A DNA stretch of 64,000 bases from Candidatus Avelusimicrobium gallinaceum. GTDB lineage: Bacteria > Elusimicrobiota > Elusimicrobia > Elusimicrobiales > Elusimicrobiaceae. Below are positions 1 to 64,000 of this stretch, one piece after another. A program made the position numbers and the translations under genes. Numbering within the stretch: position 1 is the stretch's first letter; each line of letters begins with the position of its first letter. The notes beneath the pieces were generated by a model. That model ran no database searches and was not told where the DNA came from. It saw nothing but the letters and a program-made list of their open reading frames with translations. Where the stretch lies: NCBI GenBank assembly GCA_944324965.1, contig CALUYH010000008.1, forward strand, positions 1 through 64,000. Direction: 5' to 3'.

Positions 1-2
1 TG

Positions 3-1097
3 GTCCGCTCGGTAAAAGCCGCACGCGAAAAAGCCCCCAAATGCATTTGGTGCGGACGCACTATCACCGACGAAAACCAATACACCAAATGTCCGCAGGA
101 CCCCGACGTGCTCTGCTGCCCGGGCAAACAAACCGCTGCCCCGGCCGCTACCTGCGTGCGCTGTGGGGAAACCTACCACCGCGGCCAACACTGCAAAGCC
201 GCCGATTACAACGCTTTGTGCACCACCCAAGCGGAAGAAAAGCAACCGTCTTCTTCCGGCCGCGTAGACAATCCGTTTTTTAAAGGCGGCGACCCGCACA
301 ACGACGCCAATTACGAAAAATGCCGCACCTGCGGAGAACCGATTACCGATGAACGCCTCTACCGCCGCTGCCCGCAAGATCCGGATGTAGTGTGCCTGCC
401 CGCGCCGAAAGACGTTTCCAAGGATTACACCTGCTACCGCTGCGGTAAAAGTTTCCGCCCCGGCCAACACTGCAAAGCCGCCGATTACAACGCTTTGTGC
501 ACCACCCAAGCGGAAGAAAAGCAACCGTCTTCTTCCGGCCGCGTAGACAATCCGTTTTTTAAAGGCGGCGACCCGCACAACGACGCCAATTACGAAAAAT
601 GCCGCACCTGCGGAGAACCGATTACCGATGAACGCCTCTACCGCCGCTGCCCGCAGGACCCCGATATATATTGCCGCCCTGAAACCCAACCGAAGGACAG
701 CCGCTATCACTCCAATAATCCGTATTACAAAGGCGGGGACCCGGCCGACCCAGCCAACTATAAAACCTGCCAATGGTGCAAGCAACCCATCACGGATGAA
801 AGATACGGCCGTGCCTGCCCCAAAGACCCGGATGTCCACTGCCTGCCCGCGCCGAAAGACGTTTCCAAGGATTACACCTGCTACCGCTGCGGTAAAAGTT
901 TCCGCCCCGGCCAGCACTGCTCCGCGGCCGATTACAATGCTTTCTGCGCCAAAGACGCCGAACAGGAAAAAGCGTTAGAAAAAGCGGAACAACAACGCCG
1001 GGAACAAGCCGCCAAAGCGTCTCGTTGCCCCAAATGCGGCGCAAAATACTCTATTGACGAAATCTACGACGGTGTTCCCCACATTTGCCACAAATAA
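3..1097 (+). CDS. Cys-rich zinc-ribbon repeat protein (5' end outside window)
   Basis: The frame is open from base 3, so the start and any signal peptide lie upstream; a GTG at 108 is internal. The protein is a chain of small Cys modules. Four A modules read KCxxCGxxITDExxYxxCPQDPDVxC and three B modules read TCYRCGKSFRPGQHCxAADYNALC, followed by a C-terminal module RCPKCGAKYSIDEIY ending HICHK. Linkers NPFFKGGDPHNDANYE separate them. Paired CxxC knuckles suggest zinc-ribbon or rubredoxin-like folds. The next gene has the same modules behind a clear signal peptide, so this protein is probably exported too. It contains an exact internal DNA duplication. I recognise no known family and assign no function. 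Confidence 0.8.
   Translation, partial: VRSVKAAREKAPKCIWCGRTITDENQYTKCPQDPDVLCCPGKQTAAPAATCVRCGETYHRGQHCKAADYNALCTTQAEEKQPSSSGRVDNPFFKGGDPHNDANYEKCRTCGEPITDERLYRRCPQDPDVVCLPAPKDVSKDYTCYRCGKSFRPGQHCKAADYNALCTTQAEEKQPSSSGRVDNPFFKGGDPHNDANYEKCRTCGEPITDERLYRRCPQDPDIYCRPETQPKDSRYHSNNPYYKGGDPADPANYKTCQWCKQPITDERYGRACPKDPDVHCLPAPKDVSKDYTCYRCGKSFRPGQHCSAADYNAFCAKDAEQEKALEKAEQQRREQAAKASRCPKCGAKYSIDEIYDGVPHICHK
182..655 (+). repeat. Exact 195-bp tandem duplication, 279-bp period
   Basis: Bases 182-376 recur without a mismatch at 461-655. The period of 279 bp equals 93 codons, so each copy adds one B module plus one A module in frame. The copies diverge immediately outside. Absence of even synonymous changes implies recent duplication or ongoing gene conversion. 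Confidence 0.9.
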
Positions 1098-1852
1098 CCG
1101 GCAGAGAATTTTAAAAAGGCCTATTTTCTAAATAGGCCTTTTTTATGTTTTCAATTAGGTCCAAAGACTCTTTTTTGGACCCTATTTTTTTATCATACTA
1201 AAGGTAAGCAGTAAACTTTTGTAGCCAATGGAGAAATCTATGAAAAAACTGTCTGTCCTTCTGTTGTTAGCAGTTGCCGTTTGTGTTGCACCGGCCGCAT
1301 ACGCCCAACGCCTTGCAGGGAGCGGCCCGAAACCGATTGAAAAATGGTCCGATCCGTTAAAGAAGAAAGATGATATGCAAAAATTTGGCAATAACATCAT
1401 CCGCCAAGTACAAAAAGCCCAAAAGGCCTATGAACAACAAGCCAAGGCCAAAGAGCAAAACAAGGAATTCTTTAAAGAGGCGGCCGAGAAAATCTCTTTT
1501 TCCACGCTTGCAGATCACGAATCTCAACCCAGAGAACAAGATACCGACCGCAACCCTTATTTTAAAGGCGGCGATCCGCACAACGACGCCAATTACGAAA
1601 AATGCCGCACCTGCGGGGAACCGATTACCGATGAACGCCTCTACCGCCGCTGCCCGCAGGACCCGGATGTAATGTGCCTGCCCGCGCCGAAAGACGCTTC
1701 CAAGGATTACACCTGCTACCGCTGCGGTAAAAGTTTCCGCCCCGGCCAGCACTGCTCCGCGGCCGATTACAATGCTTTCTGCGCCAAAGACGCCGAACAG
1801 GAAAAAGCGTTAGAAAAAGCGGAACAACAACGCCGGGAACAAGCCGCCAAAG
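863..1852 (+). repeat. 155-bp identical tract shared by neighbouring genes (863-1017 and 1698-1852)
   Basis: The last B module and following Glu/Lys/Gln-rich linker of the first gene (863-1017) are base-for-base identical to 1698-1852 in the second gene, offset 835 bp. Flanks differ. This supports tandem gene duplication with conversion between paralogues. Confidence 0.85.
1113..1144 (+). terminator. Rho-independent terminator
   Basis: The stem GGCCTATTT/AAATAGGCC is flanked by an A-run and a T-run just after the stop at 1097. Confidence 0.85.
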
Positions 1853-1932
1853 ATTCCGTCTGCCCCAAATGCGGCGAAGAATACTCTATTGACGAAATCT
1901 ACCACGGCGTTCCCCACACCTGCCATAAATAA
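1240..1932 (+). CDS. Secreted Cys-rich zinc-ribbon repeat protein
   Basis: A 230-aa protein starting at ATG 1240, chosen because GGAG (1230-1233) sits 6 nt upstream; an in-frame ATG at 1228 overlaps that site. Residues 1-22 form a Sec signal peptide ending AAYA-QR. A Lys/Glu/Gln-rich helical stretch (about 25-90) follows, then linker NPYFKGGDPHNDANYE, one A module (CRTCGEPITDE...CPQDPDVMC), one B module (CYRCGKSFRPGQHC...C), a charged linker, and the CPKCGEEYSIDEIY...HTCHK tail. It looks like a one-unit version of the upstream protein. Its own terminators on both sides suggest an independent transcript. Metal binding is inferred from the CxxC pairs; function is unknown. Confidence 0.85.
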   Translation: MKKLSVLLLLAVAVCVAPAAYAQRLAGSGPKPIEKWSDPLKKKDDMQKFGNNIIRQVQKAQKAYEQQAKAKEQNKEFFKEAAEKISFSTLADHESQPREQDTDRNPYFKGGDPHNDANYEKCRTCGEPITDERLYRRCPQDPDVMCLPAPKDASKDYTCYRCGKSFRPGQHCSAADYNAFCAKDAEQEKALEKAEQQRREQAAKDSVCPKCGEEYSIDEIYHGVPHTCHK

Positions 1933-1947
1933 CCGGCAGTAAATTTT

Positions 1948-1980
1948 AAAAAGGCCTATTTTCAAAATAGGCCTTTTTTT
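1948..1980 (+). terminator. Rho-independent terminator, near copy of the one at 1113
   Basis: The stem is GGCCTATTTT/AAAATAGGCC with a T7 tail. It is almost identical to the terminator of the preceding paralogue, so the duplication unit included the terminator. Confidence 0.85.
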
Positions 1981-2006
1981 CTAAAAAACTTGGGTCCAAA
2001 GGCCCT

Positions 2007-2034
2007 TTGCAAAACCGTTCATTTTGACTACACT
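2007..2034 (+). promoter_or_regulatory. Putative sigma70-type promoter for the gene at 2078
   Basis: -35 TTGCAA (2007-2012), 16-nt spacer, -10 TACACT (2029-2034). The following GAGGTAAG resembles the sequence ahead of the previous paralogue. Confidence 0.45.
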
Positions 2035-2077
2035 AGAGGTAAGGGAAGTAGGAACATTACAGATTTACGGAGGAAGG

Positions 2078-2743
2078 ATGAAAGCAATTTCTAAAATGCT
2101 AGTTGCATTAACCGCAGTTGTTTTGGCCGCGCCGGCTTTTGCCCAATCGCGCGACCCGCACGCCGGCGAACAGTGGTCCTTGGGTGCCAAAGCCGACAGC
2201 CAGTTGGAACGCTCTATCGTAAGAGCTGCGCAAAGCTCGCAGCAGCGCCACGATGAAGGTCTGCTCCACCAGGCCGAAGCCCTGTTGCAAAAAGACCGGG
2301 ATGACCACGACGGCTACGCCAAGCACACCTTGGAATACTATTACGACTTGCTTAAATCCGGCCGCCAGCCGGCGGGCGAAGCCGTTACCACGCCCGACCG
2401 CGACCCTGCCTTGCTCCACCAGGCCGAAGCCTTGCTGCAAAAAGACAGAGAAGAACACGACGGATACGCCAAACACACGCTGGACTATTATTACAAGGTC
2501 GTATCGGAACAGGGCGCAAAAGCCGCTCCCGCCAAAAAGACCGAATACTGCATTTACTGCGGGAACCCGATTGTGAAAGACTACCAAAAATGCCCGGCGC
2601 AGGAATTGGCTCCGTGCCGCTCCACCTGCCCCGATTGCGGGAAGGATTTAAACAATCCCAAACACTTGATTAACGGGGAACACCGCTGCCGCTTTAAAAC
2701 GCGCATCACGCCCGTAGCCCCCAAAACTCAAGAAAACAAATAA
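2078..2743 (+). CDS. Secreted protein with duplicated HQAEALLQKDR repeat and C-terminal zinc-ribbon-like module
   Basis: ATG 2078 is preceded by a strong GGAGGAAGG; the longer frame from 2024 lacks a site. The signal peptide covers residues 1-23 (ending AFA-QS). Two imperfect repeats of about 45 residues each contain LLHQAEALLQKDR, then HDGYAKHTLxYYY. A Cys-rich tail has CIYCGNPIVKDYQKCP, CPDCGKDLNN and a final HRCRF. It is the third consecutive gene for a Cys-rich protein, though its N-terminal repeat differs from the others. Family unknown; structural metal binding by the tail is inferred. Confidence 0.8.
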   Translation: MKAISKMLVALTAVVLAAPAFAQSRDPHAGEQWSLGAKADSQLERSIVRAAQSSQQRHDEGLLHQAEALLQKDRDDHDGYAKHTLEYYYDLLKSGRQPAGEAVTTPDRDPALLHQAEALLQKDREEHDGYAKHTLDYYYKVVSEQGAKAAPAKKTEYCIYCGNPIVKDYQKCPAQELAPCRSTCPDCGKDLNNPKHLINGEHRCRFKTRITPVAPKTQENK

Positions 2744-2751
2744 GTTTTTTA

Positions 2752-2777
2752 CCCCGCCTGACCAGGCGGGGTTTTTT
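2752..2777 (+). terminator. Rho-independent terminator
   Basis: A CCCCGCCTG/CAGGCGGGG hairpin is followed by T6 directly after the stop at 2743. Confidence 0.85.
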
Positions 2778-2891
2778 ATGTCCTTTTTGCCTGCCAAAAA
2801 ATAATATACCGCACCTGCCAAAAAAATGTACAATAAAAAATTGTTGGTTGCTCCCTGTACCCGAATCTATACGCTTCCAACAAGAGGACTT

Positions 2892-4241
2892 ATGATTCAA
2901 AGAAATGCTGAAGAAAAGGAAAAAATTAAAGAAATTTTGGCGGCGGCCGAACGCAATAATATCCAAATCATTAAGCTGTGGTTTGTGGATATTTTGGGGA
3001 ATTTAAAGTCGCTCTCTCTTTCGTACCGGGAATTTGAATACGCTATGAATGAAGGTATGGGGTTTGACGGTTCGTCCGTGGAAGGGTTTGCCCGCTTGTA
3101 TGAATCGGACCTGGTGGCCCTGCCGGATTTGGACACGTTCCAGATGTTTCCGCCCGATTTGACCGGCGCGCCGATTGCCCGCTTCTTCTGCGATATTAAA
3201 ACTACCGACGGGGAGCAATTTGAAGGGGACCCGCGCTACATCTTGAAAAAGAACCTGGCCGAAATGAAAAAAGCCGGCTTTGACCAATTTATGGTCGGCC
3301 CCGAGCTGGAATACTTCTATTTTAAAGACAACAAACACCCCGAAACGCTGGATTGCGGCGGCTACTTTGACACCATCCCGCTGGATTCTTCCTACGCCGT
3401 ACGCCGCCAGACGATGCAAATGCTGGAAAAGCTGGGCATCCACGTGGAATACTCCCACCACGAAGTAGCCCCCTCCCAGCACGAAATTGACCTGCGCTAC
3501 GACGAAGCGATGAAAATGGCCGACCAGGTCATCACCTACCGCACGGTCGTCAAGCAAGTGGCGGCGTTAAACGGGATGTATGCCACCTTTATGCCCAAGC
3601 CGTTGGCCGGGGTGAACGGCAGCGGTATGCACGTGCACCAATCGCTGTTTGCCAACGGTTCCAACGCGTTTTTTGACGCCAAGGACCCGCTGTACCTTTC
3701 CAAAACCGCCCGCCACTATATTGCCGGCATTTTGGCCAACGTAAAGGAAATCTGCTCCGTTACGGACCAGTGGGTAAACTCCTATAAACGCCTGGTGCCG
3801 GGCTTTGAAGCCCCCGCCTACATCGCCTGGGGCCGCAAGAACCGCAGCGCGCTGGTGCGCATTCCGCAAGCCAAACAGGGCAAACCCAATGCCACCCGCA
3901 TTGAATGCCGCTTCCCGGACCCGGCCTGCAACCCGTATTTGGCCTTTGCCGTAATGCTGGGCGCCGGTTTAGACGGCATTAAACGCAAGCTGGAAGCGCC
4001 GGCCATGACGGAAGAAAATATCTTCCAGATGACGCCGGAAGAACGCAAAAAACGCGGAATTGATACGTTGCCCGCCTACCTGTACGAAGCCGTGAACTGC
4101 ACGCGCCATTCGGAACTGGTACGCAAAGTGCTGGGCGAACATACGTTCAACAAATTCATTGCCAACAAAGACATTGAATGGGACAACTACCGCACCCACG
4201 TGTCCAGCTACGAATTGGAGAAATACCTCTCCGTACTGTAA
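2892..4241 (+). CDS. glnA: Glutamine synthetase, type I
   Basis: A 449-aa enzyme condensing glutamate and ammonia to glutamine with ATP. ATG 2892 is chosen because AGAGGA lies 5 nt upstream; an extension to 2826 has no such site. Signatures are GFDGSSVEGFARLYESD in the N-terminal beta-grasp domain, the metal-binding VGPELEYFYF, the ammonia/glutamate site NGSGMHVHQSL, KRLVPGFEAP and NRSALVRIP. The length of about 450 fits the GSI-alpha subgroup, and I see no clear NLYDLPP adenylylation motif, so regulation by adenylylation is unlikely (inference). It is monocistronic between two terminators. A TACAAT at 2829-2834 could be its -10 box, but no convincing -35 is visible. Confidence 0.96.
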   Translation: MIQRNAEEKEKIKEILAAAERNNIQIIKLWFVDILGNLKSLSLSYREFEYAMNEGMGFDGSSVEGFARLYESDLVALPDLDTFQMFPPDLTGAPIARFFCDIKTTDGEQFEGDPRYILKKNLAEMKKAGFDQFMVGPELEYFYFKDNKHPETLDCGGYFDTIPLDSSYAVRRQTMQMLEKLGIHVEYSHHEVAPSQHEIDLRYDEAMKMADQVITYRTVVKQVAALNGMYATFMPKPLAGVNGSGMHVHQSLFANGSNAFFDAKDPLYLSKTARHYIAGILANVKEICSVTDQWVNSYKRLVPGFEAPAYIAWGRKNRSALVRIPQAKQGKPNATRIECRFPDPACNPYLAFAVMLGAGLDGIKRKLEAPAMTEENIFQMTPEERKKRGIDTLPAYLYEAVNCTRHSELVRKVLGEHTFNKFIANKDIEWDNYRTHVSSYELEKYLSVL

Positions 4242-4256
4242 GGTTATTTTGACACC

Positions 4257-4286
4257 AAAACCCCGCTCTAACGAGCGGGGTTTTTT
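4257..4286 (+). terminator. Rho-independent terminator of glnA
   Basis: CCCCGCTC-TAAC-GAGCGGGG is followed by T6, 20 bases after the glnA stop. Confidence 0.9.
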
Positions 4287-4569
4287 ATATGCAACCCTAT
4301 CGGGCTTTTGGCAGCGGGCGTATACAAAGGCCCGGCCGCACAAAAGCCCCACATAGGGCTTTTAAGCGGACTAATCACCTTTCCGGCCCAACCCTCGGCC
4401 ACGCCAGCACCCGCCAGCCCAAGTGAGGTTTTGACTCATAAAATTGCCTTCCTGCGTGGCCTCGTGCCGGCCCCCACACGGTGGAGGAGGGGTGCCCGGA
4501 TTTTCTCGTGCCGGAACTATTCAAGTATCCCCTTTCCTTGTTCCACCGCTCTCAAGCCATTAATGGGGC
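4287..4569. other. Intergenic region without a convincing gene, possible structured RNA
   Basis: The only long frame here (4308-4817) has no signal or family resemblance and runs antisense into the next gene. GGCCACGC (4398-4405) is complementary to GCGTGGCC about 55 bases on. A TCGTGCCGG octamer-plus recurs near 4462 and 4506, and AAAAGCCC...GGGCTTTT near 4340-4362 forms a weak hairpin. I could not match this to RNase P, tmRNA, SRP or 6S RNA by eye. Confidence 0.3.
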
Positions 4570-4598
4570 AAAAAAAGGCCCCCTTTTACAGGGGGCCT
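4570..4598 (-). terminator. Rho-independent terminator of the 4620-5822 gene
   Basis: Read on the minus strand: AGGCCCCC, loop, GGGGGCCT, then a T7 run. Confidence 0.85.
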
Positions 4599-4619
4599 GA
4601 AAACAACTCATTTCAAGAA

Positions 4620-5822
4620 TTAATCAGCTGCCACGCACCGCAGGATTTTGCCAGTGCCACCGATCTTCGGTTCATACGTATAATCCGTTTCAGAGCACAG
4701 GGCACCCGTAGCAATTGCCGGGTCCGAGCTGTGGCATTCAGCAGAAGTCGTACTACCCATACAAGCCGAATCTCCGAAATTCGTTCCGCACGGGCAGAAG
4801 CACATTTGCTGCACTAATTCAGCACCGCAGCCGGAAATAGAAGCCGGCTCTTTCAAACAAACATAGGAACAGGAGGGAGACGAAGGATCACAGTTCGTAT
4901 CGCACAGTGCCTGATCCGTCGTGCCCGTCGGGCAATCTTTAATGCCGTTATACGGGTTGGTATAGGTGGTTTTCACTTTTCTTACGTCCCCTCTATACGG
5001 ATTGCGCTTCATATTCCAACCGCACATCCCGCAGTCCGGTATGATTTCAAAATCTTGTACCTGTGTAATTTCATCTGCATACGTATAAAATACGTTAGAA
5101 GAATGATCCACTTTTTGTTTCCCGTAATTATTGCGTACAATATAGGAAATACCACCGCACTTTTTGGCGGCTTGCACCGTTTTGATTTCCGGTTTAAACT
5201 TATAGGTCGGGTCCGTAATTTCTACCGAGCCGCCCACACTCTTTAACAAGTAAGACGTATAAGAACCGCCCGATTCCTGGCAGTTGCCTTTGTCATCACA
5301 GACATAGTCCTTGTTGTAGATATTGCTCCATTCCAATTCTTCCCCGGAGCCTTGGTTGATCGTTTGCACTTTGCCGGGAATCGTCAAGTTCGTCGTTTTC
5401 GCCCCTTGCAGCATCACGTCATTGGTGTACAAGGTATTGGTCACGTCACTTTTCGGTTGGGAAGCAGACCCAAAACCCACCTCATTGGCCATCAGCCTGC
5501 CACCCTTAATGGAACCGCCGCCATACATCAATACGCTCGTGGCAATTCGGTACTCCGGCACGTTTCCGCCCATCGTAGTAGAAGGCTGCAATACCAGGTT
5601 GCTCACGTAAGCATTGGCCCCGTTGACCGTCATCCGGCCTGCACCTACGCGGGTGTTACAAAAGTTCACAATGGGTGCTTCGGCATACACCAGCGGGTGG
5701 ACGGCCTCCAGCTGGGCAAACGTCCCCACCGGGGAAGACAAGGTGGTAATAAACTTCATTTCTTCCGCGTTGCCCACGCAAACGCCCATCGTTAATAAAA
5801 ATAATACGAGAAGTTTTTTCAT
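4620..5822 (-). CDS. Secreted Cys-rich protein, unknown function
   Basis: A 400-aa protein with signal peptide (residues 1-19, ending GNA-EE) and a strong GGAGGAG ribosome site. The middle is beta-rich and low in Cys. The C-terminal half holds many Cys: CGMCGWN, CPTGTTDQALC, CSYVC, CFCPCGT, and others to a terminal CVAAD. Many Cys in an exported protein suggests disulfides. Architecture (short signal, AEE start, glycine-rich middle, Cys-rich end with CPCGT/CPSGT-like turns) resembles the frameshifted gene at 47.1-48.3 kb, so the two may be paralogues. It lies just after the T4P operon but has its own promoter-like -10 and terminator. No known domain recognised. Confidence 0.75.
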   Translation of the reverse strand: MKKLLVLFLLTMGVCVGNAEEMKFITTLSSPVGTFAQLEAVHPLVYAEAPIVNFCNTRVGAGRMTVNGANAYVSNLVLQPSTTMGGNVPEYRIATSVLMYGGGSIKGGRLMANEVGFGSASQPKSDVTNTLYTNDVMLQGAKTTNLTIPGKVQTINQGSGEELEWSNIYNKDYVCDDKGNCQESGGSYTSYLLKSVGGSVEITDPTYKFKPEIKTVQAAKKCGGISYIVRNNYGKQKVDHSSNVFYTYADEITQVQDFEIIPDCGMCGWNMKRNPYRGDVRKVKTTYTNPYNGIKDCPTGTTDQALCDTNCDPSSPSCSYVCLKEPASISGCGAELVQQMCFCPCGTNFGDSACMGSTTSAECHSSDPAIATGALCSETDYTYEPKIGGTGKILRCVAAD

Positions 5823-5877
5823 ATTTTTACTCCTCCTTTTACAGGAAACATAACCGCCTATTTTCGTTTATTAATAT

Positions 5878-5883
5878 ATTATA
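5878..5883 (-). promoter_or_regulatory. Putative -10 box for the 4620-5822 gene
   Basis: TATAAT on the minus strand, about 55 nt before the start codon. No clear -35 is seen. Confidence 0.35.
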
Positions 5884-5920
5884 CGCATTAGAATGCAAAT
5901 TTTCCAGGCTTATTTTGCTA

Positions 5921-7498
5921 TTATTTATCCGCCCAGCGCCAGAAGTTATCTTCAAAATTGGCAATGGTGTTGTAGCGATACGCGCGGCCCAAGGCTTTTT
6001 CCACCGAATAAGGCTGATAGACCGTTTTGCCGCGGGAATCTTTTTGCAAGAACCCCGTCGTCGGGTTGCGCACGGCCTCGCCCTGGGACAGAAGCCGCGT
6101 GAATTGTTCAAACTGCATCCGGTTGGAAGGGGAGGCTCCGCCCGCCGGGTTGAGCAAAAAGCGCACCATTACATACGCCTGGAAGTACCAATCCTGCGTT
6201 TTGCCCTGCCCTTCGGCCGTAGACAAAGACCCTTCCTGCATAAATTCTGCAAACGGCACCAAATAGAGCGGTTTGCCCGGGCGTTTGGACGTCAGTTTTT
6301 TGGCCGAGCCGAACATAGAAGAAGAACCAAAGGTGGCCACTTCGGTGGACGGGTCCCGCTGGAAGTTAAGCGTTTTAAAATCGTTATTCCACGGACCGCC
6401 TTTCAGCCCGTTGTAGGCTTGGTCTTCCATCAATACGGCCAGGCCTTCATCCAGCCAAGTGGGCGTCATAATGCGGCCGGTTTTGTGGCTGTCAAAAAAT
6501 TGCTGTGTAAAAATATGCGTTAGTTCGTGCGTAAAAACTTCTTTTAATTCCTGGTTTTTGCCCGGCTCGTCGTACACGACGATTTCCCCCCGCGTGGGGT
6601 AAGCCAAGGCGCGCGTCCAGGCTTTGGCGTTGGGCTCGTGGCGCAGGTAGGATTGATAATCCTGATACACAAACACCCGCACCCGGTTGGACATCATCCA
6701 CGGAATAAAGCGGCGCAGCGTTTGATAGGCCGATTCAAACGTCATCGCCATATTGGAAGAGCTGATTCCGCTGGTGCGCTTTTGCGTGTAGATATCAAAA
6801 TGCGTGCTTTTGGAAGGCACCCACGTTACACCCGGGCGGTAGGCATTCGGGTTAAATTTTTTATTGGGGGCCGGCACCGTAGCCGGGCGGTTTTTAGCGG
6901 CAGACGGCGGAATTTTGCGTCCAACCGTTTGGATGGCCTCTTTGGATTTTTCCAGCATTTTTACGGCGTATTCCAGCTCGGCGTCCGCTGCGGCGTCCTC
7001 CGTTGCGGTTTCGGCGGCCGCGTCTGCCTGCTGCTGGGAAGATTTCGGCAACAAGGCGTTGGATTTTTCTATATCTTTTTCCAGTTCGGTGGGCTTGACC
7101 GGCTGTTTGGCCGTGGCAGATACGGCTTTGGCGGCCGGGGCCACCGTGGTTTGCACACTTTTTACCGTTCCGTCCATTTCAAGCGGCATATCCAGCGTGT
7201 TGGCCGGGAGAACCGCTTTGGGGGCGGCGATGGCCGTCGTCGTAGAAGCGGCAGCCGGCTTGGGAGCGGCCGCGGCCGGCTGATTCACCGCCGGAGCCGT
7301 AGAAACACCCGTTGCCACGCCTGCCACGGAAGACGAGGTTTGCAACGATTTTTTTAATAAATCGATATTGGATTGCGGCGTTTGCACCGCGGTAGAAACC
7401 CGTATAGACGGCGACACATCCGGCGCGGCCGACTGCCGCTGCCCCCACACGGGCAAGCCTATCACTGCTGCCAATAATGCTACCGCTATTTTTTTCAT
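5921..7498 (-). CDS. Exported metallopeptidase-like protein (peptidase MA type), last gene of the T4P operon
   Basis: A 525-aa protein with a Sec signal (1-20, ending VWG-QR). Residues about 20-215 are Ala/Pro/Thr/Val-rich low complexity. From about 218 a globular domain begins (THFDIYTQKRT). It carries zinc motif THELTHIFTQQF (HExxH near residues 323-327) and downstream WLDEGLAVLMED, whose Glu is the usual third ligand of the gluzincin/peptidase MA fold. The catalytic set appears intact. It begins 19 bp after the PilX-like stop, so it is probably co-transcribed with the pilus genes. A role in trimming secreted or pilus proteins is inference; the substrate is unknown. Confidence 0.8.
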   Translation of the reverse strand: MKKIAVALLAAVIGLPVWGQRQSAAPDVSPSIRVSTAVQTPQSNIDLLKKSLQTSSSVAGVATGVSTAPAVNQPAAAAPKPAAASTTTAIAAPKAVLPANTLDMPLEMDGTVKSVQTTVAPAAKAVSATAKQPVKPTELEKDIEKSNALLPKSSQQQADAAAETATEDAAADAELEYAVKMLEKSKEAIQTVGRKIPPSAAKNRPATVPAPNKKFNPNAYRPGVTWVPSKSTHFDIYTQKRTSGISSSNMAMTFESAYQTLRRFIPWMMSNRVRVFVYQDYQSYLRHEPNAKAWTRALAYPTRGEIVVYDEPGKNQELKEVFTHELTHIFTQQFFDSHKTGRIMTPTWLDEGLAVLMEDQAYNGLKGGPWNNDFKTLNFQRDPSTEVATFGSSSMFGSAKKLTSKRPGKPLYLVPFAEFMQEGSLSTAEGQGKTQDWYFQAYVMVRFLLNPAGGASPSNRMQFEQFTRLLSQGEAVRNPTTGFLQKDSRGKTVYQPYSVEKALGRAYRYNTIANFEDNFWRWADK

Positions 7499-7516
7499 AC
7501 TGGTTGATCCGCCCGA

Positions 7517-7945
7517 TTAAAGGGTATCCCCTTCAGAAGAAATGGTATACACCAATTCACACTTCCTGCCGCCGTCTTCCTCGGGGGACGAGGTGGTAAA
7601 TTCCGCCGTCACGGTATATGCATTGCCGTTCACGGTCATGTTGCATTCGTGCGTTTTGACCGAGTTGGCAGTAGAACAAGCACTCGTTACGTTATTGGAT
7701 CTGCAATACATAATGCATTGGCTCATATCGCGGGCAAAAGCCTCCGGGCTTTTAATGGACCAAATGGTATTTACTTCCGCCATGCACGAGTTTACCAACA
7801 TCTGGGCCGATACGGTCCGGCGCGTTTTGCGCGCGGCCGTCGTGCGGGATAAGCTGGCGCGCAGCAACATCGTGGCCATCCCGGCTAATACAGCCGTAAT
7901 CAGCAATACCTGCAACAACGCTGCACCTTTTTTATTTTTCCACAT
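7517..7945 (-). CDS. PilX/GspK-like minor pilin
   Basis: A 142-aa protein starting MWKNKKG-AALLQVLLI followed by a hydrophobic helix. The position after the cleavage glycine is Ala and the +5 residue is Gln instead of Glu. Lack of Glu5 is typical of GspK/PilX-class components that cap the pilus tip. Cys pairs (CMAE, CIMYC, CSTA, CNMTV, CELVY) suggest disulfides. It follows the PilW-like gene in the usual V-W-X order. PilX is inferred from order plus Glu5 loss; sequence identity to named PilX is not established. Confidence 0.75.
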   Translation of the reverse strand: MWKNKKGAALLQVLLITAVLAGMATMLLRASLSRTTAARKTRRTVSAQMLVNSCMAEVNTIWSIKSPEAFARDMSQCIMYCRSNNVTSACSTANSVKTHECNMTVNGNAYTVTAEFTTSSPEEDGGRKCELVYTISSEGDTL

Positions 7946-7955
7946 ATTGCGCCCC

Positions 7956-8651
7956 CTATCTCACTCTAAACCCATTCGGCAGTACAAAGGTTTCTTCCAC
8001 CACATCGTTCACAATCGGCGTGCTGGGCCGTTCGGTAATCAGTTTTACCACCAGCACACTCCCCAAATCTTTCCAGGCGGAGGTAGAATCGTAACTATAC
8101 GAGCTGTCCGTCCCAGACAGGCGGAACAACGGCACCGGGTAGTATTTGGAATCCGACGAGGAACCTGTCGGCTTGATGTACTTTACGTTATGCAAAAACA
8201 CGTCGCCGCTGCACGATTGGCTGGCCAAACTGGAAGGAAGCGTATTGGTCACATTGCGGTAAATGGTCCCTTCCGAATACGCCCCAGACGGCAACGCCGA
8301 TCTGGAACCCGTCACAAAACAGTAGGTAATATACGTCGGAGTGGTCCCGTCAAAAATCACTTCATCGTTGCTGTCTATGTTTTGCGCCAACACCAACAGC
8401 GGGATATTCTGCCCCGCGGAGGCGGAATCAATCCGGCCGCGCACATACAGCACCCGGCTGGAATTGTGAATATCATCCCGCAGCTGACGCATGGCAATAG
8501 ACAAATTGTTACGCAGTAAAATTTTGCTGCGGCCCACGCCCGCTTCCCGCGAAGCGGCCGTCGTCAATGCGGCAAGCGCTACCCCGATGATGCCCACAAT
8601 CATCACCGCCAATAAAATTTCCGTTAACGTAAAACCTTTGTTGTTTTTCAT
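7956..8651 (-). CDS. PilW/GspJ-like minor pilin
   Basis: A 231-aa prepilin with leader MKNNKG-FTLTEILLAVMIVG; Glu at +5 is present. The length is above that of ordinary pilins, as in PilW/GspJ. The helix is followed by LRNNLSIAMRQLRDDIHNSSRV, a pattern common in this class, and a C-terminus ending LPNGFRVR. Its start overlaps the PilV-like stop by 4 bp (ATGA), indicating translational coupling. Confidence 0.8.
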   Translation of the reverse strand: MKNNKGFTLTEILLAVMIVGIIGVALAALTTAASREAGVGRSKILLRNNLSIAMRQLRDDIHNSSRVLYVRGRIDSASAGQNIPLLVLAQNIDSNDEVIFDGTTPTYITYCFVTGSRSALPSGAYSEGTIYRNVTNTLPSSLASQSCSGDVFLHNVKYIKPTGSSSDSKYYPVPLFRLSGTDSSYSYDSTSAWKDLGSVLVVKLITERPSTPIVNDVVEETFVLPNGFRVR

Positions 8652-9151
8652 AACGTAAACCCATTACACGTGATTGAAAATTCTACACTGCGCACGGTTG
8701 CCGTACCGGTGTTTCCCCACCCCGTCACGGTCCCGTCGGTACCGTAATTGCCCACAAACGGCAAAGACATTGAATTTTTGGTGGCACCCGTCGTGTAGGA
8801 AAAAGAGGAGTTGTTCTTGTCGCACAGCGGCGGCAACAGGCAGTCAATGTTGTGCGTTCCGCCGCCCAACGGGTCACTGTCCCCGCCGCACAGCCCAAAC
8901 GCCAAGGTATCCGGAACGTTGGAGTTAGACAAATCATTCAGCTCCGGCGTGTACATTTGCAGCTGGTCGTAGGCGCGTTCCACCGCCAAAACCATAGACT
9001 CCCGGATGTCCGGGCTGCCGGACTTGCGGGATACGGACAGCAATACCCCAAACGTCCCCGCCGCGACCAGGGCCAACAGCCCCAGCGCGATTAATCCTTC
9101 CAAAATGGTTACACCCGTCTTTTTGCTTAAAATACGTTTCATATTTTTCAT
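8648..9151 (-). CDS. PilV/GspI-like minor pilin
   Basis: A prepilin with cleavage region SKKTG-VTILEGLIALGLLAL; Val replaces the usual Phe at +1 and Glu is kept at +5. Possible starts are ATG 9160, 9151 or 9142; 9160 overlaps the upstream gene's stop, and 9142 has AGGA at good spacing. 9151 is given as a compromise. The mature part contains SRKSGSPDIRESMVLAVERAYDQLQ and two Cys pairs. Overlaps on both ends tie it to a minor-pilin cluster. Confidence 0.78.
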   Translation of the reverse strand: MKNMKRILSKKTGVTILEGLIALGLLALVAAGTFGVLLSVSRKSGSPDIRESMVLAVERAYDQLQMYTPELNDLSNSNVPDTLAFGLCGGDSDPLGGGTHNIDCLLPPLCDKNNSSFSYTTGATKNSMSLPFVGNYGTDGTVTGWGNTGTATVRSVEFSITCNGFTL

Positions 9152-9152
9152 C

Positions 9153-9704
9153 CTATTCATCCGTATCTTTTACCACCATACTGCGGTCTACGTAAATAAA
9201 ATAGTCCAGGGGATATCTGGGCCCCGAATTGGCCGTTCCTCGTGCTACGGCCAATATGTGGCCCGTGGTGGCGGTTACGCCCGGCACGGTGCAGCCGCCG
9301 CTAGTCGGGCACGTACAGAACTGGTAAGGCGATTTGGCAAAATCTTTATAAGACAAATACCCGCAGGCAAACAGCTGGCTGACAGGCGAGCGGGAAGAAT
9401 TGGATATGGTTGCATTTTGCTGATAGGGAATCCCCTCCGCCGACGGAGAAATGCACTCGGATGAGTCCGCCATAACGATACTGGTATCGGTCGTCGGTGT
9501 AAAGCAGGTGGCCTGCACACCCAGCCCGCGGCTGACCTGGTAGTACGTCCGCATCGCTTCCGCCAAGGCTTTCGCAGCCTTTTTGGCCTGGCTGTTTTTA
9601 ATGTCGTACCGAACGGAACGAAACACCGGCACCGCCATAGATACCACTACCGCGATGATCAGCAACACAGCCAAAATTTCCATTAACGTAAAACCTTTTT
9701 TCAT
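9153..9704 (-). CDS. Type IV prepilin / minor pilin (FimU/GspH-like position)
   Basis: ATG 9704 gives leader MKKG-FTLMEILAVLLII with Glu at +5 (183 aa); an upstream extension to 9755 has no supporting features. After the helix (VPVFRSVRYDIKNSQAKKA) the globular part holds Cys residues (ATCFTP, SSECIS, ACGYL, CTCPTSGGC). Its position ahead of V-W-X fits a FimU/GspH-type initiator pilin, which is inference from order. The stop overlaps the start of the next gene. Confidence 0.8.
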   Translation of the reverse strand: MKKGFTLMEILAVLLIIAVVVSMAVPVFRSVRYDIKNSQAKKAAKALAEAMRTYYQVSRGLGVQATCFTPTTDTSIVMADSSECISPSAEGIPYQQNATISNSSRSPVSQLFACGYLSYKDFAKSPYQFCTCPTSGGCTVPGVTATTGHILAVARGTANSGPRYPLDYFIYVDRSMVVKDTDE

Positions 9705-9706
9705 AG

Positions 9707-10147
9707 CTAATTCGTCCCCATTCGTTCGTGGGTTACCCCGGTGGAATCCCAGCAATAACTATACCCGGAACTGCCCAAATAGCGCTTGGGCAATTTGGAA
9801 CTCCGGCCCGTCATACAGGCCAAATAACCGGAAGACGGACAAGAACCCGGGCTCGTTTCGCAAATTGCATATGAGAAATAGGTATCCTCATTAAAGTTAT
9901 TAACTTCCAAAAAGCCGCACGACACCAGCGAATTGATGGACAGATACCCTTCCGGGCAGGCCTGCGGGTCCAGCTTAAAGCGCTGCACCGCACCGCCCAA
10001 AGCATTCAGTTTGGCTTTTGCACCCGCCACGCGCGTATCCCCCGCGCTGTTGCGGAAGGACACCGTGGCCAATACCGCTAAAATACCAATAATGGTGGCG
10101 GCAATTAATAACTCTAACAATGTAAAACCTTTGTTGTTTTTTCTCAT
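9707..10147 (-). CDS. Type IV prepilin
   Basis: A 146-aa prepilin: leader MRKNNKG-FTLLELLIAATIIG, Glu at +5, helix continuing to SFRNSAGDTRVAGAKAKLNAL. Cys residues PQACPEG, SCGFL, CETSPGSCPSS and YCWDS suggest one or two disulfides. AAAGGG before ATG is the ribosome site. It lies two bases from the next prepilin, in the T4P operon. Confidence 0.83.
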   Translation of the reverse strand: MRKNNKGFTLLELLIAATIIGILAVLATVSFRNSAGDTRVAGAKAKLNALGGAVQRFKLDPQACPEGYLSINSLVSCGFLEVNNFNEDTYFSYAICETSPGSCPSSGYLACMTGRSSKLPKRYLGSSGYSYCWDSTGVTHERMGTN

Positions 10148-10207
10148 AAAACACCCTTTCTAAAGTATTGCGCCATTTTAGGACGTTGTCAAGGATAAAT
10201 TTTTGCC

Positions 10208-10759
10208 TTAAGACCGCTTGGCAATACGCAACACGGTTCCGTCGTCATAATACGCGGCGCCGTAGTATTCCCCTTTGGTCGCGCGGGAAGCATAATTAGG
10301 GTCGTACATGCAAGCAACCACACTGGAATCCCCTTGGCAGCAATACGAAGACGAAGCCGTCCCGTCCGGGCACAATACAAACTGATAATTTTTATAGGTA
10401 TTGGAAGAATTCAACGGCAACGGACCGATATACCGGCGCGCAAACAGCACCAGATACCCATACTGGGCGGAAAGCGGCATATCCGGTTCAATGCGGGAGT
10501 CGGACTGCCAGGAATTTTGCACCACCATCGCAGACACCGGATAGCGGACAATACTGGCCCCGTTTTCGCTGGCGGTTTTCACTTCTTCCTGCAACATCAT
10601 TAATCCGTTGGCCACTTCAATCAGCACGCCTTGTGCGGCATCATAGTTGGTGCGGTCCTGCATTTTTTTGTAAGCAGGCAGCGCAAACGCCGCTACGGAG
10701 ACGGCAATTACCACCACGATTAAGATTTCAAGCAGGGTAAAACCACTTTTCCTTTTCAT
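10208..10759 (-). CDS. Type IV prepilin next to pilC
   Basis: ATG 10759 is preceded by GGAGGAAAG and gives leader MKRKSG-FTLLEILIVVVIAV with Glu at +5 (183 aa). The longer frame to 10789 overlaps the end of pilC. The globular domain has YVLCPDG...YCCQGD and VACMYD Cys residues. Its position directly after pilC is where a dedicated core pilin is often found; whether it is the major subunit is unknown because several other pilins exist here. Confidence 0.83.
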   Translation of the reverse strand: MKRKSGFTLLEILIVVVIAVSVAAFALPAYKKMQDRTNYDAAQGVLIEVANGLMMLQEEVKTASENGASIVRYPVSAMVVQNSWQSDSRIEPDMPLSAQYGYLVLFARRYIGPLPLNSSNTYKNYQFVLCPDGTASSSYCCQGDSSVVACMYDPNYASRATKGEYYGAAYYDDGTVLRIAKRS

Positions 10760-10775
10760 AAAGCTTTCCTCCGTA

Positions 10776-11996
10776 TCAGTTGCCGCCAATCTGGGACAGT
10801 TTGAAAATCGGCAAGAAAATGGACGCTACAATAATACCAATCAGCGCACCGACGCCGCAAATCAAAATAGGGTCAATTACGGCCGAGAAACGGGCGATAA
10901 ACTGGTCCACGTTATCCGAGTAGAATTTGGACAGCGTGCCGATAATGCTGGGCAATTTACCGGATTCTTCACCCATCAGCATCATTTCCGTCATCAACCC
11001 CGGGAACACCCCGGTGGAGCGGAACGATTCCGAAATGGACTTACCGGCCGCCACTTCCGCACGGACGTGCTTGAGCGCGTTTTGAATAATGACGTTTCCG
11101 TCAAACGATTCTTCCAACACCAAAATGGCGTTCAAAATCGTTACACCGCTTCTAAGCAGGGTAGAAAGGGTGGAAAGCATCCGGTCGTAATAAATGTTTT
11201 TAAGGAAGTTCCCGAAAATAGGCATCGCCAGCAGGAACGAGTGCCAGCGTTTTTTGCCGTCTTCCGTTTTGATGTAAAAGCGGAACCCGACAAACAGGAA
11301 AATCGCCGAGACAATCAACAGGACGCCGTTGTTAATAAGCAAGCTGGACACATTCAGCACCACTACGGTGATCATCGGCAAATCAATGTTAAAATCTTTA
11401 AAGATTTGCGCGAACGTCGGCACGATGCCCAAAATAAAGTAAATCAACACGCCTACGGAGGCAATCGTCAAAATGGCCGGGTAGGTGATGGCCGTAATGA
11501 TTTTGCTTTTCATTGCTTCCTGCGTTTTGGTGTAAATAGCCACCTGCATCAGCGTATCGGCCAGTTGCCCGCCGACTTCACCCGCCTGCACCAACGACAG
11601 CCAAATGTGGCTGAAGGTTTTGGGGTGGTGCGCCAACGCCGTATGCAGCGACTGACCGCCGGCAATATCCTTGGCCACCTGCGTCAGCACGACGCCGAGC
11701 GTCGGGTTGGAGGCATATTCCCCCAACAGCGATACGGCACGCACCAACGGCACACCGCCGGCAATCAGAGTGGAGAGCTGTTCCGCGAAGAACGCCAACA
11801 CGTGCCCGGGTACTTTGCCGCCCCGTTTATGAGCGGCTTTCCCGCTGAACAAGCCGCCGGCGCCTTCCTTTACGTCCAGCACCAGGTAGCCTTTGTTCTG
11901 TAAAGCCAAAATGACTTTTTCCCTGTTATCGGCCGAAATGGAACCCCTAACAGTTTTCCCGTTTGCATCTTTTACCGTATATGTGTATTTTTGCAT
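10776..11996 (-). CDS. pilC: T4P inner-membrane platform protein PilC
   Basis: A 406-aa GspF/PilC family protein with the typical duplicated T2SSF domain. An N-terminal cytoplasmic region (YTYTVKDANGKTVRGSI) precedes FAEQLSTLIAGGVPLVRAV, then three hydrophobic spans (near 173-195, 215-240, 375-400) and the second repeat (YDRMLSTLSTLLRSGVTI). It sits in the inner membrane and couples PilB ATP hydrolysis to pilin polymerisation. It starts 18 bp after the pilB stop. Confidence 0.95.
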   Translation of the reverse strand: MQKYTYTVKDANGKTVRGSISADNREKVILALQNKGYLVLDVKEGAGGLFSGKAAHKRGGKVPGHVLAFFAEQLSTLIAGGVPLVRAVSLLGEYASNPTLGVVLTQVAKDIAGGQSLHTALAHHPKTFSHIWLSLVQAGEVGGQLADTLMQVAIYTKTQEAMKSKIITAITYPAILTIASVGVLIYFILGIVPTFAQIFKDFNIDLPMITVVVLNVSSLLINNGVLLIVSAIFLFVGFRFYIKTEDGKKRWHSFLLAMPIFGNFLKNIYYDRMLSTLSTLLRSGVTILNAILVLEESFDGNVIIQNALKHVRAEVAAGKSISESFRSTGVFPGLMTEMMLMGEESGKLPSIIGTLSKFYSDNVDQFIARFSAVIDPILICGVGALIGIIVASIFLPIFKLSQIGGN

Positions 11997-12014
11997 AAAC
12001 CCTCTTTGTTACGT

Positions 12015-13751
12015 TTATTCGTCTGCCGTTGTAATGCTCAAAATTTCATCTACCGTCGTCAACCCGCGGATGACTTTGTGCCACCCGTTGGCGCGCAAGT
12101 TCAGCGCCCCGGAGCGGTTGGCGGCCCGTTTAAGTTCCACTAAGTCCTGCGTTTTGTAGATGATGTTACGCATTTCTTCCGTCATGCGGTATACTTCGTA
12201 AATAGCGCGCCGGCCCATAAACCCGGTGCCGAAGCACTTCGGGCAGCCGACGGCTTTAAAAAACGTCCACGAGTTTTGATCGCGCGGATTTAAATGGCCT
12301 TCCTGGATAATCTGCGCCAGCATGGCCGGATCCGGGATGTGCGGCACTTTGCAGTACGGGCACAGGATACGCACCAAGCGCTGGGCCGCCACCAACGCCA
12401 GCGAGCTCGCCAGCAGGAACGGTTCCATCCCCATATCAATCAAACGGGGTACGGCACCCAACGCGTCGTTGGTGTGCAAGGTGGAAAGCACCAAGTGACC
12501 GGTCAGAGCGGCTTTTAAGCACGCTTCGGCCGTTTCGTTATCGCGGACTTCCCCCACCAGAATAACGTCCGGGTCCTGACGCAAGAACGAGCGCAGCCCC
12601 GCCGCAAACGTCAGCCCGATGGCCGGCTTTACCTGCACCTGGCTGATACCCGCCAGTTTGTATTCCACCGGGTCTTCCAACGTCATAAAGTTCAGCTCCG
12701 GTGTGCGGATGGTGGTCAATACCGCGTTAAGCGTGGTAGATTTACCCGAACCGGTAGGCCCCGTCAAGAAAATCAATCCGTGCGGCAAGTTGGCTGCTTC
12801 CAAGAAGGCTTTTTTCTGGTCCGGCTCAAAGCCCAGTTTATCAATGTTCATTTCGCCGGTACCTTTATCCAAAATACGAAGCACCAGCTTTTCGCCGTAT
12901 ACTGCCGGGCAGACAGACACACGGACTTCAATGGAGCGGTTCTGATAGCGGATGGTGAAGCTGCCGTCCTGCGGCAAGCGTTTTTCCGCGATGTCCAATT
13001 TAGACAAAATTTTAATACGGGAAATAATCGCGTTTACGGATTCTTTGGCCGGTGGCGTGCGTTCGTAAAGCGAACCGTCAATACGGAAGCGCAAGCTGAC
13101 GCGTTCGTCAAACATTTCCAAGTGAATATCAGACGTGCGTTCCGAAATGGCCTGGCGCAAAATGGCGTTTACCTGCTTAACGTATTGGGAAGAGTTGGGC
13201 GAAATTTTATCCAAATCCAAGAAGCCGGAAACGTCCACATCTTCGTCGCTTTCGGCGTTGGCCGCATCCGGGCTGACTTTGGCCGCTTCGCTCATTACTT
13301 CATCCAACAGGTTTTTGTTGGAATAGAACGAGTCTATAACGCTTAAAAGTTCACTCTTGCTGGCCAAAAACGGCTGCACCTGCTTGCCGGACATCATTTT
13401 GATGTTTTCCAGCAGGAACACGTTGGTCGGGTCCAGCACGGCCACCGCCAGTTCATCGTCTTCAATAAACAGCGGAATGACCATATTTTCGCGGGCGAAT
13501 TTTTCGGGAATGATTTCCTGCAAATTCTGCTCCCGCTCCGGCACCAAAATGCCGTTTTCTTTAGAAGCGTAGGGAACAGAAAAATGTTTGGAGAGCGCGG
13601 CCGTTACTTGTTCTTCGCTAGCAAAACCAAATTTCACAATCGCTTCCGCCACGGAAACGTTGTTCTGTTTGGCATAGAGCTGAGCGCGTTTGATTTGAGT
13701 AGCGTCCAAAGTGCCCTGTTCCAACAAAATTTCACTTAACTGTTTTGCCAT
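12015..13751 (-). CDS. pilB: T4P extension ATPase PilB
   Basis: A 578-aa GspE/PilB ATPase. Residues 1-150 form the MshEN/T2SSE N-domain (LSEILLEQGTLDATQ, FSVPYA). The motor domain carries SDIHLE, Walker A GPTGSGKST, the Asp box near TLEDPVEY, Walker B-like DPDVILVGEVRD and the His box STLHTND. A four-Cys zinc site follows (CPYC...CPKC). It is a cytoplasmic hexamer driving pilus extension. A retraction ATPase PilT is not in the window. Confidence 0.96.
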   Translation of the reverse strand: MAKQLSEILLEQGTLDATQIKRAQLYAKQNNVSVAEAIVKFGFASEEQVTAALSKHFSVPYASKENGILVPEREQNLQEIIPEKFARENMVIPLFIEDDELAVAVLDPTNVFLLENIKMMSGKQVQPFLASKSELLSVIDSFYSNKNLLDEVMSEAAKVSPDAANAESDEDVDVSGFLDLDKISPNSSQYVKQVNAILRQAISERTSDIHLEMFDERVSLRFRIDGSLYERTPPAKESVNAIISRIKILSKLDIAEKRLPQDGSFTIRYQNRSIEVRVSVCPAVYGEKLVLRILDKGTGEMNIDKLGFEPDQKKAFLEAANLPHGLIFLTGPTGSGKSTTLNAVLTTIRTPELNFMTLEDPVEYKLAGISQVQVKPAIGLTFAAGLRSFLRQDPDVILVGEVRDNETAEACLKAALTGHLVLSTLHTNDALGAVPRLIDMGMEPFLLASSLALVAAQRLVRILCPYCKVPHIPDPAMLAQIIQEGHLNPRDQNSWTFFKAVGCPKCFGTGFMGRRAIYEVYRMTEEMRNIIYKTQDLVELKRAANRSGALNLRANGWHKVIRGLTTVDEILSITTADE

Positions 13752-13793
13752 TTCCTACTCCTCTTACTAAAAACCCTGTGTATCTTTTGATAT

Positions 13794-13820
13794 GCCTGCC
13801 CCCGCAATACGGGGGCAGGC
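13794..13820 (-). promoter_or_regulatory. Perfect 11-bp stem-loop between pilQ and pilB
   Basis: GCCTGCCCCCG, a 5-base loop, then the exact complement, in the 92-bp gap between the pilQ stop and pilB start. No T-run follows on either strand, so it looks like an mRNA-stabilising or processing hairpin, or an attenuator, more than a full terminator. Confidence 0.6.
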
Positions 13821-13843
13821 TATGATGAGAGAACTGCTTGTTG

Positions 13844-15421
13844 TTATTCCGCCAAGATGGTCGGAGTGATGAAGATGACCAAGTCGGTGGTGTTTTTGGA
13901 TTTGGTCTTGCTCGTGAACAGCCAGCCCAATATCGGGATGTCACCCAAGAGCGGTACTTTGCGGGTCTGGTCCGTTTCGCGGGAAGTTAACAACCCGCCG
14001 ATGACCACCGTCTGCCCGTTTTTCACACGCACCAGCGTGGAAGCGGCGCGGGTAGTGGTATCTTTGGAGAAGTCAAACCCGGAGCTGACAACGTCCGAAT
14101 AAGAAGGCTGTACATACAGCGTTACGTAGCCTTCGCGGTTTACCTGCGGGGTAACCTGCAAGGTCAAACCGACTCTCTTTCTTTCGGCCGAGGTCGTGGT
14201 CATCCCTTCGCCGGAGCCGCTGCCGGATTGGCTCATCGTCTGACCGACGGTCGCATCCGTGGAGGTGGTAATCGTAGCCGTTTTGTTGTTCAAGGTTACG
14301 ACTTTCGGTTTACCCAAGTATTTGGCTTCACCGCGGGTGAGCAAGCTCTTGAGCACGATGTTAAAAGCGCCGAAGTCCAACAGACCGCCTTCATCGCTGG
14401 CTTCCGAATCGGACGAGGAGCTGGAAGAGCTGCTGGAACCTTCGCCGGAGCCGGAATCGCTGTTGATTTGGTCCTTCGTCGGGAAGATGAAGTTCCAGCC
14501 TTTCACGCCGTTGCCTTTGATGTAGTCCAAGTCTACGATACGGCTGGGGCCGGTCATCGTCACCAAGGTGCCGCCGTCGCCGCCGTATTCAAAGCCCAGG
14601 CTTAAACCGCTGGTCTTGCTGACTTCCACAATCTGCGCTTCAATCAAAATCTGCGGAGGTTTGATGTCCAATTCGGCCAAGATGTTTTCCACTTGCGGGA
14701 AGATTTCCGGCACGTCGGTAACAATCAATTTGTTCGTGCGGGGGTCAATGGCAATTTTACCCACCGGCGAAAGCATGCTTTTAACGATGTTCGTAATTTC
14801 CGCCCCGCCGCTGTACGAATCCGTGCCGGTGCCCATAGAGGTGCCCAAGCCGGTGCCCGTATCCAAGCCGGTGCTGGAAGAAGTGTTGCTGTACGAAACA
14901 TCCTGCGGCATAATGCTGTTCAGCTCGCTTTGCGCCGAACCGATACCTTGCAGCGAGATGTAGCTTAACGTGTAGATTTTGGTAATCGTATCCGGAGCGT
15001 CGTTAGAGCGTTTGGTAACGACGTAGCTGTCGCTCTTGCCGATGCGCTGGTAAGCCAAGCCGTGCACGCGAAGCAGCGTATCCAGTGCCTCCCTCACCGT
15101 CACACGGGTAAGCGAAGCCGTAACTTTTTTATTCGCGAATTCTTCGCTCATAATAAAGTTAATCTTTGCTTGCGTGGTAATGCTGTTTAAAAACGCCGAT
15201 ATCGGTACGTTGGAAACACGAATGGATACCTTGCGGTCTAATGGCGAAAACTGTTCCGTTTCCTTATACAGATCGGATTCGCCCGTCAGCTTTACCGTTG
15301 TGTTTTCCGTCACGGCGATAGTACCTTCGCTGGGAATCTGGTCGGCCTGTTGCGCAACAGCCGTTCCGCCCAAACCCAAGGAAGCAACGCACGCCAGCAC
15401 AACTGCTAAACGATTTTTCAT
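13844..15421 (-). CDS. pilQ: T4P outer-membrane secretin PilQ
   Basis: A 525-aa secretin with signal peptide (1-23, ending AVA-QQ) and AGGAGGACAG before ATG. A STN/N0-like domain (KVSIRVSNVPISAFLNSI...ITTQAKINFIMSEEF, about 60-135) is followed by an N1/NolW-type region and the C-terminal secretin domain with VGQTMS, TLQVTPQV, VVIGGLLTS and VPLLGDIPILGWLF. A Gly/Ser-rich loop (about 185-205) and a Ser/Asp-rich insertion (about 325-345) are notable. The short N-terminus lacks AMIN domains of proteobacterial PilQ. It forms the outer-membrane pore. Confidence 0.93.
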   Translation of the reverse strand: MKNRLAVVLACVASLGLGGTAVAQQADQIPSEGTIAVTENTTVKLTGESDLYKETEQFSPLDRKVSIRVSNVPISAFLNSITTQAKINFIMSEEFANKKVTASLTRVTVREALDTLLRVHGLAYQRIGKSDSYVVTKRSNDAPDTITKIYTLSYISLQGIGSAQSELNSIMPQDVSYSNTSSSTGLDTGTGLGTSMGTGTDSYSGGAEITNIVKSMLSPVGKIAIDPRTNKLIVTDVPEIFPQVENILAELDIKPPQILIEAQIVEVSKTSGLSLGFEYGGDGGTLVTMTGPSRIVDLDYIKGNGVKGWNFIFPTKDQINSDSGSGEGSSSSSSSSSDSEASDEGGLLDFGAFNIVLKSLLTRGEAKYLGKPKVVTLNNKTATITTSTDATVGQTMSQSGSGSGEGMTTTSAERKRVGLTLQVTPQVNREGYVTLYVQPSYSDVVSSGFDFSKDTTTRAASTLVRVKNGQTVVIGGLLTSRETDQTRKVPLLGDIPILGWLFTSKTKSKNTTDLVIFITPTILAE

Positions 15422-15452
15422 CTGTCCTCCTGTGATTTATTCCTAAATGATT

Positions 15453-16085
15453 TTAATTTAACTGAACTTTCCGTACAAATTTATGACCCTTGTAAGAAAA
15501 TACTACTTCATCCGGGCGCACTTCCACAATGCGGGCACCGTAAATGCTCTTGCCAATGGTGTAAATGCGGCTGCCGATAAAGACTTCCTGCCCGATAATA
15601 CCCGTTACACGGATTTTATTGCGCACTTCGCGCGTCGGGTCCTTGATGCGGGCCAACTCCAATTGGCGCAGGCGTTCCGCTTCTTCCCGGCGGCGTCTTT
15701 CTTCGGCCAGTTTGCGCTGGCGTTCCGCTTCCAAAGCGGCCAGGCGCTGCTGTTCCCGGTACTGCAACAACAAAAAATCATCCGGCGACAAAGTAGGGTC
15801 GCGGCGGTTTTTGGGGTTGTACACTACCCGCGGTTCAGGAGCGGCTTTGGCATTCTCGGCCACTTCTTCACGCTTGGCGACAAACCCTTCTGCCGCGGCA
15901 GGCGCAGGGGTGGCAGCCGGCGCTTGCACATTTTCCACCGATACATCCGCCTGGGCGGCCAATGTTTCCTGCACGCCGGGGGCCGTATTGCCCACCAGGC
16001 TGCTGTCCGCCGGCGCTTGCGCCTCTACTGCAGGCGCCGCCAATAAACCGGCCAGGGTAAATGCTAACCAAGTTTTCTTTGTCAT
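15453..16085 (-). CDS. pilP: PilP-like pilus alignment protein
   Basis: A 210-aa protein with a signal-like N-terminus (1-22, ending VEA-QA), Ala/Pro-rich spacer, NRRDPTLSPDDFLL, a charged helix rich in RLAALEAERQRKLAEERRR, and a small C-terminal beta domain (VRNKIRVTGIIGQEVFIGSR...KVQLN). The DP motif and C-terminal beta domain between pilO and pilQ fit PilP, the periplasmic link from PilNO to the secretin. No lipobox Cys is visible, unlike classical PilP lipoproteins. The call rests largely on position and architecture. Confidence 0.7.
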   Translation of the reverse strand: MTKKTWLAFTLAGLLAAPAVEAQAPADSSLVGNTAPGVQETLAAQADVSVENVQAPAATPAPAAAEGFVAKREEVAENAKAAPEPRVVYNPKNRRDPTLSPDDFLLLQYREQQRLAALEAERQRKLAEERRRREEAERLRQLELARIKDPTREVRNKIRVTGIIGQEVFIGSRIYTIGKSIYGARIVEVRPDEVVFSYKGHKFVRKVQLN

Positions 16086-16754
16086 TTATTTACCCTCCTC
16101 GGCAGCGGCTTGAGCGGCTTGCTGCTGCTGAATAAGTTTATCATAATCCTTAAAAATGGATTTCGCCACTTTCTCTTTCGGGAACACGGTGTTAAACCGC
16201 AAGGTAATTTTGTTCTGCCCCAGTTTTTCGGACTCGGTGAGTTTGGAAATGGAAAATTCGGAAATTTTCACATAATCGTCTTTGTTTTCCACACCGGCCA
16301 ACATATTGGCAAACGCATCAAAGGACATTTCCGCATTCACCAAAAGCGAGGCCGCCAAAAAGGATGCGTTGGAATCATCTTCCGTTTGCGTGCCTTCCAT
16401 TTGCGGGGTCACTTTGGCTTCTTTAAAAATGCCCAACACCTGGCTTAACAGCCATTCGTTCTTGGATTCCACATCCGGGAAACGCGGCTCCAGCGACATC
16501 AGTTTCGTCTTGTTGGCCTGATATTCCTGCTCGCTGGTTTGCTGCATGCGGATGGCTTCCATTTGCCCGTTGTAGTTGGAAATTTTGGCCGCAAATTGCC
16601 CGTTGCAATACCGGAACAATAAGAATACGACCAACACCGCTACAAATTGTTTGACGAACAATTTGAGGTTTCCTTCCTGTGCGACGGTTTGGATATCCTG
16701 AAAACCTTTCTTCAAGTCGGCCACGATTTTATCTTTATCAAATTTCATTGGCAT
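16086..16754 (-). CDS. pilO: PilO-like inner-membrane pilus protein
   Basis: ATG 16754 is chosen because GGAGGT lies 7 nt upstream; the frame extends to 16877 only inside the previous gene. The 222-aa protein has a cytoplasmic start, one TM (FVAVLVVFLLFRY, about 37-52), a coiled coil (GQMEAIRMQQTSEQEYQANK), then an alpha/beta domain (NASFLAASLLVNAEMSFDAF) of the PilO type and a Gln/Ala-rich end. It starts 1-4 bp from the PilM-PilN stop and ends 1 bp from pilP, indicating tight coupling. Confidence 0.78.
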   Translation of the reverse strand: MPMKFDKDKIVADLKKGFQDIQTVAQEGNLKLFVKQFVAVLVVFLLFRYCNGQFAAKISNYNGQMEAIRMQQTSEQEYQANKTKLMSLEPRFPDVESKNEWLLSQVLGIFKEAKVTPQMEGTQTEDDSNASFLAASLLVNAEMSFDAFANMLAGVENKDDYVKISEFSISKLTESEKLGQNKITLRFNTVFPKEKVAKSIFKDYDKLIQQQQAAQAAAEEGK

Positions 16755-16755
16755 A

Positions 16756-18393
16756 TTAGCGACCTCCTTCCGTGCCGCAGGAAAGCACAAAGTTGGTTTC
16801 CTGCCCCGTGGCGGACTTTTTGCTGTCCATGGACCCGGCGGAAGAAGTCGTCCCCCCGCCCGCAGCGCCGGCCACATTGATATACCGAATCGCGGCGGTC
16901 CCGTTGCAGAGTTTGCTGAACGTCGGCATTTTGTCCAAGGCGTCTTTAAACTGGTTGCCCAGGGCTAAATCCGCCCGGCCGTCTTTCCCTGTTTTAATGG
17001 AACCTTCTATCGTCAGCGTGCGGGAATCCGGCCCTTTGGAAGGGAAGGAATCCTTAAACTCAAATTTATTAATCCACATTTCCTGCGGAATGGTGTCCAC
17101 TACTTCCACCAACAGCGGGGTCAGTAGTTCCCCGTTATTGAGCGCCATTTCCAGGTTGCTGTTTTGCGTTTTCATTTTATTCAAATTATTTTGAATTTCA
17201 GTGGCGGTTAAGCCTTCAAAATCCGCAATGGTTTGCGTGTTGGTGGCTTTGGTGTCGGCCAATTCGCCCGCTTTGCTCTGCACGCCGAACCACCCCTTTA
17301 CAATCAGCAACAAGAGGAGAATCATTAACACCACGGCCACTTTCCAGGCGGTCAGGCTGGCGTTGTATTCGTACTCGCTTAAGCGGTTGCCTTTGGTGAA
17401 ATCCAAGTCGGGCGTTTTATGGTCGTAGAATTTGATGCTGGCACCGATGGCGGCAATTTCCCCCACCGATTTGGTTTCTATGCCATACACTTCCCGCAAG
17501 TCCCATTTGCGGACGGGCTTTTTGGAATCGGCTTCCAGCGCGGGCACCCATTGTTCAATATCGTGCCCGACGATGACCGCTTCCTCAAACGGGTCTTTTT
17601 CCAGCTGCTTGGCAATAAATTCCGTGCAGTTGGTGATTTCAAAGCGGCGGCGTTCCGCCGGCAGCGAACCGGAAATTTCCACATCGCGCAGCAGAACGGG
17701 AGCGTTTTCGTTCAAAAACACGAAGCTGGCCAAATCTTTGCCGAAGAACGAATAAATGCGCCCGCCGTTGCCGATGGCTTCTTTATCGCTGTCGTTAAAC
17801 GCGCGGCCCAGCGACAGGCTGGACGGTTCCACCGACACCAATTCCAACCCCACCGATTTGAGCCCTTTTTCCAATCGCTCAATAATCAGTTTGGTGGTCA
17901 TGGCAAACACCACGCCCAAACGTTTTTGCTTGGTGGCGGCGGTTTCAAATTCGTACACGTGGTAAGCGTATTCGGCCTTTTCAAACGGGAAATGAATGTA
18001 TTTGCGCGCCTGAAGAGGGATGGAGCTTTTCCACATTTTGCGTTCAATGGCGGCCGGAATAACGAAGTGGCGCAACAGGCAGAAAGCCGGCGCCAAACTG
18101 ACCACCACTTTGTTGGTTTTCCATTTCTTTTTGGAAGTCACTTTACCCAACGATTCCAACCAGTTGTCCATAGAAAAGAACGTTTCGTTTAAATCTAAGG
18201 GTTTTAAAAGTGATTTATCTACGGAATTAATCGGCACGCGCACCAGCGATTCCAACACGGTTCCGCTGTCTTTTTTGGAGCTTTGCGCCACATAAATTTC
18301 ATCAATGCCGATATACAGCCCCAGGCAATCCGGGTGGGCATTCATGTTTTTGCCGATTAACGAGGTAGATAAAGATTCAGAAAAGCTGCTCAT
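16756..18393 (-). CDS. PilM-PilN fusion protein
   Basis: A 545-aa chimera starting at ATG 18393 after GAGG. Residues about 15-345 are an actin-like PilM: CLGLYIGIDEIYVAQ at the phosphate-1 position, LLRHFVIPA, PLQARKYIHFPFE, SVEPSSLSLGRA and VGEIAAIGASI near the end. A single TM follows (VVLMILLLLLIVKGWF, about 355-372), then a PilN-like periplasmic part with coiled coil (ATEIQNNLNKMKTQN) and domain PLLVEVVDTIPQEMWINKF. In proteobacteria PilM binds the cytoplasmic tail of separate PilN; here both are one chain. It supplies the cytoplasm-to-periplasm link of the alignment complex. Confidence 0.85.
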   Translation of the reverse strand: MSSFSESLSTSLIGKNMNAHPDCLGLYIGIDEIYVAQSSKKDSGTVLESLVRVPINSVDKSLLKPLDLNETFFSMDNWLESLGKVTSKKKWKTNKVVVSLAPAFCLLRHFVIPAAIERKMWKSSIPLQARKYIHFPFEKAEYAYHVYEFETAATKQKRLGVVFAMTTKLIIERLEKGLKSVGLELVSVEPSSLSLGRAFNDSDKEAIGNGGRIYSFFGKDLASFVFLNENAPVLLRDVEISGSLPAERRRFEITNCTEFIAKQLEKDPFEEAVIVGHDIEQWVPALEADSKKPVRKWDLREVYGIETKSVGEIAAIGASIKFYDHKTPDLDFTKGNRLSEYEYNASLTAWKVAVVLMILLLLLIVKGWFGVQSKAGELADTKATNTQTIADFEGLTATEIQNNLNKMKTQNSNLEMALNNGELLTPLLVEVVDTIPQEMWINKFEFKDSFPSKGPDSRTLTIEGSIKTGKDGRADLALGNQFKDALDKMPTFSKLCNGTAAIRYINVAGAAGGGTTSSAGSMDSKKSATGQETNFVLSCGTEGGR

Positions 18394-18405
18394 ATACACC
18401 TCGGA

Positions 18406-20382
18406 TTAATTGCCGTATTGTTCGTACGGCATATCATAGGGATTGTTCACGGGCATTTCGGCCGGAGCGGCGGAAGTGGTCGTGGTTCCCTGCGGCGCGG
18501 TATACGCTTGCTGCGCCGGCGCGTAGGCTTGGTCCGCGGCGGAAACCGTACCCGTGGTTGCATTGGTTACGGTATCCGGCGTAGCGTACGGATTGGCCGG
18601 CATGGCGTACGGATCGGTCGTGCCGGTGGACGGCATAGCGTACGGGTCGGTGGTAGCGGCCGCCGGCATGGCATACGGATCGGCCGTGCTGGCAGCAGCA
18701 GGTTCCGCGGCCACGGCTTTCATCGTGCGGCCCGGTTTGGTCCACAAGCGGGAGGCTTTATAATTGCAGTTGGGGCACAGTTCGTCGGCAGCCGCTTGCT
18801 GGCAGGCACTCGTATTGCAGGAAGTGGAAGCCGAAGAAGCGGCTTTCTGTTCCGAGCATTTTACAATAATGCGGCGGCGCAACGTTTGTTTCTGGCCTTT
18901 CAAATCGGTCGCGGTCAGCACCACGGTGTATTTACCGCAGGGCAGTTCCGGCCCGATGATGCCTTTGCGCCCGTTCCATAAAATCTGGTGATAAACCGGC
19001 GTGAAGCCTTCCAGCTGGCGTACCACATAGTATTGTCCGTCGCGTCCGTGTTGCACCACTTGCAACATCCAGTTATCAATGGGGTTGACCGTTTCCAGTA
19101 CGGAGAAGTCAATGGCATACGCTTCGCCCAAGGCGCGGTCAATGGCGTGGCATTGCGGCACAATTGCCATGCTCAAGAGCGGGGCTTTTTCGTTGCCTTC
19201 GTTCTTTTCCATTTGGGTGGGCAACTGGGCCGTGTAGTCAAACACGATAGACAGGCCGTTGAGGTTGGCAAAGCGGGCAGGCGGTTCCTGGTCCACCAGG
19301 CCCATATTATAGTGGAGTTTCCCTTGCGAAATACCGCGATTGACAAAGTAGGAGTTGAGCGCCATCGCCTGGCGGATGCCGGACAGGGTTACATCGTCGG
19401 TATACGAACCGGGAGGCAGGATGATGTAGGCGGCGTTTTGCGTAAGCGCCATCAAGTCGTAAATATCATCCAGCACGGTTAAACCTTCGGGGCGGAATTT
19501 GTTGCCTTGGAACAGCACGTCGGCATCCATATCCAACGCGTCGGGCAGGCCGTCGCGGAAGTACAGATGAATGCCTTTGACCGCCGAGATTTTGTCAATG
19601 GCGGAGGCCATCATGCTTTCCAATTTCTGGCTGGTGTAAATATCGCGCGCCTGGATGGCTTCGGGAGAAGTTAAATCCGTAAACGTGGAAGAGCTGGTAG
19701 AGCTCATCATATCGTCTTGATGGGCCGCATCCAATACCGCCTGATTTTGGGCGTTAATCGCCTGCAAATCCGCCTGTTCGGTGCCGGGCAGACCGTTGGC
19801 GGCCTGCGTGACGGTGGCAGCTTCCAAAGCGGCTTCATTGACATCCGCAGCACGCTGCGCCGTCTGTTCCGCATTGTCGTAAGCGGCCAAGCGGTTGGCT
19901 TCAATGCGTTCGGTCAAGGCTTGCTGTTCGGCTTGCACTTTGGCCAAGGCGTCGTTTTTGGCGGCCGCGGCTTTGGCGGCGGCTTCATCCTGGGCGGCCT
20001 GGGCTTGCGCAGCCAATTCGGCGGCTTGCGCCTCGGCCTGCGCTTGGGCGGCACGCACGGAAGCGTCCGTCACGTCTTCCAGGCTTTTTACTTCGCCTTC
20101 TTTAAAATTAATATCCACTTCCACCGGGGTTTGAATCCCGCCGATGCGGTTGTGGATTAATTCCACGTATTTATTGGCTTCGGCCACTTGATCTCTATCA
20201 CCCGAAACCATTACGTCAATGAAGCAATCCATAGCTTCATCGTTTTTATTCTGTTCGTAAAACGCGATACCTCTGGCCAACTGTTTGGCCGCAGAGGCGG
20301 CGAAAACGAAGCTTCCGCTCGTCAGAGAAAAGCAGAAAAGAGCAACTAACAAATATCTCCAGATTTTATTCATTTTTGTCAT
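18406..20382 (-). CDS. OmpA-like/FlgD-like exported protein heading the T4P operon
   Basis: A 658-aa exported protein. After a signal peptide (ending VFA-AS near 29) come a short TPR-like stretch (GIAFYEQNKNDEAMDCF), an Ala/Gln-rich coiled coil (about 105-215), a degenerate OmpA-type domain (about 285-375: ADVLFQGNKFRPEG...LSGIRQAMALNSYFVNRGIS), and an FlgD/Ig-like fold (ILWNGRKGIIGPELPCGKYTVVL). Then follow a Cys cluster (CNTSACQ, CPNCN) and repeated TDPYAMP units. OmpA-like domains usually bind peptidoglycan, so a role in anchoring the pilus complex to the wall, comparable to FimV or TsaP, is plausible but inferred. First gene after the operon promoter. Confidence 0.7.
   Translation of the reverse strand: MTKMNKIWRYLLVALFCFSLTSGSFVFAASAAKQLARGIAFYEQNKNDEAMDCFIDVMVSGDRDQVAEANKYVELIHNRIGGIQTPVEVDINFKEGEVKSLEDVTDASVRAAQAQAEAQAAELAAQAQAAQDEAAAKAAAAKNDALAKVQAEQQALTERIEANRLAAYDNAEQTAQRAADVNEAALEAATVTQAANGLPGTEQADLQAINAQNQAVLDAAHQDDMMSSTSSSTFTDLTSPEAIQARDIYTSQKLESMMASAIDKISAVKGIHLYFRDGLPDALDMDADVLFQGNKFRPEGLTVLDDIYDLMALTQNAAYIILPPGSYTDDVTLSGIRQAMALNSYFVNRGISQGKLHYNMGLVDQEPPARFANLNGLSIVFDYTAQLPTQMEKNEGNEKAPLLSMAIVPQCHAIDRALGEAYAIDFSVLETVNPIDNWMLQVVQHGRDGQYYVVRQLEGFTPVYHQILWNGRKGIIGPELPCGKYTVVLTATDLKGQKQTLRRRIIVKCSEQKAASSASTSCNTSACQQAAADELCPNCNYKASRLWTKPGRTMKAVAAEPAAASTADPYAMPAAATTDPYAMPSTGTTDPYAMPANPYATPDTVTNATTGTVSAADQAYAPAQQAYTAPQGTTTTSAAPAEMPVNNPYDMPYEQYGN
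18560..18700 (-). repeat. In-gene repeats encoding TDPYAMP units
   Basis: Several imperfect copies of a unit encoding (T)DPYAMP(A/S) lie near the 3' end of the gene at 18406-20382. They give a Pro/Tyr/Thr-rich tail that could vary in length by slippage. Confidence 0.7.
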
Positions 20383-20441
20383 TCGGTATTCCTGTCCCTT
20401 GCGATATATCCGTCTATACCCTGCAACACACAGATACTAGA

Positions 20442-20469
20442 ATTATAGCAATTTCGCGCGGTTTGTAAA
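20442..20469 (-). promoter_or_regulatory. Promoter of the T4P operon
   Basis: Minus strand: -35 TTTACA (20464-20469), 16-nt spacer, extended -10 TTGC-TATAAT (hexamer 20442-20447). It lies about 60 nt before the first gene at 20382. This is one of the strongest matches in the window. Confidence 0.75.
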
Positions 20470-20534
20470 GTCACTTTTTTAAAGTTTCTTTTTTCAGGCC
20501 TCCTCTCATCCAGAATTTTGCCTTCAAAACGATG

Positions 20535-23162
20535 TTATTTCGCGTGGAATTTTTTCTCCAGCGCCTCCAGGCGTGCCGTCGCAAGCGCGTTCTGCGGGTA
20601 GTAGAACAACGCATCCTGCAGGCACTGCTTGGCTTTTTGGACGTCTTCGGCTTTATAATACAGTGTGGAAAGCGCCAAATTGGCCCACAAATCGTCGGGG
20701 TATTCTTTCAATACGCTTTCCAGCACTTCTTCGGCCTTGATGTCGTTGCCCGCCAGCGAAAGCACGCGCGCCAGCAAAATGCGGCCGTTGGTATCGTCGG
20801 GGTATTTTTTGATGTAAGCCTCAATGTTGGTGCGCAGGCGGTGCTGGTAATAGGGCGACATTTGGTTAAATTTGTTGGCCTTATCCTGGTAGCGCTGCAA
20901 CAGCTGCGCCTGGGCGATGATTTCGGGCCGGTCCGCAGTGCCCGCCGGATACAGCGCCGTCAGGCGTTTTAAAAGTTCTTTGTCCAGCGTGTCCACGGTC
21001 AGCCCGCGCTTGTAGGTATTCTTGGCGTATTCCGTATCGCCGAGTTTTTGGTAAATTTCCCCCGCCAGGCGCCACAAGTTCGTTTCGTACGGGAACAGCG
21101 TCAGCCCGCGCTCCATCAGCGCCAGGGCGGATTCGTCGGCATAAATGACGTCTTCGTACAACAGTTGCGAAAGCATTTCGTACGCTTGCAAATGGTACGG
21201 GTGCAGGCGCAGGTTATCCATTAAATAATGCACGGCTTTTTTGTTGTCGTGCACGCCGATGGCGGCCAGCGCGGCGTGGAAGTAGACTTCTTCGTAATAA
21301 GACGCGGCGGAAATGGTTTTTTCAAACGCGGCGAGGGCTTGCTCGTACTTGCCCTGCGCCAATAACACGTTGCCCAGGCGGAAGCCGGCCTCGGTATTGG
21401 CGGGATAGAGCGCAAGCGCTTCGGAGAGGTTTTGCACGGCGGCATCGTAGCGTTTTTCGGCGATGTCCTTCTGGCCCAAAAAGGAGCGGTATTCACTCGT
21501 AAGCCATAACCCCTGCCACACCAAAATCACCGCGCTCAAGGCCACCACCATCAGCGCAACCGTTTTGGTCACGGGGTTGGCCGTAATGGTGACGCGGCCT
21601 TCTTCCTTCCCTACGCCGCTGACTTCGGCCCCGACGATCCACCAAAAGATAAACGCCGGCACCACCGCGTGCAGGGAAATGTTGAACATATTGTCCACCA
21701 ACATCCCCAAAATACCGCAGAACAGCGCCTGCAAAAGTTGTTTTTTATCGCCTTCTTTTTTATGGGCGGCAAAATCGCGCACTTCCAAAAACAGCACCAT
21801 AAACATAAACACAAACAGCCCCACGCCCACAATGCCCCCCTGGGCCAGCTGAAAAAAGAGCTCGTTGTGCGGCGCGTGGGTAATGGTTTTGAGTTCGCGC
21901 AAATTCGGGTAGCGCAGCAGCGTTTTGGGCTGGTTCTGCTCAAACGCCATTTGGAAGTTGCCAAGCCCGCTGCCCAGCACCGGGCGTTCCAAAAAGATTT
22001 CTTTGGATACGTCCCACATAAACAAACGCTGGTGCAACGATTGGAAAATTTTATCCCGGCCCACTTTCAGCGTGATGTTGGAAGGCGTCACCTGGGCAAG
22101 TTCCGCCGCGCGCTTGGCCACGGGGCTGGGCTGGTCGGTTCCGTCCACATACACGGACCCCCACCCCACGCCGACAGCCAATACCAGCAGCAGGAACACT
22201 CTGCCTTTGCGCTTCCAAATAAGCGCCCGCAGCGTGCCGAACATCCACATCATCACCAGGCCGCAGGCCGCCCCCAGCCAGCACGAACGCGCCAGCCCGA
22301 ACGACAAAAACAGCACATACACCAATACCAACAGCCCGTAGACGAGCAAATCTTTCTTGCTGTCGGTGCGCATAAAATACACCCACAGCGCCGGCATCAG
22401 CATCACCACGGCCGACGACAAGAAGTTCGGGTTGCCGAAGGTGGAAAACGCCTTGGTGGCAAATTGGTTGATTTCAAACGGCCACAAAAATTCCAGCCCC
22501 AGCGCCTGCATCACCCCGTAGCAGCACGCCAAAAATACGGCGATAAACATCAGCACCAAAATGTTTTCCTGCGTCAGCTTTTTAAGCACCCGCACGCCCA
22601 GCCATACGCCCACCGCCCACAGCAAAAGGCCGTACCAATCAAACATTTGCGCAAACACATTGTCCGACGATACATTGGTCTTCAGCATCGGCAGCAAAAA
22701 CCACATGGCTCCCCACGCCAAAAAGAGCAAAATATAGTTGGTTTTGCTTTCAATCGTGCCGGAAAAAACCACGTTTTTGCTGATGATGTACGCCCCCAAG
22801 GACACAATCAACAACAGCGACCCGTAGTTCAACAGCCCGTAAAACATCGTTTGCCGCAATACCTGCGACGAGGACGATACCGCCGACAGCCACCCCATCA
22901 CGCAGGCAATCACATACACAAAAAAGGCCAAATCAAAAAACGTTTTCGTAAAATCAATGTCGTGCGAGCGCAAAAATTTGACGGCCAGCGTGCCGTAAAT
23001 CAACGCAACCAACACATACAATAGCGTATTTTGCACAAAAAACGGATTGGCGGTTAAATCGGTAAAAAACACGAGCGGCACGACGAGAAAACACATCGCC
23101 AGCAGCACGCGCACAATTTTCATATAGACGGTTTCTTTGGCGGCTTTGGTTAAATTAAGCAT
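20535..23162 (-). CDS. O-antigen ligase / PglL-type oligosaccharyltransferase-like protein with TPRs
   Basis: An 875-aa polytopic membrane protein. The first about 510 residues hold roughly 12-14 hydrophobic spans. Wzy_C-type landmarks are STFGNPNFLSS, LARSCWLGA, LGSGLGNFQMAF and THAPHNELFFQLAQGGIVG, the last with the conserved His region before a TM. Residues about 550-870 are TPRs (NLSEALALYPANTEAGFRLG, RGLTLFPYETNLWRLAGEIY). The family joins lipid-linked glycans to LPS or to protein Ser/Thr. Lying directly upstream of the T4P operon on the same strand, it is a candidate pilin glycosyltransferase (inference). A paralogue lies at 58334. AGGAA precedes the start, and TACAAT on the minus strand (23190-23195) is a possible -10. 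Confidence 0.8.
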   Translation of the reverse strand: MLNLTKAAKETVYMKIVRVLLAMCFLVVPLVFFTDLTANPFFVQNTLLYVLVALIYGTLAVKFLRSHDIDFTKTFFDLAFFVYVIACVMGWLSAVSSSSQVLRQTMFYGLLNYGSLLLIVSLGAYIISKNVVFSGTIESKTNYILLFLAWGAMWFLLPMLKTNVSSDNVFAQMFDWYGLLLWAVGVWLGVRVLKKLTQENILVLMFIAVFLACCYGVMQALGLEFLWPFEINQFATKAFSTFGNPNFLSSAVVMLMPALWVYFMRTDSKKDLLVYGLLVLVYVLFLSFGLARSCWLGAACGLVMMWMFGTLRALIWKRKGRVFLLLVLAVGVGWGSVYVDGTDQPSPVAKRAAELAQVTPSNITLKVGRDKIFQSLHQRLFMWDVSKEIFLERPVLGSGLGNFQMAFEQNQPKTLLRYPNLRELKTITHAPHNELFFQLAQGGIVGVGLFVFMFMVLFLEVRDFAAHKKEGDKKQLLQALFCGILGMLVDNMFNISLHAVVPAFIFWWIVGAEVSGVGKEEGRVTITANPVTKTVALMVVALSAVILVWQGLWLTSEYRSFLGQKDIAEKRYDAAVQNLSEALALYPANTEAGFRLGNVLLAQGKYEQALAAFEKTISAASYYEEVYFHAALAAIGVHDNKKAVHYLMDNLRLHPYHLQAYEMLSQLLYEDVIYADESALALMERGLTLFPYETNLWRLAGEIYQKLGDTEYAKNTYKRGLTVDTLDKELLKRLTALYPAGTADRPEIIAQAQLLQRYQDKANKFNQMSPYYQHRLRTNIEAYIKKYPDDTNGRILLARVLSLAGNDIKAEEVLESVLKEYPDDLWANLALSTLYYKAEDVQKAKQCLQDALFYYPQNALATARLEALEKKFHAK

Positions 23163-23341
23163 AAAATTTCCTGTGGTAGAATTGGTTATATTGTAGTTTT
23201 TTCGGGCGGATTAGGAAAGGGGGCCCGTGCCGGGACGCTCTTTCTTCGCCCGCCAGCACGGCCCGCTGGGCCGCTCTATTTGCCCTTACGCGGCGACCCT
23301 TTCCCCGCACGCCACCTTATTATAGAAATACGGCTAAAATT

Positions 23342-23356
23342 TGCTATCATATGTAT
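23342..23356 (+). promoter_or_regulatory. Extended -10 placed for a leaderless kdsA transcript
   Basis: TG-C-TATCAT (23342-23350) is followed by exactly 6 nt and then ATG 23357. No Shine-Dalgarno sequence is present. Transcription starting 7 nt after the -10 would begin at the A of ATG. Confidence 0.6.
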
Positions 23357-24184
23357 ATGCAAAAAACCATTAAAATCGGCCCTTACAAAATTTCCAACAA
23401 TCTGCCCCTGGCGTTTATGGCGGGCACCTGCGTCATTGAAAGCGAAAAGCATTACATTGACACAGCCAAAAAACTCAAAACCATTTTAGCCAAAACCAAA
23501 CACCCTTTTATTCTGAAAGCCTCGTTTGACAAAGCCAACCGCACCTCGGTAGACGCATACCGCGGGCCGGGGCTGGCCAAGGGGCTGGACATTTTGGCCA
23601 AGGCCAAAGCCGTCACGGGGCTGCCGCTGGTGGTGGACGTGCACGAACCCTGGCAGGCCGAAGACGTGGCCCAAGTGGCCGACATTTTGCAAATTCCCGC
23701 TTTCCTGTGCCGCCAAACCGATTTGGTGCTGGCCTGCGCCGACACGGGCCGCGCCGTGAACGTAAAAAAAGGCCAGTTTTTGGCCCCGGGCGCGATGGAA
23801 CAGGTAATTAAAAAAATTGAATCGCGCGGGAACCACAACATTTTGCTTACGGAACGCGGCGCCTGCTTCGGCTACGGCGATTTGGTGGTGGATATGCGCT
23901 CGCTGGAGATTATGAAACAGTTTGGCTATCCCGTGATTTTTGACGCGACCCACTCCGTCCAAAAACCCGGTGCGCTGGGCACGGCTACCGGCGGCAACCG
24001 CCGTTTGGCCCCCGTGCTGGCCAAAGCAGCCACGGCCCTGGGCATTGCGGGCGTATTTTTTGAAGCCCACCCGGACCCGGACCACGCCCTTTCCGACGGG
24101 CCCAACTCGCTGGATTTAAAAATGGCGGCCCAAATGGCACGCGAACTGTGCGCCATTGACCAAGTGGTAAAAAAATTTAAATAA
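23357..24184 (+). CDS. kdsA: 3-deoxy-8-phosphooctulonate (KDO-8-P) synthase
   Basis: About 275 aa; condenses PEP and arabinose-5-phosphate to KDO-8-P for lipid A-core synthesis. Motifs include FMAGTCVIESE, LKASFDKANRTS, GPGLAKGLDIL, DVHEPWQ, LCRQTDL, KKGQFLAPGAM, TERGACFGYGDLVVDMRS, DATHSVQKPG and FEAHPDPDHALSDGPNS. Cys in AGTC places it with the metal-dependent class (as in Aquifex), where metal-independent enzymes have Asn. ATG 23357 is preferred over 23351 because of the -10 spacing. First gene of a tightly packed LPS operon; the stop overlaps the next start by one base. Confidence 0.95.
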   Translation: MQKTIKIGPYKISNNLPLAFMAGTCVIESEKHYIDTAKKLKTILAKTKHPFILKASFDKANRTSVDAYRGPGLAKGLDILAKAKAVTGLPLVVDVHEPWQAEDVAQVADILQIPAFLCRQTDLVLACADTGRAVNVKKGQFLAPGAMEQVIKKIESRGNHNILLTERGACFGYGDLVVDMRSLEIMKQFGYPVIFDATHSVQKPGALGTATGGNRRLAPVLAKAATALGIAGVFFEAHPDPDHALSDGPNSLDLKMAAQMARELCAIDQVVKKFK

Positions 24185-24366
24185 TGACAATACCCCCCGC
24201 CTGGAAACCCACCCTTTTGTGGCACGCCAAAGTGTTTGGCGCGTTGCTGGTGGTGTGCACGGCGGCGTATTTTGCGCTTGCGTACCTGACGGACCGTCTG
24301 CCCGCCCCGTACCAAAAACGCCAGCCCGCGCCGGAAGCGGCCCCGTGGCTGCACGCAAACAGGTAA
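24184..24366 (+). CDS. Small single-TM membrane protein in LPS operon
   Basis: A 60-aa protein whose ATG overlaps the kdsA stop (TAATG), so it is translationally coupled. One hydrophobic helix (FGALLVVCTAAYFALAYL, about 17-34) is followed by a Pro-rich tail. It sits between kdsA and kdsD, near where kdsC would be in some genomes, but it is not a phosphatase. No family recognised. Coupling and the following kdsD within 5 bp support a real gene. Confidence 0.6.
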   Translation: MTIPPAWKPTLLWHAKVFGALLVVCTAAYFALAYLTDRLPAPYQKRQPAPEAAPWLHANR

Positions 24367-24370
24367 AGAT

Positions 24371-25375
24371 ATGACGAATGCACAAACCTATTCCAAAGAA
24401 TCTATCAAAAAAATCGCCCGCCGCGTGCTGGAAATTGAGCACGAAGCGCTGGAGCTGAGCAAAAAAAGCATTGACGACAATTTCCTAAAAGCGGTGGACG
24501 TCATCGCCAAGACCAAAGGCCGCGTGGTGGTGCTGGGCATCGGCAAAAGCGGCATCATCGGGCGGAAAATTTCCGCCACGCTGGCTTCCACGGGCACGCC
24601 GTCCTTTTTTGTGCACCCGGTGGAAGCCCTCCACGGCGACTTGGGCATGATTACCCCCGGCGACGTGATTTTGGCCATTTCGTTTTCTGGTCAGACGGAA
24701 GAAATCAACAAAATTCTCCCCTCGCTGGAACGCCGCAAATTAACCGTAATTTCCATGACGGGGCACGATAAATCCAAACTGGCGCTGATGTCGGACATTC
24801 ACATCACCATCCACATTGAGCGCGAAGCCTGCCCCTACAACCTGGCTCCCACCGCCTCCACCACCGCCACCTTGGCCGTGGGCGACGCGCTGGCCATTTG
24901 CCTGATGAAAATCAAACATTTTGAAAAGCGCGACTTTGCCGTCTTTCACCCCGGCGGTTCGCTGGGCAAACTGCTCACCCAGCAGGTAAAAGACGTGATG
25001 CGCAAAGGCAAAAACAACCCCACCGTGCATGCGGACGCCTCGGTGCAGGACGCGCTGTTGGTGATGACCAAAACCGGCGCCGCCGGTGCCACCAGCATTG
25101 TGGACAAAAAAGGCCACCTGCTCGGGTATTTTACGGACGGCGATTTGCGCCGCATCCTGCAAAAAGGAACGGACGTGTTAAACAAAAACATCACCGAAGT
25201 GATGACCAAAAATCCGCACCACATTTTGGACACCCGCCCGGCCATAGACGCGGCCAAAATGATTCACGCCACCCACGTGGACAACCTGCCCGTGCTGGAC
25301 AAAACCGGCAAAGTGGTGGGCATTATTGACGAAAAAGATTTAATTGAATTTTTGGCTTTACTGGATAAAAAATGA
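24371..25375 (+). CDS. kdsD: Arabinose-5-phosphate isomerase
   Basis: A 334-aa KpsF/GutQ family enzyme converting ribulose-5-P to arabinose-5-P, the substrate of KdsA. The SIS domain (about 35-170) has VVVLGIGKSGIIGRKISATLASTGTPS, HPVEALHGDLGM, SFSGQTEE and the family motif PTASTTATLAVGDALA followed by FAVFHPGGSLGK. A CBS pair follows (VKDVMRKGKNNPTV and ITEVMTKNPHHILD). Substrate supply with kdsA in one operon makes functional sense. Its stop overlaps lptC by 4 bp (ATGA). Confidence 0.94.
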   Translation: MTNAQTYSKESIKKIARRVLEIEHEALELSKKSIDDNFLKAVDVIAKTKGRVVVLGIGKSGIIGRKISATLASTGTPSFFVHPVEALHGDLGMITPGDVILAISFSGQTEEINKILPSLERRKLTVISMTGHDKSKLALMSDIHITIHIEREACPYNLAPTASTTATLAVGDALAICLMKIKHFEKRDFAVFHPGGSLGKLLTQQVKDVMRKGKNNPTVHADASVQDALLVMTKTGAAGATSIVDKKGHLLGYFTDGDLRRILQKGTDVLNKNITEVMTKNPHHILDTRPAIDAAKMIHATHVDNLPVLDKTGKVVGIIDEKDLIEFLALLDKK

Positions 25376-25911
25376 GAAAAACCTGCCTGTTGCTTTTGGC
25401 CTTGTGCGGCCTGTGCGCCTGCGGGAACGAAAAAGAATTTTCCCCCGCCGAAGACGCCGGCATGCAGTTGGCCACGAACGTATCCATTTTTGAATCGCAG
25501 GACAACCACAAAAAGTGGATTCTGCGCGCCGAATCGGTGGATTTTTCCAGCCTGCAAAACGCGGTGTTGAAAAACCCGGATCTGCTGCTGAAAGAAAACG
25601 GGCAGGACAGTGCGTCCGTCACCGGCAAAACCGGCACATTCAATTACCCCGACAAATTGGTTACCATTGAAGGCAACACCAAAATCCAATCGTTTACGGA
25701 AAACTTAATCATCACGGCCGAACGCTTTTTTTACGACGTGGACAAAGACCGCATCTGGTCCGACGGCAAAACCATCGTCACCCGCGCCAGCGCCAAAGTG
25801 ACGGCCCGCGGCGGCATAGAAACCGATTCCAAATTAACCAAAATTGAAATCAAAAACCAAACGACCCGCCTGCCGCAAAACGTACAGGAATTAAAGAACC
25901 CCTCGCTATGA
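25372..25911 (+). CDS. lptC: LPS export protein LptC, lipoprotein form
   Basis: A 179-aa protein starting MRKTCLLLLALCGLCAC-GNE, a lipobox-like end of the signal, where E. coli LptC has an uncleaved TM. The remainder shows the beta-jellyroll pattern of LptC/OstA: KKWILRAESVDFS, FNYPDKLVTIEGNTKIQS, NLIITAERFFYDV, SDGKTIVTRASAKVTARGG. It accepts LPS from LptFG/B and passes it to LptA. Both ends overlap neighbours, giving a kdsD-lptC-lptA coupled block. Confidence 0.85.
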   Translation: MRKTCLLLLALCGLCACGNEKEFSPAEDAGMQLATNVSIFESQDNHKKWILRAESVDFSSLQNAVLKNPDLLLKENGQDSASVTGKTGTFNYPDKLVTIEGNTKIQSFTENLIITAERFFYDVDKDRIWSDGKTIVTRASAKVTARGGIETDSKLTKIEIKNQTTRLPQNVQELKNPSL

Positions 25912-26807
25912 AACACTTCCCTTTATTTGCCGGCGTTCTGCTTCTTTCGGCCGTGTGTGTAAGCGGCTGCAAAACCGTGCACATAGAAGGCCCGGCCCTG
26001 AATGTGCCGCCCGTTAAAAACCGCCTGAACCTGGCCAAAAACTCTTTAAAGGACAAAACCAAAAATATGCAGCTTCCCCCCGTGTTGGGCGGGCTGATTG
26101 CCAGCGACAGCTGGGTCATTTACAAAGACAAACAACAGGAAGAATTTAAAGGCCACGTTTCGTACGACAACGGCGTCTACACCTTCCGCGCCGATTACGC
26201 CCTTTCCGAACGCGCCCAAAACCGCTTTACGGCCCGAGGCAACGTGTACGTCAAGCAGGCCGAACCCGGCGCCCCCGTCTACGAGGCCTACGCCGACTAT
26301 GCCCGCTACAACTACCAAACGCAAAAAGGGTTTTTAAAAGCGTCCAAAAAGAACCCCGTCCGCCTGATTTACCGCGAAGGAAAGGAGCCGCCCGTTACGG
26401 CGTACGCGCAAGAGGCCGGTTTTGACCTGGACCAAGGCCTGTTTGTGCTGGAAGGCGACGTGCGCGTGGAACGCCCCGCGCCCGAAGGGATGCAAACGCT
26501 CAAGGCCCAAAAAGCCACGTTTAAGCAAAACCAAAACCACCTGACGCTTTCCGGCGGGGCGGAACTGTCCGACTCGCAGCGCACGCTGGTGGCCGACACG
26601 ATTATCTACGACGGGGAACATAACTATTCCACCGCCTCCGGTTCGCGCCCGCTGTTAAGCGGCACGAGCGAGCAGGGCACATTTGCTATAATAGCGGATA
26701 AGGTCCAAGCCGACAACGAAGGCCGCCAAATCACGCTGGACGGCAAGGTGCAGGGGTGGGTCGTTTCCCCGCAATTAAACGACGCGGAAATCAACGATAA
26801 ATTTTAG
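25908..26807 (+). CDS. lptA: LptA/OstA-like LPS transport protein with lipoprotein signal
   Basis: A 299-aa protein, longer than typical LptA (about 185). The signal ends LSAVCVSG-CKT, an apparent lipobox. OstA-like beta repeats follow: WVIYKDKQQEEFKGHVSYDN, YALSERAQNRFTARGNVYV, GFDLDQGLFVLEGDVRVERP, ATFKQNQNHLTLSGGAEL, and a last repeat ADKVQADNEGRQITLDGKV. It forms the periplasmic LPS bridge. Lipidation of LptA is unusual; the protein would be membrane-tethered at one end (inference). It sits between lptC and lptB. Confidence 0.83.
   Translation: MKHFPLFAGVLLLSAVCVSGCKTVHIEGPALNVPPVKNRLNLAKNSLKDKTKNMQLPPVLGGLIASDSWVIYKDKQQEEFKGHVSYDNGVYTFRADYALSERAQNRFTARGNVYVKQAEPGAPVYEAYADYARYNYQTQKGFLKASKKNPVRLIYREGKEPPVTAYAQEAGFDLDQGLFVLEGDVRVERPAPEGMQTLKAQKATFKQNQNHLTLSGGAELSDSQRTLVADTIIYDGEHNYSTASGSRPLLSGTSEQGTFAIIADKVQADNEGRQITLDGKVQGWVVSPQLNDAEINDKF
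26682..26692 (+). promoter_or_regulatory. Possible internal promoter inside lptA
   Basis: TTTGC-TATAAT exactly matches the extended -10 seen at the T4P operon and tRNA promoters. It is in sense orientation 124 nt before lptB. It could also be chance within the coding sequence. Confidence 0.4.
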
Positions 26808-26815
26808 AGGTTTTT

Positions 26816-27535
26816 ATGGAACTGCGCAGTGAACAAATCGTAAAAGTGTACAAAGACCGCATGGTCGTAAAAGGGGTGGATATCCACGTAAAATCCGGCG
26901 AAATCGTCGGTCTGTTGGGCCCCAACGGCGCGGGGAAAACCACTTCGTTCTATATGATGGTGGGTTTTATCAGCCCCACCAAGGGCCGCGTGTTTATTGA
27001 CGGTGACGACGTAACCGCCCTGCCTATGTACGAGCGCGCCCGCCACGGCCTGGGCTACCTGGCGCAGGAACCGACCATTTTTAAAGGGCTGACGGTGGAA
27101 GAAAACCTGCTGGCCGTGCTGGAACGCATTTTGGACGACAAACAGGAACAAAAACGCCGCGTGGACGCACTGCTAAATGAATTTGGCCTTACCAAGCTGG
27201 CCCGCCAAAAAGCCTGGACGCTTTCCGGCGGCGAAAAGCGCCGTATGGAAATTGCGCGCTGTATGATCAGCAACCCAAAAATCATTCTGCTGGACGAACC
27301 GTTCGTAGGGATTGACCCGATTACCGTGTCCGACCTGCGGCATATGATTTTTAAACTCAAAGACAAAGGCATCGGCGTACTGATTACGGACCACAACGTG
27401 CGCGAAACCCTGCCGCTTACCGAACGCGCTTACCTGATTTACGACGGTAAAATTTTGGTGGAGGGCGACCAGAACACCCTGTTAAACGACCCCAACGCAA
27501 GACGCCTCTACCTGGGCGAAGACTTTAAGATGTGA
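26816..27535 (+). CDS. lptB: LPS export ABC transporter ATPase LptB
   Basis: A 239-aa ABC ATPase with Walker A GLLGPNGAGKTTS, Q-loop LAQEPTIF, signature LSGGEKRR, Walker B ILLDEPFVGIDP, the family motif GIGVLITDHNVRETL with switch His, and the C-terminal LYLGEDFKM typical of LptB. It powers LPS extraction from the inner membrane with LptFG, which are not in the window. AGAGG precedes ATG. Confidence 0.96.
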   Translation: MELRSEQIVKVYKDRMVVKGVDIHVKSGEIVGLLGPNGAGKTTSFYMMVGFISPTKGRVFIDGDDVTALPMYERARHGLGYLAQEPTIFKGLTVEENLLAVLERILDDKQEQKRRVDALLNEFGLTKLARQKAWTLSGGEKRRMEIARCMISNPKIILLDEPFVGIDPITVSDLRHMIFKLKDKGIGVLITDHNVRETLPLTERAYLIYDGKILVEGDQNTLLNDPNARRLYLGEDFKM

Positions 27536-27542
27536 GGCTCCC

Positions 27543-28370
27543 GTGACCGACCCGTTTGCCAAAACCGCCGCCGAACTGAAAAATACGTTTGACCACACGT
27601 ATTTCCAAAAAGCCAAGTTTATTCCTTCCGCCCGCAAAACGGTGGCGATATTTTGCGCCTTGAAAGATTACCTGTACCAATATCCGCTGGAATCGGGGCG
27701 GGAAATGCCGCAGTTTACGCTGGCCAGTTTGGCCCAGCGGCTGGAAGAACAAATTTTAAAATCGCTTTGCTTTATGTGCCAGGAAAAAGCCGATTGCGCC
27801 CGCTGCGAAGCCCAAGCGCACGAAATCACCGGCGATTTTATCCGCGCCCTGCCGGACATTCAGCGCCTGCTGATTAGCGACGTAAACGCCGCCTACGAAG
27901 GCGACCCCGCCGCCATCAGCCCGATTGAGCCGCTGTTGTGCTACCCGGGCGTTACGGCCGTTACGCTGCAACGGTTGGCGCACTACCTGCACCAAAAAGG
28001 CGTACGGCTGATTCCGCGCATCGTCACCGAGTACGCCCACAGCGTCACCGGGATAGACATTCACCCCGGCGCGTCCATCGGCCCCGGCTTTTTTATTGAC
28101 CACGGCACCGGCGTGGTAATTGGCGAAACGTGCGTCATCGGCGCCAACGTAAAACTCTATCAGGGCGTTACGCTGGGGGCCAAAAGTTTCCCGCTGGACG
28201 AACATGGCAACCCCGTAAAAGGCATTAAGCGCCACCCCAATATAGAGGACAACGTCATTATCTACGCCGAAACCACCGTCCTGGGCAACATCACCATCGG
28301 CCGCGGCAGCGTGATCGGCGCCAACAAGTGGATTACGCAAGACGTCCCCCCGCACAGCAAAATCAATTAA
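27543..28370 (+). CDS. cysE: Serine O-acetyltransferase (EpsC/CysE type)
   Basis: A 275-aa enzyme with a GTG start (GAGG upstream), 7 bp after lptB. An N-terminal helical domain, including three nearby Cys (CFMCQEKADCARC), leads to the left-handed beta-helix: GIDIHPGASIGPGFFIDHGT, GVVIGETCVIGANVKLYQGV, TLGAKSF, KRHPNIEDNVIIYAETTVLG. It makes O-acetylserine for cysteine synthesis. The long N-terminal domain fits EpsC-like serine acetyltransferases. Linkage to LPS genes probably reflects shared transcription only. Confidence 0.9.
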   Translation: MTDPFAKTAAELKNTFDHTYFQKAKFIPSARKTVAIFCALKDYLYQYPLESGREMPQFTLASLAQRLEEQILKSLCFMCQEKADCARCEAQAHEITGDFIRALPDIQRLLISDVNAAYEGDPAAISPIEPLLCYPGVTAVTLQRLAHYLHQKGVRLIPRIVTEYAHSVTGIDIHPGASIGPGFFIDHGTGVVIGETCVIGANVKLYQGVTLGAKSFPLDEHGNPVKGIKRHPNIEDNVIIYAETTVLGNITIGRGSVIGANKWITQDVPPHSKIN

Positions 28371-28380
28371 TTTTACCTGC

Positions 28381-28411
28381 AAAAATCCCCGGCAACCGAC
28401 CGGGGATTTTT
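28381..28411 (+). terminator. Rho-independent terminator of the LPS operon
   Basis: AAATCCCCGG, 7-base loop, CCGGGGATTTTT. Confidence 0.88.
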
Positions 28412-28417
28412 AACCAT

Positions 28418-28447
28418 AAAAAAACCGCTCCGTAAAAGAGCGGCTTT
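28418..28447 (-). terminator. Rho-independent terminator of the 28467-29216 gene
   Basis: Minus strand: GCCGCTC, loop, GAGCGGT followed by T7. It lies back-to-back with the plus-strand terminator of the convergent operon. Confidence 0.85.
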
Positions 28448-28466
28448 TAAAACGGGCCCATCCGCG

Positions 28467-29216
28467 CTACTGCGTCAGCCGCTCCCAAAGCGATTTTTTA
28501 TCCGCCGCCGGCGGCAGGGATTGTTTGAGCAAAACGCCCAGCAAAATGTTTTTTTCGTCCGTCACGGCCAGGACATCCGCCTGCGCTTTTGCAAACGCCT
28601 GGCGGGCCGTTTCGGCGTCCGCCTGCGGGCGAATGGTATCGGCGGGGCTCATCACGGAGCCGCACACGCACTGCGCCCCGTAAAACGCCAGTTCCGCCGT
28701 GCGGATGACGCCTTTCAATTCGCCGTCTTTGGCCGTTACAAAACACGCCGCGGGCAATTTTTTGCGCGGCAGCGCTTTCAAACGTTCAATCAAAGCGGAT
28801 AATTTGCTTTCGGTACGAACGGTCACCACGTCCGTACTCATTACAAGCCCCACACTGCCCGGCGCATACGAACCGGCCTGTTTGAGCAAATTGACAAAAG
28901 CCGGCTCCAACACGGCCTCCATGCGCTGGCGGTACGGAGCGGAAAATTCTTTCATCAGCCGTGCGGCCTGCGGCACGTCCAGCCGCGCCAGCACATAGGA
29001 CGCCTGCCGCAGCGGCAGGCGGCGCAAAATGGCCGCAGCCTTGGCCGGCTCCATCGGGTTCAAGCACGCCACCAGCGTTTGCGCTTTTAGCGAACCAATC
29101 AGCAAAAGCACTTCGTGCGTGGCCAAAGTTTCCAGTGCGCGGGCGGCCGCGGCCGGATCGGCCGCGATGAACTTTTCGGTAATGGCTCCCGCCAGCGTGT
29201 GCAAAGGTGAATTCAT
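28467..29216 (-). CDS. MgtE N-domain plus CBS-pair protein without channel
   Basis: A 249-aa soluble protein. Residues about 5-110 look like the MgtE intracellular superhelical N-domain (ATHEVLLLIGSLK, CLNPMEPAKAAAILRRLPLRQASYVLARLD). Residues about 120-240 form a CBS pair (GLVMSTDVVTVRTESKLSALIERLK, CGSVMSPADTIRPQADAETARQAFAKAQADVLAVTDEKN). The TM magnesium channel of MgtE is absent. It may be a free sensor acting on another protein; that is a guess. AAGGA precedes ATG. Confidence 0.75.
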   Translation of the reverse strand: MNSPLHTLAGAITEKFIAADPAAAARALETLATHEVLLLIGSLKAQTLVACLNPMEPAKAAAILRRLPLRQASYVLARLDVPQAARLMKEFSAPYRQRMEAVLEPAFVNLLKQAGSYAPGSVGLVMSTDVVTVRTESKLSALIERLKALPRKKLPAACFVTAKDGELKGVIRTAELAFYGAQCVCGSVMSPADTIRPQADAETARQAFAKAQADVLAVTDEKNILLGVLLKQSLPPAADKKSLWERLTQ

Positions 29217-29257
29217 ATACTGTCCTTGAAAGTTTCCGTTTGAGGCACCATAATTTT

Positions 29258-29265
29258 ATTATAAT
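29258..29265. promoter_or_regulatory. Overlapping divergent -10 boxes (ATTATAAT)
   Basis: TATAAT reads in both directions: 29260-29265 on plus and 29258-29263 on minus. It lies between divergent genes starting at 29216 (minus) and 29312 (plus). No -35 is convincing on either strand. Confidence 0.4.
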
Positions 29266-29311
29266 AATTTTATCAATTAAACCGCCCCCAGGCCAACAGC
29301 GAGGTGACACG

Positions 29312-30496
29312 ATGTTTTTTAATAAACCTTTCAATCAGCTTACTTTTGACGACGTGGTCGCTTTCTGCCGGCGCGAACTGCCCGAAGGCAAGCAGCTGGA
29401 CTACAAATATATGCTGCCCAAAAACCACGAAAAATTCGCCAAGACCATCGCCTCGTTTGCCAACGCCATGGGCGGCACGATTATCGTGGGCGTGCAGGAC
29501 GATAAGAACGACAAACCCTGCCCCCCCTTTACGGGCATTGCCTATCACGAAAAAGTCCGCAACTCCATTGAAGACATCATCCAGGTCTACATTGACCCGA
29601 TTGTCTTTGTGGACATCAACGTCTGCGTCAACGCCCGCGGGGACCGGATGTTTATCGTCATCAACATTCCGCAAAGCAACTTAACGCCGCACCTGGTGGG
29701 CAAGTCCAAACGGGCGTACATCCGCACCGGGCAGAGCAGCCGGCCGGAGGCCATCGTCCACCCGGAAAAACTGCCCTGGCTGTTGGACCACCGCCGCAAA
29801 TCCGAGCGGCTGCGCCATATTTTGTACGACAAAGCCGAAAGCCACTTTGACAATTATTTAAAAACGATGAACCTTTCCGCCGCCGGGCAGACGGTGTCGG
29901 TCTTGTCCATCGTGCCCCTGTACCCGGAAGAACCGCTGACCGGCTACAAACAATTGCCCGACATCATCAGGCACTCGTCCACCCGCGCCCCTTGGGGCAT
30001 TATGGCGGACCCGACGTTTCCCCTCCAGCCCGTGCAGGACGGGGCGGCCGTCATTTCCAACAAGCGCGGTCTGTACCGCATGAGCGAATTTAACTCCTAC
30101 GGGCTGGTGATGAGCAAGCAAATCATCACGCAGGAAGAAATCGTAAACGGCCACACGGCCAAGACCATTCACATAGAAAAACTGGCGCAAAATTTAACGC
30201 TGTTCTTGCTTTCGGCCCGTAAATTTTTAAACCGGCTGTCTTTTGGCGGCCCGTTATATTTCCGCTTTAAAATCAACAACACCCGCGCACTGCGCGCCCT
30301 GTTCGGCAAACAGCAGGCCACCGTGCTGGAAGATTATTTGCGCATGGACCGCAATTTGTCGCTGGCGGACCTGGAAACGCGCCTGCCGGAAATTTTGGAA
30401 AACATTTTGCACGAGGCCGCGTGGTCCTTGGGGCTGCAGGCCGACGAAGCCGCCCTCAAAACGCTGCTGGCCAAATACCTGGAGGAGGCGCACTGA
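29312..30496 (+). CDS. AlbA_2 domain protein (putative DNA-binding regulator)
   Basis: ATG 29312 is preceded by GAGG and gives 394 aa; the frame opens at 29207 but that part is not protein-like. Residues about 15-135 match the Schlafen AlbA_2 (AAA_4) fold: LPEGKQLDYKYM, AKTIASFANAMGGTIIVGVQD, and later KRAYIRTGQSSRPE. The remaining about 250 residues are unrecognised. Such proteins are often transcriptional regulators or accessory proteins; the target is unknown. The stop overlaps the next start (TGATG). Confidence 0.78.
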   Translation: MFFNKPFNQLTFDDVVAFCRRELPEGKQLDYKYMLPKNHEKFAKTIASFANAMGGTIIVGVQDDKNDKPCPPFTGIAYHEKVRNSIEDIIQVYIDPIVFVDINVCVNARGDRMFIVINIPQSNLTPHLVGKSKRAYIRTGQSSRPEAIVHPEKLPWLLDHRRKSERLRHILYDKAESHFDNYLKTMNLSAAGQTVSVLSIVPLYPEEPLTGYKQLPDIIRHSSTRAPWGIMADPTFPLQPVQDGAAVISNKRGLYRMSEFNSYGLVMSKQIITQEEIVNGHTAKTIHIEKLAQNLTLFLLSARKFLNRLSFGGPLYFRFKINNTRALRALFGKQQATVLEDYLRMDRNLSLADLETRLPEILENILHEAAWSLGLQADEAALKTLLAKYLEEAH

Positions 30497-30822
30497 TGGG
30501 CGAAATTTTCTTTTCCACCGATCCGAATTTTTGCCCGCACTGCCGCCACATTCCCTGCGTGTGCAACCAATTGAGCGCCCCCAAAAAGCAAACCGAACCC
30601 GTGCGCGTGCGGTTTGCCAAAAACGCCAAAGGCAGCGGAATGACGCTGGTGGAAAAGTTACCTCTCCACCCGCAAGGAAAAGAAGATTTACTTAAAAAAA
30701 TTAAAAAATCGCTCGGCTGCGGCGGCACCGTTAAAGAAGGACGGTTGGAAATCCAGGGCGACAAAAAAGCCCAAACCGCCGCCATGCTGCAACAAGAAGG
30801 ATACAAAGTGCGCGTGCTGTGA
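30496..30822 (+). CDS. SUI1/eIF1-like translation factor (YciH family)
   Basis: A 108-aa protein whose ATG overlaps the AlbA_2 stop by one base. N-terminal CPHCRHIPCVC may bind zinc. The SUI1 domain follows: GSGMTLVEKLPLHP, LLKKIKKSLGCGGTVKEG and RLEIQGDKKAQ. Bacterial SUI1 proteins influence start-codon selection. Given the predicted leaderless mRNAs in this window, an initiation-fidelity factor is of interest, but no direct link is shown. Confidence 0.9.
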   Translation: MGEIFFSTDPNFCPHCRHIPCVCNQLSAPKKQTEPVRVRFAKNAKGSGMTLVEKLPLHPQGKEDLLKKIKKSLGCGGTVKEGRLEIQGDKKAQTAAMLQQEGYKVRVL

Positions 30823-30839
30823 ACAGGAGAAAACAAGCT

Positions 30840-31301
30840 ATGAAAAACGGATTTACATTATTGGAAATGTTGGTGGTGGTGCTGATTGTGGGGATATTGG
30901 CGGCGGTAGCCGTGCCGTATTATTTTAACGCGGTGGAAAATGCCCGCATGACGGAAGTGGTAATGCTGTGGGGCCGCCAAAAGAATTTTGCCATCGGGCA
31001 ATTTATGAGCCAGGAACAAGCCGACCGCCTGACCAAACGCTTGCAAAAAGCCAATTTAAAACACTACACCGGCCAAGTGATTTGCCGCCCGACCGGGGAC
31101 GCCAATAAACCCTGCTGGGAGGCCGTTTTTACGCAAACGGACGCCAACCCGCACGCGGCGTATCAACTGTCCACTACGGAGAATTTTGCCCGCTTGGCGT
31201 GCATTCCGCTAAACGGTGCGGGCGAAAACTTCTGCCAAACCCAGGCGGACGATGACACCCCCGTCACGCTGGACGGCAAAGAAGCCTATTTAATCCGCTA
31301 G
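30840..31301 (+). CDS. Type IV prepilin
   Basis: ATG 30840 follows AGGAGAAAACAAGCT. The leader MKNG-FTLLEMLVVVLIVG has Glu at +5; the 153-aa protein continues VPYYFNAVENARMTEVVMLW. Cys pairs occur at QVICRPTG/KPCWEAV and LACIPL/FCQTQ. It is the third gene of the AlbA_2-SUI1 unit, separated from the main pilin operon. Confidence 0.83.
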   Translation: MKNGFTLLEMLVVVLIVGILAAVAVPYYFNAVENARMTEVVMLWGRQKNFAIGQFMSQEQADRLTKRLQKANLKHYTGQVICRPTGDANKPCWEAVFTQTDANPHAAYQLSTTENFARLACIPLNGAGENFCQTQADDDTPVTLDGKEAYLIR

Positions 31302-31497
31302 ACCCGCTCATGCGGCCGGTTTAGCAACACCCTTTTCGCAAAAGCCGCGCTATTCAAAAAGGGAAGTCGTTTTCCGCTTATGCTTTTGTCTCTTTTGTTG
31401 CCGTTGAACCGCCCCTTTAGAGCCGTCTACAAAAAGCCTTTCAAACGGACCCGGAATTTTATTGTTTGAGCGCGGGACCGCGCGAGTTATAAAATTC

Positions 31498-31667
31498 CCC
31501 GTTTGAAAGTGATTTTTGTGGCTCCCTGGGGCGCAGCCTTTTTGGTACTTTTTCTGCTGCCAGAAAAAGTACAATAAATAATTTCCCGTTTGAAAGTAAT
31601 TTTTATGGGGCCACGTGCCGGGCGCTTTTTGGTACTTTTTCCCGCCGGAAAAAGAACTCCTGCCTAT
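31498..31667 (+). repeat. Two direct copies of a hairpin-bearing intergenic repeat
   Basis: Copy 1 (about 31498-31576) and copy 2 (about 31585-31667) both begin GTTTGAAAGT and contain TTTTTGGTACTTTTTC. Each holds a palindrome: GTACTTTTTCTG/CAGAAAAAGTAC (31545-31572, perfect 12-bp stem) and CTTTTTCC/GGAAAAAG (31635-31654). The 31302-31740 gap has no convincing gene; minus-strand frame 31350-31709 only translates the repeats. Confidence 0.7.
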
Positions 31668-31687
31668 CTCCCATCCCCAAAAGCACA

Positions 31688-31722
31688 TAAAAAAGCGGCG
31701 GGCAGCCAAAGCTGTCCGCCGC
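31688..31722 (-). terminator. Rho-independent terminator after etfA
   Basis: Minus strand: GCGGCGG...CAGC/GCTG...CCGCCGC hairpin with T6, 18 bases after the etfA stop. Confidence 0.85.
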
Positions 31723-31739
31723 AGATTGTTTCCAAAATA

Positions 31740-32726
31740 CTATTTCAGCACTTCCAACATCGCGGGAATTACGTCGTACAAGTCGCCCTGCACGGCATAG
31801 TTGGCCACTTTCATAATGGGGGCTTCGGGGTCCTTGTTGATGGCAACAATCACGTCCGAGCCGCTCATCCCGGCCATATGCTGAATCTGGCCCGAAATGC
31901 CGCACGCGATGTACACTTTCGGTTTTACGGTGCGCCCCGTCAGGCCGATTTGGTAGCGGTAGTCAATCCAGCCGCTGTCCACCGGCGCGCGCGAAGCCGC
32001 CACCGCACCGCCCAAGCGTTCCGCCAGCTTGTGCAAGAGGGCAAAACCTTCCGCCTTGCCCACGCCGCGGCCGCCGGCCACGATGATTTCCGCTTCCGAC
32101 AAATCCATATCGTCGCCCTTGCTTTTGATAAATTCCAAAAACTTGGCCAAGGACGTATGTTTGGCCGGGTTAAACGCAAATTTGACCAGTTCCCCCGTCC
32201 GGCCCGCCTGCAAGGGGGCCTTTTCGTAGGACATCGGGCGCAGGGAGCACATTTCCGGCCGCGTATGCGTGCAGGTGATGGTGGCCATCAGGTTGCCGCC
32301 AAACGTGGGGCGCGTGGCATAGAGTTGGCCGTCTTCTTTGTGGATGACCACTTCCGTCGCGTCCGCCGTCAAACCGGTGCCCACAAAAATAGCCGTCTTG
32401 GCCGAAAGCGAGCGGCCCAGGTTGGTAGCGGGCAGCAAAAATTTGTTGGGCTTATATTCCGCCACCATATCGGCCAACACTTTGGCGTAGACGTCGTCTA
32501 CGTAGTTTTCCAGGGCTTTGTCGTCGCAAACGTACACGACGTCCGCCCCGTGTTCAAACAAATCTTTGGCGAATTTTTCCACCTGATAGCCGAGCAATAC
32601 GGCGCAGAGTTTTTCGCCCAAGTCGTCGGCCAGCTTGCGGCCGGCGTTTAACAGTTCAAAAGCCGTCGGGCTTAATTTGCCGCGCTGGGCTTCGGCAAAA
32701 ATCCAAACATTTTTACAATCTTTCAT
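31740..32726 (-). CDS. etfA: Electron transfer flavoprotein alpha subunit
   Basis: About 328 aa, starting at ATG 32726 (AAGGA upstream) with an alternative at 32732. The C-terminal FAD domain carries VAGGRGVGKAEGF, ASRAPVDSGWIDYRYQIG, LTGRTVKPKVYIACGISG, IQHMAGM and VIVAINKDPEAPIMKVANY. It shuttles electrons between an acyl-CoA dehydrogenase and a partner; the dehydrogenase is encoded two genes upstream. Last gene of the operon. Confidence 0.95.
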   Translation of the reverse strand: MKDCKNVWIFAEAQRGKLSPTAFELLNAGRKLADDLGEKLCAVLLGYQVEKFAKDLFEHGADVVYVCDDKALENYVDDVYAKVLADMVAEYKPNKFLLPATNLGRSLSAKTAIFVGTGLTADATEVVIHKEDGQLYATRPTFGGNLMATITCTHTRPEMCSLRPMSYEKAPLQAGRTGELVKFAFNPAKHTSLAKFLEFIKSKGDDMDLSEAEIIVAGGRGVGKAEGFALLHKLAERLGGAVAASRAPVDSGWIDYRYQIGLTGRTVKPKVYIACGISGQIQHMAGMSGSDVIVAINKDPEAPIMKVANYAVQGDLYDVIPAMLEVLK

Positions 32727-32737
32727 CGTCATATCCT

Positions 32738-33535
32738 TTAAATGTATTTTCCGTCTTTAAGCAATTTCACCAAGTTGGCGGCTTTTTCTTTGCCGTTGGC
32801 GCCCTCTACGGCTACGGCGCACACTTCGCGCTTGGGCACGAACGATTTAACCACGTGCGTGGGGCAGTTCTTTACGCCCAGCATGGTTTTGTCGGCGCCG
32901 ATGTCGTCGGCGGTCCATTTGGTCACCGTGGCGCGTTTGGCGGCCATACGGCCTTTTACGCTGCGCACGCGCGGGCTGTTGATTTCCTTTACCACGGACA
33001 GCACGCACGGGAACGGCAGTTCCAGCACTTCGCTTCCGTCCTCGGTCAAGCGTTCCACCACGATGGATTTTTCCTTCACTTCCACCACTTTTTTGACAAA
33101 CGCCGCATTGGGCATTTTAAGCCAGGCGGAAATCTGCGGACCGATGTGGCCGGTGTCACTGTCGTTGGTTTGCTTGCCGCAGATAATCAAATCCACGGGG
33201 CGGATGGAATTGATTTTTTCAATCCCTTTGGAAAGCGCATAGCTCGTGGACCACGTGTCCGACCCGGCAAACGCCATATCGCCCAACTGGTAGACCTCGT
33301 CGGCCCCGCGGGCAATGCTGTCGCGCAGGACGGCTTCGGCCTGCGGCGGGCCCATGGTGATGACGGACACCACACCGCCCACTTGTTCTTTAAGCGTGAC
33401 GGCTTCTTCCAGCGCATATTCGTCAAAAGGGTTCATCGCGCTGGCCGCGCCGGAGCGGATTAAACAACCGGTGGCGGGGTCAATTTTTACGTTATCGGAC
33501 TTCGGGGTTTGCTTTACGCAAGCTACAATATGCAT
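32738..33535 (-). CDS. etfB: Electron transfer flavoprotein beta subunit
   Basis: A 265-aa protein: IVACVKQTPKSDNVKID, MNPFDEYALEEAVTLKE, ITMGPPQAEAVLRDSIARGADEVY, then CGKQTNDSDTGHIGPQISAWL. The DxDTxxxGP pattern is characteristic of the FixA/bifurcating type of EtfB, as in Bcd-Etf systems; bifurcation is therefore possible but inferred. GAGGAG precedes the start, and it lies between the acyl-CoA dehydrogenase and etfA. Confidence 0.94.
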   Translation of the reverse strand: MHIVACVKQTPKSDNVKIDPATGCLIRSGAASAMNPFDEYALEEAVTLKEQVGGVVSVITMGPPQAEAVLRDSIARGADEVYQLGDMAFAGSDTWSTSYALSKGIEKINSIRPVDLIICGKQTNDSDTGHIGPQISAWLKMPNAAFVKKVVEVKEKSIVVERLTEDGSEVLELPFPCVLSVVKEINSPRVRSVKGRMAAKRATVTKWTADDIGADKTMLGVKNCPTHVVKSFVPKREVCAVAVEGANGKEKAANLVKLLKDGKYI

Positions 33536-33540
33536 ACAAA

Positions 33541-34776
33541 TTACTCCTCGTCGCCTTTGGCGGCGTATTCTTTAATCAGCGCCGTGATGATTTCGTTCTT
33601 TTGGATGTGCACGGTGCCTTCGTAAATCTGGGTGATTTTGGCGTCACGCATGTATTTTTCCAGCGGGAAATCGCGCATGTACGCGATACCGCCGCACAGC
33701 GTGACGCATTCGTCGGCCACTTCCATCGCCACGTTGGAGCAGAACAACTTGGCTTCCGCACTGTATTTGGTCCAGCGGGCGCCTTTTAATTTTTTCAGCT
33801 CGTCGTGCACGGTGGTACCGTTGGCCAGCGCGTTTTTGACGGCGGGCAAAAATTCTTCGTCCATCCGGTGCGTCAGGCTGTACACCAGCGCGCGGCCGGC
33901 TTCCACCTTGGCGGCCAGCTCGGCCACTTTGTGCCCGAGCGCCTGGAAGGTGATAATCGGCTGGCCGAACTGCTTGCGCGTGCGCAGGTACGGAATCGTT
34001 TCATCCAGCGCGCCCTGCGCAATGCCTACGGCCTGCGCCGCCACGCCGGGGCGGGAATAGTCCAGCGTTTCCTGCACGTATAACAGGCCGCGGCCTTCGC
34101 TGCCCAGCAGGTTTTCTTTCGGCACGCGGACATTTTCAAAAATCAGTTCATAGGTGGGGTTAGTGCGGATGCCCATTTTTTCTTCCTTCTTGCCGAAGGA
34201 AAAACCGGGCGTGCCCTTTTCAATCACCAGTAGCGAAATACCGCGTGCGCCGCGGGCCGGGTTGACGTTGACGGCCACGGTGTAGAAATCGGCTTCCTTG
34301 CCCGTGGAAATAAAGTGTTTGGTACCGTTTACCACGTAATAATCGCCGTCTTTGATGGCGGTGGTTTTAAGGGCGGTAGCGTCCGAACCGGCTTCGGGTT
34401 CCGTTAAGGCAAAGGCCCAGAGTTTTTTGCCGCTTGCAATATCCGGGCACCAGCGGTCGCGCTGTTCCTTGGTGGCGGCCAAAAACATCGGAATCGCGCC
34501 TAAAGCCGTCGTCCCCGGCGTAAGCGCCAGCCCCGCGCACACGCGCGAGAGCTCTTCAAACGCCATGGCCAGGCAGGTAATCCCCCCGCCCAGGCCGCCG
34601 TATTCTTCCGGCAGCCACAGGCCCATCAGGCCGGACTTGCGGTACTCTTCCAGTATTTCGTTGGAAAATTGTTCCTTGGCGTCCATTTCGGCGCGCAGGG
34701 GTTTGAGCTTTTTTTGGGCAAATTCCCGTGTAGCGTTGAGAACTTCCTGCTCCATTTCGTTAATTGCGTAATCCAT
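33541..34776 (-). CDS. Acyl-CoA dehydrogenase (butyryl-CoA dehydrogenase-like)
   Basis: A 411-aa flavoenzyme with all three ACAD regions: helical N-domain (EYRKSGLMGLWLPEEYGGLG), LTEPEAGSDATALKTTA, and C-domain YLRTRKQFGQPIITFQA, and CGGIAYMRDFPLEKYMRDAKITQIYEGT. Glu in the IYEGT-type motif is the usual catalytic base region of short-chain dehydrogenases. Directly upstream of etfBA, it probably forms a Bcd-Etf complex reducing an enoyl-CoA. Chain length specificity cannot be read here. Start overlaps the glycosyltransferase stop (TAATG). Confidence 0.93.
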   Translation of the reverse strand: MDYAINEMEQEVLNATREFAQKKLKPLRAEMDAKEQFSNEILEEYRKSGLMGLWLPEEYGGLGGGITCLAMAFEELSRVCAGLALTPGTTALGAIPMFLAATKEQRDRWCPDIASGKKLWAFALTEPEAGSDATALKTTAIKDGDYYVVNGTKHFISTGKEADFYTVAVNVNPARGARGISLLVIEKGTPGFSFGKKEEKMGIRTNPTYELIFENVRVPKENLLGSEGRGLLYVQETLDYSRPGVAAQAVGIAQGALDETIPYLRTRKQFGQPIITFQALGHKVAELAAKVEAGRALVYSLTHRMDEEFLPAVKNALANGTTVHDELKKLKGARWTKYSAEAKLFCSNVAMEVADECVTLCGGIAYMRDFPLEKYMRDAKITQIYEGTVHIQKNEIITALIKEYAAKGDEE

Positions 34777-36008
34777 TATTTTTCTCCCGGGTTAAACTTT
34801 CTAAAATGTCTGCGTTTTCTGAAGAAACGTCTTTTGCCGCCGTTTTTCTTGGTGGGCGGGACCAAACTTCTGTACAGCCGTTCTTGCTTTTTAACCATCG
34901 TTGCCGCCGTAAATTCGGAAAAATCACGGTGGTCAATGGCGGCTTCAAAGCGTTCGCGCAAGGACGCGTGGCGCAAAAGCACTTTTAATTTGTCGGCAAA
35001 GGTGTTGATGTCGTTGGGCGCCACCAAAAAACCCGTTTTGTTGTTGGTAATCACTTCGCCAATGCCGTCCACGTCGTAGCACACGGCGGGCACGCGCATG
35101 GACATGGCTTCCAGCAAGGACATCGGCAACCCCTCGCGCAAAGAAACACTGGCGTACACGTCGCAAATGGCCAACAGTTCCAGCGGGTCGTTGCGCCAAC
35201 CGGGGAACAGGACCTGTTTTTCAATGCTTAAATTTTTGGCCAGGTTTTCGGCGGTTTCTTTCAGCGGGCCCTCGCCGGTGAAGATGAAATAAACATTCTT
35301 CATCTGGCTGAGCACTTTGTAGGCGGCGAGCACAAAGTGGATGGGGTTTTTAAGCGGTTTAAAATTGGCCAGCGCCAACACCACCTTGGCATTGGCCGGG
35401 ATTTTTAAGGACGCTTTTTTGGCCACCGGGTCAAACTTGAGCGGCAAAATGGGGTTGAAATTCACCCCCGCGCGGATGAGCTCCGTGCGGACCCCTTTGC
35501 CAATGCCCAGCTGTTTGGCTTCGGCGGCGTTGCGGCGGGAAACGAACACCAATACGTCCGTAAACCGGGCGCAGAATTTTTCCACCGCCACGAAAAATTT
35601 GAACTGTTTGGGCCCGTGTTCTTTGGCAAAGCCCAGCCCGTGGAACGTGTGCACCACTTTGGCTTTGCGCCAAAACAACCGCGCGGCAATGCGGCCCAGC
35701 ACGCCCGCTTTGGGGGCGTTGGTGTGCACAATATCCGGCTTGACGCGGCGCAAAATAAGCCCCATTTGCACCAGGGCCGCCAAATCGTGAAAAATGTATT
35801 TCGGGCGGATGTCGTGGCGCAGCGCGGAAATAAAAAACACGTGCTGCGGGTCGTTTTTCAGGCGGGCGTCCAACCGGCCGCCCGGGCCGCAGGCCAGGTA
35901 CGTTTCAAACTGTTGTTTGTTGATGTTTTTAAGCGTAAGCAGCACGCTGGCTTGCGCGCCGCCCTGGTCCATACGGGTGATGAAGTAGAGTATTTTTGTC
36001 TTTTGCAT
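34776..36008 (-). CDS. Family 4 glycosyltransferase (GT-B)
   Basis: A 410-aa GT4-type enzyme: N-terminal ITRMDQGGAQASVLLTLKN, VHTNAPKAGVLGRIAA, VHTFHGLGF, and C-terminal FTGEGPLKETAE, FPGWRNDPLELLAICDVYASVSLREGLPMSLLEAMSM, PAVCYDVDGIGEVI and NKTGFLV. It transfers a sugar from a nucleotide-sugar donor, probably for surface glycans. The basic C-terminus (KKNGGKRRFFRKRRHFRK) could bind membrane. It sits one base after the SpoIID-like stop and overlaps the dehydrogenase start. Confidence 0.9.
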   Translation of the reverse strand: MQKTKILYFITRMDQGGAQASVLLTLKNINKQQFETYLACGPGGRLDARLKNDPQHVFFISALRHDIRPKYIFHDLAALVQMGLILRRVKPDIVHTNAPKAGVLGRIAARLFWRKAKVVHTFHGLGFAKEHGPKQFKFFVAVEKFCARFTDVLVFVSRRNAAEAKQLGIGKGVRTELIRAGVNFNPILPLKFDPVAKKASLKIPANAKVVLALANFKPLKNPIHFVLAAYKVLSQMKNVYFIFTGEGPLKETAENLAKNLSIEKQVLFPGWRNDPLELLAICDVYASVSLREGLPMSLLEAMSMRVPAVCYDVDGIGEVITNNKTGFLVAPNDINTFADKLKVLLRHASLRERFEAAIDHRDFSEFTAATMVKKQERLYRSLVPPTKKNGGKRRFFRKRRHFRKFNPGEK

Positions 36009-38201
36009 TTACTTGATGGTTCCTGTGGCAGTATCCAAGATGCGGGCCTCGGGAAAATAATACTTGATAATCGCCATATAGTCCGCGCCTTGTTTGGCTA
36101 AACCGTCCGCCCCCTGCAAGCAAAGTCCGTAGCCCAGCCCCGTGTCATACCCGCGCACCAAGACGCTTTTGATGTTTTTCCCTTTGTACAACGGCACTGC
36201 ATCAAACAGGTTGGAGCGCATTGTGCCCGCGCTTAAAAGAAACGCGACCTCCTGCGGGGTTTTGGCTTCGTACGAGCCTTTGCTGCCTTCAAAACGCATG
36301 GACAAAATGCGCCCCGTGGGCGTAAACGACGTAGGCGTCAACGCGCGCAATTTGCCGATGTTTTGTTTGACGGCGATACGGTTTTGAATCTCTTTGCCAT
36401 CGTACAAATACATCCATTTCACGCCCGACCAGCGGGTCGGGTCCTGCGGGCGGGAATACAAATCCGCCGGCGGATTGGACAGAATGTATTTGCTGACGTT
36501 GGCGGGCGAGAATACGTAGCCCGGTTTGTACGCGCTGTTTTCCAGCGAGTCCGCGGTAAGGACGCCGCAGTCGGCATAGGCGCCGGCCTGGGCCTCGGTC
36601 AGGCGGATTTTGCTGGATTCTTTGGACGCGTCCAACAACTTCTTAAAAATCAGGTTAATGCCTTTAAATTGAAAGTGCACATCGTTATCGGTGATGTGGT
36701 AGGGCTCGTCTTGATGGTCGGCCACCGCCTTGAGCAAGGCCGAGCGGAACACCACCGCCAGGGCTTGCAGGGCCGATTCGTGCGTGACGTCCTGCACTTG
36801 GGTGGCCAGCAGGGCCGGGATTAAATCTTCGGCGTTTACTTCGTTAACCAGTTTAATGCCCGTAGGCGTGGGGATAACGATTAACGCGCCTTTTAATTCC
36901 TTGTCGCTTAAATCCGCCGCAAAAATGTTCTTGGCCGTGGCGTTGCGCACCAGCAGGGTGCGGTCCGCATTTTCCAGCGACACGGTAAACGGACGCTTGG
37001 CCGAAAATTCCACGTGCCCTTTGGCGTTTTGAAAGTCCACGCCGCCCGTTTCCGGGTTGAAGACGATGGTTTTTTCTATATACGAAGGCGCCCGCAGCAC
37101 GGTGCCCAGCTTTTCGTCTTCCACGCGCATCGTGCCCGAGGACATCAGCGAGAACGCCTGCAATTCCTGCGGCACTTGTTCGCGGTTGGCGTACAGGGCC
37201 ATTTTTACTTTTTCGGACGGGGTGGAAATCATTTCGTGCACGATGGGCTGTTCCAGGCGCAAATAGAACAAATAGTCCACGCTTTTATCGCCGAGCTTCT
37301 TGGCGTATTTGGCAATTTTTTTGGCAAGGTCTTTATTTTCCGGGTCCAGGCTGTACAAGGTGGAATAATACTGCCAGGCGCGCAGGTTGTCTTTGTCCTT
37401 TTCGGACAGTTTGGCAAACAGTTCCACCGCGGCGTAGTTGCGCTCGTCGTGCGATAAGGCCTGCTGCAAAAACACCGGCGCCAATTTGCGCGAGGACTTC
37501 ATTTCCGACGCAATCCGCCCCAGCATATACGACACGAACGAAATGGCGTACGGATTGGACGTATAGAGGTATTGCAATTCGGTGGCGGCCTGTTCTTTTT
37601 TGCCGTCCAGGTACCACGCCAGCGCCGTGCCCAGCTTGGCGGAAGAAACGTATTCAAAATCGGCGGTTAAATAAAGCAAATTCTGGAAGGATTGGCGCGC
37701 TTTTTTGTACTTGCCCGAAGAAAGCAAAATCCAGCCGCGCGTCAGTTCGGCAAAGGGGTCGTCCGGGTTGTAGCGGCAGGCGGCGTCGGCGTATTTGACG
37801 GCCTGTTTCACAAGCCCGCGCTGCAACGACATTACCGCCAGTTCCAAATTGGCGGCCGAAGCGACTTTGGGGTCGGAAGCATTTTCAAAGGTTTTAAAGG
37901 AAAAATAACATTCGTCCGTATCGCCCTGCACGCATTTTTGGGCGACGTCGGCAATTTCCGGCGGGAGCGTATAGTCCAGCACGGTTTGGTGCAATACGGT
38001 TTCGTTTAGTTTGCTGTCCACGCGCGTAGCCGCCAGGGTGGATTTGCTGACCGTTTGAGCGGGCGCTTCCTCCTCGTCCGACGGCTGGGCGGCAACCGTC
38101 CCCGCCGCTGCGGACGCAACTGCGTCCGGCGCACTCCACACGGCCTGCGGCGCACTTAGCGCGCCGGCCAAAAACGCCAGCAAAAGCAAACATTTCTTCA
38201 T
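36009..38201 (-). CDS. TPR plus degenerate SpoIID/LytB-like exported protein
   Basis: About 730 aa with signal peptide and Ala-rich linker, TPRs (about 105-330: CRYNPDDPFAELTRGWILLSSGKYKKAR), then a SpoIID-type domain. The landmark corresponding to VNxVxLEDYLxGVVPSEMP reads LVNEVNAEDLIPALLATQVQ, so the catalytic Glu of SpoIID transglycosylases appears to be Gln. The ending GWGHGVGMSQxGA reads GYDTGLGYGLCLQGADGLA, losing the His. It ends KYYFPEARI as the family does. It is probably a non-catalytic peptidoglycan-binding relative. First gene of the GT-ACAD-Etf operon; ATG 38201 chosen from -10 spacing. Confidence 0.75.
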   Translation of the reverse strand: MKKCLLLLAFLAGALSAPQAVWSAPDAVASAAAGTVAAQPSDEEEAPAQTVSKSTLAATRVDSKLNETVLHQTVLDYTLPPEIADVAQKCVQGDTDECYFSFKTFENASDPKVASAANLELAVMSLQRGLVKQAVKYADAACRYNPDDPFAELTRGWILLSSGKYKKARQSFQNLLYLTADFEYVSSAKLGTALAWYLDGKKEQAATELQYLYTSNPYAISFVSYMLGRIASEMKSSRKLAPVFLQQALSHDERNYAAVELFAKLSEKDKDNLRAWQYYSTLYSLDPENKDLAKKIAKYAKKLGDKSVDYLFYLRLEQPIVHEMISTPSEKVKMALYANREQVPQELQAFSLMSSGTMRVEDEKLGTVLRAPSYIEKTIVFNPETGGVDFQNAKGHVEFSAKRPFTVSLENADRTLLVRNATAKNIFAADLSDKELKGALIVIPTPTGIKLVNEVNAEDLIPALLATQVQDVTHESALQALAVVFRSALLKAVADHQDEPYHITDNDVHFQFKGINLIFKKLLDASKESSKIRLTEAQAGAYADCGVLTADSLENSAYKPGYVFSPANVSKYILSNPPADLYSRPQDPTRWSGVKWMYLYDGKEIQNRIAVKQNIGKLRALTPTSFTPTGRILSMRFEGSKGSYEAKTPQEVAFLLSAGTMRSNLFDAVPLYKGKNIKSVLVRGYDTGLGYGLCLQGADGLAKQGADYMAIIKYYFPEARILDTATGTIK

Positions 38202-38216
38202 ATACAAATTATAGCA
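38202..38216 (-). promoter_or_regulatory. Extended -10 placed for a leaderless transcript
   Basis: Minus strand: TG-C-TATAAT (hexamer 38208-38213), 6 nt, then ATG at 38201. No Shine-Dalgarno. Near identical to the kdsA start region. Confidence 0.6.
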
Positions 38217-38297
38217 AATTGGGCCTGCAAAAACCCCGCTTTGTGCCGGCCGTCCGTGGCCGCCGCAGCCGACTTGCCAAAAGCCCCGTCAGCCCGC

Positions 38298-38327
38298 AAA
38301 AAAGGAGCGGACGAAATCGTCCGCTCC
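38298..38327 (-). terminator. Rho-independent terminator of tig
   Basis: Minus strand: GGAGCGGACGA/TCGTCCGCTCC, a perfect 11-bp stem, followed by T6. Confidence 0.88.
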
Positions 38328-38446
38328 CTGAGGTTAAAACCGCTTGTCCAGGCCATATGCCGTGTATTCATACGACGTGGAAAACGGCTCGTGCGGGGAC
38401 GAAACACCCCGCCCGCAAAACGGACGGGGTATTCGTTCCGGCAAAT

Positions 38447-39736
38447 TTATTTGTATTTGGCTTGTTCTTTGATGAAATCAAAGACTTTGCGTTCGCTGAG
38501 CGTAGCCAGGATGTGCGCTTTGCGTTCGTCAAAGAAGGCTCTGATTTTCTTTTCGTCTTCTTTGTTTTGGGAATTGGCGGCAATGCTCTTGTCCAGTTCC
38601 GCTTTCCAATCGGCCTCGGTGGCTTCCAGGTTTTCCTTCTTGGCGATGGCGTGCACGATGTAGCCGATGCGCAAATCCTTTTCCACGCTGGGGCGGATGC
38701 GTTCTTCAAACGCTTTTTTCTGGTCCGCGGTCAGCTGTTCGGGTTTGAGCTGGGTCATGCTGCGCACAAAGTTGTTTAAGGAAGATTCGGTATATTCTTC
38801 CACCAGGCTTTGCGGCAGGTCAAAATTATTCATTTTGACCAGGTGGTTTTCAATCTGGGCGATTTCGTCGCGGCGGGCGTTTTGTTTGGCTTCTTCGTCC
38901 AGGCTTTCTTTCACTTTGGCTTTCAACGCGTCCAAGGTGTCAAAGCCCATATCTTTGGCGAAGGAATCATCCAACGCGGGCACGAGTTTGTTTTTAATAT
39001 CGTCCACCGTTACGTGGAAGGAAAGCGTATCGTTGCCTTCTTTGGTTTCGTAATCTTTTACGTCGCCTTTCTTCAGGCCTTTAATCGCTTCGGCCAGGCC
39101 GGGCATCGTCTGCGGGGCGGCCATGTCAATCAGTTCGCTGTCGGCGCTTAATTTATAGTCGTCTTTGCCGTTGCGTTTGCCCGTGTAGTGCACGACGGCG
39201 TAGCATTTGTCGTCAATCACGGCGCCTTCGGCCGCGCTTTCCAGGCGGGCGTTGGCATCCAGCACGCGGTTCAAATTGTCGGCCACGTCCTGTTCGGTCG
39301 CGGTTTCGGGTTTTTTGGCGATTTCAATGCCTTTGTAATCTTTTACGTCAAATTCCGGGGCAACGTCCACGGCGATTTCAAACGTAAAGGGTTTGCCTTC
39401 GGCAAAGTTTACGAAATCGGCCTTGGTGAGCGTGGGCACGGCTACGGCGTCCAACTTGGCGTCCGTAATGGCCGAATTGATGGCGGCTTTGACCGTCAAA
39501 TCCAACGCGCGTTCTTTAATATGTCCGGCGAAATTTTGTTTTACCAGGTCCAACGGTACTTTGCCGGCGCGGAAGCCTTGCATCTGCGCGCGGGATTGAA
39601 CCTGCACGGCGGCGTTTTGAAAGCATTTGGTTACCAGTTCCGGGGCGGCTTCCACGGACAGCGTCACGCGGCAGCCTTCTTTTTTAAGTTGTTGGGTTTT
39701 TACTTCCCCGCTCTGGGCGGTTTTAAAGATGGACAT
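38447..39736 (-). CDS. tig: Trigger factor chaperone
   Basis: A 429-aa three-domain protein. The N-terminal ribosome-binding domain has the tail signature MQGFRAGKVPLDLVKQNF (GFRxGKxP). The PPIase domain carries DDKCYAVVHYTGKRNGK and MPGLAEAIKGLKKGDVKDY. The long helical C-domain (LVEEYTESSLNNFVRSM) follows. It binds nascent chains at the ribosome exit and, as usual in bacteria, is a single copy in the window. GGAG lies 10 nt upstream of ATG. Two tRNA genes lie directly upstream on the same strand with no terminator between, so it is likely co-transcribed with them. Confidence 0.94.
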   Translation of the reverse strand: MSIFKTAQSGEVKTQQLKKEGCRVTLSVEAAPELVTKCFQNAAVQVQSRAQMQGFRAGKVPLDLVKQNFAGHIKERALDLTVKAAINSAITDAKLDAVAVPTLTKADFVNFAEGKPFTFEIAVDVAPEFDVKDYKGIEIAKKPETATEQDVADNLNRVLDANARLESAAEGAVIDDKCYAVVHYTGKRNGKDDYKLSADSELIDMAAPQTMPGLAEAIKGLKKGDVKDYETKEGNDTLSFHVTVDDIKNKLVPALDDSFAKDMGFDTLDALKAKVKESLDEEAKQNARRDEIAQIENHLVKMNNFDLPQSLVEEYTESSLNNFVRSMTQLKPEQLTADQKKAFEERIRPSVEKDLRIGYIVHAIAKKENLEATEADWKAELDKSIAANSQNKEDEKKIRAFFDERKAHILATLSERKVFDFIKEQAKYK

Positions 39737-39775
39737 ACGTTCAGCACTCCTTAACTATCGGTCAAGCCGAAATTC

Positions 39776-39857
39776 TGGACGGAGAGGGACTTGAACCCTC
39801 ACGGATTGCTCCATACGCTCCTAAGGCGTACGCGTCTACCAATTCCGCCATCCGTCC
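39776..39857 (-). tRNA. tRNA-Leu (anticodon TAG)
   Basis: Acceptor GGACGGA pairs with TCCGTCC, discriminator A. The anticodon loop CTTAGGA reads anticodon TAG. A long variable arm and GGTTCAAGTCC T-loop are present. 3' CCA is not encoded. The gene lies 40 bp before tig. Confidence 0.93.
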
Positions 39858-39887
39858 TATTTATTTTTACTGTCAGAAAAACTAAAG

Positions 39888-39960
39888 TGGGCCATGTGAG
39901 GCTCGAACTCACGACCTTACGCTTAAGAGGCGTCTGCTCTACCAACTGAGCTAATGGCCC
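39888..39960 (-). tRNA. tRNA-Lys (anticodon CTT)
   Basis: Acceptor GGGCCAT/ATGGCCC, D-arm AGCTCAGTTGGTAGAGC, anticodon loop CTCTTAA with anticodon CTT, T-arm GAGTTCGAGCCTC. CCA not encoded. Confidence 0.93.
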
Positions 39961-39978
39961 GAAAGGGTTTACGATTAG

Positions 39979-40007
39979 ATTATAGCAAAAACGGAGGTTT
40001 GGGTAAA
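39979..40007 (-). promoter_or_regulatory. Promoter of the tRNA-Lys/tRNA-Leu/tig unit
   Basis: Minus strand: -35 TTTACC (40002-40007), 17-nt spacer, extended -10 TTTTTGC-TATAAT (hexamer 39979-39984), 19 nt before tRNA-Lys. Confidence 0.65.
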
Positions 40008-40087
40008 CGCCCCGCGGAGGGGCTGCTCCGTTTTGGAGATAATTTATTGTAACAAATTTTCCCCCGGCTGGCAATCGGTAAAATCGG

Positions 40088-40117
40088 TTGACAAGCCCCC
40101 CGCACAAACATTACAAT
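40088..40117 (+). promoter_or_regulatory. Promoter for the 40181 gene
   Basis: -35 TTGACA (40088-40093), 18-nt spacer, -10 TACAAT (40112-40117). AGGA precedes the ATG at 40181. Confidence 0.65.
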
Positions 40118-40180
40118 ACAAGTAAGGCCTCCCGCCGTTCATACCGGCCCTGCCGCTTTCTCATACAATAGGAACCAATT

Positions 40181-41293
40181 ATGAACAACATCTCTCGCAC
40201 TACTAAAAACATCCTGCTTTCGGCTGGGATGATCACGTTGTTTACCGCACCTGCATACTGCCAGGTACCTGCTGCCAAAACGTTTTTTTCCAAATTACGC
40301 GGGCTTTTCCGTCCGCGCGTGACGGCGCCCGTCAAAACCCCCGCCCAAACGCTGCCCAAAGGCCTCTCTTTGGCGCAGGTTAAAGCGCTCCAGAACAAGC
40401 CTGCCAAAACACCCATTACCAACCTGAGCTCGTTACGCCCTTTATCGGACGACACCACCGCCCGCGTGCAAGCCATTTTGGCCCCCACGCTGCGCAAACC
40501 CGCGGAAGATTTTTACGGTTTATTTAAACAAATCGTATACGCGCACTGGAAAAACCGCTCCGTCACCAAACAAATCACGCAAGATTATTATTATGAGGTG
40601 TATGTGCTGTTGCAGCACGCCGTCCATTTAAATAAGATGCTGGGCTACACTACTTTATCTTCTTACCTGCGCCAACATAACGGCCAAATGCCCACGCTGA
40701 TGCCCTACGGCTCCTATCAAGTCACCCCTCATTCCCGCCAGGTGCTGGTTGTCTACGCCGGGGAAGAGTTAAACAACTTGCTTAGCAAAATGCTTGCGCG
40801 CTCGCCGTCCAAACGCCAGCCGACGCCCGACGAATGGATTGCCATCAACACGCTCAGCACGATGTTGCCGGCCCCCGGCCGCCCGGTGTTTTACGATTTA
40901 CTGGTGGAAAAACGCTACGCCGATTTGCAGGCCATCGCGCTGGACCCGTACTTAAAAAATCCCGACACGCTGCGCCGCATCCAAGCCCAAGAAGCGCCCG
41001 TCATCCCGACGAAGGCCGAACGGATTGCCCACTATAAAAAGATGTTAAACAGCTTGGAAAAAGAACAGCAAAAATTGCAAAGCGTTCTGCCCTATCAGCA
41101 ACAGCAATACGCCAAGAAAAAAGTAATTTACGGCCTGCTGATGGACAACAACCAAACGAAAGACGCCGCCGCCGCCAAGAAAGAGATGGATAAAGCCTCC
41201 GCCCGGTTGCTTCGCACGCAAAAACGCCTGCAACAAGTGACGGACTCAGCGGAACAAATACGTTTCGGACTCCGCTTTTTGGAAGGAAAATAA
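40181..41293 (+). CDS. Secreted protein with C-terminal coiled coil, unknown function
   Basis: A 370-aa protein with signal peptide (1-27, ending AYC-QV). A Pro/Lys-rich stretch (RPRVTAPVKTPAQTLPKG) precedes a helical globular region (DYYYEVYVLLQHAVHLNKMLGYTTLSSYLRQHNG). The last about 100 residues form a coiled coil (HYKKMLNSLEKEQQKLQ, KKEMDKASARLLRTQKRLQQV). No known family recognised. The next gene follows after 7 bp, so the two are probably co-transcribed. Confidence 0.75.
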   Translation: MNNISRTTKNILLSAGMITLFTAPAYCQVPAAKTFFSKLRGLFRPRVTAPVKTPAQTLPKGLSLAQVKALQNKPAKTPITNLSSLRPLSDDTTARVQAILAPTLRKPAEDFYGLFKQIVYAHWKNRSVTKQITQDYYYEVYVLLQHAVHLNKMLGYTTLSSYLRQHNGQMPTLMPYGSYQVTPHSRQVLVVYAGEELNNLLSKMLARSPSKRQPTPDEWIAINTLSTMLPAPGRPVFYDLLVEKRYADLQAIALDPYLKNPDTLRRIQAQEAPVIPTKAERIAHYKKMLNSLEKEQQKLQSVLPYQQQQYAKKKVIYGLLMDNNQTKDAAAAKKEMDKASARLLRTQKRLQQVTDSAEQIRFGLRFLEGK

Positions 41294-41300
41294 TTGCATT

Positions 41301-43184
41301 ATGAACAAGTATTTATGCTGTTGTACTGCGCTTTTAGGCCTGGGGCTATTGGTAACCGCCCCGGCCGCAAAGGCCCAAGCCGCCTTTGATTTTTCAAGTA
41401 TTGATACCTTGATTGAAGACAACCGCCTGACCGATGCCGCCAACCGCTACGCATCGCTCATATTGTCTTTCTTCCCCGAGCGGGCTACGCGGCTGGGGTA
41501 TTCGTCGGCCAATTCCCGGCTGAACGACCGCTCCGCCCAAACCGAGGCCGATGCACTAAACGCCCTGCGCGCCGTGCAGGAAACCGTGGACGAAATAAAA
41601 CCCGCCCAGCTTTCGCAAGCCAACCAAACGGACCTGCAACTGCTGCAGGCCGCCCTGGCAGACGATATGTGGCGCCTCCAGCAAAACCGTCTGGAAAACG
41701 ACCCGCTGTACTACGCCCAGGCCTTGGACGCCGTGTACGACGTAATGCTTAAAAAAATGACGTCCTCTGCCCAGCAAAAGGCCGATTTAACCGCCCGTAT
41801 CGGCGCTCTGCCGCAAGTGGCCCGCCAAGCCCAACAGAACCTGGTTCAGCCCCCCTCCTACCTGGCCGAACTGGCGATGGAAAAGGCCTATTATGCCTAC
41901 CTGGCGTTTGACGAAGTGACCGACTTCCTGCTGCAAGGCGTGGAGGACGATGTGTCCATCGCACAAACCAAGCAAAATGCGCGGCAGGCCAAACAGGCCA
42001 TCAAACAAATGTTTGATTTGTTTAAGCAATTTTCCCAGCAGGACTCCCCGCTGGATTTCCGCCTGGGAGAAGACGCCTACCGCACGGTGCTGACCAACCG
42101 CTACCAGCTGACGCAAAAGCCCAAAAAGCTGGCCAAACGGCTGGAAAAGAACTTCCGCTCCGCGCAGGAAGCCTTGGCCCGGGCACTGGAACCTTTTGCG
42201 CTGGAAACGGCCGACGAAGAAGTGACCGTGGTGGATGATTTAAATACGGACCCGACCGTCCAATCCCTGCCGCAGGAACCCCAAAAGAAAGCAAAAAAAG
42301 GCAAATTTGTGCCGCCCACGGCGCAGGATTTTTACAAAGCCGCCCGCCGCATGCCGGCCGTTCCGGCCAGCCGCAATTGGACGGCTGCTTTCGCGCAGGA
42401 CGCGCAATCATTGGCCGAAACCCTTATCCAGGCCGGAACCCTGCCCGCTGCGAATCTTTCCTTCTCGGTTAAGCCGCTCCCGGGCTTTTACGCCTATACC
42501 CGGGCGTATCTGTTCGTACCGCCGTTTGGCAACCAATACGCCCCCACGACGGATTTGTTCCTGCGCCTGCCCGCCGGCAACACACTGGCCCGGCAGGAAC
42601 AGCTCCAACGGGATTTTAACACCCCCACCCGCAAACTGCTGATCAGTGGCGAACTGGTGCCGGGGCGCTACTACCAAGCGGTATCCGGCAGCCAACTGTC
42701 CGCCATTCGCCGCTTGTATCCGTCGGCCGCGACGGCAAACGGTTGGAGCGCCTACGCCCAGCAACTGGCCGCCCAAAGCGGCTATATGGCTACGGACGAA
42801 GAACGCCTGTTCCTGGCCTGGGCGCAATACCTCCGTGCCGCTGCCGCGCTGGTGGACGTGCGGCTGCAAACCAAGCAATACTCCTATGCCGACGCCATGC
42901 ACTTTTTAACGGAGGAAAACGGCTTTGATCAAAAGGACGCCGAAGCCTTGCTGAAAAGCGTATCCGCGCAACCGGGCGAAGCGGCCGGCTATGTGTACGG
43001 TTTAGACAGCCTGAAAGAAACACGGGACTACTTTGCCAAGAAATGGGGCAAACAATTTACGCCGGCGTATTTTTACAAACTGTTGATGCAGGCGGGCAAT
43101 GTGCCCCCGGACCGCTTGAAAGAAGAAATACTGCGGTTGGATAAAAAAGCCAAGCAGCAAGCCCAACCGAACGAATTGTTTTAA
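41301..43184 (+). CDS. DUF885-family exported protein lacking the catalytic residues
   Basis: A 627-aa protein, signal peptide 1-25 (ending AKA-QA). It follows DUF885 (COG4805) throughout: ERATRLGYSSANSRLND, QTDLQLLQAALADDMWRLQ, DPLYYAQALDAVYDVMLK, TARIGALPQVARQAQQNL. At the active site, the family HExxPGHHLQ reads GELVPGRYYQ, EGWALYAE reads NGWSAYAQ, and VDTGIH reads VDVRLQ. All expected metal ligands are therefore gone. Most likely a non-catalytic relative with a binding role. A Lys-rich linker (PQEPQKKAKKGKF) splits the domain. Confidence 0.8.
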   Translation: MNKYLCCCTALLGLGLLVTAPAAKAQAAFDFSSIDTLIEDNRLTDAANRYASLILSFFPERATRLGYSSANSRLNDRSAQTEADALNALRAVQETVDEIKPAQLSQANQTDLQLLQAALADDMWRLQQNRLENDPLYYAQALDAVYDVMLKKMTSSAQQKADLTARIGALPQVARQAQQNLVQPPSYLAELAMEKAYYAYLAFDEVTDFLLQGVEDDVSIAQTKQNARQAKQAIKQMFDLFKQFSQQDSPLDFRLGEDAYRTVLTNRYQLTQKPKKLAKRLEKNFRSAQEALARALEPFALETADEEVTVVDDLNTDPTVQSLPQEPQKKAKKGKFVPPTAQDFYKAARRMPAVPASRNWTAAFAQDAQSLAETLIQAGTLPAANLSFSVKPLPGFYAYTRAYLFVPPFGNQYAPTTDLFLRLPAGNTLARQEQLQRDFNTPTRKLLISGELVPGRYYQAVSGSQLSAIRRLYPSAATANGWSAYAQQLAAQSGYMATDEERLFLAWAQYLRAAAALVDVRLQTKQYSYADAMHFLTEENGFDQKDAEALLKSVSAQPGEAAGYVYGLDSLKETRDYFAKKWGKQFTPAYFYKLLMQAGNVPPDRLKEEILRLDKKAKQQAQPNELF

Positions 43185-43205
43185 TAACCCGCTTGTTGTA
43201 CAGTT

Positions 43206-43231
43206 CCCCGGCCCGACGGCCGGGGTTTTTT
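43206..43231 (+). terminator. Rho-independent terminator
   Basis: CCCCGGCC-CGAC-GGCCGGGG followed by T6, after the 43184 stop. The rest of the gap to 43433 is GC-rich with no gene seen. Confidence 0.85.
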
Positions 43232-43433
43232 ATGTGCCGCGAACAGGGCGCCGTTCGCCGCGCTTTCCGCATTCCGGCCCGGGATTTTTGTTTTCCCCGG
43301 GATAGCACGCCCGGGGGTGCCCCCAATAATGCCCGCCACCTCAAACACCGGGGCGGCCTGTGTTGGCCGGGGCCTGAACGGAAATCGGGCCGAAACGCCC
43401 CGGAGCGGAAGTTGCCGGACGGCAACCGGGCAT

Positions 43434-43463
43434 AAAAAAACCGGGCGGCTTAAGCCAACCCGG
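43434..43463 (-). terminator. Rho-independent terminator of the pilin cluster
   Basis: Minus strand: CCGGGTTGGCTTAAGCCGCCCGG with T7. Confidence 0.85.
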
Positions 43464-43482
43464 TTAGTACAAAAAATTTTAT

Positions 43483-43995
43483 TTACAGCGTACACCAAGC
43501 AGCGCCGGTGGAATCCAACCCGTACGCATCGCACGAGCCGCCCGACGAGCCGTTATTGCAGAAGAATTTTTCCCCGTTGACGGCGTCTTCATCCCCTACA
43601 TACAGGAAAGTCACGCCGGCGTTGTCGCCTTTGCGGCGCACCGCGCACACGGAGTTGGACCCGTAAGCAGCCGGCACATTCAACGAGTACTTAAAATCTT
43701 TGGTGTAAATGTCGGAACCCGTACAGCGCGACATTTTGTCCCCCGTGGACGGGTTCACGCACGGAATGGACACGTCCAGCGCGTCAAAACCGAACAGCCC
43801 GGGAGTAAAAGTATCCCGTTCCACCGCATCCAAGGTGCGCATTTTGGCTTCGTAAATGTTTTTCAGCAAGGTGCGGGCTTCGGCCATGCGGGATTTTTCT
43901 ACCGTTTTTTCGTACATAGGTACAGCCATGGCCACCAGCAGCGTCACAATCATTACAGCCACTAAAATTTCCACTAACGTAAAACCTTTTTTCAT
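43483..43995 (-). CDS. Type IV prepilin
   Basis: 170 aa; leader MKKG-FTLVEILVAVMIVT with Glu at +5; helix continues PMYEKTVEKSRMAEARTLLKN. Cys residues (IPCVNP/SRCTGS, SVCAVRRKG, FCNNG, GSCDAYG, AWCTL) suggest several disulfides. The end DAYGLDSTGAAW resembles DVFGLDTVSGVGY of the upstream pilin, so the two are recent paralogues. AGGAG precedes the ATG. Last of three tandem pilins. Confidence 0.85.
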   Translation of the reverse strand: MKKGFTLVEILVAVMIVTLLVAMAVPMYEKTVEKSRMAEARTLLKNIYEAKMRTLDAVERDTFTPGLFGFDALDVSIPCVNPSTGDKMSRCTGSDIYTKDFKYSLNVPAAYGSNSVCAVRRKGDNAGVTFLYVGDEDAVNGEKFFCNNGSSGGSCDAYGLDSTGAAWCTL

Positions 43996-44003
43996 ATCTG
44001 CTC

Positions 44004-44519
44004 CTAATAACCCACACCGCTTACCGTATCCAAGCCGAACACGTCACAAGCGTCCGCGTCGCCGGTCGGATTTTGGCAATAAAGCTGTTGGTTGTTGCGG
44101 TCCAACAAAATCAACGTCCCCGCGTACGGGTTATTTATCTTTTTGGCCACTACATATACGGTTCCGTTGGCCGTAACCAGCGGACTATAGCGGAAATTCG
44201 GCGGGCAATACATTTCCGTTCCGCTGTTTTGCAAGGTGCACTTTCCCGGCAGGTCGGACGGATCAAACATATCCATACGCGCAAACGAATAGTTGGCACT
44301 GCCCTTGTCCGCCACCAGCGCCGCATACGAACGATAGCCAAATTCCCCGGCCATCCGCTCGCTGGAATCGTAAATCGTGCGCACCATGGCTTCCGCCTCG
44401 GACATATGCGCCTTGGCAATCACTTTGCGGTACTGCGGCAACGCCACCCCGGACAGGATGGCAATAATCAATACCACCGTCAACAATTCAATTAACGTAA
44501 AACCTGTGTTCTGTTTCAT
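44004..44519 (-). CDS. Type IV prepilin
   Basis: 171 aa; leader MKQNTG-FTLIELLTVVLIIA with Glu at +5, then LPQYRKVIAKAHMSEAEAMVRTIYDSSERMAGEFGY. Cys at GKCTLQ, MYCPPNF, LYCQNP, DACDVFG. Middle gene of three; 8 bp separates it from the next pilin. Confidence 0.85.
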   Translation of the reverse strand: MKQNTGFTLIELLTVVLIIAILSGVALPQYRKVIAKAHMSEAEAMVRTIYDSSERMAGEFGYRSYAALVADKGSANYSFARMDMFDPSDLPGKCTLQNSGTEMYCPPNFRYSPLVTANGTVYVVAKKINNPYAGTLILLDRNNQQLYCQNPTGDADACDVFGLDTVSGVGY

Positions 44520-44530
44520 ATCCGTTCCTT

Positions 44531-45040
44531 TTATAAGCCCAGTGCGGGGTTTCCTACAATAGTTGTTTGGCAGACAGATTGCGAAATGTTCAAGCGCTCA
44601 CAGGCATCTTGCACGATGCCGGGGCAACATCGCATGCTGCCGTCATTGTAATACAAAACGGTTCCTCTATACAATCCGCGCAAAAACGTAGCCGATACAT
44701 ACGTGGCACCGATAGCGCACAAACGGCCGGCACAGCGCGTGTTTAAATCGTACCTAAAATTTTCCGTTTGCCAAACGGTGTTGGATACCGATTGGCCTTT
44801 CATATCAATATCCAGTTTAGAAAAAGACAAATTGGAGGCATTGCTTCCCAGCGGCCAGCTCCAACCGCGCTCAATCACCAAGCGGTCGCGGGCATCGTAA
44901 ATGGCCGGCAACATCTGCAACGCCTCCGCCACACGGGAGCGTTCCACGCTGCGCCGGTACTGCGGCAGCGCAATCGCCGTCAGAATGCCCATAATCAGCA
45001 CGACGGCCAACAATTCAATTAAGGTAAACCCTTTTTTCAT
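44531..45040 (-). CDS. Type IV prepilin
   Basis: 169 aa; leader MKKG-FTLIELLAVVLIMG with Glu at +5, then LPQYRRSVERSRVAEALQMLPAIYD. C-terminal Cys at TRCAGRLCAIG, MRCCPGIVQDACERL and SVCQTTIVG. First gene of the cluster, with GGAG before ATG and a strong promoter upstream, so it may be the most highly expressed of the three. Confidence 0.85.
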   Translation of the reverse strand: MKKGFTLIELLAVVLIMGILTAIALPQYRRSVERSRVAEALQMLPAIYDARDRLVIERGWSWPLGSNASNLSFSKLDIDMKGQSVSNTVWQTENFRYDLNTRCAGRLCAIGATYVSATFLRGLYRGTVLYYNDGSMRCCPGIVQDACERLNISQSVCQTTIVGNPALGL

Positions 45041-45091
45041 AAAAACTCCATTTATAAAAGTATAGTTTTTTTGCTCTCAATTACAATACCC

Positions 45092-45120
45092 ATTATAGCT
45101 AAAAAACGCCCCAGCTGCAA
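45092..45120 (-). promoter_or_regulatory. Promoter of the three-pilin cluster
   Basis: Minus strand: -35 TTGCAG (45115-45120), 17-nt spacer, -10 TATAAT (45092-45097), about 50 nt before ATG 45040. Confidence 0.65.
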
Positions 45121-45151
45121 AGGCAAATTCCCGGGATAAAAACAAATTTTG

Positions 45152-45157
45152 TATGAT
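45152..45157 (+). promoter_or_regulatory. Possible -10 of guaC
   Basis: TATGAT with TG immediately before it, about 54 nt before the start. No -35 recognised. Confidence 0.3.
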
Positions 45158-45210
45158 ATAAAACGGTTTGGGCCCAAAAAGCCGCCTATTTGTGCTGTAA
45201 GGAGAGGTAT

Positions 45211-46314
45211 ATGAGAATTTACGACGATATCCAGCTGGACTACTGCGACGTACTGCTGCGCCCCAAACGCTCGGCGCTGGCGTCCCGCTCCGAAGTGATT
45301 GTGGAACGGGAATATACGTTCAAGTGGTGTCCGCGCACCATTAAAGGCACGGGCGTGGTAGCCGCCAATATGGCCACCACGGGCACGTTTGAAGTCGCCC
45401 GCGAAATGCAAAAACAACACTTAATGAGCGCCCTGCATAAGCATTATAATTTGGAAGACATCCTGGCTTTTTTGAAAGAAAACCAAAAAGAATTCGGTAA
45501 TAACGATTTGCTGTTTGTCAGCTCCGGCGTGTCGGACGCGGATTACGATAAACTCCAGCACGTGATGCAAAGCGGCCTGATTGCCAACATTTGCGTGGAC
45601 GTGGCCAACGGATACTCCCCGTATTTAATCAACTACATCCGCAAGGTCCGCAAGGCCTGGCCGGAAGCGCTGATTATGGCCGGCAACGTGGTGACCGGTG
45701 ATATGTGCGAAGACCTGATTTTAAACGGGGCCGATATCGTAAAAGTAGGCATCGGGCCCGGTTCCGTGTGTACCACGCGCAAGCTGACGGGCGTGGGGCG
45801 GCCGCAATTTTCCACCGTTATTGAATGTGCCGATGCTGCGCACGGCGTGGGCGGAATGATTTGCGCCGACGGCGGCTGCACCGTGCCCGGGGACGTATGC
45901 AAAAGCCTTTGCGCCGGGGCGGACTTTGTAATGCTGGGCGGCATGCTGGCCGGCCACACCGAAAGCGGCGGAGAGATGTGCACCAAATCCTTCCAGACGG
46001 GCGAAGTGCAAATGATTGACGACAAAACCTGCGCCCTGCGCATTGAAGAAAAACAGTACAAAAAATTCTACGGCATGAGCTCCGAATACGCCCAGGAAAA
46101 GCACTACGGCGGAATGAAAAAATACCGCGCCAGCGAAGGCAAGGTGGTGGAAATTCCGTTCCGCGGGCCGATTGAACACACGCTTTTGGCCATTTTGGGC
46201 GGCATCCGCAGCTGCATGACGTACATCGGCGCCAAACGGCTGAAAGATATGCCCAAATGCGCCACGTTCTACCGCGTCAACCGCCAGTTAAACACCATCT
46301 TCGGCAACGAATAA
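45211..46314 (+). CDS. guaC: GMP reductase
   Basis: A 367-aa IMPDH/GMPR enzyme making IMP from GMP with NADPH. ATG 45211 follows AGGAGAGGTAT. Motifs: DYCDVLLRPKRSAL, TGTFEVAREMQKQHLMSALHKHY, NICVDVANGYS, MAGNVVTGDMCEDLILNGADIVKVGIGPGSVCTTR with the catalytic Cys loop, ICADGGCTVPGDVCKSL, MLGGMLAGHTES and YGMSSEYAQEKHYGG. There is no CBS insertion, which separates it from IMP dehydrogenase. Monocistronic. Confidence 0.94.
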   Translation: MRIYDDIQLDYCDVLLRPKRSALASRSEVIVEREYTFKWCPRTIKGTGVVAANMATTGTFEVAREMQKQHLMSALHKHYNLEDILAFLKENQKEFGNNDLLFVSSGVSDADYDKLQHVMQSGLIANICVDVANGYSPYLINYIRKVRKAWPEALIMAGNVVTGDMCEDLILNGADIVKVGIGPGSVCTTRKLTGVGRPQFSTVIECADAAHGVGGMICADGGCTVPGDVCKSLCAGADFVMLGGMLAGHTESGGEMCTKSFQTGEVQMIDDKTCALRIEEKQYKKFYGMSSEYAQEKHYGGMKKYRASEGKVVEIPFRGPIEHTLLAILGGIRSCMTYIGAKRLKDMPKCATFYRVNRQLNTIFGNE

Positions 46315-46334
46315 CGCAGCTTGTTTTGATACGG

Positions 46335-46360
46335 GCCGCCCCTTCGGGGGCGGCTTTTTT
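46335..46360 (+). terminator. Rho-independent terminator of guaC
   Basis: GCCGCCCC-TTCG-GGGGCGGC type hairpin with T6. Confidence 0.88.
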
Positions 46361-46413
46361 ATGGGTTGTTTCGGCCGCACCCGAAAAGGCTGCCAACTAA
46401 TCCTTTTTTGGCC

Positions 46414-46517
46414 TTGCCAAAGTACAAACAAACAGGCATACTGGCGGTATAGCGAACCGACGAATTTTCCCCCAAACCAACATGTTGGTGCCCCCGCCCA
46501 CCAAAGGCGGGGGTTTT
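46414..46517 (+). ncRNA. Candidate small RNA with orphan terminator
   Basis: Between guaC and the PPIase gene, -35 TTGCCA (46414-46419), 17-nt spacer and weak -10 CATACT (46437-46442) precede a GC-rich terminator at 46491-46517 (CCCCCGCC/GGCGGGGG then TTTT). No protein frame looks real between them. A transcript of about 70 nt is predicted; the evidence is circumstantial. Confidence 0.3.
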
Positions 46518-46554
46518 ATAAACGGAACATTTTTGGCCGCACAACGCCAAAAAC

Positions 46555-46563
46555 TGTTACAAT
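46555..46563 (+). promoter_or_regulatory. Extended -10 for the PPIase gene
   Basis: TG-T-TACAAT, about 46 nt before ATG 46609. Confidence 0.45.
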
Positions 46564-46608
46564 ATACCATATTATCGCCCAGGACCCCTGCGGCAAAAGG
46601 AGAAAAAA

Positions 46609-47025
46609 ATGATTAAAGAAGGTTCCAAAGTCAAATTTGACTATACCCTTACGGTAGACGGCAAAACCGCCGATACCTCCGCCGGCCGCGGCCCGCTGGA
46701 ATACGTGCACGGTGCGGGGCACATTATCCCGGGGCTGGAAGAACAACTGACCGGGATGAAAGTGGGCGACAAAAAGACCGTAAAAGTTTCGCCGGAAAAA
46801 GGCTACGGCAAAGTGTTGCCGGAAGCCATCCGCCGCGTACCGAAAGAAGCCATCGCCGGTGCCGAAAACCTGAAAGTAGGCGATATGGTGGGCGCCAGCA
46901 ACGCGGGGCACACCTTCCGCGCCGTGGTGAAGGAAATCACCGATAAAGAAGTGGTGTTGGATTTCAACCACCCGCTGGCGGGCAAAGAACTTACCTTTGA
47001 CGTGGAAATTAAAGAAATCAACTAA
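46609..47025 (+). CDS. FKBP-type peptidyl-prolyl isomerase, SlyD-like
   Basis: 138 aa with AGGAG before ATG. FKBP start VKFDYTLTVDGKTADTS, PLEYVHGAGHIIPGLEEQL, GMKVGDKKTVKVSPEKGYG, then the IF-domain insertion and VVLDFNHPLAGKELTFDVEI closing the FKBP fold. This arrangement is SlyD/FkpB-like. No signal peptide, so cytoplasmic, and no His-rich metal tail as in E. coli SlyD. Prolyl isomerase/chaperone role by family. Confidence 0.92.
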   Translation: MIKEGSKVKFDYTLTVDGKTADTSAGRGPLEYVHGAGHIIPGLEEQLTGMKVGDKKTVKVSPEKGYGKVLPEAIRRVPKEAIAGAENLKVGDMVGASNAGHTFRAVVKEITDKEVVLDFNHPLAGKELTFDVEIKEIN

Positions 47026-47040
47026 TTGAACTTAACTAAA

Positions 47041-47070
47041 ATACCCCGGAGTATTCCGGGGTATTTTTTT
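47041..47070 (+). terminator. Rho-independent terminator of the PPIase gene
   Basis: ATACCCCGGA/TCCGGGGTAT stem with T7. Confidence 0.88.
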
Positions 47071-47075
47071 GCCAT

Positions 47076-47109
47076 AAAAAGGCCCTGTCCGTAAGGAACA
47101 GGGCCTTTT
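47076..47109 (-). terminator. Rho-independent terminator of the 47.1-48.3 kb gene
   Basis: Minus strand: GGCCCTGTT...ACAGGGCC with T5. It lies 6 bp beyond the out-of-frame tail stop at 47115, not beside the in-frame stop at 47377. This supports the tail being part of the gene. Confidence 0.8.
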
Positions 47110-47114
47110 ACAAT

Positions 47115-47424
47115 TTATTTGGAAATATCAATAGTGGGCGTTACAGGCTTTAAACCAGTTCCACCACCGATCGGTTGAGCGACGATGCCCGTATTAACGG
47201 TTCCAGTGCCGGTTCCAGTACCAGTACCAGTACCAGTTCCGATTCCTGTGCCGGTTCCGGTACCTCCGCCAACCAGCGTACCACCGGGCTGCACGAGGCC
47301 AGTTCCGTCACCACCAATTAGCGAACCACCAGGTCTAATGGTAATACCGCCGGTGCTGCCGCCGTCACCAATAATGTCACCTGTATTCGTTACTGCCGGG
47401 AGTAATTCCGCCTCCGGGCTGACC
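47115..47424 (-). pseudogene. Out-of-frame Gly/Thr-rich C-terminal part of the adjacent secreted protein
   Basis: In the frame one base off the upstream ORF, this region encodes PAVTNTGDIIGDGGSTGG, RPGGSLIGGDGTG, QPGGTLVGGG, a run of GT dipeptides, and PVTPTIDISK with stop at 47115. No stop interrupts it below about 47424. Its composition continues the Gly-rich end of the ORF ending at 47377. Dropping one C from CCC near 47400 would fuse them into about 405 aa. Either a frameshift mutation, an assembly error, or variable frame. Confidence 0.7.
47200..47272 (-). repeat. Hexamer microsatellite encoding Gly-Thr dipeptides
   Basis: Imperfect tandem GGTACT/GGAACC/GGCACT hexamers in the tail of the frameshifted gene. 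Being a multiple of three, slippage would change length without changing frame. Confidence 0.75.
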
Positions 47425-48336
47425 CACTACAGAACCCATATTTCCGCCAAAGTCAACCCGAAACTGGACACACCCAACGCTGGAGCTATACGCGGAACCC
47501 GACGGGCACTTGCAGGTGCAGTTTTCCCAATCCCATGTACCGGCCACATGTGCAATTTCTTCAGCGAATCCACCCGTATTGGAAGAAGCAGACGTACATC
47601 TTTTCATTTCAGCCTCTTTGCCTTTGCATTTAATCTCCACCCCCAGCTTATGACAAGAACCGTCAAGCGTTAACCACGTTCCGCTCGGGCAGGTGCACTT
47701 ACAATTGACAAGATCCCAAAAACCGCGCACCGTACCCATACCCGTAGGCGACACACAAGCCTCTCGTTTGGAGTCGTCACACGGGGACTCTAATTCTTTT
47801 GCGTTTCCGCACATCAAATAGGTTTCTTCTTTATTGTTCAATTTCAGTTTTTGCCACGAAATACTGCTCGTTCCGCCCACGGCGGCACAGCTGGGGAAGG
47901 AATTTTTAATCCGCCCCGGGAACAAATCCAACGTATCCACCGTGGTCTGGTCCGCATCCAAGGTATATCCGTTATTAATGGCACCAACACGCAGGTTGCT
48001 GCCGAAATCCAGGTTGGCGGCACCGATACCGTTCCCCAATCTTACGACATTGCTGTACACCGCCGCGGCCGAGTTGAAATCCAACCGACCCTTTTTCAGG
48101 TACATATTCCCCGTTACGGACAGGGGCAACACCCCTGCATCGCCGCTTTCCGCGCAACCCAAATTCATTTCGCATGCGGTCGCCGTACCTACATCCAATT
48201 GTTTTGTAGGTTTAATTTGGCTATACGCCACATAAGGCACCGGGAAATAGGTAACCATTTCAATTTTGTGTTCTTCGGCGCCGGCGGGCAATGCAACGCC
48301 CAACACGCCCAACAATAAAAACAGATTTTTTTTCAT
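47377..48336 (-). CDS. Secreted Cys-rich protein, probably truncated by frameshift
   Basis: ATG 48336 follows GAGGG; an in-frame ATG at 48348 overlaps that site. The signal peptide ends PAGA-EE, followed by MVTYFPVPYVAYSQI, which looks like a recurrent start of a clade-specific exported family. A beta-rich region leads to Cys modules: CNAKELESPCDDSKREACV, CKCTCPSGTWLTLDGSCHK and CTCKCPSGSAYSSSVGCV. The CPSG turns hint at disulfide-rich repeats. The ORF ends abruptly in a Gly-rich segment, while a compatible tail continues in another frame. Similar in layout to the gene at 4620-5822. Function unknown. Confidence 0.75.
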   Translation of the reverse strand: MKKNLFLLLGVLGVALPAGAEEHKIEMVTYFPVPYVAYSQIKPTKQLDVGTATACEMNLGCAESGDAGVLPLSVTGNMYLKKGRLDFNSAAAVYSNVVRLGNGIGAANLDFGSNLRVGAINNGYTLDADQTTVDTLDLFPGRIKNSFPSCAAVGGTSSISWQKLKLNNKEETYLMCGNAKELESPCDDSKREACVSPTGMGTVRGFWDLVNCKCTCPSGTWLTLDGSCHKLGVEIKCKGKEAEMKRCTSASSNTGGFAEEIAHVAGTWDWENCTCKCPSGSAYSSSVGCVQFRVDFGGNMGSVVGQPGGGITPGSNEYR

Positions 48337-48456
48337 ATGATCCCTCATTTTTAAGGCATACCTACCTAATTATTAGCATAAGAAATCTTCCGAGAAATTT
48401 CAACCCTTAATCTGGCGATTTTTTAACAGGGTTTCTTTAGTCGGACAAGTAATTAA

Positions 48457-49581
48457 TCAGGTATAGCTTTCCAAATACGTATGCAACCCTTCGGCGCGGG
48501 CCTGGGATACGCCGGCCTCGTAGAGTTCTTCGGCTTCCTGCGTCTGGCCCAGGGCATACAGCACCTGCGCCAGGGATAGTTTGGTTAAAATCTGGCCGCG
48601 GGTTTCGTCGGAATTATCAAAGAGTTCGCGCGCTTCCTGCAAGTCTTTTAACGCAGCATCCATTTTGTTCTTGCGTTTTAAAATATCGGCACGGCCCCAC
48701 TTTACAAAGCCCAAGTCCACCGTGTCGTTAATGGCGGAGTAGAGTTTGTCGGCCACGTTGTAGTGGCGGAGGGCTTCGTCGTATTTGCCCTGCTGGCGCA
48801 GGCCGTTGGCCATACCGCAGTTGGTATAGGCCTTGCCGAATAAATCTTCGCTCTTGCGGAAGATTTTTTCGGCCAGTTTGTAGTTTTTGACGCAATCGTC
48901 AATCTTGCCGCAAATACGGCTGATACCGGCTAAACCGCAGTGACCGTAGGCCAGGCTGATGTCGTCGCCCGCTTTTTTGGCCAGTTGAATGGCTTGTTTA
49001 AATTGGGCGATGCCTTCGGCAAAGTGGCCTTGCAGGCGGAAAATCCCCCCTTTGGCCCAGTGGATAAAGCTCATGCCCGCGTAGTCTTTCAACTGCGTAT
49101 AGGCCGCCAACACCGCGTCCAATAAATCCAACGCTTCTTCCAGCCGGCCCCACGCGCGCAACGCCATACCCATTTCCTGCATGGCACGCACGATAAATTC
49201 GTCGTATTCCAATTCCTGCGCCATTTTTAGCGCGTCCTCGGCCAGTTCGTAAGCGGCGGCCGAGTGGCCCAGCGTGCGGTAGCACGCGGCCATCGCGAGC
49301 AAAGCGTCCATGCGGGTTTCGGCGTCTTCGGCCGCTTGCAGGGCGACGGCGTAGCTTTTTAAAGCGCCTTCAAACGAGCCCAGCTGGCGCTGTGCCTCGC
49401 CGGTTAAGAACCAGGCGGCGGCGTCTTTATTGCGCACGGCCAGCAGTTTTTCCAGCACTTCGGAAGGGCGGTTTTCTTCCAGCATTTCTTCCAACGCTTG
49501 CAAATTCAGTTTGGCGGCGGGTTTGGCTTTTTGGGCAGTGCCCGCGGCGCGTTTGGCGGTTTTTTGTTTGGTTGCGGCCAT
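48457..49581 (-). CDS. Cytoplasmic TPR protein
   Basis: A 374-aa protein with a Lys/Ala-rich N-terminus (no signal) and about eight TPR/SEL-type helical repeats, e.g. ALKSYAVALQAAEDAETRMDALLAMAAC, CYRTLGHSAAAYELAEDALKMA, GIFRLQGHFAEGIAQFKQAIQLAKKAG, GLRQQGKYDEALRHYNVADKLY. No catalytic domain. It follows the receiver protein by 14 bp, so the two may act together as a regulatory pair (inference). GGGAG precedes the start. Confidence 0.82.
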   Translation of the reverse strand: MAATKQKTAKRAAGTAQKAKPAAKLNLQALEEMLEENRPSEVLEKLLAVRNKDAAAWFLTGEAQRQLGSFEGALKSYAVALQAAEDAETRMDALLAMAACYRTLGHSAAAYELAEDALKMAQELEYDEFIVRAMQEMGMALRAWGRLEEALDLLDAVLAAYTQLKDYAGMSFIHWAKGGIFRLQGHFAEGIAQFKQAIQLAKKAGDDISLAYGHCGLAGISRICGKIDDCVKNYKLAEKIFRKSEDLFGKAYTNCGMANGLRQQGKYDEALRHYNVADKLYSAINDTVDLGFVKWGRADILKRKNKMDAALKDLQEARELFDNSDETRGQILTKLSLAQVLYALGQTQEAEELYEAGVSQARAEGLHTYLESYT

Positions 49582-49595
49582 AGGTTTCTCCCGGG

Positions 49596-49961
49596 TTAGA
49601 TTTTTAATAATTTTTTTATTTCGCCCATCGTGGCGGCCAAGTCGTACGGCTTGGGGATAAAGTAATCGGCCCCGGCCTCGGTAGCGCGGTCGCGCGATTG
49701 GTCATCCGTCAGCGTGGACATAATCACCACCGGTATGCGCCAGGTGGCGTTGTCGGTCTTGAGCAGTTTGCACACGTCAAAACCGCTGAGTTTGGGCAAC
49801 ATCAAATCCAGCAAAATCAAATCGGGCTTGAGCTGTTTGGCCATTTGCACGCCGCTTACGCCGTTGTCGGCCCAGTGGGCGTCAATATCTTCCACTTTCA
49901 AAGCGCCCACCAGCGCGGTGCCCAATACTTTGGAATCTTCTATCAAAAGGACTTTTTTCAT
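49596..49961 (-). CDS. Stand-alone response-regulator receiver protein
   Basis: 121 aa, starting at ATG 49961 (MKKVLLIEDSKVLGTAL). The REC fold has acidic pair ED, phospho-acceptor Asp in LILLDLMLPKLSG, Thr/Ser in VIMSTLTDD and Lys in YFIPKPYD. No output domain, so CheY/SpdR-like single-domain signalling. No histidine kinase is in the window; the adjacent TPR protein is a possible partner. Confidence 0.9.
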   Translation of the reverse strand: MKKVLLIEDSKVLGTALVGALKVEDIDAHWADNGVSGVQMAKQLKPDLILLDLMLPKLSGFDVCKLLKTDNATWRIPVVIMSTLTDDQSRDRATEAGADYFIPKPYDLAATMGEIKKLLKI

Positions 49962-49963
49962 AC

Positions 49964-50479
49964 TTAAATTTCTTCGCAATGGTCCTTGTAGAGCAAAATG
50001 GCGTCCGCATATTCGTGCGCATTGCGGATGACGGCGTTTACTTCGTCCTCCTCCAATTTGCGCACCACTTTGGCCGGCACGCCCAGCACCAGCGAACCCG
50101 CGGGAATGTTTTTGCCCGCCGTTACCACCGCCCCCGCACCGATGATGCAGTTGGGGCCGATTTCGCTTTCCATCACCACGGCGTTCATGCCAATCAGGCA
50201 GTTATCGCCGATTTTGCTGCCGTGCACCACCGCACCGTGCCCCACGCTCACGCCGCGCCCCAAAATGCACGGGGCGTTGTAGTTGACGTGCAGGCAGGCG
50301 TTTTCCTGAATGTTGGAATTATCCCCCACCGTAATGGCGGCAATATCGCCGCGCAGCACGGCGCACGGCCAGACGGATACGTTTTCCCCCAGCGTCACGT
50401 CGCCAATCAGCACAGCCGTTTTATGCACATAACAGCTGGGGCGCACGCTGGGCACTTGTTCGTTGATGCGTTCTTTCAT
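49964..50479 (-). CDS. Gamma-carbonic anhydrase family hexapeptide protein
   Basis: 171 aa left-handed beta-helix: VLIGDVTLGENVSVWPCAVLRGD, ITVGDNSNIQENACLHVN, VSVGHGAVVHGSKIGDNCLIGMNAVV. The three metal-binding His (LHVN, GHG, VHG) are present, and QENACLH matches YrdA/Cam-type proteins. It could be an active zinc enzyme or a structural relative. The start overlaps the end of the flippase-like gene by 4 bp (ATGA). Confidence 0.9.
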   Translation of the reverse strand: MKERINEQVPSVRPSCYVHKTAVLIGDVTLGENVSVWPCAVLRGDIAAITVGDNSNIQENACLHVNYNAPCILGRGVSVGHGAVVHGSKIGDNCLIGMNAVVMESEIGPNCIIGAGAVVTAGKNIPAGSLVLGVPAKVVRKLEEDEVNAVIRNAHEYADAILLYKDHCEEI

Positions 50480-51528
50480 GGGGTAACTCCTTTAGGCAAT
50501 TTTTTCTTGCGAGACGGGGACGGCGAAGATAATTGCAGCCCCCAATAAATAAAAATGCTCACAATGCCGGGCAGCACATAGTACACCACGCGGTAAATCA
50601 GCGTGGCCATCAGGGCGGAATCCCAATTAATGCCCATCTGGGAGTAGACGGCCGTCATCGCCAGTTCCATGGCCCCCAATCCGCCGGGCAGAATAGGAAT
50701 CAGCGTGGTCACCATCCCGACGGCAAACCCCGCCACCAGCACGCCGGCCGTAATGTGAATGCCCACCGCGCGGAAGGCAAAATACAGCACCAGCATCGTA
50801 AACAGCCAATCCGCACACACGTAGACGATGGTCATCGTCAGTTTCTTTTTCTTTTTGTGGATTAAATCAATTCCTTCGTCCAGCTGGTCCATAAACGCGT
50901 CGTACTTGCCTTTTGGAATCAGCGCGCGGAAAATATGGTACAGCACTTTGTTAATCATCCGGAACGTTTTGCGCAGCCATTTGGAGCGCCATTCGTTGTT
51001 AAACAGGAAGGCCGTAATCAGCACGCACACGGCGCACATGGCCACAATCAGCAGGAAGTTTTTGACGATTTGCATCGTGGTGGCCGAGGAGTTAAAAAAC
51101 ATCAAAATAGACCCCTGGAAGATAATCACCGCCAGCACAAAGTAGAGCAACACCGTAATGACGATGCTGGCCGTTACGCACATGCCAAACGGCACGCGGC
51201 GGCGGTTCAAAAGATGCGCCCGCAGGGCAAACCCGCTGACGCCCAGCGAAGACACCACATAGTTGACGGTGGTGGACACCAGCGCAATACCGATGGCGGC
51301 CCCTTTGCTGATGCGCCGGCCCATAATGCGCAGCACTTCGTACAGGCTCATGCCCATGGCCACATAGATTAAAGCGGAAGATAAAAGCGAAAGCAACAGG
51401 TAGCGGGTGCTGACGCCCTGCCAGATTTTTACGAAACTGTCCCGCGTCTGGTAGACCATCACGGCAATAATGCCGACGGACAACAGGGCACCCAATGTGT
51501 AGAGCAAAAATTTAAGCGGTTTTTTCAT
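50476..51528 (-). CDS. Lysylphosphatidylglycerol synthase TM region / flippase-like (UPF0104) protein
   Basis: A 350-aa membrane protein with about 8 hydrophobic spans. The family features SLGVSGFALRAHLLNRR and GMVTTLIPILPGGLGAMELAMTAVYSQMG are present (LPGGLGxxE is diagnostic). No aminoacyl-transfer domain, so it is the free-standing membrane part, often described as a lipid flippase-like protein. GGAG precedes the start. Confidence 0.88.
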   Translation of the reverse strand: MKKPLKFLLYTLGALLSVGIIAVMVYQTRDSFVKIWQGVSTRYLLLSLLSSALIYVAMGMSLYEVLRIMGRRISKGAAIGIALVSTTVNYVVSSLGVSGFALRAHLLNRRRVPFGMCVTASIVITVLLYFVLAVIIFQGSILMFFNSSATTMQIVKNFLLIVAMCAVCVLITAFLFNNEWRSKWLRKTFRMINKVLYHIFRALIPKGKYDAFMDQLDEGIDLIHKKKKKLTMTIVYVCADWLFTMLVLYFAFRAVGIHITAGVLVAGFAVGMVTTLIPILPGGLGAMELAMTAVYSQMGINWDSALMATLIYRVVYYVLPGIVSIFIYWGLQLSSPSPSRKKKLPKGVTP

Positions 51529-51560
51529 ACGCGCTCCGGGATAAAGTGATGAATAAATTA

Positions 51561-51566
51561 TATAAT
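51561..51566 (+). promoter_or_regulatory. Possible -10 of uvrA
   Basis: TATAAT in an AT-rich stretch 78 nt before ATG; no clear -35. No SOS box was recognised. Confidence 0.35.
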
Positions 51567-51643
51567 TTATTTAGAGGAAAAAGGCATTTCTTTTTGCGAT
51601 TTTTCCGCCTGATTTTTGTTTTTATGCAGGAAGGTTTTGTGTT

Positions 51644-54601
<2,958 letters not shown>

Positions 54602-54620
54602 CGCTGTTTTGGAAAACATA

Positions 54621-54655
54621 AAATCGGACTTTGTTAGCAAAGTCCGATTTTGTAT
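54621..54655. terminator. Bidirectional terminator between uvrA and the convergent pilin
   Basis: AAATCGGACTTTG-TTAG-CAAAGTCCGATTT is a perfect 13-bp stem with T-runs readable on both strands. Confidence 0.88.
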
Positions 54656-54678
54656 TGGTAACCCATGCAACTAAAAAT

Positions 54679-55263
54679 TTACGGCAAGGTGTAATGTTGC
54701 CATCCGCGGCTTAGGACAGAAGGCTCTCCCTGTTCCAATCCACGACAAAATTCACCTTCCTTTATCGCAGAGGTTCCATTACGCGCTTCCACACAGAAAA
54801 ATCCCGCATTATCCGGTCCACCCCCCATGCGGAACCCGTTGCACTTGTATTTTCCTTCGGTCCATACGGCGACGGCCGAACTGAGGTCCCCTCCGCTGAC
54901 TTGGTTTAATAAGATCTGAAAATTTTTCCCTTTTCGGATGGAATCAGACGCCGTTACCGCCAACGCACAGATAGGTTCATTCCCCGGCGATACATGTACC
55001 ACATCCAATTGAAAATCCAAATCCAATTGATCAAAAGAGGAGGGATAACTTCCATTCGCCATATAGTATACATTCATCGCCTGGGCAACCGATTTAACAG
55101 CCGTTTTAAGCTGGGCATTGCGGGATTTCCACACCGCTTTTTCGTACTGCGGCAGCGCAATCGCCGACAGGATACCGATAATTAACACCACCACAAGAAG
55201 CTCTATCAGCGTAAATCCGGCGTTTTTCCCCGCCGGGAGGGATTTTTGATAAATTTGGTTCAT
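54679..55263 (-). CDS. Type IV prepilin with long leader
   Basis: 194 aa. The leader is 16 residues (MNQIYQKSLPAGKNAG) before FTLIELLVVVLIIG with Glu at +5, then LPQYEKAVWKSRNAQLKTAVKSVAQAMNVYYMANGSYP. Cys at PICALAV, YKCNGF, FFCVEA, EFCRGL. The leader and upstream DNA closely match the pilin at 57656-58171, so the two are paralogues. No Shine-Dalgarno; a -10-like TAAATT lies 6 nt before ATG. Confidence 0.86.
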   Translation of the reverse strand: MNQIYQKSLPAGKNAGFTLIELLVVVLIIGILSAIALPQYEKAVWKSRNAQLKTAVKSVAQAMNVYYMANGSYPSSFDQLDLDFQLDVVHVSPGNEPICALAVTASDSIRKGKNFQILLNQVSGGDLSSAVAVWTEGKYKCNGFRMGGGPDNAGFFCVEARNGTSAIKEGEFCRGLEQGEPSVLSRGWQHYTLP

Positions 55264-55278
55264 AAGCCCAATTTATCA
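55264..55278 (-). promoter_or_regulatory. -10-like box at leaderless spacing
   Basis: Minus strand: TG-A-TAAATT, 6 nt, ATG 55263. The same block precedes the paralogous pilin at 58171. Confidence 0.45.
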
Positions 55279-55430
55279 AAAAAAAAAAACGAATCAAGGG
55301 GGCCTTGTTTTCCCGGCGTGTAACGGCTGATTTGCGGCCCGTTCGTTCCGCATGCGTTTGCACGTCTTTCGGGATTTGCTTTGGCGCAAAGCGTTTCGTC
55401 CGCTCCGAATGTCCCCCGCCGCGCGGCTTA

Positions 55431-55439
55431 TGCTACAAT
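55431..55439 (+). promoter_or_regulatory. Extended -10 for the 55467 gene
   Basis: TG-C-TACAAT, 28 nt before ATG. No gene is seen in 55264-55430. Confidence 0.45.
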
Positions 55440-55466
55440 AAAAAATATTTATTTCGGAGATTATAA

Positions 55467-56126
55467 ATGACAGAAACGTGGAAGACTTGGTTAAAAAGAG
55501 ACGTGTGGAAGCTGGTTATCCTGTTAATCATCGTTACGCTCCTCAATCAGCTGCCTGTGGTTTGCAATTGGCTGGCCTTTGCAATCAAGTGGTCGGGCAA
55601 AACTTCGGCCGCGGCGTTTGTGCTGTCCAGCGAGGTGATTGCCACGGTATTTTCGCTCATGGCGCTGGCGGTGCTTCCGTATTGGGCCGGAGCAAAAGAC
55701 CTGTGGGACCATAAAGCGCCTTTCTTGTACTGGGCGGCGGTGTGCGTGGCCTACGCGCTCTTGCGCCTGGTGTATGGGCTGTTGCCGATTTTGCTGCACT
55801 CGTACGGCAATATGTCGCTGGCGCAGACGGCGCAATATGTGTCCGTTGCTCTTATTTTGCTTACCCTCGTGCGCTACGGGCTGTTTGTCGTTTTGCTGGC
55901 GGTGTTTTTTTCCGTGCTGGAAGACACGTCCTTGCTTGGCGGCTTTAAAGCGTTTGCCGCACAGGGGAAAGGCGTTTTGCTCGTGTTTATTGGGGTACTG
56001 GCGCTGGCGCTGTGGGGCGGCGGAATAGCCAAATGGTTTTACAATCCGCGCTTTCCGCTCTTTGTGGTGTTCTGGATGGCGGCCGCGTACGGGTTCGCCG
56101 CGGCCAACCGCTCGGACCAACCGTAA
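55467..56126 (+). CDS. Polytopic membrane protein, unknown function
   Basis: 219 aa with about six hydrophobic spans (LVILLIIVTLLNQLP, ATVFSLMALAVLPYW, LYWAAVCVAYALLRLVY, YVSVALILLTLVRYGLFVVLLAVFF, GVLLVFIGVLALALW, FPLFVVFWMAAAYGF). GGAG lies before ATG. No family recognised; topology and own promoter-like -10 support a real gene. Downstream ybaK follows after about 100 bp. Confidence 0.7.
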   Translation: MTETWKTWLKRDVWKLVILLIIVTLLNQLPVVCNWLAFAIKWSGKTSAAAFVLSSEVIATVFSLMALAVLPYWAGAKDLWDHKAPFLYWAAVCVAYALLRLVYGLLPILLHSYGNMSLAQTAQYVSVALILLTLVRYGLFVVLLAVFFSVLEDTSLLGGFKAFAAQGKGVLLVFIGVLALALWGGGIAKWFYNPRFPLFVVFWMAAAYGFAAANRSDQP

Positions 56127-56228
56127 TTTGCCGCCCGGCAACATCTTTTATCAAGCAGACGGACGCAACCGTCTGCTTTTTTGCGCCGCGCACGCACGCC
56201 AAAAATTCTATAATTTATAAAATCCGTT

Positions 56229-56720
56229 ATGAAAAACAAAATCCACAAAACCAACGCCGCCCGCCACTTGGACGAGCTGGGCATTCCCTACGAGCTCATC
56301 CCGTACGAAGTGGATGAGGAAAATTTAAGCGCCGTGCACGTGGCCCAAACGCTGGGCCAAAACATAGACCAGGTGTACAAAACCCTCGTATTGCGCGGGG
56401 ACAAAACGGGATTCTTTGTGTGCGTAATCCCCGGCGGGGCCGAACTGGATATGAAAGCCGCCGCCCGCGCCAGCGGCAACAAATCCTGCGAAATGCTGCA
56501 CGTAAAAGAATTGGTGCCCGTCACCGGTTACATGCGCGGCGGCTGCAGCCCGCTGGGCATGAAAAAGCATTTCCCCACCTTCATCCACGAAGATTGTATT
56601 TTGTGGGATTACATCTACGTCAGCGCCGGGCTGCGCGGATTGCAAATAAAAATCAACCCCTACGACCTGTTAAAAGCCGCCCAAGCCCAAGACGTCCCCC
56701 TCTGCCAAACCGCCCATTAA
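56229..56720 (+). CDS. ybaK: Cys-tRNA(Pro)/Cys-tRNA(Cys) deacylase YbaK
   Basis: 163 aa; trans-editing enzyme hydrolysing misacylated Cys-tRNA(Pro). Motifs: TNAARHLDELGIPYELIPYEVD, VYKTLVLRGDKTGFFVCVIPG, ELDMKAAARASGNKSCEM, and VTGYMRGGCSPLGMKK with the GGCSPxG signature of EbsC/YbaK. No Shine-Dalgarno is visible; AT-rich TATAAT (56209-56214) and TATAAA (56216-56221) lie very close to the ATG, so the leader would be at most a few nucleotides. Confidence 0.94.
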   Translation: MKNKIHKTNAARHLDELGIPYELIPYEVDEENLSAVHVAQTLGQNIDQVYKTLVLRGDKTGFFVCVIPGGAELDMKAAARASGNKSCEMLHVKELVPVTGYMRGGCSPLGMKKHFPTFIHEDCILWDYIYVSAGLRGLQIKINPYDLLKAAQAQDVPLCQTAH

Positions 56721-56733
56721 CCCGCTTTCACTC

Positions 56734-56761
56734 TTGCGAAAAACGCCCAAATCCGTATACT
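56734..56761 (+). promoter_or_regulatory. Promoter for the RDD fusion gene
   Basis: -35 TTGCGA (56734-56739), 16-nt spacer, -10 TATACT (56756-56761), then GGGAGG and ATG 56791. Confidence 0.55.
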
Positions 56762-56790
56762 ATAAGTAACTTGTACGGGAGGTATGCGGT

Positions 56791-57624
56791 ATGTATGCAA
56801 GCGTATGGAAACGTTTTTTTGCTTTTTTGATTGACGCGGTCGTGTTTGTCATCCTGTTTTGGGTGCTGGCCCAGCTGATGGACAATGCTTCCGTGTCGCT
56901 GGTACTGCTGGTGATTATCTGGCTGTACTACGCCCTGCTGGAAAGCTCGCCCCTGCAAGCCAGTTTGGGCAAAATCATCGTCGGCATCAAAGTGGTGGAC
57001 CGCCGCGGCCGCAGGCTGACTTTTTGGCAGGCCACGGAGCGTATTTTTTCCAAGCTGGTCACCAACGTTACTTTTTATTTCGGGTTTTTTATCGCCGCGT
57101 TTGACAAGAAGAAACGCACCTTGCACGACCGTATCAGCCACAGCGCGGTGGTATCCAAACGGGTGGAGTTTGACCCGGACGCCCTGGATGACGAGGAAGA
57201 GGAGGAGGAATCCCTTACGTTTATCACGCTTTCGTCCGTGCTTTTGGCGTTGGCCTTTGTAGCGCTTATCGTGCTGGCGGTGGCGCTGCCGCAATACCAA
57301 AAGACGGAACGGCAAGTGCAGCTTTCGCGCGTGCTGACGGCGCTGGACTACGCCGCCCGCCAACAGCTGAAAGATTCCCAACGCCCGGGGGTGGACCCGC
57401 GCGTGTGGCTGCGCGATTACAAAAATTGCCAAAAAATCAGCCCGGAAAAATTATCCTGCCCCGGGTTTGAACTGGTGCTGGAACCCGGCGGCGTGAAAGC
57501 CGCCGCGCGCAACCACGCCATGGACACGCTCTACACGCTGTACTATCCGTTTGACGGCGGGCCCGTGGAATGTACGCCCGCCAGCGAGCAAGGGCAAGAA
57601 CTTTGCTCTACCCTTAACAATTAA
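56791..57624 (+). CDS. RDD-family membrane protein fused to a pilin-like domain
   Basis: 277 aa. Residues 1-125 are an RDD domain: KRFFAFLIDAVVFVILFW (RDD-like start), SPLQASLGKIIVGIKVVDRRG, ATERIFSKLV, DKKKRTLHDRISHSAVV. An acidic run (131-140) follows. Residues about 142-195 then read ALAFVALIVLAVALPQYQKTERQ and VQLSRVLTALDYAARQQLKDSQ, which closely resembles the pilin alpha-1 helix and its VALPQYxK hinge. The C-terminus has CPGFELVLEP, VECTPASEQGQELC with pilin-like Cys pairs. There is no G-F cleavage leader, so it would remain in the membrane. Role unknown. Confidence 0.8.
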   Translation: MYASVWKRFFAFLIDAVVFVILFWVLAQLMDNASVSLVLLVIIWLYYALLESSPLQASLGKIIVGIKVVDRRGRRLTFWQATERIFSKLVTNVTFYFGFFIAAFDKKKRTLHDRISHSAVVSKRVEFDPDALDDEEEEEESLTFITLSSVLLALAFVALIVLAVALPQYQKTERQVQLSRVLTALDYAARQQLKDSQRPGVDPRVWLRDYKNCQKISPEKLSCPGFELVLEPGGVKAAARNHAMDTLYTLYYPFDGGPVECTPASEQGQELCSTLNN

Positions 57625-57654
57625 AAAACCCCCCGGCGCTGCCGGGGGATTTTC
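57624..57654. terminator. Bidirectional terminator between convergent genes
   Basis: CCCCCCGGC-GCT-GCCGGGGG with A-run before and T-run after, between stops at 57624 (plus) and 57656 (minus). Confidence 0.82.
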
Positions 57655-57655
57655 C

Positions 57656-58171
57656 TTACTGGTTGCCGACCAAAAAATAATCGCCGCTTGTCATATCCGC
57701 GTCCGCCTTGCCCACTGTCCGGCACAAAGCGCGGGCCTTTTCCGAAGGGGTACTGCTCACTTGGCACCAATGTTTGCCGCGGTTTTTTTCACTGCCTGCA
57801 TTTAACATATGAAATTCTAATACGGGGTAATCCGCTAATTTTGGAGTAGCAAAGCAGGTGCGCGCCGTATCCAGTTCAAAATTCGTGCAATGATATCGGA
57901 AATACTTTCCTTCCGGTTCTACATCAATATCCAACAAACTTAAATCATCGGTATACACCCCGTTGGCCATATAATAAATTTCCTGCGCGTCCGTAATGGC
58001 TTTGAGGGCCGTTATTCCTTCCGTCAGGCGCGCTTTGCCGACGGCTAGTTCATACTTGGGCAGTGCGACCGCCGACAGAATGCCAATAATTAAAACCACT
58101 ACTAACAGCTCTATCAGCGTAAATCCGGCGTTTTTCCCCGCCGGGAAGGTTTTTTGATAAGTTGTGCTCAT
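57656..58171 (-). CDS. Type IV prepilin with long leader
   Basis: 171 aa. The leader MSTTYQKTFPAGKNAG precedes FTLIELLVVVLIIG with Glu at +5, then LPKYELAVGKARLTEGITALKAITDAQEIYYMANGVY. Cys at HCTNFEL, RTCFATP, HWCQVS, ALCRTVG. ATG 58171 (not 58177) has a -10-like box exactly 6 nt upstream and no Shine-Dalgarno. Paralogue of the pilin at 54679. Confidence 0.86.
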   Translation of the reverse strand: MSTTYQKTFPAGKNAGFTLIELLVVVLIIGILSAVALPKYELAVGKARLTEGITALKAITDAQEIYYMANGVYTDDLSLLDIDVEPEGKYFRYHCTNFELDTARTCFATPKLADYPVLEFHMLNAGSEKNRGKHWCQVSSTPSEKARALCRTVGKADADMTSGDYFLVGNQ

Positions 58172-58186
58172 AGACAAAATTTATCA
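58172..58186 (-). promoter_or_regulatory. -10-like box at leaderless spacing
   Basis: Minus strand: TG-A-TAAATT, 6 nt, ATG 58171; same arrangement as at 55263. Confidence 0.45.
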
Positions 58187-58318
58187 AAAAAGCAAAAAAC
58201 GAGTCAAGGTATTCCGTCCGACGCCCTTTTGCCCGTTTCCGCGCCTGCGGGACGAGGTTTTCTTTTCTCCAGACTTGTGGAAACGAACGGACAGAACCGG
58301 CCTGGGCACGTCTAAATT

Positions 58319-58333
58319 TGTTATTATTACTGT
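58319..58333 (+). promoter_or_regulatory. Extended -10 placed for a leaderless transcript
   Basis: TG-T-TATTAT (hexamer 58322-58327), 6 nt, ATG 58334. No Shine-Dalgarno. Confidence 0.55.
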
Positions 58334-60634
58334 ATGTCCGCCAAAAAACGCTCCTCCGCCAAAAAAATCCGCCCTTCGGGCACGCCAACGCCCGCCGCGG
58401 CGCCGGTCCGCCGTGCCGCTTCTTTTTTGCATAAAGCGCTTGTACTGGTGACGGGTTGGCTGGGGTTATTGGTCAGCATTTCCTTTTTTACGGCGACCTA
58501 CGACACCGCCCAGGTCAAGCTGACGCTGCTGCACCTGGGGGCCGTCATCCTGTTTGCGTTGTGGGCGGGGCTGAAACTGTCCGAACGAAAAAGCCCGTTT
58601 ACGCGGCAAAATTTTCTGTTTCTGCTGCCGGTGTTTGCCTACCTGGCGTGGAACGTATTTTCGTTTGCGTTGGCCCCCTACCGCCTGGAAGCGGCCGAAG
58701 AATTCATCCGCCTGCTGATGTACGGCGGGATTACGCTGCTGGTGGCGTGTGAATTTACGCAAGCGGACGTAAAAACGTTAACCAAATTTATTTTGGCCGC
58801 GGCGTGGATTTCGTTTGCCTACGCGCTGGTGCAGGTGGCGGACGGGTTCTTTCCGGGCGTGGACTTGATGCCCTGGCGCGGGTTCTTTACGCGGCGGGTA
58901 TTTTCCACCCATGCCAACCCGAACTTCTTTGGCGCGTTTGTCATTTTTGCTTCCTGCCTGGCCGGCGCGCAATACCTGCGCACCCGCAAAAAAAGTTTGC
59001 TTGTGCTGCTGGCCGCGGGGCTTATCGGCCTGATTTTTACCGAAAGCAAAGGCGCGTGGCTGGCCTACGGGGCGGCCCTGGCGTGTTTTGCGGGGTTGTA
59101 CACCAACCGCCTGTTGCAAGGCAACGCCAAAAAGCACCTGAAAAAAATGAACATCGCCGCGCTGTGCGTGCTGGCAGTGGCGCTGGCGGCGGCCGGGTTT
59201 TATGCGTCCAAACGCTTTCAATCCGTCAGCTTCCGCACGTTTACGTGGCTGTCCACCTGGGAAATGGTGCAGGATTCCCCCGTCGTCGGTACGGGCCCCG
59301 GCAGCTTTAAAATCATTTATCCGGCCTATCGCCGCCCGCAAATCTTTTATATAGAAAATTCCCACAACACCGAAACCCAGCACGCCGAAAACGAATACCT
59401 GGAACAATGGGCCACCACCGGCACGGTGGGGCTGGCGGTCTTTTTGTGGTTTGTGGTGTTTGTGTTTGTCTGTGCGGTGCGCAATTTAAAAACAGACGAA
59501 AACGCCCCCGACGAGCAGCGTGAACGCAATTTACTGTTGCTGGGATACGCCAGCGCGTTTTTCGGGCTGATGGCGCACGCGTTTGTAGACATCAGCATCC
59601 GATTTGCGTCCAGCGGGCTGTTTTTCGCTTTGTTTTGCGGCGTAATTTTGGCGTTGTGCCGCCCGGCGGACGAAACCGAAACACGCCCGGAGCCCGTATC
59701 GCCCGCGTGGCTTTTGTGGGGCGGCAGACTCGTATTGCTGGCGGCAGTGCTGTACGGCGGGTGGACCCTTTGCGCCCAATTTGCCGAAGTAACCGGCGCC
59801 CTGCGCACGAGCTCGCTGGGGGAAGGGCTGTTGATGGCGGTTTCCTGGGCGGTGCTGCTCGGATGTGTGCTGGGTACGCTGTACCTCTATCTGCGGGCGG
59901 CGTTTATAAGCCGCACGGTGCGCGTGAGCCTGGCGCTGGCCGTATCGGTGCCGTTTATCCTATTTTTCTACGGGTTTTTCCAGGCGAACCATTATTACAG
60001 CCTGGGCGTAAGCCTGGTCACGAAGGGAAATGCCGAAGGCGCCCTGGGGTATTTTACCCAAGCCATTCATTTAAATCCGCTTCAAACCGAATACCGCCAA
60101 TACCGCGCCAACACCCTGGCCAGCGTGCTGGATTTGACCACCCGCTTTGCCCCTAACCGCGGCGATACGGACAAGCCTTCCAACGATTACGAACGCGCGC
60201 TGAAAGATTATGCCTTTGTACTCAAGCACGCGCCCGACCACGTACAAATCCACCAAAACATCGGCCAACTGTATTACACGCTGGCCGTACGCCAGGCCCA
60301 AAGCGCCGCACGCGCCGCCAACGCCGCCCAATACAACGAGATGAGCCAATCCGCCCGCGAAAATATGGAGCAGGCCAAACACGCGTTTGAACGCTCCTTA
60401 CAGCTGGACCCGGTAAACGAAAGCACGTACCTCTTTTTGGCCAGCATCGCGCTGATGGAACGCAACCCGGACCGCGCCCAATACTGGGTGGACGCCTACC
60501 GCCGCGGGCCCAAGGGCGTGACGGAAGAAGAATTTTTGCAAAAGAACCGCCAAAACCCACGCTTTGACGCCGTGCAAAAACAGATAGATTCGTTCCGTTC
60601 CTCCGTCGGGAAACAGGCCGCAAAAAAGAACTGA
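58334..60634 (+). CDS. Second O-antigen ligase / oligosaccharyltransferase-like protein with TPRs
   Basis: 766 aa with a basic N-terminus (KKRSSAKKIRP) then about 12 hydrophobic spans. Wzy_C landmarks parallel those of the 20535-23162 protein: STHANPNFFGAFVIF, FTESKGAWLAYG, GTGPGSFKIIYPAYRR, and AENEYLEQWATTGTVGL in the His/Glu loop. The C-terminal about 200 residues are TPR-like (ALGYFTQAIHLNPLQTEYRQ, AFERSLQLDPVNESTYLFLASIAL). It likely ligates a lipid-linked glycan to lipid or protein. Pilin genes lie on both sides, which makes pilins plausible substrates (inference). A paralogue, not a near copy, of the first. Confidence 0.8.
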   Translation: MSAKKRSSAKKIRPSGTPTPAAAPVRRAASFLHKALVLVTGWLGLLVSISFFTATYDTAQVKLTLLHLGAVILFALWAGLKLSERKSPFTRQNFLFLLPVFAYLAWNVFSFALAPYRLEAAEEFIRLLMYGGITLLVACEFTQADVKTLTKFILAAAWISFAYALVQVADGFFPGVDLMPWRGFFTRRVFSTHANPNFFGAFVIFASCLAGAQYLRTRKKSLLVLLAAGLIGLIFTESKGAWLAYGAALACFAGLYTNRLLQGNAKKHLKKMNIAALCVLAVALAAAGFYASKRFQSVSFRTFTWLSTWEMVQDSPVVGTGPGSFKIIYPAYRRPQIFYIENSHNTETQHAENEYLEQWATTGTVGLAVFLWFVVFVFVCAVRNLKTDENAPDEQRERNLLLLGYASAFFGLMAHAFVDISIRFASSGLFFALFCGVILALCRPADETETRPEPVSPAWLLWGGRLVLLAAVLYGGWTLCAQFAEVTGALRTSSLGEGLLMAVSWAVLLGCVLGTLYLYLRAAFISRTVRVSLALAVSVPFILFFYGFFQANHYYSLGVSLVTKGNAEGALGYFTQAIHLNPLQTEYRQYRANTLASVLDLTTRFAPNRGDTDKPSNDYERALKDYAFVLKHAPDHVQIHQNIGQLYYTLAVRQAQSAARAANAAQYNEMSQSARENMEQAKHAFERSLQLDPVNESTYLFLASIALMERNPDRAQYWVDAYRRGPKGVTEEEFLQKNRQNPRFDAVQKQIDSFRSSVGKQAAKKN

Positions 60635-60657
60635 ATGCAAAACCTGAAAATTTTTTG

Positions 60658-60663
60658 TAGAAT
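60658..60663 (+). promoter_or_regulatory. -10 of tRNA-Thr
   Basis: TTTTTTG-TAGAAT, 20 nt before the tRNA. Confidence 0.4.
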
Positions 60664-60682
60664 ATATTTACAACGATTTGAT

Positions 60683-60755
60683 GCCAAGATAGCTCAGCTG
60701 GTAGAGCAACCGCTTCGTAAGCGGTAGGTCGGGGGTTCGATCCCCCCTCTTGGCT
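60683..60755 (+). tRNA. tRNA-Thr (anticodon CGT)
   Basis: Acceptor GCCAAGA/TCTTGGC, discriminator T. D-arm AGCTCAGCTGGTAGAGC, anticodon stem ACCGC/GCGGT with loop TTCGTAA, anticodon CGT. T-arm GGGGGTTCGATCCCCC. CCA not encoded. Confidence 0.94.
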
Positions 60756-60764
60756 TTTCTTTAT

Positions 60765-60787
60765 GCCCTCCTTCGGAGGGCTTTTTT
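60765..60787 (+). terminator. Rho-independent terminator of tRNA-Thr
   Basis: GCCCTCC-TTC-GGAGGGC with T6. Confidence 0.85.
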
Positions 60788-60872
60788 ATGCCCCGCACGC
60801 ACAGGCAGCAGTTGGCGCCGCCCGGGCTTTCGGCTCGCGGGGGCAATCGCTTTCCTGCGCGAGAAAACCGTA

Positions 60873-60900
60873 TTGTTTTCCAAAATTTTTTTGCTATACT
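60873..60900 (+). promoter_or_regulatory. Promoter of the PilA-like gene
   Basis: -35 TTGTTT (60873-60878), 16-nt spacer, extended -10 TGC-TATACT (hexamer 60895-60900). Confidence 0.6.
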
Positions 60901-60944
60901 ATGGTTGTAAGTGTACAAATGTATTTTATACAAGGGAGAAAGCT

Positions 60945-61454
60945 ATGAATAAAGGTTTTACGTTAATTGAATTGTTGGTGGTCGTGCTGATTATCGGCGT
61001 ATTATCCGCCGTGGCACTGCCCCAATACACGACCGCGGTGGAAAAAGCCCGCTCCGCCGAAGCACTCACGCTGATGAGCTCCATCCGCTACGCGGCCGAA
61101 AGATACCGCCTGCAAAAAGACCAGTGGCCGGCCAGCTTTAACGTGTTGGATGTGGAAATTCCCAAAGTGCCGGGTTCTACCACCAACTACGGCGGCAAAA
61201 ACTTTACGATGACGATGGGCGCCCCGAACGGAGCCACCGGCAACACGTTTGTAATCGTGGCTTCGCGCAATATCACCAAAGATAAATACGCCTTAAAAAC
61301 CGTTATGGTGGAAAACGCCACCACCGGTACTATTTCCGCCACCCGTTGCTGCGTTTCCAGTTCTTCGTTGACGGCTTCCTGCCTCTCGGCTCTGACGGCC
61401 GGCGTGGATAAATACTGCAGCGCCATTACCAACGGTCACCCGGCGGATTTCTAA
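60945..61454 (+). CDS. PilA-like type IV prepilin (candidate major pilin)
   Basis: 169 aa, ATG 60945 after GGGAG. Minimal leader MNKG-FTLIELLVVVLIIG with Glu at +5, LPQYTTAVEKARSAEALTLMSSIRYAAERY. The globular part is Thr/Ser/Asn-rich (TTGTISATRCCVSSSSLTAS) with Cys at RCCVS, SCLSAL and KYCSAI. Own promoter with extended -10, ribosome site and strong terminator suggest high expression, fitting a major subunit. Ser/Thr-rich surface and the neighbouring ligase would suit O-glycosylation; that is inference. Confidence 0.85.
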   Translation: MNKGFTLIELLVVVLIIGVLSAVALPQYTTAVEKARSAEALTLMSSIRYAAERYRLQKDQWPASFNVLDVEIPKVPGSTTNYGGKNFTMTMGAPNGATGNTFVIVASRNITKDKYALKTVMVENATTGTISATRCCVSSSSLTASCLSALTAGVDKYCSAITNGHPADF

Positions 61455-61469
61455 CCGTTCGTTTCACGC

Positions 61470-61504
61470 AAAAAACCCCGGGGCAGCTGCTCCGGGGTTT
61501 TTTA
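61470..61504. terminator. Bidirectional terminator
   Basis: AAAAAACCCCGG-GGCAGCTGCT-CCGGGGTTTTTT between convergent genes. Confidence 0.85.
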
Positions 61505-61526
61505 TGCGGATTTCAAATGTCGGTGT

Positions 61527-62240
61527 TTATTTTTGTCCTCCCGCCAACGAATACGGCCGGAAAACAAACTTTCCTTTCTGCCAGTTAATCTCCCCCCACA
61601 TCAGTTCGCCCCCTACGTTTAACAGCGCACTCACGCGGATAATCCACGAAGGCGGAATGTCGTGCGGGACGGAAACCGTCTGCCGCCAGCCTTGTTTTTT
61701 AAGGTGCAAAATAACCGGCAGGCAGGCACCTTGTTGCGCGCCGTCAAGGGCAAACAATTGCGCCACGCGCGGCAAATGGGAGGCATAAATGGCCAAGGCG
61801 TTTTCCGGGTAGGTTTTTCCCTCGTAAGCGGCAAAATTTTCGTAATGGGATTTGGATACTTCCAACCCGTTTTTTAAAATGTATCGCAGGGTTCTCCCGT
61901 CCGCGTCCAACTGCATGCCGCGGTACATTTCACGGTCATTCTCGGCAAACGGAAAGGGCGGCACTCTTTTTGAGGCCTGCGTGATTTGGGCCGAGGTGGG
62001 CGCAAAAGCCCGCAAAGCGGAAATACTTACTGCGTTTTTGGCCGGCAAAACGCGCCCCGGCCACTGCCGCCCCGCCGCCGCACGCCATACGGCCGCTTCC
62101 GTTTTGCGACGGATGGAATAAAACGTAATTTTTGTTTTAGGCGAAACCAACGCCTGCTTAAATGCGCGCCATTTTTGCGCCTGCGCATTCGGCACGCCCA
62201 ACAGACAACATAAAACAAAAACGCCAAAAAACTTTTTCAT
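61527..62240 (-). CDS. Secreted protein, unknown function
   Basis: 237 aa with signal peptide (1-22, ending AQA-QK). A basic region (FYSIRRKTEAAVWRAAAGRQWP) leads into YENFAAYEGKTYPENALAIYASHL, QQGACLPVILHLKKQGWRQ, and a C-terminal beta segment (LMWGEINWQKGKFVFRPYSL). One Cys only in the mature part. No family recognised. It is the last chromosomal-looking gene before the phage-type genes. No Shine-Dalgarno; TATCAT lies 6 nt before ATG. Confidence 0.7.
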   Translation of the reverse strand: MKKFFGVFVLCCLLGVPNAQAQKWRAFKQALVSPKTKITFYSIRRKTEAAVWRAAAGRQWPGRVLPAKNAVSISALRAFAPTSAQITQASKRVPPFPFAENDREMYRGMQLDADGRTLRYILKNGLEVSKSHYENFAAYEGKTYPENALAIYASHLPRVAQLFALDGAQQGACLPVILHLKKQGWRQTVSVPHDIPPSWIIRVSALLNVGGELMWGEINWQKGKFVFRPYSLAGGQK

Positions 62241-62252
62241 ATGTAAATGATA
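62241..62252 (-). promoter_or_regulatory. -10 box at leaderless spacing
   Basis: Minus strand: TATCAT (62247-62252), 6 nt, ATG 62240. No upstream TG extension here. Confidence 0.45.
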
Positions 62253-62325
62253 GTTTTTTAGCGTCTTAAATACCTGAGCCTTTCGGCCCAGATACAGCGG
62301 TCTTTTAGACCTATTTTGGGCGGCG

Positions 62326-62517
62326 TCACCGGCACGGTTGGGCGTTGCGGCACAGGCAATAATGCACCAAAAGGGCGCGGGCGTTTTGCTCGTTTACGCC
62401 GGGGTCTGCGTAATCAAACTCCACGCGGCAGGCCGCGGCGTTACTTGCCCGAAAGGTTTTGCAGCCGCCGGCGCACGTCAGCAATAGGCAGATGATTAAC
62501 GCCGTCCTGAATCGCAT
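62326..62517 (-). CDS. Putative phage o-spanin (Rz1-like lipoprotein)
   Basis: 63 aa from ATG 62517, which has GGAG 7 nt upstream inside the overlapping gene. Signal MRFRTALIICLLLTCAGG-CKT ends in a lipobox-like Cys. The short mature part has Cys pairs (ACRVEF, YCLCRNAQPC). It starts in another frame within the i-spanin-like gene and extends past it, the classical Rz/Rz1 arrangement. It would sit in the outer membrane and complete lysis with the inner-membrane partner. Confidence 0.7.
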   Translation of the reverse strand: MRFRTALIICLLLTCAGGCKTFRASNAAACRVEFDYADPGVNEQNARALLVHYCLCRNAQPCR

Positions 62518-62668
62518 TTTTACGCTCCTGTTCTTTTTCCGTACGTTCGGCCGCCGCTTGCACGGCCTCCAGCCGGGCGGCGGTGCGCCCGCTGTTTTTG
62601 GCCAGCGCAATCACCGCCCATAACATCAGCCCGAACGCCGCCACGGCGCCCAGGGTCAGCCCCGTCAT
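62441..62668 (-). CDS. Putative phage i-spanin (Rz-like)
   Basis: 75 aa: N-terminal TM (LGAVAAFGLMLWAVIALA, about 6-23) and a coiled coil (RTAARLEAVQAAAERTEKEQERK). This is the topology of an inner-membrane spanin. It overlaps the holin-like gene stop by 4 bp and contains the start of the lipoprotein gene in a second frame. Confidence 0.7.
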   Translation of the reverse strand: MTGLTLGAVAAFGLMLWAVIALAKNSGRTAARLEAVQAAAERTEKEQERKNAIQDGVNHLPIADVRRRLQNLSGK

Positions 62669-62853
62669 TTGCTTTTACCCACCACGGAGCCGTCCGGGTT
62701 GACCAACGACAAGGCCGCAAGCACCGCCAAAATTTTGGCCCATACCGTATCGTCCTTATCCGTGGCCGTCAGCTTTACGACCGTGGACACCACAACCACC
62801 ACCCCGCCAATCAAGGCCAGGATGTCATCCCAATGCGTTGTTATCCATTCCAT
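62665..62853 (-). CDS. Putative phage holin
   Basis: 62 aa with GAGGAAT before ATG. Two hydrophobic stretches (DILALIGGVVVVVSTVVKL and ILAVLAALSLVNP) separated by a short charged loop. The size, topology and place between endolysin and spanins fit a small holin that opens the membrane. Confidence 0.65.
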   Translation of the reverse strand: MEWITTHWDDILALIGGVVVVVSTVVKLTATDKDDTVWAKILAVLAALSLVNPDGSVVGKSK

Positions 62854-62854
62854 T

Positions 62855-63247
62855 TTATTCCTCCTTTATTTCTATGTGCGGGAAGTCTTTTAGCGTGTTC
62901 CACTCCCCGCCCCATTCAAACTTGCTTTCAATTTCGCCGCGTTCGCGCATGAGTTTGGCCAGTGCGTCAAAGCGGTACCACATCTCGCGAAAGCGCATCA
63001 AATTGTCCCAATCCAGCGGATAAGGTGCCATATCTACCGCGTGGCTGGGCGTTTTGTTATGCGCGCTTTGCGGATATTTTAAACGGCTGGCGCCGCGTTC
63101 GTACGCTTGGTTTTGCTCGGCCTTGCCGCGGTGGCCGCACAGCACGGCAAAATCGTACTGTTTGATGAGTTCGCGGCAGACGGCCACAATATCCGGGTGA
63201 CACGTTTGCAAACGCGCCATACTGGTTTTGGAGAAGGTGGGCATCAT
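62855..63247 (-). CDS. Phage endolysin, M15 L-alanyl-D-glutamate/D-Ala peptidase type
   Basis: 130 aa. Zinc motif SAHNKTPSHAVDMAPYP (SxHxxxxAxD pattern) and the second half FEWGGEWNTLKDFPHIEI with conserved Trp, Asp, His. This matches VanY/CwlK/T5-type M15 endolysins that cut peptidoglycan cross-link stems. No signal peptide, so release depends on the holin. The start overlaps the preceding gene. Confidence 0.88.
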   Translation of the reverse strand: MMPTFSKTSMARLQTCHPDIVAVCRELIKQYDFAVLCGHRGKAEQNQAYERGASRLKYPQSAHNKTPSHAVDMAPYPLDWDNLMRFREMWYRFDALAKLMRERGEIESKFEWGGEWNTLKDFPHIEIKEE

Positions 63248-63474
63248 TCACTCCTTGCGCGAAAATCCAAAATATGGTTTTTGATGGTTTTCACGTCGTC
63301 TAAAATAATGTCTATCTTCACGGTGCTTTCGGCCAGTTTTTTGTCGTGTTCGCGCACGCGTTCTTCCAGCCGGTCCACGCGCGGCGGCAGGCCGTACATC
63401 GTAAAGCACCAAAACAGCACGGCCCCCGCCACACCGATAAGATAAATCCAGTGGTGGATTTTTTCCGTATTCAT
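63244..63474 (-). CDS. Small phage membrane protein with coiled coil
   Basis: 76 aa: TM near 9-29 (WIYLIGVAGAVLFWCFTMYG), then VDRLEERVREHDKKLAEST and VKIDIILDDVKTIKNHI. Similar layout to XhlA-like or antiholin proteins, but the assignment is by topology and context only. Overlaps the endolysin start by 4 bp. Confidence 0.65.
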   Translation of the reverse strand: MNTEKIHHWIYLIGVAGAVLFWCFTMYGLPPRVDRLEERVREHDKKLAESTVKIDIILDDVKTIKNHILDFRARSE

Positions 63475-63477
63475 TTT

Positions 63478-63798
63478 TCACTCCCGCAGCACGGCGGCCC
63501 ACGTTTCCAGTTCCTGGGCCAGTTCTTTTACGTAATCGCTCGCGCCGGAATTTTCCGCCAGCACGAGTTCCCGCACCGCCCGCGTAAGGCCCGTTTGTAA
63601 TTCCTTGGCCTGCACGCGTTCCTGCGCGGTAGGCTCCGCCGGGGCCGGCGCGTGGCCTTTTACGTACAACAATCCGTCCGCCCCCGTTTCCGTTTCGCCC
63701 GTGTATACTTCCAATCCCCACGCCTGCACCCGCGCGCGGTTCCGGGCGGTATCTTCCCATTCGTTGACGATATAACTGTTCTTGCATTTGACAAACAT
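63478..63798 (-). CDS. Phage hypothetical protein, possible tail-fibre accessory
   Basis: 106 aa: VEVYTG-like segments VQAWGLEVYTGETETGADGLLYVKG, Pro/Ala hinge (GHAPAPAEPTAQER), then a helical end. It lies between the tail-fibre end and the lysis genes, a usual place for tail-fibre assembly or short accessory proteins. Not recognised at family level. Confidence 0.55.
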   Translation of the reverse strand: MFVKCKNSYIVNEWEDTARNRARVQAWGLEVYTGETETGADGLLYVKGHAPAPAEPTAQERVQAKELQTGLTRAVRELVLAENSGASDYVKELAQELETWAAVLRE

Positions 63799-63801
63799 AT
63801 C

Positions 63802-63999
63802 CTATCCTCTCAATCCGTAAAATCGGCTGGTGCGGTTGCACTGCCAGACGTCCCCCTTGGCTACCGGGAACCATTGCGGGCTGTCAAAGTTATAAGTACT
63901 GGAAGCGTTATACCCGATATTGGGCAGAGCGTTCCCGTTCACACTGGCTGTAATGGTTTGTCCGCCTGCGCCGGTAAAATACCCCTGCGTCCAAACCCA
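63802..63999 (-). CDS. C-terminal end of a phage tail-fibre-like protein (partial)
   Basis: The minus-strand frame is open from the window edge to a TAG at 63802-63804, 65 residues. It reads WVWTQGYFTGAGGQT, ITASVNGNALPNIGYNASST and a Trp/Tyr/Gly-rich end (NRTSRFYGLRG). Gly/Ser/Asn-rich, beta-like sequence followed by a lysis cassette fits the end of a tail fibre or collar protein. Too short to name. Confidence 0.6.
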   Translation of the reverse strand, partial: WVWTQGYFTGAGGQTITASVNGNALPNIGYNASSTYNFDSPQWFPVAKGDVWQCNRTSRFYGLRG

Positions 64000-64000
64000 A

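Follow-up and report, generated by a model that had tools for sequence, protein, structure and literature searches.

Genes and export signals

What kind of protein is encoded by three adjacent, cysteine-rich genes at the beginning of a contig, and on which side of the membrane does it act? This question is raised by the left end of the 64,000-nucleotide stretch of DNA analysed here (the window), whose position 1 is also position 1 of contig 8 in the source genome (G000:C8:1). An earlier note on this DNA described the proteins as likely exported arrays of metal-ribbon modules, which grow by duplication of whole modules, and considered them a candidate surface or metal-handling system. Coordinates below are window positions on the + strand unless stated otherwise.

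Gene 1 (3-1097, 364 amino acid residues visible) has no visible 5' end because the contig begins inside it. Gene 2 (1240-1932) starts with MKKLSVLLLLAV and gene 3 (2078-2743) with MKAISKMLVALT. The signal peptides reported earlier for these two genes are both present by inspection, at 1240-1305, ending in AYA-Q, and at 2078-2143, ending in AFA-Q, and are of the Sec type. The earlier note had named a first gene lacking a signal peptide as an observation that would speak against it. However, the intact orthologues of gene 1 in two relatives, G013 (L027:3776-4543) and G020 (L028:6670-7566), begin with MKNHRWVVA(V/A)LAALVVSMPVFAQ, which is a clear Sec signal peptide. On this basis genes 1, 2 and 3 are all predicted to encode exported proteins. 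Signal peptides are likewise seen by inspection in the family members with an intact 5' end. A terminator-like hairpin follows each gene, at 1113-1143, 1948-1978 and 2751-2772; the second is a near copy of the first, as had been noticed before.

Module architecture and comparison with known families

Gene 1 has the module order A-B-A-B-A-A-B-D, with module A (CxxC..C..C) at 42-116, 321-395, 600-674 and 768-842, module B (CxxC..HC..C) at 153-221, 432-500 and 879-947, and module D (CxxC..HxC) at 1026-1088. The order in gene 2 is A-B-D (1603-1677, 1714-1782 and 1861-1923). Gene 3 consists of two helical repeats H (2262-2344 and 2412-2494), followed on their 3' side by a C-terminal double ribbon, E (CIYCG..C..C, 2549-2617) and F (CPDCG..HxC, 2627-2689), which is present as a single pair. 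The description of three adjacent genes built from the same CxxC modules holds for genes 1 and 2 with their A+B modules, while gene 3 has E+F and no A+B modules.

No match of these proteins reaches the cut-off in Pfam, and in NCBIfam none lies above the curated cut-off (best 16.7 bits versus 37), in agreement with the earlier statement that no family could be recognised. The earlier note was right about the nature of the proteins, which look new. The best Pfam match is the DksA/TraR C4 zinc finger (PF01258), with 23.2 bits on gene 1, and also 18.0, against a gathering cut-off of 24.9; with the whole-protein dksA model the score is 14.1 bits, for a cut-off of 115.5. The spacing of this finger, CxxCG..I..ER...C..C, is like that of module A. 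However, the match covers only 16 residues, and DksA/TraR proteins are cytoplasmic, with a coiled coil and a single C-terminal finger, whereas the genes found here encode signal peptides and tandemly repeated modules. The double ribbons Zn_ribbon_6, DZR and Zn_Ribbon_1 likewise have two adjacent CxxC knuckles per pair, and their matches are far below cut-off. To our knowledge these double ribbon families do not form exported tandem arrays. A strong match to a cytoplasmic zinc-ribbon family, which the earlier note had also listed against itself, was not found, and such a family is ruled out by the signal peptides and by the sub-threshold Pfam and NCBIfam scores.

The AlphaFold models of the A-B-D protein and of gene 3 have a mean pLDDT of 87.5 and 90.0, respectively, from shallow alignments, with a pTM of about 0.5. 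This combination is as expected for small units that are predicted to be well formed and to have no fixed mutual arrangement. No solved structure matched these models in fold searches of the PDB with Foldseek and VIA-align. The top Foldseek rows are LIM-domain and RING proteins, in which strings of small zinc modules serve as scaffolds, but with E > 2, a probability of 0.05 or less and no VIA-align match, and no homology is claimed. Sequence searches of the PDB gave weak eukaryotic zinc-finger matches only, which were taken as an effect of composition.

Cysteine ligands

In 41 proteins of the family 203 four-ligand modules were counted, and these contain 742 of the 794 cysteines. As in zinc ribbons, each module has a CxxC knuckle and four Cys/His ligands whose spacing is fixed. 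The knuckle is CxxCG in 193 cases and CxxCH in 6, and a multihaem c-type cytochrome is ruled out by these counts. At the position of its fourth ligand, module B has Cys in 68 cases and His in 5, and nothing else; the five His swaps all come from two related genomes. A His is invariant in modules B and D in the B+D alignment; module F, like D, also has an invariant His among its ligands. The exchange of Cys and His at one position is usual in metal sites and not in disulfides; the pattern in module B appears to fit metal coordination better.

It is important to consider here that the four cysteines of a module might instead form two disulfides that stabilise an exported repeat protein. The proteins are indeed exported and cysteine-rich, and the exported type IV pilins of G000 also carry cysteines, often in even number, in a comparison of few exported proteins. 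This reading is nevertheless rather improbable in view of the invariant His of modules D and F, the swaps from Cys to His at one fixed site of module B, and the dominance of CxxCG knuckles. In addition, no DsbB or VKOR was detected in the 66 genomes of the genus, with positive controls, and DsbA was above cut-off in only one of the 66. That these oxidases went largely undetected favours free thiols in the modules, although the exported pilins do carry cysteines. The metal ribbons of the earlier note are supported indirectly, by the ligand pattern, the Cys-to-His swaps, the missing Dsb oxidases and the confident AlphaFold modules.

An exported DsbA/DsbC-like protein with a thioredoxin fold is encoded elsewhere in G000 (L135:7719-8666, contig G000:C7); it gives a weak DsbA match and has CPYG in place of a CxxC site.

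Module duplication and homogenisation

The two exact repeats reported earlier were confirmed. A block of 195 bp within gene 1 is present at 182-376 and again, at a spacing of 279, at 461-655, and a block of 155 bp is identical between gene 1 (863-1017) and gene 2 (1698-1852). Repeats of this length and exactness rule out chance or low complexity as their source. Exact in-frame repeats also occur in unrelated members of the family, with 247 bp in G081 and 95, 93, 92, 77 and 75 bp elsewhere, in accordance with the proposed growth by duplication of whole modules. The proposed homogenisation between neighbours, seen in the 155-bp identity, is also found in G013, where genes 1 and 2 agree at 99.2% over their final 258 bp, while their identity to the G000 genes is only 85-89%. 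Separate lineages have thus each homogenised their own neighbouring genes. Both processes, the in-frame duplication of modules and the homogenisation of neighbours, recur in several species.

The contig begins within a repeated gene, and the repeats could in principle be an artefact of metagenome assembly. This is extremely improbable, however, as exact in-frame repeats of a similar kind, and identical module orders, are seen in genomes of the genus that were assembled separately. At the codon level synonymous and nonsynonymous changes are about equal in number, while nonsynonymous sites are three times more numerous. These counts suggest selection that is relaxed or mildly purifying and not strong diversification, and give no specific support for a host-facing role.

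Distribution and genomic context

With the B+D profile the family is detected in one Elusimicrobiota genus, which we take to be gut-associated from its phylum, in 32 of the 66 genomes; among about 275 other Elusimicrobiota genomes there is only one marginal match. The E+F/H profile has the same distribution. The family is therefore restricted to one genus and is not convincingly found elsewhere in the phylum. A scan of bacterial and archaeal contigs, which detects close relatives only, gave three loci, two in Elusimicrobiales and one on a contig of an uncultured bacterium. No relatives were found in plasmids, phages or IMG/VR viral contigs, so that a phage, plasmid or viral origin is rejected.

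The genes occur at two loci. Locus I, which contains genes 1-3, is bordered on one side by lon-clpP together with the gene of a small helical protein that is exported. On the other side its neighbour in many genomes is the glutamine synthetase gene glnA; in the window glnA (2892-4241) is the right-hand neighbour, a position conserved in several relatives. Locus II lies between a gene for a tRNA-editing domain and a gene for an RDD membrane protein. It is an empty gap of 70 bp in the window (56721-56790, no strand) and is occupied by a Cys-module gene in G001, G008, G010, G015 and G019.

In sister genomes without Cys modules other exported repeat proteins are found at the pre-glnA site. Those of G016 and G070 carry H repeats, and gene 3 is 36% identical to the G016 protein over 154 residues; other, unrelated repeats also occur there. 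The Cys modules appear from this to be one among several module types that locus I can hold. An example of a repeat unrelated to the Cys modules is the exported protein of G088 at this locus (L085:2951-3427), with the repeats YIKGPEGRMMDLG and YLMGREGHMMQLG.

The proximity of lon and clpP could be taken to point to an extracytoplasmic redox-switch chaperone or thiol sensor comparable to Hsp33 and Ruc, in which oxidation would release the metal and expose a client-binding surface. Ruc (Rv0991c) has a small four-Cys zinc site with which the modules may be compared, but it is cytoplasmic and single-site, in contrast to the exported arrays found here. It is a redox-regulated zinc-ribbon chaperone of Mycobacterium with such a site, and zinc-ribbon redox chaperones are thus known (PMC7448276). 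A function of this kind is nevertheless very unlikely for the present family: lon and clpP have a context of their own and are read from the other strand, no helper domain was recognised, and the turnover of modules and their absence from half of the genus are unlike a housekeeping chaperone.

A common promoter box

By comparing upstream regions a box of 15 bp, AGGYCCAAAGRCYCT, was found, which is an imperfect dyad (AGG.CC...GG.CCT) with a -10-like sequence about 22 bases downstream. It is present upstream of gene 2 as AGGTCCAAAGACTCT (1157-1171) and upstream of gene 3 as GGGTCCAAAGGCCCT (1992-2006); a sigma-70 scan found no consensus promoter for these two genes. Of 36 family genes 34 have the box upstream, compared with only 2 of the 389 other genes in a sampled genome, both of which encode signal peptides. 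With at most one mismatch it is found in all 16 genus genomes searched, at 1-12 sites each, and the reversed control gave 0. In ten other genomes stray matches occurred in two, where the reversed control strays as well.

An exported gene follows the box at 17 of the 22 sites examined, and a glycosyltransferase operon at 4. G000 has six sites, five of them before exported proteins. Two of these proteins are encoded by window genes; the others are a ChaN/TraB-like protein, an ankyrin-like protein and a trypsin-like protein in which Cys occupies the nucleophile position. The remaining site precedes a glycosyltransferase-deacetylase operon. With regard to a possible zinc-responsive control of the Zur type, the exported genes that share the box are not metal genes. 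The G000 sites beyond the window are C1:152683, C3:109446, C5:74707 and C21:16800. A role as an RNA hairpin was considered and rejected, since positions 4 and 11 do not covary and C-A and T-G combinations are common; a DNA site seems more likely for this reason. The box is genus-specific and activator-like in position, and it marks a putative regulon of exported proteins and the glycosyltransferase/deacetylase operon. It is newly found and gives a first entry point to a secreted-protein regulon in a phylum that has been little studied.

The trypsin-fold protein under the box at G000:C5:71700-75700 (L138) is exported and matches PF13365 with 31.9 bits; its motif GLCGAP suggests a Cys nucleophile.

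Proposed role

Could the arrays serve to handle metal? Beyond the ligands themselves nothing was found that supports the metal-handling role suggested earlier, and the gene order, the common box and the exported neighbours argue for a secreted-protein repertoire rather than metal handling. An extracytoplasmic zinc buffer or store, in which the array would hold many Zn2+ ions and its capacity would scale with module number, agrees with the large number of independent four-ligand sites, which reaches eight in a single protein, and with the varying copy number. We regard it as unlikely, however: neither locus is linked to genes for zinc uptake or efflux, the neighbours being lon, clpP, glnA, the tRNA-editing domain and RDD; the partners under the box are protease-like, ankyrin-like and ChaN/TraB-like proteins and not metal genes; and about half of the genus lacks the Cys modules altogether.

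Export signals, module architecture, duplication with homogenisation, restriction to one genus and the common box were seen directly. To account for them we propose, at about even odds, a family of exported, metal-folded, multivalent scaffolds within a secreted-protein regulon, of which the metal binding and the function are inferred. Each protein would be made up of a signal peptide, a short basic helix of amphipathic character and a string of modules that varies between proteins. The modules, of about 25 residues, would each probably be folded by their four Cys/His ligands around one Zn2+ or similar ion, so that the protein would resemble beads that are pinned by metal and joined by flexible linkers. 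Because module DNA is nearly identical, unequal recombination and gene conversion would change the number of modules and swap them between adjacent genes. A putative activator acting at the shared box would switch on the Cys-module genes together with other exported proteins. The products would most likely serve as multivalent scaffolds for binding, either within the envelope or extracellularly, and belong to a secreted repertoire that changes fast. More tentatively, the regulon under this one new box and the zinc-pinned modules, built and reshuffled at a fixed locus by recombination, might together form an interchangeable kit for binding proteins that are secreted or located at the surface.

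Zinc ribbons are normally found inside cells, while here they would form an exported, recombining array in bacteria apparently without disulfide oxidases. This suggests that metal-pinning might be another way of stabilising small extracellular modules in anaerobes.

Other exported proteins

The small helical protein of locus I, which is exported and encoded between clpP and the Cys-module genes, is conserved at nine loci (L027:4697-5278 and relatives); it is box-driven in G013 and has no Pfam match above cut-off. Another exported, box-driven protein, in G007 (L152, G007:C5:100-4100), has no Pfam match, and its motif MYRG...FASRNP resembles by eye those of ADP-ribosyltransferase folds. In the window an exported cysteine-rich protein of 400 residues, also without a Pfam match, is encoded at 4620-5822 on the - strand, next to a predicted MA-type metallopeptidase and a pseudopilin-like cluster.
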